Source: Planctomycetes bacterium RIFCSPLOWO2_12_38_17 (GTDB lineage: Bacteria; Planctomycetota; Brocadiia; Brocadiales; Brocadiaceae). From it: a DNA stretch of 44,745 bases. This document shows positions 1 to 44,745 of the stretch, in pieces. The stretch spans positions 1 through 44,745 of the forward strand of contig MHYY01000056.1 of NCBI GenBank assembly GCA_001830285.1, read 5' to 3'. The stretch's first letter is position 1. Every line of letters starts with the position of its first letter. The position numbers were made by a program, and so were the translations under genes. The notes beneath the pieces are model-generated. The model saw nothing but the letters and a program-made list of their open reading frames with translations. It did not search any database and was not told where the DNA came from.

Positions 1-156
1 GACCCTTCGTTTCACTCCTGGCACTGGCTTAATTGCCAACAATGACTTATTTTGTACTCTATCCGATTGATATTAATCCGGAATATTATATATTTCAGGT
101 AAAAAAAATTACTGCCAATATTTGCGCTCAACAACATCGCTGTTTGAATCACTGAT

Positions 157-185
157 TTGAATTACGGATAAATTTATGATAGTAT
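157..185 (+). promoter_or_regulatory. candidate sigma-70-type promoter of htpG
   Basis: TTGAAT at 157-162 and TAGTAT at 180-185 are separated by 17 nt, which would start transcription near 192, about 87 nt before the htpG start codon. No CIRCE inverted repeat or clear heat-shock sigma consensus was seen. The rest of 1-278 shows nothing recognisable. Confidence 0.35.
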
Positions 186-278
186 TTCTACCTTGATTCT
201 TTGTGCTGTATTATAGCAATTAATGTATATAATCTTCTCCAACAAACTTGTACAAATAATAAATTGCAGGAGGAACAT

Positions 279-2189
279 ATGACTGAAAAAACAAGACACG
301 AGGAAAGTTTTGAGTTTCAAGCGGAAATAAAAAAGTTACTAAATATACTGTCTCACTCCCTTTATACCCATAAAGAGGTCTTTTTAAGAGAACTCATTTC
401 AAACGCCTCGGATGCGCTAACCAAGATGCGCTTTCATGCCCTCTCCAATACGGAACATGATGATAAAGAATTATCCCTTGAAATAAATATAGATGTTGAC
501 GAGAAAAAAAAGACCCTGACCATCAGCGATACTGGCATTGGAATGACTAAAGACGAGATTATACAGAATATCGGGACAATTGCAAAGTCCGGTTCGCTTG
601 ATTTTATAGCAAAACTGTCAGAGCAGGCAAAGAAAGATTCCAATATTATAGGTCAATTCGGTGTTGGTTTTTATTCTGTCTTTATGGTGGCTGATGAGGT
701 CAGGATCAGGACGAAATCATATAAAAAGGACGAATCTGCAATTGAATGGCACTCGGACGGTACGGGAAAATATTTTTTGAATTCAACGGAAAAGGAAAAA
801 CGCGGGACGGAAATTATAGTCCACCTGAAAGAAGAGGAAAAAGAATATACCGATAAGTCCAGAATTCAGTCTATCATAAAAAAGTACTCCAATTTTGTAA
901 GCTTCCCTATCATGGTTTGCGGAGAAAGGGCAAATCAGATTACGGCTATCTGGAAAGAGCCAAAAAAGAATATCACCGAAGAACAATATAATGAATTCTA
1001 TAAATTCATTACAAACACGGAGGAAACGCCCCTTTTCCGTTTGCACACATCAGCAGAGGCGCCGATACAATTTTACAGCATTTTATACTGCCCATCCGCA
1101 AATTATGAAGTCTATGGTTTTAAAAAACTCGACCATGGAATTCAGGTTTACTCAAATAAAATACTGATACAATCAGACTGCACAACACTTTTACCAGAAT
1201 ATATGCGGTTCATCCGTGGCGTTGTTGACTCTTCAGATATCCCGCTAAACATATCAAGAGAAACGTTTCAGGATAACAGGATTATTCATAAAATAAAGAG
1301 CATCCTTGTTAAACAAACCCTATCTCTTTTACAGGACATGGCAAAAAATGAAAGGGAAAAGTATGAAACACTTTGGAGACAATTTGGAAGGATTCTAAAA
1401 GAGGGAATGCATTTCGATTCCGAAAATCGCGAAACATTAGCGCAATTGATGCGATTCAATTCTTCCAGGTGCCAGAATTTCGACGGACTGATTTCACTCA
1501 GGGAATACGCTGACAGAATGAAACCGGAACAAAAAGAGATTTATTACATAACGGCGGTGAACCGCGAAACAATAGAAAAAAGCCCGTATCTCGAGATATT
1601 TCGCAAGAAAGACGTGGAGGTACTGTATCTGACAGACCCCAATGATGAAATATTGCTTGCCGAACTTCAGGAATTTGAAAAGAAACCCATCCGTTCAGCC
1701 GACCAGGCAAATCTGGATTTACTCAAAGACGGCGAAAAGAAGATTGTAGATACCACAGAAGAACCTAAAGATTTTGAGGCAACGTTTAACCATCTCTTAA
1801 AGACCTTAAGGTTAACGCTTGCAGACAAGGTGACAGACGTCAAGGAATCGCAAAGATTGAGCGATAGCCCATGCTGTCTTGTAAACCCTGAAGGCATGCC
1901 CAGTGTGCACGTCCAAAAACTCATACAAATGATGCACAGCGATTATAAAATCGCCAAGAAAATAATGGAGATTAACAGGAAACACCGCTTGATACAGAAT
2001 CTCGCAAAGATGAACGAAAATACAGACTATCAACAACTAGTTGAAAAGATAGCCCTTCAGCTTTTTGAAAATGCGCTGATGCAGGATGGTATCGTCTCTG
2101 ACCCCACATCAATGGTACCAAGGTTGAATGAGATAATGGAGGAATTAACCAAGGCAACGTTGGGCGAGGGGAAGAGGATTATTATTTGA
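279..2189 (+). CDS. htpG: molecular chaperone HtpG (Hsp90 family)
   Basis: Cytosolic ATP-dependent chaperone of the Hsp90 family, 636 aa, normal length. The N-terminal GHKL ATPase motifs are visible: ELISNASDAL, DTGIGMTKDE and GQFGVGFYSVFM, followed by the middle domain (SSDIPLNISRE) and a C-terminal dimerisation region. The start at 279 is chosen because a strong GCAGGAGGAAC ribosome-binding site precedes this ATG; the frame is open back to 201 but that extension is not Hsp90-like. It appears monocistronic. The last 137 bp, encoding the C-terminal tail ending GEGKRIII, occur again at 4116-4252, so the 3' end of this gene appears to be an integration or duplication point. Confidence 0.97.
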   Translation: MTEKTRHEESFEFQAEIKKLLNILSHSLYTHKEVFLRELISNASDALTKMRFHALSNTEHDDKELSLEINIDVDEKKKTLTISDTGIGMTKDEIIQNIGTIAKSGSLDFIAKLSEQAKKDSNIIGQFGVGFYSVFMVADEVRIRTKSYKKDESAIEWHSDGTGKYFLNSTEKEKRGTEIIVHLKEEEKEYTDKSRIQSIIKKYSNFVSFPIMVCGERANQITAIWKEPKKNITEEQYNEFYKFITNTEETPLFRLHTSAEAPIQFYSILYCPSANYEVYGFKKLDHGIQVYSNKILIQSDCTTLLPEYMRFIRGVVDSSDIPLNISRETFQDNRIIHKIKSILVKQTLSLLQDMAKNEREKYETLWRQFGRILKEGMHFDSENRETLAQLMRFNSSRCQNFDGLISLREYADRMKPEQKEIYYITAVNRETIEKSPYLEIFRKKDVEVLYLTDPNDEILLAELQEFEKKPIRSADQANLDLLKDGEKKIVDTTEEPKDFEATFNHLLKTLRLTLADKVTDVKESQRLSDSPCCLVNPEGMPSVHVQKLIQMMHSDYKIAKKIMEINRKHRLIQNLAKMNENTDYQQLVEKIALQLFENALMQDGIVSDPTSMVPRLNEIMEELTKATLGEGKRIII

Positions 2190-2693
2190 TGCTTAGGGGT
2201 TGAGAAATGGAACAGGGGCAAACCTTCGTCATTCAATATTCAACAATTAATTGTTTATTAATACTACAATTCCTATATTCTTCGCATTACTCATTATTTT
2301 TGGTCTGACATATCCCCATTTACATGAGGACAAGGTTCTTCTGCATTCTGTAATTGAAATATGAAGGTCTGATTATAGACTCTTCTCTCCTTTTCACTTC
2401 ACCGACAATATATTTTATATCGCCCCCTGAACGCCTTACCATATATCAATCTGCGGTGTCTGACTCCACAGATTCTGTAAGGGAATTTAACAATCTCAAT
2501 CCTCTACGTCCATTTTTTACCCATGCGGTATTTTATGTCGTAATTTATACCTGTCCTGCGCTAAGCCGAAGGGATGAAGTCTAATTCCTCATCGGTGAAA
2601 CCGTAATGCTGGGCTAATACCTTGTCTACTGTGCTTTAGTCCCCATTAACAAAGGGGGAAATAGAGGGTTGTCAGTCTTCATCCGGTATTTAT

Positions 2694-2713
2694 AAGGCTT
2701 TGAGTATTAAACC
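2694..2713 (+). repeat. dispersed 20-mer, copy 1
   Basis: Contains GTATTTATAAGGCTTT at 2696-2711, identical over 16 nt to 16679-16694 and differing at one base from 22698-22713. The other two copies lie just downstream of genes in the 10-kb element, one of them next to the integrase, so it may be a recombination core carried by related elements. Confidence 0.5.
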
Positions 2714-2751
2714 GACTTTCTATATTCAAACACTCAAACAGCAAGATTAAA

Positions 2752-2772
2752 GACCTGCCCCCCGTTGTTTTC
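2752..2772 (+). repeat. left copy of a 21-bp perfect inverted repeat
   Basis: The sequence beginning CAAGATTAAAGACCTG and ending in a run of C is the exact reverse complement of 5434-5454. Similar short sequences often flank REP-associated (IS200/IS605-like) tyrosine transposase genes, but no transposase remains here; that link is inference. Confidence 0.6.
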
Positions 2773-2956
2773 CCGATTGTTCTGTCAACAAGCATCTAAT
2801 ATGGAAAGATAAGATACTGAAAGTAAGCGATATTAAGCTTAATCACAACTCGATGATTAGTAGTTGTTTGTTCCATGTTGCTCTGATAAAAAGTCTTTTA
2901 AAAGTCTTTTAAAAATCTAATAATTTCAAGGCGGTTAAAAGACTTATTAGACATTC

Positions 2957-3289
2957 CTATTTCCGAATAATTTTAATTACAGATTCAATAACAACTTCAA
3001 GCTTTCTAATTTTAAGTTTACCAACACTATATAACACAATATGACTGTCGGCTGTAAATATACGATTAGGCCTTAAATTACTTGGTTGTTTCAAACCTCC
3101 ATTCTCAAAGTCATCATCAGTAAGTAAAATAGCGTATTTGTCTTTAATCGTCTGGCTGGTTATCTGGCAAAGAATCAAATCGTCTCCTTCCAATACCGAA
3201 AGAACAAGTGCAGGACGTCTCTTTGCCTGAGTCAAATCAGAAAACGGAAAAGGAACAACAACGACATCACCTTTTACAAATTTTGCCAT
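2957..3289 (-). CDS. MazF/PemK-family toxin (mRNA interferase)
   Basis: 110 aa. The MazF/PemK/CcdB-fold N-terminus is recognisable: GDVVVVPFPFSDLTQAKRRP followed by ALVLS, and later the conserved Q-I-T-S-Q segment and the SNLRPNRIFT region that carries the basic catalytic surface. Family members are ribosome-independent endoribonucleases that halt growth when their antitoxin is degraded. The start overlaps the end of the upstream gene 3274-3468 by 16 bp, the usual antitoxin-then-toxin arrangement with translational coupling. The pair lies between two copies of the htpG 3' end, so it is probably cargo of an inserted segment. Confidence 0.85.
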   Translation of the reverse strand: MAKFVKGDVVVVPFPFSDLTQAKRRPALVLSVLEGDDLILCQITSQTIKDKYAILLTDDDFENGGLKQPSNLRPNRIFTADSHIVLYSVGKLKIRKLEVVIESVIKIIRK

Positions 3290-3468
3290 GACTCATCTTC
3301 CTCGGATTTTAACCAATCTTTTTTGAGAGACGACTCGCTGGCAATGGCATTAGCAATGCTTTCTTTCATTCTTTTTGTTTTAAGAAAATGAACAAAATCC
3401 AGTACCTCATCAAGGAAAAGTTCTGGAACATGTTCAATCTCACTCATAAGTAACTCTTTTTTACTCAT
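3274..3468 (-). CDS. antitoxin partner of the MazF-like toxin
   Basis: 64 aa, acidic C-terminus. The segment PELFLDEVLDFVHFLKTKR resembles the amphipathic helix of DUF2281-type antitoxins found upstream of PemK/MazF toxins; the C-terminal part (KSEEDESWQNL) would wrap the toxin. A purine-rich GGAGGTAAAAAT ribosome-binding site precedes the start. No DNA-binding fold is obvious in the short N-terminus, so autoregulation cannot be judged. Assignment rests largely on position and on the helix motif. Confidence 0.7.
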   Translation of the reverse strand: MSKKELLMSEIEHVPELFLDEVLDFVHFLKTKRMKESIANAIASESSLKKDWLKSEEDESWQNL

Positions 3469-3556
3469 ATTTTTACCTCCAAATTAGGATAGGTCATAGA
3501 GTTTTTAATCATGACATCTGGTTGCTTCTCCAGTGCATAAATAAAGGACTATGTTT

Positions 3557-3832
3557 TTAATTTTTATCATCTGTTTTTTTAATCTTGTTTATTTTTTCCT
3601 GAAGGGACACGATACCTTCTACAGTGTGTTCCCACTCCATTGCGTCTTTTTCAACTTCCCATGAAAAGCCCTTTTCCTCCACCACATTCTTTTTTTCAAA
3701 CTCGGAAAAACTCATTCCGTACTTTTTTTTGAATCGCTCATCAGTAAATTTATGCAAAACAATTTTCCGTTCATATTCATTAAGAACGGCTTCTTTTAGT
3801 TCTTTTTTGGAAATAAGATCAAGCAGTTTCAT
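3557..3832 (-). CDS. orphan antitoxin-like protein
   Basis: 91 aa, highly charged and helical. It shows the pattern of small antitoxins with F-K-K-K-Y-G-M-S-F-S-E-F-E near the middle followed by WEVEKDAMEWEHTVEGI, which I associate with antitoxins of solitary or TumE-like toxin pairs. GGAGGTGATTTTAA precedes the start codon, a strong ribosome-binding site. No toxin gene is adjacent on the same strand; the MazF pair downstream is separated by about 90 bp and has its own antitoxin. It could therefore be a solitary antidote or a relic of a second pair. Function is inferred only from family resemblance. Confidence 0.55.
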   Translation of the reverse strand: MKLLDLISKKELKEAVLNEYERKIVLHKFTDERFKKKYGMSFSEFEKKNVVEEKGFSWEVEKDAMEWEHTVEGIVSLQEKINKIKKTDDKN

Positions 3833-4115
3833 TTAAAATCACCTCCATTCACACATTAAACATTAAAGAAAATATATAAAAAAAGGTATAAGGAGCTTAG
3901 CTAAGAATCAGACTTTTCATCACAATTTTAATCTCTTCCTCAGCTTATCCATAGAGTTTGTAGCTATTTCATCAATTTGGAGTTCAATCTCCTTAATCTC
4001 GGTTTATTTAGCCTTATTTTATAATATTCATTATATTTGATAATGGCAAGGATTTTATCGTGTCACTATGCAAAATTTCTTTTTCATACAGCCCTGTTTT
4101 GAGTCATGCTGGTTA

Positions 4116-4252
4116 AGCGCTTCAGCTTTACGAAAATGCGCTGATGCAGGATGGTATCGTCTCTGACCCTACATCAATGGTACCAAGGCTGAATGAGATA
4201 ATGGAGGAATTAACCAAGGCAACGTTGGGCGAGGGGAAGAGGATTATTATTT
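4116..4252 (+). pseudogene. second copy of the htpG 3' end
   Basis: 137 bp matching 2051-2187 with five mismatches. Read in the htpG frame the differences are GCC>GCG, TTT>TAC (Phe to Tyr), CCC>CCT and TTG>CTG, so three of four changed codons are silent and one is conservative; the copy ends ...GKRIII with TAG instead of TGA. That pattern suggests the copy diverged while part of a functional htpG in another lineage rather than drifting here. It would be the far attachment site of an element that integrates into the 3' end of htpG. The stretch 3833-4115 between it and the orphan antitoxin has no gene. Confidence 0.85.
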
Positions 4253-4398
4253 AGAGTTAAGGGAATAATATCTGGAAATATACAGAATTGCAGAAGTAGC
4301 TTCTGTAGGTTGGATGGAGCGAAGCGCACCAAACAAAATAAATGGAGATGGGTCTACGGGCGCTTGACCCCTCCTACGTGTGCTCCCTCCAATGACTT

Positions 4399-4405
4399 GT
4401 TAGGC
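4399..4405 (-). other. attC core remnant at the 3' end of the cassette gene
   Basis: On the minus strand this is GCCTAAC, the R'' half-site typical of integron attC sites; the TAA stop codon of the nuclease gene (4400-4402) lies inside it, as is common for cassettes. No matching downstream half-site (GTTRRRY) could be found in 4253-4398, so this attC seems truncated. Confidence 0.55.
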
Positions 4406-5323
4406 ATTTTTAAAAGTCTGTACAATCACATGTATTTCGCCAGTATCTGCAAGTTTATGAAACGCTAAGCCAAGCTTACTCTTTCCAACGTTTAGTCTAA
4501 ATCCTACCGTTTTTGATATTTCTTCTTCGCCCGAATCTCGGCTGTATTGAATAATTTTTTCAATAGGTACTTTTTCAGTCTTTATTGATAAATATGACTC
4601 AAAATAAATCTCTTTTATTCGAACATTCCCCTCAGGAGTATTAATAATAAAATGACTTTTTTCATTACTGTATTCTGCCCTAATTTTAATCTCTTTAGTA
4701 TCTATGTCTGGTCTTATGTCATCAAATAACTCAGAATGTTCAGATAGAAGCAATGAAAATGCATCTATTATACGAGCTGATTGTCCTGTTTCTGTTGAAA
4801 TTAGAATAAAGTCGTTACCCCGGCTTTTAATAATATCCTGAACAGCATGTTTTTTCGCGGATGGTTCTTTTGAATCAATTATCAATAAAGCCTTACTCAT
4901 ATTACCATGACGATTAAATATAGGTATGTGGGAGAGTAAAAACCAATCCGAGATTTCGTCGAAAGTAATTTCTTTTACTGTGCGGAGTTCAATTCCAGAT
5001 TCATCTGCAAATTGTTTTACTCCATTTGCAAAGCCGGTTGTTGATACAGCAGTTACCTTATTAAATCCAAAACGATTACGTCGACCAACAAGTTGTTCAA
5101 TCCATGAGCCAGGAGCGGGACCATCAGATGGTCTATCTCTACACTCTATTAACCATTTAATGTCTGTTGAGCCAAGTCTTCCCTCAATTTCAATATCGAA
5201 TTCTGCAATCTGAACTCCTTCTTTAAATATCCTTTCGTTCGACTTTACTTGGAAATTATTTGGCAAAAGTAGTTTTTCAATTTGCTTTACTATCTGTTCT
5301 AATTGTTTACCCGTTTTTGTCAT
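4400..5323 (-). CDS. cassette-borne PD-(D/E)XK-type nuclease
   Basis: 307 aa. The N-terminal third looks like a restriction-endonuclease (Mrr-like) core: strand FDIEI with Asp43, then WLIECRDRP with Glu60-Cys-Arg62, then a helix WIEQLVGRRNRFGFNKV and strand TAVSTTGFANGVKQFA, the D...(E)xK layout with Arg in place of the usual Lys. The C-terminal two thirds are not recognised. The gene has the architecture of an integron cassette: its ATG is 18 nt downstream of a complete attC hairpin (5342-5410), and its stop codon lies in another attC core at 4399-4405. No integrase of the IntI type is in the window. It might be a defensive restriction-like enzyme, but its substrate is unknown. Confidence 0.7.
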   Translation of the reverse strand: MTKTGKQLEQIVKQIEKLLLPNNFQVKSNERIFKEGVQIAEFDIEIEGRLGSTDIKWLIECRDRPSDGPAPGSWIEQLVGRRNRFGFNKVTAVSTTGFANGVKQFADESGIELRTVKEITFDEISDWFLLSHIPIFNRHGNMSKALLIIDSKEPSAKKHAVQDIIKSRGNDFILISTETGQSARIIDAFSLLLSEHSELFDDIRPDIDTKEIKIRAEYSNEKSHFIINTPEGNVRIKEIYFESYLSIKTEKVPIEKIIQYSRDSGEEEISKTVGFRLNVGKSKLGLAFHKLADTGEIHVIVQTFKNA

Positions 5324-5341
5324 GTTTAATTTGCGCTTAAT

Positions 5342-5410
5342 GCCTAACGACTCGGCGGTGACAGGAGCGCCAGCCGTATTGGCGCGTCCGAGTCCAACAG
5401 CCTTGTTAGC
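5342..5410 (-). other. integron attC recombination site
   Basis: In the minus direction the site begins GCTAAC (R'') and ends GTTAGGC (R'), the RYYYAAC...GTTRRRY layout. In plus coordinates GCCTAAC is 5342-5348 and GTTAGC is 5405-5410. Between them GACTCGG (5349-5355) pairs with CCGAGTC (5388-5394), and GCGCCA (5367-5372) pairs with TGGCGC (5380-5385). About 69 bp long, within the attC size range. It marks the upstream boundary of the nuclease cassette. Confidence 0.8.
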
Positions 5411-5433
5411 AGGCGTTTTGATGTGCTATAAAT

Positions 5434-5454
5434 GGGGGCAGGTCTTTAATCTTG
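5434..5454 (-). repeat. right copy of the 21-bp inverted repeat
   Basis: Exact reverse complement of 2752-2772 (reads GGGGGCAGGTCTTTAATCTT in plus plus one base). It is followed by a hairpin in which AATCTTG (5448-5454) can pair with the nearby CAAGATT, a REP-like arrangement. Confidence 0.6.
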
Positions 5455-5535
5455 AATCTTGTGCCAAGATTGTGTGTATAATAAATCTTATACCAAACAA
5501 ATGCCTGTCCGCAATCCACAACATACTTCAAACAG

Positions 5536-6576
5536 TTACACATGCCCATGAATAAATTCAATCATGTCTTTAATCATACTCCTTACAAAAAAGGCTATGC
5601 TTACGTGGGCACATGGATACCATTTTATTTTCGGTCTTCCCAGCGCCTCCCATAATTCAGTCGTGTACCTGACCGGCATGACCTCGTCATAAAGACCGTT
5701 TATCATCAAGATATTCCTTGTCTTATTGTGCCTGGCAATAACCACAGGATCAATTATTTTATATATATGGTTCGCCTGCTCACGGGTAAACCCTGCCTTC
5801 TGAATATCGTCTTTAACGCCCTTCGTCGCTATTCCCTCCCAGATAACACTTGCATTGTTACCCCCCGCAAGAATTGAAATCCCTGCATCAAAAGGCTCGA
5901 CAGCCATAGCCAGATGCGCAATCATCCCGCCAAGGCTGATGCCCGATATAATAACCTTTTCCGAATGCCCTCTTAGCCATGAAGACACCGTTCTTGCCTC
6001 GATTACAAGCTGGCGTGTGCCTTCAATCGTTCTTGGAATATCTCCTGTGATTGAGTACTCGCCGCTCCATGTGTTTTCGGGCGCCCTTTCAAAGTGGAAT
6101 GGAAGCTTGAGGATAAAGCAGTTGATATTATGACGGGCAAGGTTCATGGCAATCCTTTTCTCCTTCAGCAGGTCGCTCCTCCCCCAGCCATGGAGAAGGA
6201 TTACCGAAGCCCTGGCTTTTTCCCCAGCAGCTTTAAAATATAGCCCGTGAGCAACGTCGTTCTTTTTGTGTTTGGTGCTGACAGGGCTTGGGAAATGAAC
6301 ATTAAAGACCTCGATACCGTTAATATCATTAACCCTGTTCAATGTAAAAACAGGCATCCGATGGGGTTTTTCGTAGAACAGTTCCGGATTTTCAAGGTAC
6401 TCCTTCTTTGTCAAATTGCTGAAATCATAACTATCCAGTTTCTGTGGTACGCGGATTAGCCCCTTATGAAAACAAAAATATAATCTGTCAACTGCCTGCA
6501 TGAAATACTTGTTCATGATACAAATTTCTCGCTGGTAAAACGGAAGAAATCTTTCCGCAATTACTGCATCATGCAA
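5536..6576 (-). CDS. alpha/beta-hydrolase family protein
   Basis: 346 aa. The fold is shown by VILLHGWGRSD (oxyanion-hole HG), the nucleophile elbow GISLGG with Ser, an acidic residue in MINGLYDEVMP and a late His in CAHVSIAF, in the order Ser-Asp-His. The long N-terminal region (about 110 aa) before the hydrolase core is not recognised. The start used is a TTG preceded by GAGGCAGGGA; an ATG at 6516 is an alternative and would shorten the protein by 20 aa without touching the core. No signal peptide is evident, so a cytosolic esterase or hydrolase is likely; the substrate cannot be told. Confidence 0.8.
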   Translation of the reverse strand: MHDAVIAERFLPFYQREICIMNKYFMQAVDRLYFCFHKGLIRVPQKLDSYDFSNLTKKEYLENPELFYEKPHRMPVFTLNRVNDINGIEVFNVHFPSPVSTKHKKNDVAHGLYFKAAGEKARASVILLHGWGRSDLLKEKRIAMNLARHNINCFILKLPFHFERAPENTWSGEYSITGDIPRTIEGTRQLVIEARTVSSWLRGHSEKVIISGISLGGMIAHLAMAVEPFDAGISILAGGNNASVIWEGIATKGVKDDIQKAGFTREQANHIYKIIDPVVIARHNKTRNILMINGLYDEVMPVRYTTELWEALGRPKIKWYPCAHVSIAFFVRSMIKDMIEFIHGHV

Positions 6577-6655
6577 ATCCCTGCCTCAGATGAAATACAA
6601 TGCTATAACTCATAGTAAACGCCAAAATAAAGTATTTGTCTCCTATTGCTACAAT

Positions 6656-6707
6656 GTCATTCCCGCGCAAGTGGGAATCCAGAGGCCTGGATTCCTGCTT
6701 TCGCAGA
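6656..6707. repeat. REP-like palindromic repeat
   Basis: The segment reads GTCATTCCCGCGCAAG..., with GGAATCCAG pairing with CTGGATTCC around a 4-nt loop. It belongs to the widespread family of intergenic palindromes that start with GTCATTCCCG and end with CTTTCGC. It lies between two divergent-looking transcription units and could act as an mRNA 3' end or be a miniature element. Confidence 0.6.
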
Positions 6708-6827
6708 GCCTGCCCCGTACTTGATACGAAATACGAAAAAATCCACTGCCGTAGGCGCCGTAATTTATTTTAGCACATAAAAACATCCACAATCAGACGC
6801 TTGATTGTGTTTTCAATCTGCCTGTGT

Positions 6828-7610
6828 TTATTTAATGCACTCTTTCACAACACGCCCATGAACAGGTTGAATTGGTCTTGCATCATACTTGAATAATGAA
6901 GTAAATTTGTGCAACTCTGCTTTCGATACTTCAATTGGCGTCTTTAAGATAAACCAATTCACATTTTCAGTGCAAGGTGGTATTGTAAGCGAACCGGGAT
7001 AGGTATAATATGCTGTGGTGTTCTTTGGAAGGAGCTGACTTGCACATATCCTTATATCAGAGACAATATGCTCTTTACCCACTTCTTTTGGAAAGTTGCT
7101 CCACAGGGTTTTTATGAATGCATTTTCTTTACCTTCATCAATGAGTACGGCAACAATTGCTATTTGTCCATGCTCACCCTTATGTACTAAATGCGCTTCC
7201 ATACCATAATGTTTTCCGTGTATTACATGTTCACTCGGTGTATGAAAGTGAAACTGTATGAGCTCGTATTTCTTGTGACCGATGGATATTGAGTTTCCCC
7301 TTTCATAGTTAACCTGAATGGTATGACCGTTATTTATGATTCTTAAAGGGGTTGGGTAGTAATGAAAGATAATATCGTCCAGTTTGGCTTTTTCAGTCAC
7401 AGAAATACCGATAGGTGATTGCATATCCCCAATTTTGCAGTGCCATTTTTCGAGTATTAGCTCGTCCCAATGATCAGGACCCAGTTCACTTTCATAATCC
7501 CAATGGTCTGGGGTAAGGTGCTCACCAGCGCCAGCAAACAATGATGTTGCTGCAATAAATGGAAGGAACACAAAAGCAGATGTTAAAACAATATATTTAA
7601 AGATTTTCAT
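6828..7610 (-). CDS. alpha-class carbonic anhydrase, exported
   Basis: 260 aa. Catalyses reversible CO2 hydration. An N-terminal signal sequence (MKIFKYIVLTSAFVFLPFIA, cleaved probably near Ala26-Gly27) predicts export to the periplasm or another non-cytosolic compartment. Alpha-class signatures are clear: QSPI near residue 64, zinc ligands His121 and His123 in QFHFHTPSEH, His140 in MEAHLVH, and the YYTYPGSLTIPPCTENVNW segment that forms the substrate pocket. A GGAGG ribosome-binding site lies just before the ATG. It appears monocistronic and diverges from the gene at 7853. A beta-class enzyme is encoded at 25534-26325, so the organism has both families. Confidence 0.95.
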   Translation of the reverse strand: MKIFKYIVLTSAFVFLPFIAATSLFAGAGEHLTPDHWDYESELGPDHWDELILEKWHCKIGDMQSPIGISVTEKAKLDDIIFHYYPTPLRIINNGHTIQVNYERGNSISIGHKKYELIQFHFHTPSEHVIHGKHYGMEAHLVHKGEHGQIAIVAVLIDEGKENAFIKTLWSNFPKEVGKEHIVSDIRICASQLLPKNTTAYYTYPGSLTIPPCTENVNWFILKTPIEVSKAELHKFTSLFKYDARPIQPVHGRVVKECIK

Positions 7611-7783
7611 TTTTACCTCCTTGATTATGGATTCGTATTGATTTAATGTTAATGAACAAATTAAATATTATTTTCGCAATTTATAGCATTTTCCAGCGCT
7701 TTCTGTCAATTGTGAAATTAGTTGCATTATAGGATATTCAGGTAAAAAACGTCACTATTTATAATATCAGTTAAATAATTCCC

Positions 7784-7812
7784 TTGACAGTTATTATGAT
7801 TCAACATAACAT
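7784..7812 (+). promoter_or_regulatory. promoter of the helix-hairpin-helix/PerM/uvrB group
   Basis: TTGACA at 7784-7789 and TAACAT at 7807-7812 with a 17-nt spacer. Its position argues that translation starts at 7853 rather than at an ATG or other start codon inside the promoter. Confidence 0.55.
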
Positions 7813-7852
7813 AAATTTTAATATTGTATCTGTTATCTTTTATACAGATATT

Positions 7853-8245
7853 ATGCAAACATCACAAAAATCGCCAGGTAAGGCATCTCCAACAAAAAGG
7901 CAACTCATTGTTATCTTCTTTTTAGCCACAATATTGTTTATTGGTATTATAATAAAAACAGGGATAGATTATCACTGGTGGCTGCCAGAAACAGAGATTG
8001 CAAGCGACCTTAGTCCTGAATACTTAAAAGTTAAGCTTGATATAAACAAAGCGCCGTGGTATGAATTGATGTTGTTGCCAAAGCTAGGCGAGGCAAAGGC
8101 GAAGGCTATAGTGGCATATAGAGAAGAATACGGCGGCTTTAAGACGATGGATGAGCTTTCCAATGTCAAAGGTATCGGTTCATCCATTATTGAAGCAATA
8201 AAGGATTATATAAAGATAGGGACTGGAACAGCCGATGGAAAATAA
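7853..8245 (+). CDS. ComEA-like helix-hairpin-helix protein
   Basis: 130 aa from the ATG at 7853; the frame is open from 7784 but that would lie within the -35/-10 promoter. One membrane anchor near the N-terminus (LIVIFFLATILFIGIIIKT) is followed by a helix-hairpin-helix domain with KLDINKAPWYELMLLPKLGEA and later FKTMDELSNVKGIGSSIIE, the ComEA arrangement. ComEA proteins bind double-stranded DNA outside the cytoplasmic membrane during natural transformation. No other competence gene is adjacent. The stop overlaps the start of the PerM gene by 11 bp, so the two are cotranslated. Confidence 0.8.
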   Translation: MQTSQKSPGKASPTKRQLIVIFFLATILFIGIIIKTGIDYHWWLPETEIASDLSPEYLKVKLDINKAPWYELMLLPKLGEAKAKAIVAYREEYGGFKTMDELSNVKGIGSSIIEAIKDYIKIGTGTADGK

Positions 8246-9509
8246 ACAAAAAATACTTGAAAATCTGTGGGTACGGGTAATCATCATAGGATTTTCCATC
8301 GCTGCCTTTTTCACTTTATGTTACTTTCTGAGAGGAACGCTTATATCGTTCTTCATGGCATTTTTTATAGCATACATATTTAATCCGGTAGTTAACTTCT
8401 TCGAGAATAGACACTGTCCCTTTTCACAAAGACATATACACCGTGGTTTTGGAATTTCTTTTATTATTATTGCCGTTCTTCTTGCAACTGGTGGATTTCT
8501 AACTTACGCGATCCCAAAAACTACAGCCGGATTCCAGCAGGTTATCGGTAAAGTTAAAGAGCAGTACCCGAAGTACCAGATAATAATAGATTCATGGATT
8601 GCAAAGTACGGAAAAACAGAATTCCTCAAACCAATCAATATTTTATTAAAAGAACAAATCGAACCTATCCTGAATCGTGATAAGGAAAAACAAGGACATC
8701 CAGACACATTCCCTGAAAAATCAACTGTAACAGACAAACGGAGTAGCGAACTAGACATTCCTACCCGAAGCGCAGACAGTGAAAAAACAACTCAATTACA
8801 AAAGATAAATCTTATCGAATTACTGGGAAGATTTAAAACCTATGTTCCGCATGCAATTGGTTTTTCTATAAGCATTATCAAAAATATTTTTTACAATACC
8901 TTTGGTTTCATTGGTATTTTGGCAAACTTTATTATTTTTGGTATAGTCTCAATCTATTTATTACTAGATTTCAACATCGTTGCCCGCAAGATTAAAGACT
9001 TCTTTCCTTCACCAAACAGGGAAAACTCACTAAGAATTCTATCCAAAGTAAATGATAACCTGCGATATTTTCTCAGGGGGCAGCTTATTATCTGCCTTAT
9101 ACTTTCCTTTATTTACAGTATTGGGTTAATAATCTCAGACATTCCCTTATCATTTCTCATAGGTTTTATAGCTGGATTCGGAAATCTTATCCCTTACGTT
9201 GGCACAGGAACTGGAATTTTACTTGCCTCCACCCTTGCGCTGTTACAATACCACGATATCAAACATATCATTTATATCTGCATAACTTTTGGCATTGGAC
9301 AAATACTCGAAGGTTTATTGATAACTCCCAAAATTATGGGAAAGGGGCTGGGACTGAGCCCTGTAATGGTAATTCTTTCCATCCTGATTTGCAGTCAGCT
9401 TCTCGGGTTTTTGGGGTTACTGTTAGCCGTACCAATTGCCTCCACGGTAAAAGTCCTTATAGATGAATTACTTCTCAGATATAAATCCTCGCAGTACTAT
9501 AAAGGCTGA
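8235..9509 (+). CDS. AI-2E family (PerM/TqsA-like) transporter
   Basis: 424 aa inner-membrane protein. Hydrophobic N-terminal segments (VIIIGFSIAAFFTLCYF and ISFFMAFFIAYIFNPVV) precede a soluble region, then several more membrane helices including the C-terminal FGNLIPYVGTGTGILLA and SILICSQLLGFLGLLLAVP motifs, typical of AI-2E transporters. Members export signalling molecules or ions; the substrate here is unknown. A hydrophilic block of roughly 50 residues rich in K, E, S and T (about residues 140-190) makes it longer than the usual ~350-aa family member. The gene overlaps the preceding one and is 6 bp from uvrB. Confidence 0.88.
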   Translation: MENKQKILENLWVRVIIIGFSIAAFFTLCYFLRGTLISFFMAFFIAYIFNPVVNFFENRHCPFSQRHIHRGFGISFIIIAVLLATGGFLTYAIPKTTAGFQQVIGKVKEQYPKYQIIIDSWIAKYGKTEFLKPINILLKEQIEPILNRDKEKQGHPDTFPEKSTVTDKRSSELDIPTRSADSEKTTQLQKINLIELLGRFKTYVPHAIGFSISIIKNIFYNTFGFIGILANFIIFGIVSIYLLLDFNIVARKIKDFFPSPNRENSLRILSKVNDNLRYFLRGQLIICLILSFIYSIGLIISDIPLSFLIGFIAGFGNLIPYVGTGTGILLASTLALLQYHDIKHIIYICITFGIGQILEGLLITPKIMGKGLGLSPVMVILSILICSQLLGFLGLLLAVPIASTVKVLIDELLLRYKSSQYYKG

Positions 9510-9515
9510 GATCGT

Positions 9516-11555
9516 ATGTCAATCTTCAAATTAATCTCATCCTTTAAACCACAGGGCGATCAGCCGCGTGCAATACAACAATTAGTTGATGATTATAGGA
9601 ACAACATAAATTACCAGACTTTACTGGGTGTTACAGGTTCCGGCAAGACGTTTACGATGGCAAACGTCATTGAAGCGCTGGGAAAAGCAACCCTTGTTAT
9701 GACCCACAACAAGACCCTTGCCGCACAGCTCTACAGTGAATTCAAGAGTTTTTTCCCTGAAAATGCCGTCGGATATTTTATAAGCTATTACGACTACTAT
9801 CAGCCTGAGGCATACATCCCGCAACGAGATATCTATATCGAAAAAGAGGCTACAATTAATCAGGAAATTGACCGCCTGCGTCTTGCGGCAACCAGCAATC
9901 TTATGTCACGAAAAGATGTTATAATTGTTGCCAGTGTTTCATGTATTTATGGGCTGGGTTCACCGGAAGAATATATGGAAATGTACGTACATATTCGCAA
10001 AGGCGATGTTATAGCACGCAACAAACTCCTCCGAAAACTTGTAAGCATTCAATATGAACGTAGCGATATAAATTTTGTCCGCGGTACACTACGAGCACGC
10101 GGAGACGTGATAGAAGTATTTCCAGCCTACGAAGAGTTTGCATATCGCATAGAATTGTTTGGAGATGAAGTTGAAAAAATTTCCATAATCAAACCCACGA
10201 CGGGTAATTCCATGCAGGAAGTAAATGAGGTATCAATTTTCCCCGCCAAACACTTTGTCATGCCCGAAGGGAAAATTGAAGGTGTGGTTAAATCTATTGA
10301 ATATGAATTAAATGATAGGCTTAAAGAATTAAGGTCAAAAAATAAATTCCTGGAAGCCCAACGACTAGAGGCACGGACACGCTATGATATGGAGATGCTG
10401 CTTGAAATTGGTTATTGTCATGGTATTGAAAACTATTCAAGGCATCTGAGCGGCCGTGCGCCCGGAGAACCGCCGTACACCCTTTTTGACTATTTTCCAA
10501 AGGATATTTTTCTCATTGTTGATGAATCCCACGTTTCAATTCCACAGATTGCCGGCATGTACAATGGAGACCGTGCGCGTAAAGAGACTCTGGTCGAATA
10601 TGGTTTTCGTTTACCGTCGGCACTCGATAATCGCCCATTAAGGTTCGACGAATGGGAATCTCGTATTAATCAAATACTTTTCGTTTCTGCCACGCCGGGC
10701 CCTTATGAATTGAGAAAATGCAATGGTATGATAGTTGAGCAAATCATACGTCCAACAGGCCTTGTTGACCCAATTATACACGTTAGACCAGCCAAAACAC
10801 AGGTAGAAGACTTGCTGAAACAAATCAAGAAACGTGTACAGAAAGAAGAACGCGTGCTTGTAACCACACTAACCAAAAAACTTTCAGAAGACCTGAGTGA
10901 ATACGTCAAAGAAGAAGGGTTAAAATGCATGTACCTCCATTCTGAAATAAATGCTATTGAAAGGGTAACTATTCTAAGAGACCTGAGAATGGGAAAGTTT
11001 GATGTCCTTGTCGGCGTTAATCTCCTCAGGGAAGGACTGGATTTACCAGAGGTATCGCTGGTAGCCATTCTGGACGCAGATAAGGAAGGATTTTTGCGCT
11101 CTGAAACCTCGTTAATACAAACTATAGGAAGGACAGCCAGAAACGTAAATGCCGAGGTTGTTTTGTATGCAGACAAAATTACGAATTCAATGAAAAGGGC
11201 AATTGACGAAACAAATCGCCGCAGAGAAATTCAAATAGAATATAATAAGAAACACAATATTACACCAACCACCATACGCAAAGAAATCAAGAAAGGTATC
11301 GAAGATGAGGTCTCTTCACATAGAATCGTTTATGAAACTGTCGCCGAAAGCGAAGAGGAATATATTACTCAGGAATACGTAAACGAATTGGAAGAAGAAA
11401 TGCTAAAAGCCGCGGAGGCATTGGAGTTTGAACGGGCAGCAGAATTAAGGGATAAAATACAACTTATACAAGCAAAATATGGTGTAAACAAAAACAATTT
11501 ATCCCGCAGTAATATTGCGGTAAAGAACAAAGTTAAGACAAAGAATAGGAAATAA
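9516..11555 (+). CDS. uvrB: excinuclease ABC subunit B
   Basis: 679 aa, normal length. Damage-verification helicase-like subunit of UvrABC nucleotide excision repair. Walker A is [10 protein letters not shown] near residue 38, the beta-hairpin region contains [10 protein letters not shown], helicase motifs include [15 protein letters not shown] and the late QTIGRTARN, and a C-terminal UVR domain ([21 protein letters not shown]) interacts with UvrC. It follows the PerM gene by 6 bp and appears to be the last gene of that transcription unit; a lysine-rich tail ends the protein. uvrA and uvrC are not in the window. Confidence 0.98.
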
Positions 11556-11678
11556 ACCATATGCGAAATTATGTTTCCAGATATTTAATTTCTTTATCTA
11601 TTTACAATTCCCTGTATAATATTCCGCACAAAATCAAGAACTATTATATTGCACGATAACTATTGAAAGGAAGCTCAA

Positions 11679-12074
11679 ATGTATATTGAAGTAATGTCTT
11701 TATGTGACGCCGCAACCGAAGCCCAGGGCAAGCTAAATATACTTGGCACATTCGACACTATCTTCTCCCAGAAATTACCCGCAGTGTGTTCCCACTGCGC
11801 AGTGGCGCTGAGAGTAAGATTCAGCCGCATAGAAAAAGGGGAGCATAAAATAAAACTCAATCTGGTGGACGAAGACGGTAAGCCGATTCTGCCAAGTCTT
11901 GAAACTTCACCAAAGGTTGACTTCCCTGCTGATTTTGATTCAGGCGTAATGAACCTTGTCCTTCAAATCCAGGGATTGAAACTGGAGAAATTCGGAAGAT
12001 ACTCACTCGACCTTGCCATTGACGGGAGGCAGGAGGCGTCGCTCCCGCTCTATTTAAGACAATCTCAGACATAA
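11679..12074 (+). CDS. DUF6941 family protein
   Basis: 131 aa soluble protein. The N-terminus YIEVMSLCDAATEAQGKLNI and the following LGTFDTIF are characteristic of a conserved bacterial family of unknown function (DUF6941), small beta-rich proteins. An AAAGGAAG ribosome-binding site precedes the ATG, and a TATAAT hexamer at 11615-11620 may be its promoter, so it is probably transcribed separately from uvrB. No catalytic residues can be named. The intergenic stretch after it is short and faces the convergent DUF456 gene. Confidence 0.75.
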   Translation: MYIEVMSLCDAATEAQGKLNILGTFDTIFSQKLPAVCSHCAVALRVRFSRIEKGEHKIKLNLVDEDGKPILPSLETSPKVDFPADFDSGVMNLVLQIQGLKLEKFGRYSLDLAIDGRQEASLPLYLRQSQT

Positions 12075-12175
12075 TAAAATAGCAGACGACTAAATAATAC
12101 ACTCTTAAAGTTATTGTCGGACAGCGTCCACTGCATATTAAATTTGAAAAATTCCTTTTGGTCTTTGGAATTCTC

Positions 12176-12667
12176 CTACGCAAACACCTTCCAGATAAAT
12201 ACGATAATCATCGCCAAACCCACGACGAATTTTAATATCGAACCACCGAGAAAGCCTACAAAATTACCCAAACCAGATTTTAAAGCCCCCTTGTAACCCT
12301 TACCACCAATAAATTCAAAGACAATAGTACCAATAACAGGTCCGAGTATCAAACCAATAGGACCTCCTGTATAAAATCCAACGCCTGTACCAACAACTGA
12401 ACCAATAATTCCCCACTTCGTAGCGCCAAACTTTTTTGCGCCATATACATTGCCAATATTTTCAAGCACAATTGAAAAGATTGTAAGTAATGCAAATATC
12501 AACAATACAACCCATGTAATCTTCTCAAAATGAGTAAATATGGCATAGATAAAAGAACCAAGCCAGATAAGTGGAATGCTTGGTATTATAGGAACTATTA
12601 TCCCTGCCATCCCTGCCGTCATGATAATGATTGATATTGCAAATAAAATAATCTCCCAGATTCCCAT
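12176..12667 (-). CDS. DUF456 family membrane protein
   Basis: 163 aa, strongly hydrophobic with glycine-rich helices. The pattern of two N-terminal helices (IILFAISIIIMTAGMAGIIV, then IPLIWLGSFIYAIF), a VVGTGVGFYTGGPIGLILGP glycine-zipper region and a final helix is that of DUF456 proteins, whose function is unknown. The start codon lies about 28 bp from the left direct repeat of the integrated element, so its upstream region was probably changed by the insertion; the native neighbour on the other side would be the SemiSWEET gene at 22837. Confidence 0.8.
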   Translation of the reverse strand: MGIWEIILFAISIIIMTAGMAGIIVPIIPSIPLIWLGSFIYAIFTHFEKITWVVLLIFALLTIFSIVLENIGNVYGAKKFGATKWGIIGSVVGTGVGFYTGGPIGLILGPVIGTIVFEFIGGKGYKGALKSGLGNFVGFLGGSILKFVVGLAMIIVFIWKVFA

Positions 12668-12695
12668 GTTTTGTTTACCTATAAATTCTAAGTAT

Positions 12696-12717
12696 TAAAT
12701 TATAAAATGAAATTTTT
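12696..12717 (+). repeat. left direct repeat, candidate attL
   Basis: Begins TAAATTATAAAATGAA and ends with five T. Matches 22738-22759 at 21 of 22 positions (A versus G at the 17th base). It is AT-rich, so chance similarity is more likely than for a GC-balanced sequence, but its position next to the integrase supports the att role. Confidence 0.6.
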
Positions 12718-13250
12718 AAAGCTTTCTTATCTGTTTTAGTCTTTTGTATTTTAGTTTGATTTGTTAGAATAATCAAGGTGTTTCAGGTATTTCTATTTCT
12801 TACGTGTTTTTATGTATTGCGATGCTTTCTTATTCAGTGTACGACGTAGGCACGACACAAATAGGAGGGGGGAGGGGAATTTTCCAGACCCCATCATGCT
12901 ATATATTAGACTCATTTTTGGACGCAACATGTTTTTTGGAAATTGACCTTTCACATACCTCGATAAGCTCAGTACGGATTTTAGGGAAATGTTTTATTTC
13001 TGAAAAAACTACCCATTAAAACAGCGTTTTAAGCGTCTGGAAGCGACTCTGAATGTGCCGAAAGGGTTTGGGTCGTTTGAAGCTTGTCCGAGTGTTGAAA
13101 ACACGTGTTTAGCTAGGGTTTTAAGGGATTATTTTTGTTTTTAAAGGGTACTTTGGGGATAAGCTAAGAGAGTTGTTTTTGATTAAGTTGACTTGACAAA
13201 CAGATTATAGTTGATAGTATATACTAAGTATATACACGTTATCCTGAATT
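12718..13250. other. 533-bp left end of the element without a supported gene
   Basis: No open frame with a ribosome-binding site and recognisable product. Positions 13026-13140 read as a short protein-like frame (containing NVPKGFGSFEACPSVENT) without a start, perhaps a gene fragment. The end of the stretch holds the brnT promoter region: TTGACA at 13193-13198 with TATATA at 13218-13223. Confidence 0.45.
13217..13235. promoter_or_regulatory. palindromic operator in front of brnT
   Basis: GTATATACT-A-AGTATATAC, a perfect 9+1+9 palindrome, covers the probable -10 element and ends 15 bp before the brnT start codon. BrnA antitoxins and BrnT-BrnA complexes are known to repress their own promoter, so this is the expected binding site. 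Confidence 0.6.
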
Positions 13251-13574
13251 ATGGACATACTATCTAATCTTAATGGCTTTGACTGGGATGAGGGTAATAT
13301 TATCAAGAATTGGGAAAAGCATGGTGTTGCTCATGTTGAGTGTGAGGAAGTATTCTTTAATGAGCCTTTGGTTGTAAAGAAAGATGATCCCCATTCTAAA
13401 ACTGAGACACGTTATTATGTGCTTGGCAGGACAAACAGTAATAGATTGTTATTTCTGGTGTTTGCTATAAGGGGTAATAGGATAAGGGTTATATCTGCAA
13501 GGGATATGAATATGAAGGAGAGGGAAATATATGAGCAAGTTGAAAGAGATACCGAGATTCAAGACAGAGGATGA
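13251..13574 (+). CDS. brnT: BrnT-family toxin
   Basis: 107 aa. BrnT toxins are RelE-fold ribonucleases that inhibit translation. The family pattern is clear: FDWDEGNIIKNWEKHGV at the N-terminus, then AHVECEEVFFNEPLVV, RYYVLGRTNSNRLLFLVFAIR and RVISARDMNMKEREIYE near the end. The gene comes first, toxin before antitoxin, as usual for brnTA, and overlaps brnA by 44 bp. The ribosome-binding site is poor, which may keep toxin translation low. The upstream palindrome at 13217-13235 suggests autorepression. First gene of the integrated element. Confidence 0.9.
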   Translation: MDILSNLNGFDWDEGNIIKNWEKHGVAHVECEEVFFNEPLVVKKDDPHSKTETRYYVLGRTNSNRLLFLVFAIRGNRIRVISARDMNMKEREIYEQVERDTEIQDRG

Positions 13575-13809
13575 GGAAAGGGAATTCTGGTCAAGACATG
13601 ATTCTGCTGAATACGTGGATTATACAAGGGGGAAAAGGGTGTTATTATCAAACTTGAAACCGTCCACGAAAACAATATCAATTCGATTGTCAGAACCGCT
13701 TCTTGAGAGGCTGAAGGCATTGGCTAACAAAAAAGACGTTCCTTACCAATCTCTTATAAAGATGTTTCTGTCTGAGAGGGTAGAAAAGGAACTGGTGCAT
13801 AAAGAATAA
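13531..13809 (+). CDS. brnA: BrnA-family antitoxin
   Basis: 92 aa. CopG/ribbon-helix-helix antitoxin expected to neutralise BrnT and repress the operon. The N-terminal part FKTEDEEREFWSRHDSAEYVDY is the toxin-binding BrnA signature; the C-terminal part KTISIRLSEPLLERLKALANKKDVPYQSLIKMFLSERV is a ribbon-helix-helix DNA-binding domain. GGAGAG precedes the ATG. The long overlap with brnT couples their translation. Confidence 0.9.
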   Translation: MSKLKEIPRFKTEDEEREFWSRHDSAEYVDYTRGKRVLLSNLKPSTKTISIRLSEPLLERLKALANKKDVPYQSLIKMFLSERVEKELVHKE

Positions 13810-13819
13810 TGGTTAATTA

Positions 13820-13855
13820 AAATAACCTGTATTGAGTGTACCGAAATAACCTGTA
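13820..13855 (+). repeat. two direct copies of AAATAACCTGTA
   Basis: Copies at 13820-13831 and 13844-13855, 24 nt apart, directly after brnA. A related AGTAACCTG follows the next gene (near 14769). Role unknown; spacing of about two helical turns would suit a DNA-binding protein. Confidence 0.4.
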
Positions 13856-13913
13856 ATGGTCGTGTCATTATGGAGATTGATATTATGGGTGCAGATATGC
13901 ACTCATACATAAA

Positions 13914-13956
13914 GGCTGGCTATGGAAGACATGACCTTCTGTAGTTAGCCTTTTTT
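13914..13956 (+). terminator. hairpin-T6 leader 1
   Basis: GGCTGGCTATGGAAG (13914-13928) pairs along all 15 positions, with four G-U wobbles, with CTTCTGTAGTTAGCC (13936-13950) around a 7-nt loop; TTTTTT follows at 13951-13956. It has the form of an intrinsic terminator. It is followed by TTAGGAG and the next gene starts at about 14002, so the transcript of that gene would pass through it. Confidence 0.8.
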
Positions 13957-14001
13957 GCTTTTAGGAGCGTTAATTGATGACTACAAAGAAAGTAGACTAC
14001 A

Positions 14002-14778
14002 ATGGGAATGAAGAAAATGAGAATTAAATTAAGCGGGTGGCAAAGGATTGGGATTGTTTTGAACGCAATATATTTGATAATAATAATTTTTATTGCATGG
14101 AACAATTGGCCTATGCCTCTGCCAAACCTAAAATTAGTAACAGACCCCAACCTTATCAAGCAACTTGATAGAACAGAACCAATAGACCTATTGCAAGGAC
14201 AAGGACCGACAAAGGGGGATATTTTCGATCAAATAGCAGAGAAACCCCTGCCTAATCCTAACGATATAATAGTATTGCCAAACCAAGGGCAACCAAGAGA
14301 TTTGTTTTTAGAGGCAAACCTGCAGTATAAAAAAGCATTGAGAATAGAACGCTTAAAAATTATTGGCGTTGCTTTTATGGCATGGATAATACCATCGGCA
14401 AGTGTGTATTTATTGGGCTTCTCTATAAGCAAATCAAAAAAGTTTTTTAAAAACATAAGAGTGGGGATTATTCTTATCTTTGTGGGGATATTCATTCCAA
14501 CATTTTTTTATCCATTTTTAAAACCTATACCTATAAATGAGTTAGGTAAGCGAGAGTATATAAAAAGAGAAATGCAAGGTAAAGAAATACATTATAAATT
14601 AAATGAGCTAGAAGTGGTGCTTATAGGAGCAAGATATTATAGCCCACGATTTGCAATTCCTTATAAATATTTTGTTGCTAGTGGAATAGTTTTAGTTTTT
14701 ATAGGAACTGGAATTTGTGTGCTTAACAAAGATAAAAAAACAACTACAACACAAAAGGATAATAGTATAGTAACCTGA
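14002..14778 (+). CDS. unknown four-helix membrane protein
   Basis: 258 aa, not assigned to a family. Predicted helices are around residues 12-35 (WQRIGIVLNAIYLIIIIFIA), 112-138 (LKIIGVAFMAWIIPSASVYL), 148-170 (GIILIFVGIFIPTFFYPFL) and 225-243 (ASGIVLVFIGTGICVL). The loop between helices 1 and 2 is about 75 aa and proline-rich; the C-terminus is short, basic and Thr-rich. The start SGWQRIGIVL resembles N-termini of small membrane proteins common in mobile elements. The start codon is uncertain among 14002 and two nearby ATGs. It stands alone between hairpin 1 and hairpin 2. An exclusion, immunity or toxin-like role is possible but not supported by any motif. Confidence 0.65.
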   Translation: MGMKKMRIKLSGWQRIGIVLNAIYLIIIIFIAWNNWPMPLPNLKLVTDPNLIKQLDRTEPIDLLQGQGPTKGDIFDQIAEKPLPNPNDIIVLPNQGQPRDLFLEANLQYKKALRIERLKIIGVAFMAWIIPSASVYLLGFSISKSKKFFKNIRVGIILIFVGIFIPTFFYPFLKPIPINELGKREYIKREMQGKEIHYKLNELEVVLIGARYYSPRFAIPYKYFVASGIVLVFIGTGICVLNKDKKTTTTQKDNSIVT

Positions 14779-14807
14779 AATAATAGCAATTAAAGAATGG
14801 ATTATTT

Positions 14808-14844
14808 TCCGAAAAGCTGTGACCTTCTGCAAGCAGCCTTTTTT
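14808..14844 (+). terminator. hairpin-T6 element 2, with TCCGAAAAG
   Basis: TCCGAAAAG (14808-14816) runs into a weaker stem (GCTG 14816-14819 with CAGC 14834-14837) and a T6 tract at 14839-14844. Its TGACCTTCTG...GCCTTTTTTG half is clearly related in sequence to leader 1 (13932-13957). Probably terminates the membrane-protein transcript. Confidence 0.6.
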
Positions 14845-14870
14845 GTTTTCGAGAATTATTAAAGATAATC

Positions 14871-15015
14871 TAAGCGCACGCTTAATCTGGTTAAAAGCGA
14901 AGTTAATAGTCTGGTGTCACAAAATGTGATACCATAAAAATGATATTGAATTAAATAAAAAACGGTGATAATATATGTAAAGTAGTTTTACAGTTTTACA
15001 AGTGATAATTTATCA
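14871..15015. promoter_or_regulatory. three palindromes upstream of the AbrB/RelE pair
   Basis: TAAGCG-CA-CGCTTA (14871-14884, perfect), GGTGTCACA-AAA-TGTGATACC (14913-14933, one wobble position) and TGATAA-T-TTATCA (15003-15015, perfect). The last ends 25 bp before the antitoxin start and is the most likely operator for the AbrB-type protein. The others could bind element regulators such as the HTH proteins. Confidence 0.45.
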
Positions 15016-15039
15016 GATAAAAATAAAAGGACTGAAAAT

Positions 15040-15309
15040 ATGAAGACAGCAACAATATCTTATAAAGGACAGGTTGCCATACCAAAAGAGATAAGAGAGG
15101 CTTTACATATCAAGGCTGGGGATCAGGTGACATTTAAGCTAGACAAAGGAAAGATTGTATTAGAACCGACGTTGAGTGTCCCACGTTCACAAGCGTGGTT
15201 CTGGACTCCAGAGGTGCAGGAGAAGCTAAAAAAAGCTGATAAGAATTTCAAGTCGGATAATTTTAAGACTTATGAGATAGACAGGTTTGTTAAGGAACTA
15301 AAGGATTGA
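15040..15309 (+). CDS. AbrB/MazE-type antitoxin
   Basis: 89 aa. The swapped-hairpin AbrB DNA-binding fold is visible at the N-terminus: TISYKGQVAIPKEIREALHI followed by KAGDQVTFKLDKGKIVLEP. The C-terminal half is charged and would bind the toxin. AAAGGAC precedes the ATG. It ends in a TTGA overlap with the next gene, a RelE/ParE-like toxin, forming a compact antitoxin-toxin pair. AbrB-type antitoxins usually repress their own promoter; the palindrome at 15003-15015 is a candidate site. Confidence 0.88.
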   Translation: MKTATISYKGQVAIPKEIREALHIKAGDQVTFKLDKGKIVLEPTLSVPRSQAWFWTPEVQEKLKKADKNFKSDNFKTYEIDRFVKELKD

Positions 15310-15569
15310 GCAAGTATCTTATTGCAATAGAACCTGAATTTTTCCCACAGTATGACAGCCTGCCTAAAGAGATAAAGAAGAAGTTTAAGAAGCAATTAAC
15401 CTATCTAAAAGACAATCCAAAGCACAATTCATTACAGACACATAAACTTGAAGGGACGGACTTTTGGGAGTTTTATGTTGATAAGGGCTACCGGTGCGTC
15501 TTTAAACAAGAGGGTAACGTTTTCAAGCTTTATTTTGTCGGTACACATAAATTGATTGATAGATTTTAA
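15306..15569 (+). CDS. RelE/ParE-superfamily toxin
   Basis: 87 aa from a TTG start that overlaps the antitoxin stop in TTGA. The RelE/ParE fold is suggested by YLIAIEPEFFPQYDSLPKEI, a helix KKFKKQLTYLKDNPKHNSLQ, then KLEGTDFWEFYVDKGYRCVF and the terminal YFVGTHKLIDRF, in which basic and aromatic residues and a late His match mRNA-interferase members. Expected to cut ribosome-bound mRNA. There is no separate ribosome-binding site, so translation depends on the antitoxin gene. Confidence 0.82.
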   Translation: MSKYLIAIEPEFFPQYDSLPKEIKKKFKKQLTYLKDNPKHNSLQTHKLEGTDFWEFYVDKGYRCVFKQEGNVFKLYFVGTHKLIDRF

Positions 15570-15654
15570 TTAAGGGATAGGAAAGCGCATCCGAAAAGAC
15601 GACTCCAACGTCCTGCCCTTAATTCTTACTCTTGGAGAGTCATTTATTGGAGAG
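15569..15654 (+). promoter_or_regulatory. structured leader of the zinc-finger gene
   Basis: ATTAAGGG...AGGA (15569-15582) pairs with TCCT...CCCTTAAT (15611-15623), enclosing TCCGAAAAG (15590-15598). A competing stem is possible: CTCCAA (15603-15608) with TTGGAG at 15632-15637, or with TTGGAG at 15647-15652, which is the ribosome-binding site of the next gene. The two structures share bases and cannot form together. Confidence 0.45.
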
Positions 15655-15662
15655 ATGACAAA

Positions 15663-16670
15663 TTGACACAAAAAAGTAATAAGACAGTCATTCCAGAAGC
15701 ATTTCAATTCCTGCTGGAATTTACAAACCTATCTTTTGAACAAGGCATAGCAAGCGTATTCAGACCAAAGAAAGAACTCAAACGAACCCCTACAGTACCG
15801 CCAGCAAAGCCAAAGCCATTGACTAGAGAGACAATTGCAGTAGCGAAGGAATTTTGCAAGCAAGAAAGTATTGTTGATAGTGATAAGTTTATCAAAGGAT
15901 TAAAAAAGAATAGATACACTACAACATATAGGGCGGGTAGGGAGTATTCCTGGAGTCTTAAAAAGGGAGATTTTGAATTTGATGGTGCAAGCAAGTGTTA
16001 TCCTTCAGATGATGAATTAAAGGCATTCTTTAAAAGCAAGGGTATTGTTCGGACTGCAACAAGAGGGGAATACTTGGGGGTGCAGGAGAGGTGTTGTTAT
16101 ATACTGAATGCACAGGTAAATCTGAATAATGGCGTTAAAGATGAGTATGACACAAGTGATATATGGAGTGTTATGGAAGAATACAGAAAATTTTTGCCAG
16201 AAGATTTAAGAAGATGGTATCTGTTTAATTACCGAAGTGAAGAGGAACTCGATTGCGTATTGCGTAATGTAAGTAAATACATAGATGACGGAACAATTCC
16301 ATTACGAATTTATGCAGAACTGTTAAATTTCATCAATTCAAATGATGCAAAACTTTTGAGACAGTGTTCGTTGTGTGGGAGGTTCTTTATTAAAAAAAGT
16401 AAAAAGCGAAATTTGTTTTGTAATGAGAAATGCAAAATAGTATTTCACCAGCCGTCCAGACAGGACGGGAATGAGGCTGTTAGAAAAATAAAGCAATCTA
16501 TTAAGGAATTTCAACAAAAAGAAGACTATCAAAACATGGTTAAATGGTTAAAAAGCGAGGGAGAGACGCAAGCCAGGGCAGAAGCAGAAGCGCATAAATG
16601 GATAATCGAAGACAAAAAAAGTCTTAAAGAATACAAAAGAACTAAAGGGCGTATGTATGGGATTTTGTAA
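15663..16670 (+). CDS. zinc-finger protein related to the CGNR/ABATE family
   Basis: 335 aa from a TTG start with GGAGAG eight bases upstream; the in-frame alternatives are worse. The recognisable part is a C-terminal CxxC...CxxxC finger: CSLCGRFFIKKSKKRNLFC followed by NEKCK, the arrangement of CGNR zinc fingers, with His in the following FHQ. The preceding ~220 residues include a segment LRRWYLFNYRSEEELDCVL and an ABATE-like helical region but no catalytic motif. A Lys/Glu-rich coiled tail follows the finger. Probably a nucleic-acid-binding regulator; its job in the element is unknown. It is preceded by a structured leader and followed by the strong hairpin at 16702-16754. Confidence 0.65.
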   Translation: MTQKSNKTVIPEAFQFLLEFTNLSFEQGIASVFRPKKELKRTPTVPPAKPKPLTRETIAVAKEFCKQESIVDSDKFIKGLKKNRYTTTYRAGREYSWSLKKGDFEFDGASKCYPSDDELKAFFKSKGIVRTATRGEYLGVQERCCYILNAQVNLNNGVKDEYDTSDIWSVMEEYRKFLPEDLRRWYLFNYRSEEELDCVLRNVSKYIDDGTIPLRIYAELLNFINSNDAKLLRQCSLCGRFFIKKSKKRNLFCNEKCKIVFHQPSRQDGNEAVRKIKQSIKEFQQKEDYQNMVKWLKSEGETQARAEAEAHKWIIEDKKSLKEYKRTKGRMYGIL

Positions 16671-16676
16671 ATATTC

Positions 16677-16696
16677 CAGTATTTATAAGGCTTTCA
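16677..16696 (+). repeat. dispersed 20-mer, copy 2
   Basis: CAGTATTTATAAGGCTTTCA begins 6 bp after the stop codon of the zinc-finger gene. Differs at one base from 22696-22715 and at two from 2694-2713. Confidence 0.6.
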
Positions 16697-16701
16697 AGGT
16701 G

Positions 16702-16754
16702 GCATCTAGGTAATATCCGAAAAGCAAATAAAGATATTTCCTAGATGCTATTTT
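16702..16754 (+). terminator. long hairpin downstream of the zinc-finger gene
   Basis: GCATCTAGG-T-AATATC (16702-16717) pairs with GATATT-T-CCTAGATGC (16733-16748), 15 of 16 positions, around a 15-nt loop that contains most of the third TCCGAAAAG (16716-16724). A short T run follows. Likely terminator or mRNA-stabilising structure. Confidence 0.65.
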
Positions 16755-16780
16755 AATTAATCAGAGATGTATTTATTATA

Positions 16781-16827
16781 GGTCACAATTATGGGTGAGT
16801 GTTTGTCCATGATTTGTGACCTTTTTT
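16781..16827 (+). terminator. hairpin-T6 leader 3
   Basis: GGTCACAATTATGG (16781-16794) pairs with CCATGATTTGTGACC (16807-16821) with one bulged T and one wobble, followed by TTTTTT at 16822-16827. The ribosome-binding site GGAG (16834-16837) of the next gene begins only seven bases after the T tract. Confidence 0.8.
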
Positions 16828-16842
16828 ATTTATGGAGAAAAA

Positions 16843-17025
16843 ATGGATGGCTATAGACACTTGAATGTTTTAGTAAGTGGCAAAACTTATGATGCGCTGA
16901 GAGAGGCTGGTTATAAATCTCATAAACCTGTCAGCGAATTGGTGCGAACAGGTATTCAGCTTGTCCTTAAAAATCAGCTTAAAAATCAGTCATGCAAGGG
17001 TGAGGGCAAAAGCAATGAAAATTAA
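16843..17025 (+). CDS. small ribbon-helix-helix-like protein
   Basis: 60 aa from the ATG with GGAG six bases upstream (the frame is open upstream to 16816, inside the hairpin's T tract). The layout strand-helix-helix, with HLNVLVSGKTYDALREAGYK and PVSELVRTGIQLVLKNQ, fits a CopG/Arc-type DNA-binding protein, a frequent regulator in mobile elements. It is the first gene of the replication module and overlaps the next small gene by 11 bp. Its mRNA would carry the hairpin-T6 leader 3. Confidence 0.6.
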   Translation: MDGYRHLNVLVSGKTYDALREAGYKSHKPVSELVRTGIQLVLKNQLKNQSCKGEGKSNEN

Positions 17026-17158
17026 AGTTTTATGCCTTCCAAGAACAATAAAAAAATATTTACGGGATTATAGAAACAAAATTGTTGTTTTGCCTTTCAG
17101 CAAAGAAAGGTCGAATTTGGTTGATTGCATTACCTTTATTTTGGAATCGAAGCCATGA
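17015..17158 (+). CDS. small basic protein of unknown function
   Basis: 47 aa from the ATG at 17015, starting inside the end of the preceding gene and ending in an ATGA overlap with the primase gene; this tight packing is the main evidence that it is real. The sequence begins MKIKVLCLPRTIKKYLRDYR and is rich in Lys and Arg. A TTG at 16961 would extend it but overlaps the neighbour more. No family recognised; it may help replication or regulation. Confidence 0.45.
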   Translation: MKIKVLCLPRTIKKYLRDYRNKIVVLPFSKERSNLVDCITFILESKP

Positions 17159-19035
17159 ATAAAGAACAAATCATGTTTAGGCTTAACAAAGAAGACTTTT
17201 ACAAAAACCTTGTACCTTCTTTAAAGGTCAACGGAAAGCCAGAAGCATTGGGGCTTTGTCCCTTCCATGACGACCACAATCCAAGCCTATCCGTGAACCT
17301 CGAAACAGGCTTATTCAGGTGTTTTTCATGTGGTGCGAAGGGGGATATATTCAATTTCTATATGCGATATAAAGACACAGGCTTTTCGACAGCTTTACAG
17401 GAAATAGGGAAAATGGCTGGGGTTGTCGAGCCGGATACAAAGCCCAAGGTTGTGGCTACCTTTAAATACACAGACGAAGCGGGGAATTTGCTTTACATCA
17501 AGGAAAGGTTGGAGCCGGGACGTAATGGACGGTTAAAGGAATTTGTTTTCAAGCAAATGGAGAGTAACAGGTGGGTGTTAGGGCGTGGGTGCGATCCTGT
17601 CCTTTATAACTTACCAGAGCTTATCAAGTCTAAATACGCTTTCGTTGTGGAAGGCGAAGGTAAAGCAGATTTATTGAACAAGTGGGGTTTTGTGGCTACA
17701 TGCCTTGATAATGGGGCTAATTCACCTATAAAAGACGAATACATTCAAATTCTTGGAAGCATGGAAAAAGTGGTTATCCTTCAAGACAATGACATACCGG
17801 GCAAGAATTACGCTTATAAGATTGCTAATTTACTTCATGGCAAGGTTAAAGAATTAAAAGTTGTCGAACTTCCTGGACTCAAAGAAGCTGGGGATGTAAT
17901 TGACTGGGTGAAAGCGGGTAATGATAAATCCAAACTGATTGAACTGGTTAAAAATACTCCTATATGGACACCTGCAGAATGTGACAAACACCGTTCAACA
18001 ATGATGTTGACACGCCTGGACAGCCTTTTTCAAGAACCAGAAGAAAAGACAGCGTGGCTGGTTGATGGGTTACTACCTTCTGGTGGCTTTTCTGTAATGG
18101 TGGCAAAACCAAAAGTAGGAAAATCCACAAATGCCAGAACTCTGGCTTTGCATATTGCAAACGGTAAATCATTTCTTGGCAGGGCGGTTGTAACGGGCGC
18201 AGTAATATATTTAGCATTGGAAGATAAAAGAGCAGAAATAAAAAGACATTTTAAGGATATGGGAGCAGCAGGAAATGAGGCGGTTTTTATTTATACTGGT
18301 GGAACTCCAGTTGATGCAATTAAGCAGATTAGAGAAGCTGTGGAACTTTTAAAGCCTGCCCTTGTCATCATTGAGCCATTATTCCGTTTGGCTAAAGTCA
18401 GAGATGGGAATGATTATGTTCAAGTCACAAATGCGTTAGACCCTTTATTGCGTATAGCCAGGGAATTAAAAACCCATGTGCTATGTATTCACCATTCATC
18501 CAAAGGGCATCGTGACGGTGGCGATTCTGTGTTAGGCAGCCAGGCAATCTTTGGAAGCGTAGATACTCTTTTGATTATGAAACGCCATGAGAGTTACAGA
18601 ACAATTCAAACCATTCAACGGTACGGGGAGGACATGGAAGAAACCATACTGAATTATGATAAGAATACTAGAACTGTAACGATTGGTAATACCAGAGAAG
18701 TTGAAAACCTAGCCAGGGTTAGACAAGATATTTTGACTTTCCTGGGGTCGCAAAACGAACCCGCTACCGAACCGCTAATTGTAAAAGAGACAGAAGGTAA
18801 CACCGCATTAAAACGGAAAGCAATAAGAGAATTGGTATCATCGGGAGAGGTGAAAAGGGACGGAAAAGGGGGGCGGGGAGACCCGTTTAGATATTCTCGT
18901 ATTCTCGTACCAGACATATATGTAAAACAAGAATACGAGAATCCAAAACAGACTGAAAACCCGCACGGTTGTGAGCCGTATTCTCGTACCGAAGATTTTG
19001 ACAATTTTTCAAAAGATGGAAAGTTGCCGGTATGA
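17155..19035 (+). CDS. CHC2-type primase fused to a RepA/RecA-like helicase ATPase
   Basis: 626 aa replication protein. The N-terminus has a CHC2 primase zinc finger with Cys35, His38, Cys56 and Cys59 (LCPFHDDHNPSLSV...FRCFSCGAKGDIFNF). A Toprim-like region follows (FVVEGEGKADLL, then VVILQDNDIPGK). The C-terminal half is a RepA/AAA_25-type ATPase: Walker A AKPKVGKST near residue 320, Walker B LVIIEPLF near 402, and VLCIHHSSKGHRDGGDSVLGS. Such fusions start or drive replication of plasmids, satellites and phages. The start is chosen at 17155 for its ATGA overlap with the preceding gene. The C-terminal tail contains a Tyr/Ser/Arg-rich low-complexity stretch. Its presence implies that the element can replicate outside the chromosome. 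Confidence 0.85.
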   Translation: MNKEQIMFRLNKEDFYKNLVPSLKVNGKPEALGLCPFHDDHNPSLSVNLETGLFRCFSCGAKGDIFNFYMRYKDTGFSTALQEIGKMAGVVEPDTKPKVVATFKYTDEAGNLLYIKERLEPGRNGRLKEFVFKQMESNRWVLGRGCDPVLYNLPELIKSKYAFVVEGEGKADLLNKWGFVATCLDNGANSPIKDEYIQILGSMEKVVILQDNDIPGKNYAYKIANLLHGKVKELKVVELPGLKEAGDVIDWVKAGNDKSKLIELVKNTPIWTPAECDKHRSTMMLTRLDSLFQEPEEKTAWLVDGLLPSGGFSVMVAKPKVGKSTNARTLALHIANGKSFLGRAVVTGAVIYLALEDKRAEIKRHFKDMGAAGNEAVFIYTGGTPVDAIKQIREAVELLKPALVIIEPLFRLAKVRDGNDYVQVTNALDPLLRIARELKTHVLCIHHSSKGHRDGGDSVLGSQAIFGSVDTLLIMKRHESYRTIQTIQRYGEDMEETILNYDKNTRTVTIGNTREVENLARVRQDILTFLGSQNEPATEPLIVKETEGNTALKRKAIRELVSSGEVKRDGKGGRGDPFRYSRILVPDIYVKQEYENPKQTENPHGCEPYSRTEDFDNFSKDGKLPV

Positions 19036-19063
19036 GAATCTTTGCAAAAAAACAGGGGAAAAA

Positions 19064-19128
19064 ATGAACAAAAAAAATTGGTTTTAGACGTACCTTTTGA
19101 GGTCGAAAGCATAGAGGTTGAAGCATGA
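19064..19128 (+). other. possible mini-gene over an A8 slippery tract
   Basis: ATG at 19064 reads only 7 codons before TAG, but a -1 slip on the A8 run (19070-19077; AAAAAAT heptamer) enters a frame encoding LVLDVPFEVESIEVEA that ends in an ATGA overlap with the next gene. A TTG start at 19078 would give the same frame. Protein-like composition and the overlap are suggestive only. Confidence 0.2.
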
Positions 19129-19421
19129 CATTACGATATGAGGTAATTGAAAGTTTTTCTGTCAAAACTCCAGAGGGAACGAAAGAGCTAGAAAAGGGAC
19201 AAATTATAAAACTATCCGAACAATCAGCAGGGCAATTAATAAAAGCAGGGAAAATAAAAACTTTGCCATACCTGGACAATGGCATTCTTAGAATACCTTT
19301 TGATTCACCACAAAAATTTCACTGGTGGGGTCGTGGTCGAGATATCAGCGACACATTGCGGGAGCTTGGGGCTTCCGATGAAATTATGAGAAAATACAAA
19401 TCACCATATAGCGATAATTAA
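19125..19421 (+). CDS. small phage/mobile-element protein, unknown
   Basis: 98 aa. The first part (KTPEGTKELEKGQIIKLSEQ, then SAGQLIKAGKI) looks like a small beta barrel followed by a helix, and the second part contains RIPFDSPQKFHWWGRGRDI and SDTLRELGAS, a pattern that recurs in small proteins beside primases in mobile elements as far as I recall. No catalytic residues. It sits between the primase-helicase gene and an excisionase-type HTH gene. Confidence 0.6.
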   Translation: MTLRYEVIESFSVKTPEGTKELEKGQIIKLSEQSAGQLIKAGKIKTLPYLDNGILRIPFDSPQKFHWWGRGRDISDTLRELGASDEIMRKYKSPYSDN

Positions 19422-19446
19422 CATTTTATTGCAGGAGTTAAAAAGA

Positions 19447-19659
19447 ATGGATGAAAAAGTTTTGAAATTCAATGAAAGTGTCGGGCTTTTAACACCAAAG
19501 CAAGCGGCGGAATATTTACAAGTGAAACTGAGTACAATTTATAATTGGAGCGCAAGGCGGATACTGCCAATTTGTAAGTGTGGTCGTCTTAACAGGTATA
19601 GAAAAAGTGATTTGGATAATTTTATCAATAAGAATATGACTGAGGTACAAAGACCGTGA
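19447..19659 (+). CDS. excisionase-type helix-turn-helix protein (HTH_17/MerR-like)
   Basis: 70 aa from the ATG with AGGAG nine bases upstream. GLLTPKQAAEYLQVKLSTIY followed by NWSARRILPICKCGRLNRYR is the small winged-helix signature of DNA-binding domains in excisionases and transposon regulators: recognition helix, then a wing ending R-Y-R-K-S-D-L. It probably bends DNA at att sites to help the integrase at 21458, or regulates the element. Its stop overlaps the next gene's GTG start. Confidence 0.82.
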   Translation: MDEKVLKFNESVGLLTPKQAAEYLQVKLSTIYNWSARRILPICKCGRLNRYRKSDLDNFINKNMTEVQRP

Positions 19660-19991
19660 ATATAACTCCGTCAAAGGCTATCAAACTGGAATGCAAGTGG
19701 TGCATGGGGAGCGTTAGAAGTTTTAAATGTGATAGTCAGATTTGCAAATTGAATAACAAGTCTTTAACACCATTGAAGCGTATAAAACTACACTGTCTTG
19801 ATTGTGTCGAAACAAGACAAGAAATTAAAGATTGCACAGGGAGATTACTCTTAGAGGATAGGCTTTGCTATTTGCATCCATACCGATTTGGACATAATCC
19901 AAAAAGAAAAGGTATCGGGAATCGTTTAGGCAATCCTAAATTTTTACAAAAAACACGAACTCACGATATGGTTTTCGCGTCTGGAAATTGA
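19656..19991 (+). CDS. cysteine-rich phage-type protein
   Basis: 111 aa from a GTG start overlapping the upstream stop (GTGA). Two Cys clusters are visible: LECKWCMGSVRSFKC with DSQIC, and LHCLDCVETRQEIKDC followed by LCYLHPYRFGHNPKRKG. The CLDC...C...C-x-L-x-PYRFGxNP pattern is familiar from small phage-encoded zinc-binding proteins of unknown function. A nucleic-acid-binding role is plausible. Confidence 0.65.
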   Translation: MNITPSKAIKLECKWCMGSVRSFKCDSQICKLNNKSLTPLKRIKLHCLDCVETRQEIKDCTGRLLLEDRLCYLHPYRFGHNPKRKGIGNRLGNPKFLQKTRTHDMVFASGN

Positions 19992-20033
19992 CTTGAGCAT
20001 ATTGAAAGAGGTTTTATATATAGAGGGTAAATA

Positions 20034-20861
20034 ATGCTATTGAAAAGCGGTATTAATAGGGTAGGTGGGAAAGCCTATTTGTCTCAATGGCTTTGCAGTT
20101 TTCTTCCAGAGCATACTCTTTATTGTGAACCGTTTGCGGGCGGTGCAAAGCTATTCTTTTCAAAAGAACCTTCACAGGTTGAAATTTTAAATGATATAGA
20201 TAATAATTTGGTCAATCTTTATAAAGTAATCCAAAATAATCAAAAGAGAGAAGAATTAATCGAAACACTTAATGAGATACCATATAGCAGGAGTGTTTTT
20301 AACCATTTCAGGAAGTCGGAACCACAGGATGAGATTGAGAAAGCCGTTAGGTATTTCTATTTGTCTAAGGCTTCTTTTGCCGGTGATGTTAGTTATGGCG
20401 GTTTTGGGACTCCCTCGCGGTCAACGACACGGAATCCATCAATGACTTATCAAAACAGTATTAATGCCCTAGAGCATATCGCAAAAAGGCTAAAAGTGGT
20501 GACTATTGAATGCCTTGATTTTAGGGACTGCATTTCAAAATATGATTCGGATTCTAGTTTGTTCTTTGTTGATGCGCCATACCTTTATTGTCGGTCTAAG
20601 CGTTATTATGGTCAACGCTTTACTTATGAAGACCATTTAGAACTTTCTAATATGCTTCATTCAGCTAAGGCGAAAGTAATGTTTTGTCATTATGAAAATC
20701 CTGAAATAAACAAGTTGTATGGTGACTGGAATAAATACACTTATCGGAGCTTTAAGGGTAGTCATAAATCAACAGGTGAATCGAAGCCTAAAACTCAAGA
20801 ATGCTTATTCGTGAATTTTTTACCTGTTAAAACACAGGGGTTGTTCAATGGGGCTGTTTAG
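20034..20861 (+). CDS. D12-class DNA adenine N6-methyltransferase
   Basis: 275 aa. Dam-like (D12, alpha-class) enzyme that would methylate adenine in a short duplex site using S-adenosylmethionine. SAM-binding elements are NRVGGKAYL (residues 8-16) and EPFAGGAKLFF (residues 32-42); the catalytic motif is FFVDAPYLY around residue 182, so the usual DPPY is DAPY. No restriction gene is adjacent, so it is probably an orphan methyltransferase protecting the element or timing its replication. GAGGG precedes the ATG. Whether Ala at the second position keeps activity cannot be decided from sequence, although the rest of the core is intact. Confidence 0.85.
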   Translation: MLLKSGINRVGGKAYLSQWLCSFLPEHTLYCEPFAGGAKLFFSKEPSQVEILNDIDNNLVNLYKVIQNNQKREELIETLNEIPYSRSVFNHFRKSEPQDEIEKAVRYFYLSKASFAGDVSYGGFGTPSRSTTRNPSMTYQNSINALEHIAKRLKVVTIECLDFRDCISKYDSDSSLFFVDAPYLYCRSKRYYGQRFTYEDHLELSNMLHSAKAKVMFCHYENPEINKLYGDWNKYTYRSFKGSHKSTGESKPKTQECLFVNFLPVKTQGLFNGAV

Positions 20862-20988
20862 TATGCTTCTGGCTGTGATAAGGCCATAAAGTAAGGGTTT
20901 TAAAAAGATGTAACAAAATGAAGCAAAAATATTCAATAATGCGCTTAAAACATGCAAAAACACATGAAATTTGAGGAAAAAGATTAAC

Positions 20989-21240
20989 ATGAAAACTAAA
21001 CATAAGATTAACGGAAACTGTAAGAATCGCAAGAAAGGCATTAATTTAAAAAAAATTTGGTATTATCGTCAGCTTGGCTTGTCTTACGCTGAAATTGGGG
21101 GAGTATGCAATTGCAGTAAGCAGTCAGCTTGGACGAGACTAAAGAAATTTCAGAGAAATAAGATTTTATATGACGAACTTAGTCAGAAATGGATGAGGGA
21201 AATCCTTGAAAAATCATCATCTACCCGCCGGTTGCCTTAA
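20989..21240 (+). CDS. small helix-turn-helix protein
   Basis: 83 aa from the ATG with GAGGA upstream. The middle reads KKIWYYRQLGLSYAEIGGVC followed by NCSKQSAWTRLKKF, a sigma-region-4/resolvase-type helix-turn-helix in which G-L-S-Y-A-E-I-G forms the first helix and turn. The N-terminus is very basic. It is probably a regulator of the element; it lies just upstream of the integrase leader. Confidence 0.6.
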   Translation: MKTKHKINGNCKNRKKGINLKKIWYYRQLGLSYAEIGGVCNCSKQSAWTRLKKFQRNKILYDELSQKWMREILEKSSSTRRLP

Positions 21241-21389
21241 ACCTTATGGAAATTTCTAAAGAAAAAAAGAAATGATAAAAACAAATAAAAATACACTTGC
21301 AATAATCGGAATCGTACGGTAATAGTACGTAGAATAAGGCATTGGACGGAATGCAAACAAAACATGCCTGTTTATTCAGGCAAATAAGA

Positions 21390-21449
21390 GGCAGTGGCTA
21401 GGTGTGCCGTCCTACACTTGGTTAACTGCCTTTTTTATTGGAAGGACGG
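21390..21449 (+). promoter_or_regulatory. hairpin-T6 leader 4 of the integrase gene
   Basis: GGCAGTGGCTAGGTGT (21390-21405) pairs with ACACTTGGTTAACTGCC (21414-21430), all positions paired with five G-U wobbles and one bulged A; TTTTTT follows at 21431-21436. The loop carries CCGTCC (21407-21412), complementary to GGACGG at 21444-21449 in the integrase ribosome-binding region and to another GGACGG upstream (21344-21349). Confidence 0.75.
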
Positions 21450-21457
21450 TGTTATAT

Positions 21458-22633
21458 ATGGCGGTGCGATTTAGGAAATATTTCCCGCAATGTAGAGGCA
21501 AAAGAACCAAAGGGGATAGATACGACAGGGTAATTGTAAAAGGTGTTGAATGCGAAGGCAAGCGGAGTAAACACTGTCCCCAGGGCTTACCTATGCCTTG
21601 CGGGGTGTGGGCAATAGATTTCAGGCATCCAGACGGTCGGTGGGTTTCAAAGGTATATCCAGAAATCAGGAATAGGACGGAAGCGGAGCATTTCCTATCA
21701 ATCATCAAAACGGATATACTCAGGAACAAGTTTAATCTGCCTGGTGAAGGAGCGATTCCTACATTAAAGGAGTATTCAAGGCGTTACCTGGAATTACACA
21801 GGGGAGCGAAAGAGAACACATTGGCGATGAAACAGAGGGGTATAAATGCGTTAATAGCTGTTTTAGGTGATCGCTCATTGAATAAGATAACACCATTTAT
21901 CATTGAAAAGTACAGGATTGAACGTAAAGAGAAAGATAGTGTCCAGGATAGCAGCATCAATATTGATATTTCTATCCTGTCACACATTTACAACGTTGCC
22001 ATTAAGGCGGGTATTATTGAAAAAAATCCATGTAAAGACGTTAAGCCATTTAAAATAACACAGACCAGAGACCGGGTATTATCTCAGCCAGAAATCGCTT
22101 TGTTGCTTGGTAAACTGAATGGGAAAGACCGTCTTATGGTATTGGTGGGACTCTTTACAGGGTTACGTTTAGGCGGGGTTTTAGGCTTATCGTGGTATGA
22201 TATAGACTTCACCAAAAAGATAATATCATCCAGCCATAAGACAGGCAAGCTGGTATCTATACCGGTATCAGACTATTTGTCTAAGGAACTGCTAAAGTGG
22301 AAAGAAAATAATTCAGGTGACATGGTATTTGAGACCAGAAAAATAACAAATACCGTCGTTGTGTATTATAGTGAACATTTCAGCAAGCTGTTTAAGGACT
22401 TAGGCATTCACAATTTCACCTTTCATAATCTGAGACATACATTTGCTAGTTTGCTTCAAGGTGAACTTAATGTCGGTGCCGTAGTGGTGCAGGGCATGAC
22501 TGGACATTCAAGCTTGAGCATGTTGCAGAAATATTCACATACAGGACTGGATAACAAACAGAAAGCCATAAAGTCATTAACAGAGTATGTCCTGAGTAAG
22601 AGACCTGAGACCACTTTAGCCATAGCACAATAA
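21458..22633 (+). CDS. tyrosine recombinase / phage-type integrase
   Basis: 391 aa from the ATG at 21458, preceded by GGAAGGACGG; the frame is open upstream only through the hairpin. Catalytic residues are in place: Arg in FTGLRLGGVLGL (about residue 236), Lys in SSHKTGK (about 260), HNLRHTF (His and Arg, about 323-327), His in GMTGHSS (about 348) and the nucleophile Tyr in LQKYSHT (about 357). The usual acidic residue three positions after the first Arg is Gly. An N-terminal arm region with a Cys/His-containing segment (CEGKRSKHCPQGLPMPC) precedes the SAM-like core-binding domain. It ends 104 bp from the right direct repeat and should integrate and, with the HTH protein, excise the element. 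Confidence 0.93.
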   Translation: MAVRFRKYFPQCRGKRTKGDRYDRVIVKGVECEGKRSKHCPQGLPMPCGVWAIDFRHPDGRWVSKVYPEIRNRTEAEHFLSIIKTDILRNKFNLPGEGAIPTLKEYSRRYLELHRGAKENTLAMKQRGINALIAVLGDRSLNKITPFIIEKYRIERKEKDSVQDSSINIDISILSHIYNVAIKAGIIEKNPCKDVKPFKITQTRDRVLSQPEIALLLGKLNGKDRLMVLVGLFTGLRLGGVLGLSWYDIDFTKKIISSSHKTGKLVSIPVSDYLSKELLKWKENNSGDMVFETRKITNTVVVYYSEHFSKLFKDLGIHNFTFHNLRHTFASLLQGELNVGAVVVQGMTGHSSLSMLQKYSHTGLDNKQKAIKSLTEYVLSKRPETTLAIAQ

Positions 22634-22695
22634 AAAAGGTACGACTGTGGTACGACTTGGATATATGATACTAAACTATAAAGTCCGTGAATTAT

Positions 22696-22715
22696 CAGTA
22701 TTTACAAGGCTTTCA
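22696..22715 (+). repeat. dispersed 20-mer, copy 3
   Basis: CAGTATTTACAAGGCTTTCA, 63 bp after the integrase stop; one mismatch to 16677-16696. Together with copy 2 it would bracket a 6-kb core containing the replication module and integrase. Confidence 0.6.
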
Positions 22716-22737
22716 GGCTGTCTTGGGTGTTCACGGC

Positions 22738-22759
22738 TAAATTATAAAATGAAGTTTTT
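22738..22759 (+). repeat. right direct repeat, candidate attR
   Basis: Matches 12696-12717 at 21 of 22 positions. It lies between the integrase and the SemiSWEET gene, the expected place for attR. Confidence 0.6.
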
Positions 22760-22836
22760 GTAAATTTATGTTATCTTAATATTTAACATCTTATTTCCAA
22801 CATAATCAAAACATACAATTTAAAGGTTAAAAGAAT

Positions 22837-23121
22837 ATGATATGGCATATATTAGGAACGCTTGCTGCAATTTGTACTACTGTGGGATTTATACCACAGA
22901 TTATTCGGGGTATAAAAACAAAAAGATTAAATGATGTCTCGCCAATAATGTTATCCCTTTATGTGGTTGGAGGCAGTTTATGGCTGGCTTATGGGATTCA
23001 TTTGAAGAATTCAATTATTGCACTTGCAAATGGGTTTACTTTGTCATTCGTAGTTACAATTTTTTTATTACGGATTATATATAATAAAAGAGTATCAAAA
23101 CATGAAACCAGCATGGATTAG
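22837..23121 (+). CDS. SemiSWEET (PQ-loop/MtN3) transporter
   Basis: 94 aa, three membrane helices, the size of bacterial SemiSWEETs, which dimerise to form a sugar-permeable pore. The PQ-loop motif is in TVGFIPQIIRGIKTKRLNDV, and VSPIMLSLYVVGGSLWLAYG matches helix 2. AAAGG precedes the ATG. It is the first chromosomal gene to the right of the integrated element and would originally have been divergent to the DUF456 gene. The substrate cannot be told. Confidence 0.9.
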   Translation: MIWHILGTLAAICTTVGFIPQIIRGIKTKRLNDVSPIMLSLYVVGGSLWLAYGIHLKNSIIALANGFTLSFVVTIFLLRIIYNKRVSKHETSMD

Positions 23122-23177
23122 TATCTGCTGGGAATTTATAAGAATTTTTGCGCGCTGCTTTCCTTAATTGTTGAATT

Positions 23178-24008
23178 TCAAACGACTTGATTATTATTCC
23201 TGAGGGTAAACAATGTAATTTCAGGCCGCGCAAAGAATCTTACAGGAAAAATAGACGTTCCAAGCCCCTTATTTACATACATGGTTGTCTTCCCTTCATG
23301 GAACAACCCAGATACATAGCGATTACCAAATTTAGAATATATAAAAGGTGGACCATAAAAAGGTAGGTTTATCTGCCCACCGTGGGTGTGACCTGCCATT
23401 ACAAAATCAACGTTTGTATTCCTGATCTTTTCAATAGCATCGGGGTTATGACATAACAAAATTTTTGGTTTGTCGTCCGTATCTTTTAGTGTTTTGTCCA
23501 GATCAAAATTTCCAACCCATAAATCATCCACGCCTGCAATAAAAACATATTCATTCTTTTTATAAACAGGAACACTTTTATTAACCAACACATTAATACC
23601 ATTCATAGTCAACGCATCAAAAGTAGAGGATTTATCATCGTGATTTCCAAGAACAGCAAAAACCCCTTCTTTTGCCCGTAATTCAGATAATTCTACTGCA
23701 ACAGAGGATAAATATTTTTGCGAACTATAAACAAAATCTCCTGTCAACGCAATAATATCAGGGAATAATTTATTAACATAACGAACGCACTTCCTAACAA
23801 ATTCCCTTGGAATGTAATTTGAATGATGTATGTCTGAGAGTTGTGCGATGGTCAAGCCTTCAAACCGCTCAGGTAGTCCATTAATTTCTATGCTGACATT
23901 TTTTACCTCGATCCAGCGAGGCTCCAATATATAACTATAACTTCCTATAGACAGTGCGCCAAGTACGTATCCACAAGCGCCATGTATAAACACACGTCTT
24001 GAAATCAT
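23178..24008 (-). CDS. metallophosphoesterase (YkuE-like), membrane-anchored or exported
   Basis: 276 aa. Calcineurin-like phosphoesterase with all metal-binding motifs: LSDIHHS (DxH), LTGDFVY (GD), LGNHDD (GNHD), a later LLCHNPD and MAGHTHGGQ (GHxH). The N-terminus ISRRVFIHGACGYVLGALS has an RR pair and a hydrophobic stretch resembling a Tat-type or uncleaved signal, so action outside the cytoplasm is likely. YkuE-like enzymes hydrolyse phosphodiesters, sometimes of membrane lipids; the substrate is not known. It is the last gene of a minus-strand group starting with the beta carbonic anhydrase. Confidence 0.9.
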   Translation of the reverse strand: MISRRVFIHGACGYVLGALSIGSYSYILEPRWIEVKNVSIEINGLPERFEGLTIAQLSDIHHSNYIPREFVRKCVRYVNKLFPDIIALTGDFVYSSQKYLSSVAVELSELRAKEGVFAVLGNHDDKSSTFDALTMNGINVLVNKSVPVYKKNEYVFIAGVDDLWVGNFDLDKTLKDTDDKPKILLCHNPDAIEKIRNTNVDFVMAGHTHGGQINLPFYGPPFIYSKFGNRYVSGLFHEGKTTMYVNKGLGTSIFPVRFFARPEITLFTLRNNNQVV

Positions 24009-24055
24009 TTTTTTACTACCCTTAAAACTTTATTATATAACCACAAATAAAAATA

Positions 24056-24280
24056 TTACCTTTTGAGACTGCACGGTGATACACAATCACTGCATACACC
24101 TTCTTCCCATTCTTCTTTAACAAAATCCATCCAATTATCGGGCGTATTACGACATGATGAACATATTCCTATATCACAAAGCCCTTCATTTTTATTGGCT
24201 GAATCCTTTATTGCATCACCACAACACGCACACTGCCACGTAATAAGGTCACTGCTAATATGTCCGCCGACATCGCACAT
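24056..24280 (-). CDS. small cysteine-rich protein, likely metal-binding
   Basis: 74 aa with nine cysteines: MCDVGG, CACCGD, LCDIGICSSC and VCSDCVSPC. The spacing suggests two zinc- or iron-binding knuckles. AAAGGAG precedes the ATG. It lies between a CBS-domain gene and a metallophosphoesterase gene, with gaps of 68 and 47 bp, suggesting cotranscription. No family recognised; it may be a redox or metal sensor. Confidence 0.6.
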   Translation of the reverse strand: MCDVGGHISSDLITWQCACCGDAIKDSANKNEGLCDIGICSSCRNTPDNWMDFVKEEWEEGVCSDCVSPCSLKR

Positions 24281-24348
24281 TTAAAACTCCTTTATCCTTT
24301 AATATGATAATTCAGTATTTATACCTGAAATTCTACTTTAGAATATAA

Positions 24349-24765
24349 CTATTGGTTTTTTTTATTCTCATTAACGAAATATTGTAACACATCTGTCTCG
24401 GTAATCAAGCCTACCAATTTGTTTTTATCCTTTACAACCGGAAGACACCCTACCTTCTTATCTATCATAATCTGGGCGGCATCCTCAACTGTCGCATCAG
24501 GCGAAATAGTTGTTACATTCTTTGTCATCACCTCAGAAACCTGGATAGAATCAAGGAATTCTTTGTTTTCCTTCCAGTTAGTAAGCATAGAAGTTAACGA
24601 TGCTTTATACAAGTCTCTCTGTGTTAAAATACCAACGAGACAATCTCCCCTTAAGACAGGTAAATGCCTTATTCTGCCGAGGTACATAATATCCTCAGCA
24701 AACCCAAGCTTTGAATCAGCCTTTAATGTTACAAGCTGCGTCTTCATTACATCTTTTACCAGCAT
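24349..24765 (-). CDS. tandem CBS-domain protein
   Basis: 138 aa containing two CBS domains and nothing else. The first is VKDVMKTQLVTLKADSKL to RHLPVLRGDCLVGILTQRDL, the second VSEVMTKNVTTISPDATVED to GCLPVVKDKNKLVGLITETD. Such proteins bind adenine nucleotides and act as energy or redox sensors of partner proteins. GGAGGAAAAAG precedes the start, which lies within the 3' end of the upstream gene (50-bp overlap). Confidence 0.93.
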   Translation of the reverse strand: MLVKDVMKTQLVTLKADSKLGFAEDIMYLGRIRHLPVLRGDCLVGILTQRDLYKASLTSMLTNWKENKEFLDSIQVSEVMTKNVTTISPDATVEDAAQIMIDKKVGCLPVVKDKNKLVGLITETDVLQYFVNENKKNQ

Positions 24766-25525
24766 CTTTTTCCTCCATTTCTACGGCACTTTTAAGCTTC
24801 GTCTCCCAGTCCTTTCCATAATGATTTTGAAGGTTCTTCTGTATCTTTTCTTCCCACCTTTCGTATGCCTGTCGTATTGAAACAATGGGCTGATGTTTCT
24901 CAGACGTATATAAAACCTTTTGCGCCTGTTTATTGATTGGAATAAGTATATAATCCTTTTCAGTATTCCCAACAGAGACCGTTGCTATATAAACACCATT
25001 CGCTTTTAATAAAAGTTCCCTTCCAGCGCTTGCATCTAGATTAACAAATATGTTACTCAAGATATCAATATTATCCTGAATTGCATAGTAGGCTTGCCAC
25101 TCTCTCTTATATACAAGTTTCTTATAAGTACTGGGCGCAGTATACTCATTAAAAATACACGGACCACTAATTTTTTTGTATAAAGATTCTCCTGCCCTGT
25201 CAGGATAATCAGCACACTGCTTAGGACGACTTCCATAAACGCAACAACGCAAATCCATCTTTAAATCTGAATCTGTACCGTTTTTATAAATCAAAAAGTC
25301 TAGAAACTTGCATGAATCGTATAATTCGTTTTTGTAGCCCTCGCTCATAATCAACATTTTTATACATGACGCACCAGTTCCGCTCTTCCAAAACGCTTTA
25401 AAGAAACCAATATGGGCATTGTCAGGCGGAATAACGCATGTAAAACAACACATCCCGTCTGAACATTCATTCTCAGCAAGATTTATACTACACTGATTCT
25501 CTTTTGATACACAATTGCTATTCAT
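24716..25525 (-). CDS. YkgJ-type zinc/iron-chelating protein
   Basis: 269 aa. Clustered cysteines at the N-terminus (CSDGMCCFTC) and the later LRCCVYGSRPKQCADYP segment match the YkgJ/UPF0153 pattern, in which conserved Cys residues hold a metal. The C-terminal half (from about residue 135) is unassigned, ending in a Lys/Glu-rich helix. It starts 8 bp after the beta carbonic anhydrase gene. Its 3' end overlaps the CBS gene by 50 bp, unusually long for adjacent genes on one strand. A second YkgJ-like gene is at 41214. Confidence 0.7.
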   Translation of the reverse strand: MNSNCVSKENQCSINLAENECSDGMCCFTCVIPPDNAHIGFFKAFWKSGTGASCIKMLIMSEGYKNELYDSCKFLDFLIYKNGTDSDLKMDLRCCVYGSRPKQCADYPDRAGESLYKKISGPCIFNEYTAPSTYKKLVYKREWQAYYAIQDNIDILSNIFVNLDASAGRELLLKANGVYIATVSVGNTEKDYILIPINKQAQKVLYTSEKHQPIVSIRQAYERWEEKIQKNLQNHYGKDWETKLKSAVEMEEKDAGKRCNEDAACNIKG

Positions 25526-25533
25526 AATAAAAC

Positions 25534-26325
25534 CTAAACCATTATTCGAGTTACCTTTTCATCAATTAATTTGCTAACGACTTTAAATTCCTCGCTTGTT
25601 TCATCATAATTGGGTATTCTCTTAACAATAGCCCTTGCTTTATCCTGAAGGTCTATGGGATTAACAATTCCATTAATATTTGTTATCAAAATCCTTCCAA
25701 GTTGCTTTGAATACGCACCTACAAAGTCATAAATTCCCCCAATAATTATCAATTTGCCTTCCCGTACCCTATCACCAAAGTATTTTAGTGCCTTTTCTAT
25801 TTGATAATCAACGTTTATCTGACTTAAAAAAGCAAGCTCTTTCATTTCGTTTTGGATCTTTCTCAAATCAGGTATCCCCCTTTCAATAGGAATGGCTAAG
25901 GGGAGCATTTCAGCCTTTATTTCTCGGCTGACTGATGAAAAGTCTGTCTCTATTAGTTTATCAAATGACTTCGCTAGATTAATAATCTCTTTGGATTTAG
26001 TTATACATGCATGTGTGGCAAACTTCACAGCGCCACAATCTGTATGCCCGAGCACAAGCATAACAGGGGTATTAAGCACGTAAAGCGCAAATTCTATTGA
26101 CCCTCTATTAATTGCCACCTGGTTTCCGGCATTTCTTACTATAAATACTTTATTAAAAAGGTCCATCCCAAGTATATGCCCATGTACTCTTGAATCTGCA
26201 CACGTAAGAAGTGTAATGTATGGACTCTGATGTGATGCATATGCTAAAAATTTTGTCTCTTCTGTGCTCTTTACAAATGCCTCATTATGAATTAACAAAT
26301 GTCGGAAAATATTGCCTATTTCCAT
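25534..26325 (-). CDS. beta-class carbonic anhydrase
   Basis: 263 aa. Zinc ligands Cys42, His94 and Cys97 with the Asp44-Arg46 dyad are visible in TCADSRV and LGHTDCGA, giving reversible CO2/bicarbonate interconversion in the cytoplasm. VRNAGN and GSIEFA between them are family signatures. It is about 40 residues longer than the shortest members, with an extended helical insert (ITKSKEIINLAKSFDKLIE region). It is the first gene of the group that continues with YkgJ-like, CBS, Cys-rich and phosphoesterase genes, so inorganic carbon handling may be linked with metal or energy sensing. Confidence 0.93.
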   Translation of the reverse strand: MEIGNIFRHLLIHNEAFVKSTEETKFLAYASHQSPYITLLTCADSRVHGHILGMDLFNKVFIVRNAGNQVAINRGSIEFALYVLNTPVMLVLGHTDCGAVKFATHACITKSKEIINLAKSFDKLIETDFSSVSREIKAEMLPLAIPIERGIPDLRKIQNEMKELAFLSQINVDYQIEKALKYFGDRVREGKLIIIGGIYDFVGAYSKQLGRILITNINGIVNPIDLQDKARAIVKRIPNYDETSEEFKVVSKLIDEKVTRIMV

Positions 26326-26494
26326 AAATAATTCTTAATAGATTTAAATTTTTATATATATTAAAGTTTTAAACACACAACCATATCCACAAATACACGA
26401 AGCCGCACATTCTTAAACAATCTGTGTACTTTAAAAACAATTAGATTTTTAAAAAGCGTGTAACTCTAATATATAATTAAACCTACTAAGACTG

Positions 26495-27841
26495 TTAAGT
26501 TATCTCAAAATACTTTTTATGTTCCCATTCGGTTACCTGAATTCTGTATTCATCCCACTCAGCTACTTTGGCGTGTATATATACCTGATACGTATGCGAG
26601 CCCAGTGCCTGTTCCATTAACTTGTTTTTCTTTAATTCCTCAATTGCCTCACCCAGCGAGCCGGGTAAGGTAGCAATGTTTCTGTATGCTAATTCATCCT
26701 TGTTGAACTCGTAAACATTCTCTTCAACCGGGTCTGGCGGCGTGAGCCCTCTTTTAATACCATCCAGTCCAGCCTCTAACATAACAGCTAAAGCGAGATA
26801 TGGATTATTACTTGGATCAGGGCACCTCAATTCTGCCCGTGTTGCCTTCTCCCTGCCGGGCGAGTACCTTGGAATTCGTATTAAAGCAGAACGATTTTTC
26901 TGCCCCCAGCAAATATACACAGGAGCTTCATATCCTGGCACCAGTCTCTTATAAGAATTTACCGTCGGAGACAGAATTGCACTCATCGCCCTCACATGAA
27001 GAAGTTGACCGGCAATGAACTGCCTTGCTATCTTACTGAGTTTATATTCATCTTTATCATCAAAAAAGATATTCTTTCGTGTTTTTATATCAAAAAAACT
27101 CTGGTGACAGTGCATCCCGCTACCGCATATGCCAAAAATAGGTTTGGGCATAAATGTGGCATACAAATCATGATTATGAGCAATAGACTTTACCACCTGC
27201 TTGAAGGTTAATGCGTTCTCAGCCGTCTTGAGAGCCTCGGCATATCTGAAATCTATCTCATGCTGACCAGGGGCTACCTCATGATGACTCATCTCAACGT
27301 TCAGCCCCATCTTTTCAAGCGTAAAAATTATGTCCCTTCTTACATCTCCGGCAAGGTCTCTTGGGGAAAAGTCAAAATAACTTCCAACATCATGTGGCGT
27401 GGGCTCTACTTGCCCATCACTCTTTGGTTTAAATAGAAAAAATTCAAGTTCCGGTCCCACATTATATTCAAAATTCATCTCACGGGCTTTCCTAATCGCC
27501 CGTTTCAGAATATACCTTGGGTCTCCCTCAAAAGGGGAGCCATCAGGCATATAGACATCACAAAACAATCTGGCAGTCGCCTCTTCGCTCTCCCATGGGA
27601 GGAGCGCATATGTACTTGTATCTGGTTTCAGGTACATATCGCTCTCACAGATTCTAGTAAAGCCCTCTATGGAAGAGCCGTCAAACCAGATTCCCTTTTC
27701 TATTGCCTCTGGAAACCTCTCCAAAGGAATGGTAACCGCCTTGATATTACCGTTTATATCCGTAAACTGTAACTGTACAAGTTTTACGTTATCTTCTTTT
27801 GCACGATTGATAATTGCTAAATCTGAATGCTCGCCTGTCAT
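26495..27841 (-). CDS. glnA: glutamine synthetase type I
   Basis: 448 aa, the length of the GSI-alpha type. Condenses ammonium and glutamate using ATP; central to nitrogen assimilation. Signatures include WFDGSSIEGF at the N-terminus, VGPELEFFLF (metal ligands), CGSGMHCHQSFF, KRLVPGYEAPVYICWGQKNR and the C-terminal region NPYLALAVMLEAGLDGI. The GSI-beta adenylylation loop is not obvious, so feedback or protein-binding control is more likely. It stands alone with about 170 bp to the next gene and a 209-bp divergent region to the MOSC gene; no clear sigma-54 site was found. Confidence 0.96.
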   Translation of the reverse strand: MTGEHSDLAIINRAKEDNVKLVQLQFTDINGNIKAVTIPLERFPEAIEKGIWFDGSSIEGFTRICESDMYLKPDTSTYALLPWESEEATARLFCDVYMPDGSPFEGDPRYILKRAIRKAREMNFEYNVGPELEFFLFKPKSDGQVEPTPHDVGSYFDFSPRDLAGDVRRDIIFTLEKMGLNVEMSHHEVAPGQHEIDFRYAEALKTAENALTFKQVVKSIAHNHDLYATFMPKPIFGICGSGMHCHQSFFDIKTRKNIFFDDKDEYKLSKIARQFIAGQLLHVRAMSAILSPTVNSYKRLVPGYEAPVYICWGQKNRSALIRIPRYSPGREKATRAELRCPDPSNNPYLALAVMLEAGLDGIKRGLTPPDPVEENVYEFNKDELAYRNIATLPGSLGEAIEELKKNKLMEQALGSHTYQVYIHAKVAEWDEYRIQVTEWEHKKYFEIT

Positions 27842-27955
27842 TTAAATATCACCTTTCAAAACAAATATGATGTCCGTTGTAAAAAGTTTATGAATTTTAA
27901 ACATATTAACGTAAAAAAACAAGTAATTTATGACCGATGCTAAATATGTTATTAC

Positions 27956-27984
27956 TTGACTATATAAATATATACTGCTAAACT
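27956..27984 (+). promoter_or_regulatory. promoter of the MOSC-mog pair
   Basis: TTGACT (27956-27961) and TAAACT (27979-27984) with a 17-nt spacer, 66 bp before the MOSC start codon. No molybdenum-cofactor riboswitch-like structure was seen in the leader. Confidence 0.5.
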
Positions 27985-28050
27985 CAAATTCTAATTATAA
28001 AGGCATTATTTCTTCAAATCTGGCTAAAAACATTAATATAAAACTAATCT

Positions 28051-28506
28051 ATGGCAAAAGTAGTCGCCGTCTGTATAAGCGAAAAAAAAGGCACACAAAA
28101 ACACAATGTTGGTTCTTGTAAATTGATTGAACACTTCGGTTTAGAAGGCGATGCGCATGCAGGAAAATGGCACCGCCAGGTCAGCCTGCTTGCAAGAGAA
28201 AGCGCAGATATTATGCGCCAAAAGGGCGTAAATATAAAAGACGGCGATTTTGGAGAAAATATTGTAACGGAAGGCATAGAATTAAAATCACTTCCTGTTG
28301 GAACTATACTGAAAATTGGTAATAATATAATTATGAAAGTTACCCAGATAGGTAAACTTTGTCATGACCGTTGTGCAATCTATTATAAAGCCGGGGATTG
28401 CATAATGCCAAGAGAGGGTATCTTTGCAGAAATTATTAAAGGCGGCACAATTAAAACAGGAGACGAAATCACAATACTCAAAAAGGATGCAGTGGTAAAG
28501 GTATGA
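28051..28506 (+). CDS. MOSC-domain protein
   Basis: 151 aa, a stand-alone MOSC domain as in bacterial YiiM-like or molybdenum-cofactor proteins. Shown by FGLEGDAHAGKWHRQVSLLA, FGENIVTEGIEL, LPVGTILKIG and a conserved Cys in GKLCHDRCAIYY that in this superfamily may hold or transfer sulfur. It overlaps the next gene, a MogA/MoaB homologue, by ATGA, so both likely act in molybdopterin cofactor maturation. In several anaerobes these two domains occur fused; here they are separate adjacent genes. Confidence 0.88.
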   Translation: MAKVVAVCISEKKGTQKHNVGSCKLIEHFGLEGDAHAGKWHRQVSLLARESADIMRQKGVNIKDGDFGENIVTEGIELKSLPVGTILKIGNNIIMKVTQIGKLCHDRCAIYYKAGDCIMPREGIFAEIIKGGTIKTGDEITILKKDAVVKV

Positions 28507-29000
28507 TACAGGCGGCTATCTTAACACTCAGTGATAAGGGATCCAGGGGCGAAAGAGAAGATAAAAGCGGTGAAGTCATTCGCAATATGCTCAGGGAAAT
28601 TGATGCAACCATCACGGCTTATGAAGTTATCCCTGACGAAAAAGACCTCATTATTAAAAAGCTGTTTGAATTTGCTCAAAAGGCAGAGCTTATAATCACA
28701 ACTGGTGGCACTGGCGTGGGTCCAAGAGATGTCACTCCAGAGGCAACGTGGGCTGTTATTGAAAAAGAGCTGCCCGGCTTTGCAGAGGCAATGAGGATGG
28801 AAGGGCTAAAACACACACCACGGGCAATGGGCTCAAGGGCGGTTGCTGGCATTTATAAAAAGACGCTAATCATTAACCTGCCTGGCAGTCCCAAAGGTGT
28901 TGCAGAGAATTTAGCAGTTGTTTTGCATGTAATCCCGCACACCATCGGTCTTATTAAAGGTGAGGTCAGCGATTGCGCCAAGGATAGGGAAAAACATTAA
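28503..29000 (+). CDS. molybdopterin adenylyltransferase (MogA/MoaB family)
   Basis: 165 aa, normal length. Activates molybdopterin by adenylylation before molybdenum insertion. Conserved segments: ILTLSDKGSRGEREDKSG, the LIITTGGTGVGPRDVTPEAT nucleotide/pterin-binding motif, and INLPGSPKGVAENL. It is translationally coupled to the MOSC gene and ends the plus-strand unit; the convergent EF-G-like gene lies 99 bp away. MogA and MoaB cannot be told apart safely here, and its GSRG is more MogA-like. Confidence 0.93.
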   Translation: MIQAAILTLSDKGSRGEREDKSGEVIRNMLREIDATITAYEVIPDEKDLIIKKLFEFAQKAELIITTGGTGVGPRDVTPEATWAVIEKELPGFAEAMRMEGLKHTPRAMGSRAVAGIYKKTLIINLPGSPKGVAENLAVVLHVIPHTIGLIKGEVSDCAKDREKH

Positions 29001-29098
29001 TAAAAACGCTATATATTTAAACTTCCAAAATATTTGTGTTGTTTCTTATCAGCTAAAAATGACTGCCGAATTATAATTTCCACTTCTCCTGTTGCCTA

Positions 29099-31147
29099 TC
29101 ATTCCTTTTTCGCATGTGAGGCGTGTGGCTGTGCAATGATTGATTGCATGAGATGTGCAGGTACAATATCATAATGTGAAAATTCCATCATAAACGACCC
29201 CTGCCCGCCCGTCATGGACTTAAGCTCCGTCTCGTAGTTTGTTACTGACGACATAGGTATAGCAGCCTTCACTATCTGTAAATCGCCTATGGTATCCATT
29301 CCCTTAATATGCCCGCGGTGGCTCGAAAGATTTCCCGTTATCTCACCCATAAATTTTGACGGAATGGTAACCTCAATAGTTACAATCGGCTCAATAAGCA
29401 CAGGCCTGGCACTGTGGAATGCCTCCTGGAATGCGTGAGAAGCCGCAATCTTAAATGCCGCCTCAGAAGAATCCACATCATGATAAGAACCGTAATGTAA
29501 TCGCACACGCAAATCTACGATTGGATGACCAATTAATATCCCTTTTCCCATAATCTCCCTGACTCCCTTCTCAACTGCAGGAATATACTGACGCGGAATA
29601 GTGCCGCCAACTATTTCATCTACGAATTCAAATCCAGACCCCCTTGGCAATGGTTCTATCTTGATATGCACCTCGCCATACTGACCATGACCGCCCGTTT
29701 GTTTTTTATGTTTATACTGTGACTGTGCATTTGTTGTAATGGTTTCTTTATACGGAATTTTAGGGGTATGGGTCTCCACTTCAATTCCAAAACGGCGCTT
29801 TAGCCTGTTAATCATTACCTGTAAATGCATGCCGCTCATACCAGTAACAATAAGTTCGTTTGTCAGGGAATCGTGGGTAATTTTAAATGTCCTGTCTTCT
29901 TCTGTAAGTTTATGAAGGCTTTCGCTTATCTTTTTTTCAGCCCCCTTACTCTTTGGCACCACCGCCAGCGAAGACATGGGAGTCGGGAATGTAATGTCGG
30001 GAAATTTTACCAGATGCCTGGAATCGCATATGGTATCCGAGATATGCATATCCTCAAGTTTGGAGACTGCAATAATATCGCCTGGGATTGCCTTTGAAAC
30101 GGGTTTTTGTTCCTTTCCAAAAATCCTGTAAATATGCCCCACCTTATCCGTCTTCTTATTTTTTACGTTATAAAACGACAGTTCACCGTCCAGCTTCCCG
30201 GAAACAACTCTGAAATAGCTTAGCTTCCCGACAAATGGGTCAATTACGGACTTAAATACAAAAGCACTGAATGAATTCTCTTTCGCAACATCTATAGTAA
30301 TTTCCTGATTTTTTTGCATATCAACAGCCACCCTCTTAATCCCTTCCAAAGGAGATGGAGTAAAATTCGATATAGTATCAAGGATATCTTCAATACCCAA
30401 CAATTTCTTATAGGAACAACAAAGGATTGGAACCACATGTCCGGCCGTAACCGCCTTGACAAAACAGGACTGCAACATTGATTTATCTATCTCTTTGCCA
30501 TCGAGGTATTTTTCCATCAATGCATCATCATCTGAAACAATAGCCTCAATTAGTGTGCTTCGTGTGGAATTGACGTCACCAATAACATCAGCGGGCAAAG
30601 AATTGGGGACATTGTACACGTTCACCACACCATTAAACCCATGCCCTGTTCCAATGGGCAGATTCAACGGCACACAGGAGTTACCGAAGTTGTTTTTTAT
30701 GGATTCGAGTAACTCTTGGAAATCAATATTCTCGCCATCCAGTTTCGTAATAACAATTATCTTTCCGAGTCCTTTTTGAGATGCAAAGTCCCAAAACTTT
30801 CTTGTATTTACCTGAATACCATCTGTAGCAGATACGGTTATAAGAGCGGTTTCCACTACGGTGAGGGACGATATCGTATCACGGATAAAATCGGGGTATC
30901 CGGGCGTATCAATAACATTTATTTCGCGTCCTTTCCAGTTGCAATACAGAACAGAAGAATCAATTGTGTGCTTTTTCTCCTTTGCGTCAGTGTCATAATC
31001 GGCGACGGAAGTGCCGTCATCAACACTACCAAGGCGTGTCGTTGCGCCTGCCTTGAAAAGCATGGCTTCTATGAGTGAAGTCTTCCCTGAAGCACCATGT
31101 CCCAGTAGTACAGTGGTCCGAATATCTTTAGTTTCATACGGAATCAT
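29099..31147 (-). CDS. EF-G-like translational GTPase
   Basis: 682 aa, EF-G domain order with the GTPase first. G1 is GHGASGKT (residues 16-23), G3 is DTPGYPDF from Asp80, and G4 is TKLD (134-137) instead of the usual NKxD. Switch I carries KKHTIDSS where canonical EF-G has RGITI. Later regions include KQTGGHGQYGEVHIKIEP (domain IV start) and a domain IV/V end with SMTGGQGSFMMEF. This matches the FusA2/EF-G-like branch rather than the essential EF-G. The ribosomal role of this branch is uncertain. GGAGG precedes the start. It is convergent with the mog gene. Confidence 0.9.
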   Translation of the reverse strand: MIPYETKDIRTTVLLGHGASGKTSLIEAMLFKAGATTRLGSVDDGTSVADYDTDAKEKKHTIDSSVLYCNWKGREINVIDTPGYPDFIRDTISSLTVVETALITVSATDGIQVNTRKFWDFASQKGLGKIIVITKLDGENIDFQELLESIKNNFGNSCVPLNLPIGTGHGFNGVVNVYNVPNSLPADVIGDVNSTRSTLIEAIVSDDDALMEKYLDGKEIDKSMLQSCFVKAVTAGHVVPILCCSYKKLLGIEDILDTISNFTPSPLEGIKRVAVDMQKNQEITIDVAKENSFSAFVFKSVIDPFVGKLSYFRVVSGKLDGELSFYNVKNKKTDKVGHIYRIFGKEQKPVSKAIPGDIIAVSKLEDMHISDTICDSRHLVKFPDITFPTPMSSLAVVPKSKGAEKKISESLHKLTEEDRTFKITHDSLTNELIVTGMSGMHLQVMINRLKRRFGIEVETHTPKIPYKETITTNAQSQYKHKKQTGGHGQYGEVHIKIEPLPRGSGFEFVDEIVGGTIPRQYIPAVEKGVREIMGKGILIGHPIVDLRVRLHYGSYHDVDSSEAAFKIAASHAFQEAFHSARPVLIEPIVTIEVTIPSKFMGEITGNLSSHRGHIKGMDTIGDLQIVKAAIPMSSVTNYETELKSMTGGQGSFMMEFSHYDIVPAHLMQSIIAQPHASHAKKE

Positions 31148-31510
31148 ATTTTACCTCCAGCACAATTTTAAAATATTATATTTAAAACCCTGAATTCATC
31201 AGGGGTAATACAATCTGGTGGAGTTTAATTTTTTACTAACTGGTGCAATATATCAACGGCTCATTTATGCGACAAATAATCCCTTATTGTGGTAATAAAC
31301 GAATTAAAGTCTTCAAGGTGTTTCTTATATATCCCGTAGGTAATCGAATCGTCTATATATTGTCATATGCATATATTAATAAATTCCTGAATCTATATAA
31401 CCGCCATAAACTTACATGTATTTACAACCTTTACGGTTGCGCATTTTTGCGCAGGTGTAAAATCTGACCGTCTGTGCGTCACACACAGACAGGTGGCTAC
31501 CAGAATTATG
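31148..31510. other. 363-bp intergenic region downstream of hisA
   Basis: No gene supported. GTCTGTG (31470-31476) pairs with CACAGAC (31484-31490), a possible end of the hisA transcript although it lacks a long T run. Near 31436-31454 smaller stems (AACC/GGTT and GCGCA/TGCGC) are present. The first part holds the upstream region of the EF-G-like gene. Confidence 0.4.
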
Positions 31511-32257
31511 TTAACTTATCTTTGACGTTCGCTTATTACAGATTGAATTACAAAGTTGTCTTGCCTCCCGTAATTTGATATGTCCCGTATATAAAGCCGT
31601 TCCAATAATCATACCAGCGATGGATAATTTACAGAGCGATTCAACATCCTTAAGCGAAGAAATACCGCCCGATGCGATAACAGGTGTTTTAACAGCCAAC
31701 AGGAGGTCCTTTAAGGCGGGAATGTTCGGACCTTGCAACATGCCGTCTTTAGAAATGTCTGTAAAGATTATAGCGCAGGGACTTATCTTTTCGATTTCTT
31801 TTGCAAAGGCAACAGACGTCAATTCGCTCAATGAAGTCCACCCCTTTACAGCGACCCTGCCATTCTTTGCATCAATTCCAATCGCTATACGACCGGGAAA
31901 TTTTGCGCAGAGTTCCTCTACCCATGAAGGAGAATCAATCGCCTTAGTGCCAATTATTACACGATTAATACCAGCATCGAGTAATGTCCTAACAGACTGG
32001 GTTGTTCTTAAACCGCCGCCAAATTCGACAGGCGTCTTTACATTCTTTACAATCTGTTCAACAATGGGAAGGTTCTTTGGAGCGCCTTCAAATGCGCCAT
32101 CGAGGTCAACTACATGCAGATACTCAGCCCCCTGATCCTGCCATGATTTGGCAACATCAACAGGGTCGTCAGAAAACACAGTCTCAGCGTCCTTTTGGCC
32201 CTGAGTCAATCTCACGCACTTGCCACCTTTTAAATCTATAGCGGGAATGATGAGCAT
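31511..32257 (-). CDS. hisA: HisA, phosphoribosylformimino-5-aminoimidazole carboxamide ribotide isomerase
   Basis: 248 aa TIM-barrel enzyme of histidine biosynthesis, catalysing the Amadori rearrangement before HisFH. Visible: MLIIPAIDLKGGKCVRLTQG with the first catalytic Asp8, LHVVDLDGAFEG, VEFGGGLRT, and IIFTDISKDGMLQGPN with the second catalytic Asp. The late VIASGGISSLKD binds phosphate. It follows hisH on the same strand after 175 bp that include a hairpin. hisF and the other his genes are not in the window. Confidence 0.97.
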   Translation of the reverse strand: MLIIPAIDLKGGKCVRLTQGQKDAETVFSDDPVDVAKSWQDQGAEYLHVVDLDGAFEGAPKNLPIVEQIVKNVKTPVEFGGGLRTTQSVRTLLDAGINRVIIGTKAIDSPSWVEELCAKFPGRIAIGIDAKNGRVAVKGWTSLSELTSVAFAKEIEKISPCAIIFTDISKDGMLQGPNIPALKDLLLAVKTPVIASGGISSLKDVESLCKLSIAGMIIGTALYTGHIKLREARQLCNSICNKRTSKIS

Positions 32258-32333
32258 ACTTTGTCAACTGAACACTCATGAGTCACAAACAGCTTACGGG
32301 TTTGTTCAAAAAGTTTTTTACAATGTTATATTA

Positions 32334-32361
32334 GTAAGAGCGTATTGCACTACGCCCTTAC
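32334..32361. terminator. hairpin between hisH and hisA
   Basis: GTAAGAGCGTA (32334-32344) pairs with TACGCCCTTAC (32351-32361) at 10 of 11 positions. It lies in the 175-bp gap. Because it lacks an adjacent T tract on the minus strand, it may be a processing or stability element rather than a full terminator. Confidence 0.4.
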
Positions 32362-32432
32362 TGTTGTATATCAAAAACCAATCTTATAACTTTGTAGACA
32401 ACTACAACGGAAAAAAGACGTTTTGTTGTTAT

Positions 32433-33056
32433 TCACAAATCTCCAAAATTTTTCAGTATTGCGAGGCCGTATTTCTGGCTCTTTTCAGGATGAAATTGCG
32501 ATGCAAAGATATTTTTATCCCATATCATTGAGGCAAAACGTACCCCATATTCTGTTTCAGTTGCAACTACCCTGTTATCTTCCGGACGAACATAATACGA
32601 ATGAACGAAATACATAAAGGCGTTGTCAGGAACATTCTTGAGGAGTGGATTATCTGGTTTTCTGAGATTAATATTGTTCCATCCCATGTGCGGAATTTTC
32701 AACTTACCATTTGTCCCATTTCCTGAAAATTTAAATCGGACTACTTCGCCGGGAATAATACCAAGACCTGTATGTTCACCATCCTCATAACTCCTGGAAA
32801 ATAGTAGTTGCAATCCAAGACATATACCAAGAAATGGTTTACCAGATTTTATACAATCTACTATTGTATCTGTTAATCCTCTCTGTTTTAGACCATCCAT
32901 GGCATCCTGAAATGCGCCAACGCCCGGCAGCACCAACTTATCTGCGCTTTCCAGTTCTTTATGGTTATCGGTAACCCTTGCCTTGAATCCAAACCGTTCA
33001 AAACCCTTCTCCACGCTCCGGAGGTTACCCATTCCATAATCCACAATTGCAATCAT
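32433..33056 (-). CDS. hisH: HisH, imidazole glycerol phosphate synthase glutaminase subunit
   Basis: 207 aa class I glutamine amidotransferase that supplies ammonia to HisF. Motifs: [13 protein letters not shown] at the N-terminus, [14 protein letters not shown], the nucleophile Cys in [13 protein letters not shown], and the catalytic His-Glu in [11 protein letters not shown] near the C-terminus. It begins 7 bp after the OmpA-like gene and precedes hisA; hisF is missing from this cluster and must be elsewhere. Confidence 0.97.
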
Positions 33057-33063
33057 ACAAAAT

Positions 33064-33714
33064 TTATCCGCCGCCTTTTGGCACTATCACAAACTCTACA
33101 CGACGGTTTTTAGCCTTACCATCTTTTGTCTTATTGCTGCCTACTGGCTGATACTGCCCGAATCCAGCAACATAAACCCTTGTTGGTGAGATACCACATT
33201 CATCCACCATATAATGAAGAACGGCCGCCGCCCTTGCGGCAGATAGTTCCCAGTTGGATTTATATTTATTTTTCTGTTTTTGAATTGGGTCATTATCAGT
33301 ATGACCTTCTATCCTAACCGTTTCACCCGCAGCAGATGTTTTAAGTATTGAGGCAATCTTCTTTAGCGTTGCTTTAGATTGAGGACGCAATATCGCCTGT
33401 CCTGAATCAAACAAAATTGAGCCTGGCAACGAAACGGCAACTGCGCCATTCTTTATCCTGACCGTCGCGCCTGTGCCTTTTAATTTTCCTTCAAGTTCCC
33501 TCCTTGAATTTTCAAGGCGATTTAGTTCACTTTCATACTGGGTTGCCCTTGATTGTAAATCTACATTTTCCTGCTGCAAACCCGAGAGCTGTTCATTCAG
33601 TTGTTGATTCTCCTGTCGCAGCTTTTTAAGTTCTGCACAACCTGTGCCTGCAACCAGTATTCCCATTACACCAAGCAGGCAAATACCCCGAACCATACCA
33701 TAACTTTCAAACAT
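33064..33714 (-). CDS. OmpA-family lipoprotein with coiled coil (Pal-like)
   Basis: 216 aa. A signal peptide with lipobox-like VAGTGC (Cys26) indicates a lipid-anchored envelope protein. A coiled coil of about 50 residues ([20 protein letters not shown] onwards) is followed by an OmpA peptidoglycan-binding domain: [40 protein letters not shown], and the final NRRVEFVI. This build resembles Pal or MotB-like anchors linking outer membrane to peptidoglycan. AGGAGG precedes the ATG; an ATG six codons further in is possible. Its grouping with hisH and hisA seems accidental to function. Confidence 0.9.
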
Positions 33715-33781
33715 ACGTCATTTCCTCCTTTCACAGTAAAGAGATTCTGAATTCGTTTAGAATTTATTATATCTATAAATT

Positions 33782-33887
33782 AGATTCTTAGTTTCACTCA
33801 GAATGACAATTATACTATGCATGTCATTCTGAGGTAGTGAGCCTTTAGCCCTGAGCAGAGGCGAAGGGGAAGCGACTGAAGAATCTC
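33782..33887. repeat. dispersed palindromic repeat, copy A
   Basis: CAGAATGACA (33799-33808) and TGTCATTCTG (33822-33831) form an inner 10-bp inverted repeat; outer AGATTCTT (33782-) and GAAGAATCT (near 33879-33886) extend the symmetry. The same building blocks occur at 38041-38122, so this is a miniature repeat family in the genome. Confidence 0.6.
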
Positions 33888-33911
33888 ACATTGGAATTCC
33901 TTAGCATTAAA

Positions 33912-34787
33912 TTATGAATGGAATCCCGTAAAAATAACTGTAAAGAACTGTACATACAGGTTAATTAGCCCTATAAAATAATCCTGCATAAATATGCATA
34001 TCAGCGTTGCAAAAGAAAGAAAAGGGCCATAGGGAATTAATTTACTTTTTTTAAATACTAGAACTGGAATTGCCATTAATAGCCCAAAAAAAGGAGCTAC
34101 AAAAAATATAGCAACTGCCAGTTTCCAACCCACAAAACCGCCTACCATACACATGAGTTTCGCATCGCCAAAACCCATGGCATCCTTCCTGAGCGCCAAT
34201 TTCCCAAGTATACTGCAAATAAATATCATCCCACCGCCAACGAATACGCCAATAATAGAGGCGATTAGCGTATCTAATCGGTGTATCCCTACTAACGTAA
34301 AACTTCTTAATGTATCTTCTGCATTATGTAAACTGGGACATATCACACTTAACACAAGGGCAAGTGGGATACATACAAATGTAACCTCGTCAGGGATAAC
34401 CAGCAACTTAAGGTCTATGAAGGCAGATACTATCAGCGCACAACAAAGAACAATATAGCTTAATAAAACACAGGGAGATTCGTGCCTGCAACATATAAAG
34501 ACATAACATAGATGTACAAAAACATACCCTGTTAACAACTCAACGAGCAGATAGCGTATTGGGATTCTGACCTTACACCTTCGGCAGCGCCCACCCAAAA
34601 GCACGTAACTCAGTACAGGAACATTATCATACCACTTGATTTTTACATTACATTCAGGACAAAAAGAACCAGGGAATACAATGGATTTTTTTCTGGGAAT
34701 CCGATAGATACAGACATTTAAAAAACTGCCTACTATCAATCCCACAATAAGAAGCACAACTAAAACGCTTAAATCTGCTACATCCAA
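33912..34787 (-). CDS. prepilin peptidase (type IV leader peptidase)
   Basis: 291 aa membrane protein of the PilD/GspO family, which cleaves prepilin leaders and N-methylates the new end. N-terminal GSFLNVCIYRIPRKKSIVFP is followed by two CxxC pairs (FCPECNVKIKW and GRCRRCKVRI), the zinc-binding domain; catalytic Asp residues lie in AFIDLKLLVIPDE and GFGDAKL. About eight hydrophobic segments. It implies type IV pili or a type II secretion system elsewhere in the genome. It is preceded on its strand by cvpA after 156 bp. Confidence 0.95.
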   Translation of the reverse strand: MDVADLSVLVVLLIVGLIVGSFLNVCIYRIPRKKSIVFPGSFCPECNVKIKWYDNVPVLSYVLLGGRCRRCKVRIPIRYLLVELLTGYVFVHLCYVFICCRHESPCVLLSYIVLCCALIVSAFIDLKLLVIPDEVTFVCIPLALVLSVICPSLHNAEDTLRSFTLVGIHRLDTLIASIIGVFVGGGMIFICSILGKLALRKDAMGFGDAKLMCMVGGFVGWKLAVAIFFVAPFFGLLMAIPVLVFKKSKLIPYGPFLSFATLICIFMQDYFIGLINLYVQFFTVIFTGFHS

Positions 34788-34943
34788 AAAATTTCCCTGA
34801 ATAATTAACCTTTTCTAGTTTGTTACCAAATAATAAATTTCAGGTCATACTATCAAAGTAAATTATCAATTGCAAGATTAATAACAGTACATTTCATTCA
34901 TCGTTTAACAGGTGGGAGTAAACCACTAAAAAGAACACCTTAA

Positions 34944-35513
34944 TCAAAATGACGATTTAAAATCTTCATTATTTACAGACGGTTTTTCATCTTTCTGTTT
35001 TTTACTTTTATTTATCTTTTCAGAATAATCCTTTGCCTTGTTTGATATATTCTCCGGAAAGACAGAAACTATCGTTCTCATACCCCTTGCAAGCTGAGTT
35101 GCAACCTTTGAGTTATTAACCGTATCACACGTTGACTTATTGCAAAACAACAATACGCCGAAGATAATTACCCCGCAAAATATAATACCCTTGAAAATAC
35201 CCAATACCCCCCCGAAAAGCCTGCCGCCAATCCCCATACTCCATGCCCCAATAATTCTCTTCAGGATATCTGTAAGGATATACAGAACAACAAGCGCAAC
35301 GCTAAACATAACAAAATAACCCACAAGATTGGCAGTGGAAGCGGTAAAAACACCCTTCAGTAAATTACCAAGGACGCTGTAGAAAAAATACGCTGTAAAG
35401 AAGGCAATTAACAGGGAAACAATCCTTAAAATTTGAAGCAACAATCCACTGGCAACTCCCAGGATTGACGCAAAGAATAAAACGCCAAAAATTATATAAT
35501 CGATCCAGTTCAT
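34944..35513 (-). CDS. CvpA family membrane protein
   Basis: 189 aa, four predicted membrane helices, starting NWIDYIIFGVLFFASILGVA with the typical W-x-D opening of CvpA (colicin V production) proteins, which are involved in envelope functions and maybe purine-linked regulation in some bacteria. The C-terminal ~35 aa are charged and cytosolic (KINKSKKQKDEKPSVNNED). It follows the AsmA-like gene by 6 bp. Confidence 0.87.
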   Translation of the reverse strand: MNWIDYIIFGVLFFASILGVASGLLLQILRIVSLLIAFFTAYFFYSVLGNLLKGVFTASTANLVGYFVMFSVALVVLYILTDILKRIIGAWSMGIGGRLFGGVLGIFKGIIFCGVIIFGVLLFCNKSTCDTVNNSKVATQLARGMRTIVSVFPENISNKAKDYSEKINKSKKQKDEKPSVNNEDFKSSF

Positions 35514-35519
35514 ATTTTA

Positions 35520-36644
35520 TTACCTTCCTGCATCCTTCTTATGGCCCTCTTTCGGGGTTTTTATGAAATCGTCCACAAACCCCCTGACAAGATTTTCTAT
35601 ATTATCTTTAGACAATTTTACAGAAATTTTTGGGTTTTTTGTAGTACCGCGAATCTCTATAGGCACCTCATTTTGCTTCAGAACCAAATCCGTGATTTTC
35701 TTAATATCTTTACCTATGCGTTCTTTATCAAATTTAATAACTGCGTCATACGATATCTTACCATCGAATTCACTCATACCAGCAGTATTGAGGCTTATCA
35801 CCTGACCGCGAATATCCATTTTCGGAATAAAAATTTTCTCATCCTTGATTTGTATATCGGCATCAATTGAATCGAAATAATATGTATCCTTTACCCCAAT
35901 AATTTCTAGTATTGAGGAAAGTAACTTATTCCCACTGATATATCCATCTCTAACCCTGATATTCATATTGGCAACAAGTTTTTTATTGAAAACCCTTTTA
36001 TCCAATCCTTTACCCTGTATAGAACCATTAACATTGAGAATACCCCCTACCTCTCCCTCCTTCACAGTAAATATTGGAAGCATCTGAAGGGCTGGCATAT
36101 CCTGAGTTATATGAATGTCCCTTGCATCAATTGAAACATCAAATGCCGGTTTCTCGTGAGTGAAGTTAACCGTTCCTTTAATAACCGATGGACCTTCGTT
36201 TACAACTAATCGCATATCAGTGGAAACAACGCCATCCCTGTATGAAAACTTGCGTGTGATAAGGTCTCTCACAAGCACTCGGTTTTCGAAATTAATCTCT
36301 TTTATAAAGATTTTTTTAATATCAACTACTTTGTATATTAATGGGATTAATTTTATCGTACATTTAACATCTCTGATCTGCGTTTGAGCATCTGGATTCT
36401 GATTGAGTCCCTGTAAGACTATATTTGAAATACCAAACCTGTTCGGCCAGTAAAAGGATATCGTTCCAATCTGAGGGGTAAATTTTAACCTGTCTTCTAT
36501 TGTATGTGTAATTTTGTTTTTAACATAATCGCTGGAGATAAATAAAGGAATGGTAAGAATATTTGCTACCACAATAATGAAAATTATACCAAAGGAAATA
36601 AGAATCCATTTTAATAAACTTCCTTTATTTATTTGCGTTTGCAT
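35520..36644 (-). CDS. AsmA-like envelope protein
   Basis: 374 aa from the ATG at 36644, which overlaps the end of the upstream apgM gene by 20 bp; an in-frame extension to 36698 is open but would overlap more. A single N-terminal membrane anchor (WILISFGIIFIIVVANILTI) is followed by a beta-rich periplasmic region with YVKNKITHTIEDRLKFTPQI, as in AsmA/YhdP proteins that shape lipid transport or outer-membrane assembly. Repeated strand pairs and a C-terminal NPKISVKLSKDNIENLVRGF end typical of the family. It is translated together with cvpA. Confidence 0.78.
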   Translation of the reverse strand: MQTQINKGSLLKWILISFGIIFIIVVANILTIPLFISSDYVKNKITHTIEDRLKFTPQIGTISFYWPNRFGISNIVLQGLNQNPDAQTQIRDVKCTIKLIPLIYKVVDIKKIFIKEINFENRVLVRDLITRKFSYRDGVVSTDMRLVVNEGPSVIKGTVNFTHEKPAFDVSIDARDIHITQDMPALQMLPIFTVKEGEVGGILNVNGSIQGKGLDKRVFNKKLVANMNIRVRDGYISGNKLLSSILEIIGVKDTYYFDSIDADIQIKDEKIFIPKMDIRGQVISLNTAGMSEFDGKISYDAVIKFDKERIGKDIKKITDLVLKQNEVPIEIRGTTKNPKISVKLSKDNIENLVRGFVDDFIKTPKEGHKKDAGR

Positions 36645-37941
36645 ATTTGACCAGTAAAGGCATGAGCTGGATACCATTGATTCTGCCAATCTTTCCATTC
36701 ATACATGCCTTTTCAGAAAAGGTCTTTGTGTTATCTGCCTTAACACCTCCACCGCTTATGAGCAAAGGCACAGGGTCGTCGGAATGCGATTTCAATTGAC
36801 AAGGAGTTGAATGGTCTGCAGTTATTGCAACAATCGCTTCTTCAAGGTTCATACTGTCTATTAACGGAGCAAGATAATACCTGTCAATCATCTCGATAAT
36901 GTCCTTCTTTTTAAACACATCGCCGTCATGCCCCGGCACATCAGGTCCTTTCATATGGATATAAAGACCGTCATACTTTTTAATATTTTTGATAGTCAGG
37001 CTCGCACGCACAGTGTAATCTTTTTTGAAATCCTTTGTGGGCGGTGGTATCGGAACAATCTTCATACCTGTCATCAGTGCAATGCCTTCTTCAGTAGGCA
37101 TCTCCACAAAACAACCAAAGTTTTTCTTAAATTTGCTTTTAATAGTCTGCAATTTAGGAAGGCGATCGCCGGCGTCCCTTAATAACACAATATTTGCGGG
37201 TAAGTATCCTTTTCTAATCCGTTCCATATTGACCTCAGACCTATCTAGTACTTCACAGCTTTTTAATACAAATTCATTAACAAGTAATGCAGAACGATAA
37301 GCTGATTTAATATCCGGACATTCTTTTACCGGCATGCAATATTCGATGATATTCTCATAAGTGCCCGATTCTTTTGCAACGCCTAAAAGTCCGTGCTTTG
37401 TGTAAGCAGGGTCTGTATTCGTAACATATCCGGAAAGCTTGTTTTTAATTCCCTGTATTACCAGGACGCCTCTGTATTCAAGGGTATTTTTGAATATAAA
37501 TTTTGATGGTACAGATTCTAATCTTACTTTTTCATTAATCTCTTTACATAGTTCTGCTGCCTCTTCAGTAGTAAGATTCCTGCCAACACGACGGTCTTTA
37601 ATCGCCCTTCCCACTCCTCTTGTTGCAAGATTTGCGCGGAATGCAAGGTCTCCATCCTTTATTTTAATTCCGGCAGCAAGCGCTTCGAGCGGTCCCCTGC
37701 CTGAATAAGTTTTCATTGCATCATAACCAAGTATGCTGATTACTGCTATATCAGATTCAGGCGCAATACCTTTGCCCACAGTATACATCAAACCTGTCTG
37801 CCCTTCTCTTGCCAGCACATCCATGGTAGGAGTAAATGCCGCTTCAAGCGGTGTTTGATTACCGAGTTCCTTACATGTATAATCTCCGTCACCCAGGCCA
37901 TCCAGCACAATATATAAAATTTTTCTAAAATTCTTCTTCAT
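36625..37941 (-). CDS. apgM: 2,3-bisphosphoglycerate-independent phosphoglycerate mutase, archaeal type
   Basis: 438 aa alkaline-phosphatase-superfamily enzyme that interconverts 3- and 2-phosphoglycerate. Metal-binding and catalytic segments: VLDGLGDGDY, GIAPESDIAVISILGYD with the nucleophile Ser, YSGRGPLEALAAGI, HMKGPDVPGHDGD and ITADHSTPC. The length fits archaeal-type ApgM (about 410-440 aa). The second paralogue at 38752 is shorter and belongs to another subgroup. It is followed immediately by the AsmA-like gene. Confidence 0.9.
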   Translation of the reverse strand: MKKNFRKILYIVLDGLGDGDYTCKELGNQTPLEAAFTPTMDVLAREGQTGLMYTVGKGIAPESDIAVISILGYDAMKTYSGRGPLEALAAGIKIKDGDLAFRANLATRGVGRAIKDRRVGRNLTTEEAAELCKEINEKVRLESVPSKFIFKNTLEYRGVLVIQGIKNKLSGYVTNTDPAYTKHGLLGVAKESGTYENIIEYCMPVKECPDIKSAYRSALLVNEFVLKSCEVLDRSEVNMERIRKGYLPANIVLLRDAGDRLPKLQTIKSKFKKNFGCFVEMPTEEGIALMTGMKIVPIPPPTKDFKKDYTVRASLTIKNIKKYDGLYIHMKGPDVPGHDGDVFKKKDIIEMIDRYYLAPLIDSMNLEEAIVAITADHSTPCQLKSHSDDPVPLLISGGGVKADNTKTFSEKACMNGKIGRINGIQLMPLLVKYANANK

Positions 37942-38040
37942 AATCTTAGCGTCCCTTGTTATCTATTGTTCTCTTTACTTCCGTGCATTAGAAAAATGGA
38001 TTGAACCCTTTTATTTCATTCGTTACTGAGCAAAAACAAA

Positions 38041-38122
38041 AGATCCTTCGCTTCGTTCAGAATGACATAGCGCGAAAGGGTTCAGCATGACAATTTATTA
38101 TTCCGGACATAGCGAAGAATCT
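38041..38122. repeat. dispersed palindromic repeat, copy B
   Basis: Carries AGATCCTTCGCTTCGTTCAG followed by AATGACA, later TCAGCATGACA and a mirrored AGCGAAGAATCT at its right end. Same family as 33782-33887. It fills the gap between apgM and the fumarase gene and reaches the fumarase stop codon. Confidence 0.55.
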
Positions 38123-38684
38123 AACTTGATTCCCTTTTATATTTTGCAATACCCTCTTTAAACAAATCATTCCCATATACATCATTGGCAACCACAACTG
38201 GAAAGTTTAACACCTCGAGCCGCATAATTGCCTCTGCACCGAGGTCTTCGTAAGCAATAACATCTGCTTTTTTTACTTTATTCGCAAGTAATGCTGCGGC
38301 ACCACCTGTAGCAACGAAATAAACTGCTTTATGTTTTTCCATCGCCTCGATAACTGTTTCGGAACGATTACCTTTACCAATGGTAGCTTTTAACCCCTTT
38401 TCCAGTAACTTTGGCGTATAAACATCCATCCGGTAACTAGTGGTAGGACCGCAAGAACCTACTGGTTTGCCAGGAGGGGCAGGACTAGGACCTACATAAT
38501 AGATTATCTGATTTTTAATATCAAAGGGGAATTCCTTCCCATTATCAATCAGTTCTACAAGTCGTTTATGCGCCGCATCCCTTGCTGTATAAATAATTCC
38601 GCTGATATAAACCTTATCCCCAATCCTGAAACTTTCAATTATGTTATCTGTTAACGGCGTCTTTAAATATACTATATTTGACAT
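38121..38684 (-). CDS. class I fumarate hydratase (Fe-S), beta subunit
   Basis: 187 aa, corresponding to the C-terminal domain of class I fumarases and tartrate dehydratases. Signatures: KVYISGIIYTARDAAHKRLV, YVGPSPAPPGKPVGSCGPTT and VYFVATGGAAALLANKV. In two-subunit enzymes this part combines with an alpha subunit carrying the 4Fe-4S cluster; no alpha gene is adjacent here, so it must be encoded elsewhere. It lies between two phosphoglycerate-mutase-family genes. Tartrate dehydratase is an alternative but less likely. Confidence 0.9.
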   Translation of the reverse strand: MSNIVYLKTPLTDNIIESFRIGDKVYISGIIYTARDAAHKRLVELIDNGKEFPFDIKNQIIYYVGPSPAPPGKPVGSCGPTTSYRMDVYTPKLLEKGLKATIGKGNRSETVIEAMEKHKAVYFVATGGAAALLANKVKKADVIAYEDLGAEAIMRLEVLNFPVVVANDVYGNDLFKEGIAKYKRESS

Positions 38685-38751
38685 TGAGGTTATACGAAAT
38701 CAATAAAGATGCAGAAATTGCAAAATATGCTTGTAAAAGAACCAAAAATCT

Positions 38752-39948
38752 TTATTTAAAAGACCCGGAAATGAGATGCTCGATCAAACGATGCCCATTT
38801 TTTATATGTAAACCTGACGCATTCGCATTCGCTTCAGTGTAAGGAAGCCCTACACCCTTTTCTATACCCGTGCCATAGGCAACAAATGGGACGTCTTCAG
38901 GTGTATGGGTCCGTTTGACAATGGGCGTATAATGATCGGGTAGTACCAGTATCCTGAGGTCTCTAAATTTATTCTTAGAGGCAAGAACAGCTCCTATTAT
39001 CTTACTATCAACCTGTTCAATAGCTATTACCTTTTCATGTAAGTTACCTTCATGTCCAGCCTCATCTGGCGCCTCTATATGCACCAAGACAACATCATGA
39101 TTTTCAAGTGACTGAACGGCGTACTCACCTTTATTGGTATAATTCGTATCGAGATACCCCGTTGCGCCTGGCACATCCACCACATCCCATCCAAGATAAC
39201 ACGCAATACCGTTGATTAAATCAACCGCACTAATAACAGCTCCGGTAAGCCCAAACCGTTCCTTAAAGGTGGGCATATTTGGACGATGTCCCTGTCCCCA
39301 CAACCATATCATGTTTGCAGGATTTTCTTTAAGGTCTACGCGCACTTTATTTATTTCGTGACCCACTAAGATTTCCCGAGACCGGTTCATCAAATCAATA
39401 AGGATTTCGCCACCATGCCCCATTGGAAGGTGTTTTTTAATTGACTGCCCTATAATATCGTGAGGAGGAAAACACTTCGCATCCATCTGTTGTGTGCCCT
39501 TGTACACCATAATATGTCTGTAGCTTTTGCCTGGGTAAAACTGGATTGTGTCATTGCCCAGTTTTTCATTAATTAATTTAATAAGGACGTCTGCTTCGTC
39601 AGTTTTTATATGCCCTGCGCAAAAGTCTTCCAGAATATCTTCGCTTGCTGTAATGAGGTTACACCGAAACGCCCAGTCATTTTGGTTCAGTTTAATACCC
39701 ATACTGGCGGCTTCAAGAGGTGCACGCCCTGAATAATAAACCTTTGGGTCATATCCAACTATAGTGAGATTGGCAACATCGCTGCCCGGTGGAAATCCGC
39801 TTGGAATGGTTCGGACGGTACCAAGCTGACCGTTCTGCGCAAGAAAATCAAGATTTGGGGTACGGGCGGCTTCAACGGGCGTCCTCCCGCTTAGTTTTTC
39901 AATGGTATAATCCGCCAAGCCGTCAGGAATAATTAGACAGTATTTCAT
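38752..39948 (-). CDS. PGM-family enzyme, proposed homoserine kinase (TIGR02535-type)
   Basis: 398 aa. It has the metalloenzyme core of cofactor-independent phosphoglycerate mutases: CLIIPDGLADY, FPPGSDVANLTIVGYDP with the catalytic Ser, YYSGRAPLEAASMGIKL, HIEAPDEAGHEGN and LPDHYTPIV. Length and sequence match the subgroup for which a homoserine kinase role was proposed from its repeated association with threonine-biosynthesis genes. Homoserine dehydrogenase is encoded 2.2 kb to the right on the same strand, and no ThrB is visible. Either activity is possible; the kinase role is a published proposal, not shown here. Confidence 0.75.
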   Translation of the reverse strand: MKYCLIIPDGLADYTIEKLSGRTPVEAARTPNLDFLAQNGQLGTVRTIPSGFPPGSDVANLTIVGYDPKVYYSGRAPLEAASMGIKLNQNDWAFRCNLITASEDILEDFCAGHIKTDEADVLIKLINEKLGNDTIQFYPGKSYRHIMVYKGTQQMDAKCFPPHDIIGQSIKKHLPMGHGGEILIDLMNRSREILVGHEINKVRVDLKENPANMIWLWGQGHRPNMPTFKERFGLTGAVISAVDLINGIACYLGWDVVDVPGATGYLDTNYTNKGEYAVQSLENHDVVLVHIEAPDEAGHEGNLHEKVIAIEQVDSKIIGAVLASKNKFRDLRILVLPDHYTPIVKRTHTPEDVPFVAYGTGIEKGVGLPYTEANANASGLHIKNGHRLIEHLISGSFK

Positions 39949-40182
39949 GGAATTTAATCCTTTTATAAGTTTTATAGTTTTTTCCTTTTCTACTTATTTC
40001 TATTTTATTAATATCTTTAAGCGTTGCAAGGAAAATTAGTTGTTTGTCTATCTATTATTTATTAATGTCTATTGATTCTATTCTTTAATTTAAGTAAAAT
40101 TCTAAAATCATTCCAGATAAGTATATAAAAACATTATAATTATAACTAAGGAATCTTAGTCTAATTTATTATAAAAATACCT

Positions 40183-41088
40183 ATGGCTATTCCTGACTAT
40201 CAAACTATAATTTTACCTCTTCTAAAATTCTATTCAGATAACCAAGAGCATTCCTTTCGAGATGCGGTCGAAGAAATGGCAAAGGAATTCAAATTAACGG
40301 ACCAGGAACGAAAGGAATTGTTACCTAGTGGACAACAAGAAATTTTTGATAATCGTGTAGGTTGGGCCAGAACTTATATGAAAAAAGCCTGTCTTATAGA
40401 TCCAACCAGAAGAGGACATAATAAAATCACTCAGAGAGGTTTGGATGTTATAAAGCAAAAACCACAAAAAATAAACGTAGACTTTCTTCAACAATTTTCG
40501 GAGTTTAAATCATTTTTAGATTTACGCCACAATAAACAAGATGAAGAACAAGAACCTGAAATTAACAATAAAACGCCGGAAGAATCACTTGAAAATGCCT
40601 ACCAAAAAATCAGAAACGATTTAACTACGGAACTTCTAAAGAGCCTAAAATCATGTTCCCCCAATTTCTTCGAACGCCTTGTTATTGATGTCATTATTAA
40701 AATTGGATACGGAGGCACACGCCAAGATGCAGGCAAGGCTATAGGAAAAAGTGGAGATGGTGGAATAGATGGGATAATAAAAGAAGATAAACTCGGACTC
40801 GACACTATTTACATCCAAGCGAAGAGATGGGAAAACACAGTTGGAAGACCAGAAATCCAAAAGTTTGTAGGGGCATTAACTGGACAAAGAGCAAAAAAGG
40901 GATTATTCATTACAACATCAGATTTTTCAAAAGATTCGTTAGATTATGTCTCACGCATAGACACAAAGATTGTCTTGATTGATGGAGAAACACTTGCACA
41001 ACTGATGATAGATCATAATGTCGGTGTTTCCACAATTGCATCGTATGAACTGAAGAAAATAGATTCCGACTATTTCTCAGAAGAATAA
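40183..41088 (+). CDS. mrr: Mrr-type restriction endonuclease
   Basis: 301 aa. An N-terminal winged-helix Mrr_N region (LLKFYSDNQEHSFRDAVEEM to about residue 95) and a C-terminal Mrr catalytic domain: FFERLVIDVIIKIGYGG, GDGGIDGIIKEDKLGLDTIY and IQAKRW give the D...QxK nuclease centre (Asp near residue 195, Gln-Ala-Lys near 212-214). Such type IV-like enzymes cut methylated foreign DNA. No methyltransferase is adjacent. It has no clear ribosome-binding site and lies between threonine-pathway genes, so it is probably acquired. Confidence 0.92.
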   Translation: MAIPDYQTIILPLLKFYSDNQEHSFRDAVEEMAKEFKLTDQERKELLPSGQQEIFDNRVGWARTYMKKACLIDPTRRGHNKITQRGLDVIKQKPQKINVDFLQQFSEFKSFLDLRHNKQDEEQEPEINNKTPEESLENAYQKIRNDLTTELLKSLKSCSPNFFERLVIDVIIKIGYGGTRQDAGKAIGKSGDGGIDGIIKEDKLGLDTIYIQAKRWENTVGRPEIQKFVGALTGQRAKKGLFITTSDFSKDSLDYVSRIDTKIVLIDGETLAQLMIDHNVGVSTIASYELKKIDSDYFSEE

Positions 41089-41213
41089 AAAAATTGAGGA
41101 ATTATATCTGACACTCTCTTTTTTTAAATACAAGACTTACTTCGTGTCTTTGTCTTTAATCAATAAAAATATAACACAATCAAGAAATTCCAAAATTATC
41201 TGACAAATATTCT

Positions 41214-41468
41214 ATGAATTGCAGAATTGGTTGCGGGGCTTGTTGTATTGCGCTCTCTATTTCATCACCAATTTCAGGAATGCCAAATGGAAAGCCCGCA
41301 GGTATCCGATGTATACATTTGACTATAGACAACCGATGCCTTATACACAGCAAACATGAAAAGCCTGTTGTTTGCTCAAATCTCAGACCAACCATAGAGA
41401 TGTGCGGACAGACCTTTGAAGAGGCATACACATATCTTGAACACCTTGAACTATATACAGCACCGTAG
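41214..41468 (+). CDS. small YkgJ-type Cys-rich protein
   Basis: 84 aa. The N-terminus CRIGCGACCIALSISSPISG and later CIHLTIDNRCLIHSKHEKPV with CSNLRP are the CxxxCGxCC...C...C-x...RP pattern of YkgJ/UPF0153 proteins, thought to chelate zinc or iron. C-terminal FEEAYTYLEHLELY is a helix typical of the family. No clear ribosome-binding site. It is related in motif to the longer protein at 24716 but not a duplicate. Confidence 0.78.
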   Translation: MNCRIGCGACCIALSISSPISGMPNGKPAGIRCIHLTIDNRCLIHSKHEKPVVCSNLRPTIEMCGQTFEEAYTYLEHLELYTAP

Positions 41469-41583
41469 GTAACCTTTAGTGTTTTGCTCCACACTACAAT
41501 TCACTTTATTCGTAACATTGGCTCAGATGACATTATAAGTGGTCAGCGGTCAGTTGTCAGTAATCAGGAAACAATAAACATTC

Positions 41584-42104
41584 ATGAATTATGTGTCTGA
41601 AAAATATTTAGAGGAGTTTATAAACGTCTGCCGCCGCGTGGCATCAGCAGGGTCGGTCTGTTGCAGCAGCGGAAATCCGCCGAATGTGGTTTTCATATCG
41701 GCATACTCCGCGCACGTCAAGATGTAAACGTTGTCCTTCACTTCCAGTCGCCTTTCGCCACTGCTATAGCATGCATTGGTAAAGATTATAAAAATTTTAA
41801 TGTTATCACTGAAATTCCATATTACATTGGCGTGGTTGCGGTCATTCCTTACCCGAATCCGGGGTCAAATGAACTTGCACATGAGATTATTTCGGCAATG
41901 AAATGACACGACCTTGCAATCCTGAAAAACCATGGACAGGTAACCGTGGGGAAAAATTTTGAGGATGTAATTCAAAAGGAAAGCTTCTTTGAACTAGCGA
42001 GTGAGATTATCCTGTGCGCCGGCGAACACATGCAATTTCTTTTAGAGGATGCGATTGCCTGTCTACGACCTCAGACAATCAGGTGCTGTGTAAGAAAAAA
42101 TTAG
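41584..42104 (+). pseudogene. class II aldolase/adducin-family pseudogene
   Basis: Three consecutive frames together read as a class II aldolase: YLEEFINVCRRVASAGSVCC from 41584, then after a frameshift QDVNVVLHFQSPFATAIACI, a TGA stop at 41904-41906 in the same frame, and LAILKNHGQVTVGKNFEDVI to TAG at 42102. Most of the segment between the N-terminal helix and VVLHFQSP is missing, and the second His of the metal-binding pair in LHxHSP is Gln here (LHFQSP). Frameshift, nonsense and deletion show that it is broken. The intact gene may have been a fuculose-phosphate-type aldolase. Confidence 0.82.
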
Positions 42105-42146
42105 AAACCTTCATCATCCAAACACTATTCTATATTGGTTAAAACG

Positions 42147-43445
42147 CTATTCTTCAACACGCAGTAATCTTGTCTGGTCTTTTACCACATCTAACTTTGT
42201 AATCTCGGAAAGCGCCTTCCGTAATTTGCCTTCTTCAGCAACATGAGTCATTATTACAAGCGGAACGTTGCCATCACCCTTCACCTTGTGCTGTATCACA
42301 GACGCTATGCTGATTTCGTTGTCGCCGAGGCTACCCGATATCTTTGCAAGTACACCTGGTTTATCTACGACAGAAAATCGTAAATAATAGCGGGTCTTAA
42401 CCTGCAATATATCGGCGATTTGAACACGTTCGCAATGTCTTGAAAAAGTCTTCATTGCGGCAAAGGTAATACCGGCACGCCCGAGCGCTACATCCACAAG
42501 GTCAGCAACCACCGCACTTGCGGTGGGCATCTGACCCGCCCCTCTTCCATAAAGCATTGTCTCTCCCACTGCACTCCCATTAACACAGATGGCATTAAAG
42601 ACGCCGTTTACCGATGAAAGCGGATGCTCCTGCGTAAGCAGTGTTGGGTTCACGCGGAGTTCAATATTATTGTTTGCAGTTCTTTTTGCAATAGCGAGGA
42701 GTTTCAGGGTATATCCAAGCTCGTGCGCATACCAGATATCAGACAGGTCAACATTATTAATACCCTCACAATAAATCTGTTTATAGTCAAAATCCACGCC
42801 AAAACCCAGTCTTGCAAGGATAGCAAGCTTATGTGATGAATCTATGCCCTCCACGTCCATGGTGGGGTCTTTCTCTGCATAACCCATTTTCTGCGCCTCT
42901 GAGAGTGCATCGCTGTATTTTACATTTTCCCTTGTCATCTTGGTTAGAATGTAATTTGTCGTACCATTAACAATACCAAAAATAGACTCAATCCTGTTTG
43001 CAATGAAGCCATCCCTTACTGCGGCTATAATTGGAATGCCGCCGCCAACGCTTGCCTCAAAGGAAATACTCTTACCATGTTTCTGCGCCTTACTAAAAAT
43101 TTCAGAACCATGAAGAGCCAGAAGCATTTTATTAGCTGTAACAACGTCTTTACCATTTTCAAGCGCATCCATAATTATTTCCTTTGCAGGATGTATTCCG
43201 CCGACGAGCTCAACGATAACATGTATATCGGGATTACCGATAAGTTCTTTTGCATTATTTACAAATAAGACATCCGATGGCAGTTTGAGCTTTTTTCTAA
43301 CCTCTGGATTGCTATCTGCAATACCCTTCAAGACAGGCACGCAGTTAAGCTTTTCCACAAGTGGAGAATTTTTTTCAAGAAGTATACTTGCTACACCCGT
43401 CCCCACAGTCCCCATACCAATCAGACCGACATTAAACGTTTTCAT
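42147..43445 (-). CDS. hom: homoserine dehydrogenase with ACT domain
   Basis: 432 aa, monofunctional. Reduces aspartate semialdehyde to homoserine with NAD(P)H, the branch point to threonine and methionine. Rossmann motif GLIGMGTVGTGVAS at the N-terminus; catalytic-domain segments SFEASVGGGIPII, GIVNGTTNYILTKM, AEKDPTMDVEGID and HKLAILARLGFG; a C-terminal ACT domain (YYLRFSVVDKPGVLAKISGS) for feedback by threonine. Faces the pyrB gene divergently. The homoserine kinase candidate is at 38752 on the same strand, now separated by mrr, a YkgJ gene and a pseudogene. Confidence 0.97.
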   Translation of the reverse strand: MKTFNVGLIGMGTVGTGVASILLEKNSPLVEKLNCVPVLKGIADSNPEVRKKLKLPSDVLFVNNAKELIGNPDIHVIVELVGGIHPAKEIIMDALENGKDVVTANKMLLALHGSEIFSKAQKHGKSISFEASVGGGIPIIAAVRDGFIANRIESIFGIVNGTTNYILTKMTRENVKYSDALSEAQKMGYAEKDPTMDVEGIDSSHKLAILARLGFGVDFDYKQIYCEGINNVDLSDIWYAHELGYTLKLLAIAKRTANNNIELRVNPTLLTQEHPLSSVNGVFNAICVNGSAVGETMLYGRGAGQMPTASAVVADLVDVALGRAGITFAAMKTFSRHCERVQIADILQVKTRYYLRFSVVDKPGVLAKISGSLGDNEISIASVIQHKVKGDGNVPLVIMTHVAEEGKLRKALSEITKLDVVKDQTRLLRVEE

Positions 43446-43883
43446 ATCAATTATTTCCCAATATCATGTATTAATTTAATAATTAATAAACTCCCTATTT
43501 CCGACGTATTGATGCGAAATAAACAAGATAACGATATTTAACGAAACCCACTTGTTCCTATAATCAAAATTTAAAATTCTGAATAAAACATAAAATAAAA
43601 AGGTCAGAAACAATTTAATAATTTTTCGTGAATAATTCAGGGTGTTTCAAATTTTAAGAAACACTTAAACTTGGTTATAATGATGAACAACACAAAAGAA
43701 ATCTCAGTAAATACTACTAAAAAGGGATGTTACTATAACTGATGTAGTTACTTATTTCAATAATATTTGTAAGCTAAAGAAAGATATCGGATTGTATTCA
43801 TACAATTCAATTTTCCTTGTATTGTACAAAAAGCTCTGATAGTATTATGCTGGTTTTTTCACGAAAATCCCTATGGAGGATAT
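43446..43883. promoter_or_regulatory. 438-bp divergent region between hom and pyrB
   Basis: AT-rich, no gene supported. GTGTTTC (43642-43648) and GAAACAC (43658-43664) form a perfect inverted repeat that may be an operator. A TATTAT hexamer at about 43839-43844 could be part of the pyrB promoter but lacks a well-spaced -35. A 20-codon frame at 43680-43742 has no ribosome-binding site. Confidence 0.35.
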
Positions 43884-44745
43884 ATGGGAAGATTCAAACA
43901 AAGAGATATTATTTCGATAAGGCGCTTCAATAAAGAAGACTTGTTGTATATCCTCGATTTAGCAACTCAGATGGAACAAAAAGAATGCACAGACCTTCTT
44001 AAAGAGAAGGTGCTAGCCTCTCTATTTTTTGAACCATCAACAAGAACAAGGTTGAGCTTTGAATCTGCGATGAAACGACTGGGTGGAACGGTAATCGGAT
44101 TTGCAGAATCGGGAATCACATCAACAGTAAAAGGTGAATCCCTAAGCGATGCCGTCAAAATTATAGAAGGATACTGTGACATTATTGTCTTGAGACACTA
44201 TATGGAAGGTTCCGCCCAACTGGCAGCAGATGTTGTTTCTGTACCGGTAATCAATGCAGGAGACGGTGCAAACCAGCATCCGACGCAAACTTTTTTAGAC
44301 CTCTACACAATTCGGAAGACGAAAGGAACGCTGGAAGGGTTAACCATTGGTTTTCTTGGTGATTTGAAGTATGGCAGAACCGTTCATTCTCTTGCTTATG
44401 CATTATCGTATTTTAGCGCTGAGATGTATTTCATTTCACCGCCGAGCTTGCGAATGCCTAGCGATTGCACAGAAGAACTAAAAGACAGAAAAGTAAAATG
44501 CCATGAAACAGACTCATTGATGGGCATAAGCAAAAAACTGGATGTTATTTATTGCACCAGGATACAGAAGGAACGGTTTGCCGATCCGGTCGAGTTTGAA
44601 AAGGTTAGGGGAATATACAGGTTGAGCAAAACAACACTTGAAGAAGCTGGAATAAAGGATAATTTAAAAGTATTACATCCTTTACCTCGTGTAGACGAAA
44701 TGGACGAAAGTCTTGACAACACAGATTATGCCGTGTATTTTCAAC
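43884..44745 (+). CDS. pyrB: aspartate carbamoyltransferase, catalytic subunit (cut by window end)
   Basis: The first 287 codons of a protein normally about 305-310 aa. Joins carbamoyl phosphate to aspartate in pyrimidine synthesis. Carbamoyl-phosphate site FFEPSTRTRLSFE near residue 48, then GDGANQHPTQTFLDLYT, GDLKYGRTVHSLAYAL and the late VLHPLPRVDEM are all typical. A GGAGG ribosome-binding site lies just before the ATG. The end of the gene is beyond the window; whether pyrI or pyrC follows cannot be seen. Confidence 0.95.
   Translation, partial: MGRFKQRDIISIRRFNKEDLLYILDLATQMEQKECTDLLKEKVLASLFFEPSTRTRLSFESAMKRLGGTVIGFAESGITSTVKGESLSDAVKIIEGYCDIIVLRHYMEGSAQLAADVVSVPVINAGDGANQHPTQTFLDLYTIRKTKGTLEGLTIGFLGDLKYGRTVHSLAYALSYFSAEMYFISPPSLRMPSDCTEELKDRKVKCHETDSLMGISKKLDVIYCTRIQKERFADPVEFEKVRGIYRLSKTTLEEAGIKDNLKVLHPLPRVDEMDESLDNTDYAVYFQ

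Follow-up and report, generated by a model that had tools for sequence, protein, structure and literature searches.

Insertion with long target duplication was reportedly described by Nobusato et al. in 2000 and by Furuta et al. in 2010. Integrase islands at gene 3' ends restore the end of the gene into which they insert and displace its native tail. How small toxin-antitoxin (TA) modules come to lie in chromosomes when they bring no mobile element has yet to be explained. In the citing passages of three papers (PMC3031569, PMC4978471, PMC3154945), insertion with long target duplication is given for restriction-modification (RM) systems, and in two of these (PMC3031569, PMC3154945) RM systems are said to enter with "long and variable target duplications". 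Partial duplications of 109-950 bp remain in E. coli after circularised fragments with a lacZ end have integrated through a RecA-dependent single crossover (PMC3240628). A related model, homology-facilitated illegitimate recombination (HFIR), was used to explain arrays of Vibrio T6SS genes in which effector 3' ends were shifted (PMC5361080).

The DNA analysed here, hereafter the window, is a whole stretch of 44,745 nucleotides, contig C56 of a Brocadiaceae (anammox) metagenome-assembled genome which is 85% complete. The features of its htpG locus are listed in Table 1. The best relatives of the HtpG protein are those of anammox Brocadiaceae, with amino acid identities of 78-83%. A 137-bp repeat of the htpG 3' end, with five mismatches and with three of the four changed codons silent, had been noted in the preliminary description and was confirmed. 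The two copies are identical at 132 of 137 positions (blastn E=4e-59), and start 2065 bp apart; no other sizeable direct repeat occurs in the window. The mismatches (copy 1/copy 2) are 2054 C/G, 2065-2066 TT/AC, 2105 C/T and 2124 T/C, and they affect four codons, silently in the case of Ala, Pro and Leu and with replacement of Phe by Tyr in the fourth. The copies are identical over 2125-2187, and divergence starts at the stop codon, which is TGA in copy 1 and TAG in copy 2 (position 4252 being the first T of the latter). In all 28 other Brocadiaceae genomes with a match the htpG tail is single-copy. A chance or dispersed repeat was ruled out as the origin, the genome having two copies only, and so was a tandem duplication of the tail, the sequence from 4253 being unrelated to that from 2190.

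Table 1. Features of the htpG locus, with positions in the window
Feature	Position	Strand	Evidence or remark
htpG (HSP90 family), intact, no stops	279..2189	+	The 137 bases preceding the stop are copy 1
Copy 1, htpG 3' end, in frame with the gene	2051..2187	+	TGA stop and following bases unlike those of relatives
Inserted DNA, 1.93 kb, mosaic of pieces present elsewhere in Brocadiaceae genomes	2188..4115	.	Sequence matches
MazF/PemK-like toxin	2957..3289	-	PF02452 E=5.4e-9, 36.7 bits vs cut-off 23.1
Antitoxin candidate, DUF2281/VapB-like, 64 aa, overlaps toxin start	3274..3468	-	PF10047 E=1.7e-4 and NF050009 E=1e-3, both below curated cut-offs
91-aa ORF without family	3557..3832	-	DNA matches of about 87-90% in own contig C98, G008 and G014
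Copy 2, stranded htpG tail without start	4116..4252	+	Sequence comparison with copy 1
Native htpG downstream sequence after copy 2	4253..4269	+	Comparison with seven relatives

The roughly 1.9 kb between the copies had been said to carry toxin-antitoxin genes and no integrase. This proved correct: a MazF/PemK toxin gene with a DUF2281-type antitoxin candidate is present, and no integrase or recombinase was found in 2188-4115. Pieces of the insert match other Brocadiaceae genomes at 78-97% identity. Among the pieces fetched from those genomes none adjoins htpG, and no genome searched has the donor arrangement, with this insert behind htpG. No tRNA or Rfam target was found for the insertion. Integrases with an htpG tail were sought in phage and plasmid collections, in which the tail had zero matches, and the junction at 4116 was not found by an exact search of viral contigs. 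At the right junction (4115/4116) no shared bases are evident, while the left transition lies within the shared htpG sequence.

The native end of the gene was located by comparing the bases after htpG with those of relatives. In several relatives htpG is followed by TAG and then roughly (A/T)GTTACGAGAATAATTTT. Copy 2 is followed by TAG AGTTAAGGGAATAATATC, and copy 1 by TGA TGCTTAGGGGTTGAG. Over the 25 bases past the stop, 12-14 positions agree with copy 2 in each of the seven relatives (shuffle p 0.002-0.02 each, the comparisons being non-independent), as against 7-10 positions for copy 1 (shuffle p above 0.1). Since the bases after the relatives' stop resemble those of copy 2 and not those of copy 1, the native right junction was kept by copy 2, and the DNA behind copy 1 is the insert. 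The proposal that DNA had inserted at the htpG 3' end and brought a replacement 3' end is thereby supported, and a merely local duplication that added no foreign DNA is refuted, the insert being real. The ancestry of the tails was also sought from their identity to relatives, which was uninformative, the two copies giving a tie.

Based on these observations, the locus is probably the product of a recombinase-free insertion of a TA segment at the htpG 3' end, by one-sided RecA-type (single-crossover) integration of donor DNA made up of a gene tail and toxin-antitoxin genes. The incoming DNA would have come from a close relative and would have carried an htpG tail followed by downstream DNA with a MazF-type TA module. 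One homologous crossover would have taken place in the htpG tail, most likely within the identical block 2125-2187, and the other end would have been closed by end-joining, either through a circularised fragment (single crossover) or directly (HFIR). Such a crossover would rebuild a complete htpG ending in the donor stop and donor downstream DNA, and would leave the native tail and native downstream sequence stranded behind the insert. The TA genes may be functional, and may favour retention of the segment.

Copy 2 had been attributed in the preliminary description to another htpG allele. The copies do differ as two alleles would (3.6%, within the 1.5-5.4% seen between strains where contigs of the bin overlap), but to call copy 2 the other allele is too simple: the stop and downstream bases that it carries match the native state of the relatives, and a single crossover in 2125-2187 would make both copies hybrids. 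Ancestral states at the five mismatches occur in both copies, Phe and CCC in copy 1 and CTG in copy 2. The copies are not sortable as donor and recipient over the 137 bp, which counts against the proposed integration, as do the absence of the donor arrangement from the genomes searched and that of the 4116 junction from the viral contigs. The mixed states fit two hybrids from one crossover within 2125-2187, without proving them.

As far as the citing passages describe insertion with long target duplication, this locus has in common with it an addiction-type module, a long and variable direct target duplication and no transposase. The duplication is in both cases far longer than a transposon footprint, and relatives without the insert are single-copy. 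The cargo here differs in consisting of type II TA modules and not of an RM system, the tails keep the host genes intact, and the copy differences are mostly silent. With the HFIR and circularised-fragment events (PMC3240628) the locus shares one homologous and one illegitimate end and a partial duplication of a gene end; those were laboratory events with selected markers, whereas the present ones are natural, recurrent and carry TA cargo. In the Vibrio T6SS clusters, with their stranded effector 3' ends and immunity genes (PMC5361080), a homology-anchored module likewise moves the old gene end downstream, and serial arrays occur which may be compared with the three RM-gene tails described below. 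There the anchored gene belongs to the cargo system; the present insert is anchored in a housekeeping gene unrelated to its cargo.

The htpG site is not unique, since the same architecture recurs at other genes of the genome. A scan of 0.91 Mb of this genome (80 other contigs and the window) for direct repeats no shorter than 45 bp, no less than 78% identical and 0.2-4 kb apart, with internal protein repeats set aside, revealed 13 inserts bounded by unique direct repeats, the L211 array counting as two. Together they make up 14.3 kb, or 1.6% of the DNA scanned, and the sister repeats measure 61-202 bp. Repeats at L155, L162, L163 and L227 were internal protein repeats and were excluded from the class. 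TA-type genes are contained in 10 of the 13 inserts, htpG included. Based on names assigned by reading translations (proA, hsdM, ubiB, xerD), DUF4258 and DUF2283 lie at a proA tail, TumE at an hsdM tail just before hsdS, and a DUF6036/AbiEii-like nucleotidyltransferase at a 198-bp repeat of the ubiB end and xerD start. In L211 the tail of a type IIG RM gene occurs three times, enclosing first a nucleotidyltransferase with HepT and then a DUF4258-similar gene beside DUF2283. Three intergenic targets hold BrnT, DUF433/DUF5615, and an RHH protein next to a PDC-S70-like protein, respectively; a DUF4258 insert at L194, which borders a run of N, is less certain.

When 13 inserts were placed at random, assuming 15-60 TA loci, the mean number with TA genes was 0.17-0.68 and the maximum in 20,000 trials was 5. 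The count of outside TA loci is itself biased, since the phmmer queries were the insert proteins and families present in the inserts were thereby favoured. No recombinase was found in the scanned sister inserts, and no shared motif was seen by inspection at 12 junction pairs. The presence of about ten such insertions in one genome suggests that the modules become established in chromosomes through ordinary recombination and without their own integrase.

Two of these loci were followed in relatives. The proA tail is repeated in G008 as well (145 bp, 83%) around DUF2283, and the junction of DUF2283 with the stranded tail is identical there and in the present genome. In G015 a 416-bp proA repeat (98%) surrounds 3.4 kb, and in G018 and G047 DUF2283 lies directly behind proA, with no second tail in the DNA examined. 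Between the present genome and G018 the body of proA is 75% identical and the DUF2283 gene 94.5%, from which it follows that the module was transferred between genera into the same site. Identity of the proA tail was rejected as evidence of transfer, as the tail is conserved in all relatives and only the DUF2283 gene is informative. The ubiB and xerD genes are contiguous, with nothing between them, in G005, G006, G010 and G012, and other DNA is held between them in G018, G021, G022 and G023.

A parallel at htpG itself was found in one of 79 htpG loci of other species, that of Methylomonas sp. SURF-1 (L077), where a 107-bp tail repeat (90%) encloses BrnT and a CopG-type antitoxin (BrnT/BrnA). 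The stranded tail and terminator resemble M. koyamae SM2 (L080), while the last bases of the gene itself and about 125 bp of downstream DNA with a terminator resemble M. koyamae R-45383 (L082); the tail end with its ordinary downstream DNA therefore came from another lineage. Lineage-specific bases are common to both copies in their left parts. On its left, copy 2 resembles the recipient, and this agrees better with a joining of ends to the recipient than with a circularised fragment.

It could be argued that break-repair or a template switch duplicated the htpG tail of the host and captured DNA at the same time, and that the copies drifted apart later. Such a local duplication is the usual depiction of insertion with long target duplication, and it would agree with the 416-bp repeat of G015, still 98% identical, and with the lineage-specific bases common to the left parts of the Methylomonas copies; we nevertheless regard it as unlikely. 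In the pooled coding repeats the differing codons are 47 silent to 26 replacing, a pool that takes in one 5'-end case, Methylomonas and two overlapping L211 comparisons, whereas random change would be 20-29% silent. For proA the ratio is 10:1, and hsdM is an exception at 2:4. The mostly silent differences point to a donor tail and not to a duplicated target. The proA copies, moreover, are 90% identical and no closer to each other than to other genera, and in Methylomonas the end of the gene's tail and the downstream DNA are those of another lineage.

An assembly artefact, in which two co-binned strains about 3% divergent were misjoined at 4115/4116, is less probable still. Close strains are indeed mixed in the bin: the end of contig C147 is a second htpG start, 97% identical to 1-460 of the window, three further contig-end overlaps have identities of 94.6-98.5%, and one sister case (L194) is the insert bordering a run of N. 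The window itself contains zero N over 1-44,745, a strain bubble fails to explain the 4115/4116 junction, and the same architecture was obtained in other assemblies, namely G008 with the same proA junction, G015 with its proA repeat and Methylomonas SURF-1 at htpG. The decayed remnant of an integrase-bearing island, with the htpG 3' end as attachment site and the recombinase lost, as had been proposed, is very improbable: a restored gene 3' end with a displaced native tail is the product expected of such tyrosine-recombinase islands, and the htpG copies are compatible with hybrids, but the insert is without a recombinase, in the twelve comparable structures neither a recombinase nor, by inspection, a common junction motif or core site was found, the target differs at every locus, the cargo is mostly below 2 kb, the htpG tail had no match in the phage and plasmid collections, and the foreign stretch in Methylomonas includes the ordinary htpG downstream DNA of another lineage.

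The same scan applied to 0.73 Mb of non-Brocadiaceae htpG loci returned only the Methylomonas case and a repeat downstream of an Ignavibacteriae htpG (L062), which was rejected as a duplicated terminator with no gene tail. In two complete Brocadiaceae genomes (0.4 Mb each) such pairs were few and none was clearly a TA case, which counts against one-sided integration as the explanation; the high density of inserts is therefore shown for the present genome and not for Brocadiaceae as a whole.

A wider and tentative possibility, to which we give no great weight, is that Brocadiaceae TA modules spread as homology-addressed cassettes. The flanking gene tails would serve as portable homology arms, and host recombination alone would suffice to excise a module and to insert it again, in another species, after the same housekeeping gene, with restoration of that gene; the result would be an integrase-free mobile unit addressed by a conserved gene end. 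No description of TA modules bounded by stranded housekeeping-gene tails was found in the open-licence literature. As a simple footprint, stranded gene tails are countable in any genome; here they mark about ten modules in less than 1 Mb, and with them the movement of TA modules becomes testable as one-sided homologous recombination beside conserved genes. A further repeat, at L050, was read as an intI-like 3' end on either side of a DUF4365-type gene; it is related to the structures described here and does not involve htpG.

The stranded htpG tail (the second copy of the gene's 3' end, window 4116-4252) is directly adjoined on its downstream side by a minus-strand stretch, window 4375-5415, which is possibly an integron-type cassette without an integrase. 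A perfect inverted pair of 21 bp (CAAGATTAAAGACCTGCCCCC), possibly REP-like, was found at window 2742-2762 and 5434-5454, with the stranded tail lying between its two members.

At L211, a locus of the same genome (G000:C61), the tail of a type IIG restriction gene occurs three times in a row (5578-7156), with NTase/HepT between tails 1 and 2 and DUF2283 together with a DUF4258-like gene between tails 2 and 3; these triple tails are a serial insertion array. At another locus, L050 (8585-10252), a repeat of 97 bp encloses a 326-aa protein matching a PADLOC Aga-type REase model. The repeat resembles the 3' end of an integron integrase together with attI-like bases, and it sits behind a HicB/HicA-like pair that itself adjoins htpG.

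Features of the candidate cassette and of the window's putative island-like stretch (17125-22633)
Feature	Window position	Strand	Remark
307-aa ORF	within 4375-5415	-	Mrr_cat match, sub-threshold
attC-like hairpin GCCTAAC...GTTAGC	5340-5410		within candidate integron-type cassette
GTTAGGC site	near 4401		within candidate integron-type cassette
Primase/helicase-like protein	within 17125-22633		named from sequence only
Dam-like methylase	within 17125-22633		named from sequence only
Tyrosine-recombinase-like protein	21404-22633		named from sequence only

An htpG start at the end of contig C147, probably the upstream neighbour of the window contig, showed 97% identity to the window's htpG start (L031 1-459, from G000:C147, versus window 1-460), an overlap indicating that the bin is a mixture of strains. 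In G009, a complete Brocadiaceae genome, htpG (C1 1674004-1675880; L026/L030) is disrupted by many stops and frameshifts. The window's second BrnT-like gene (13251-13574) is without repeats on its flanks.
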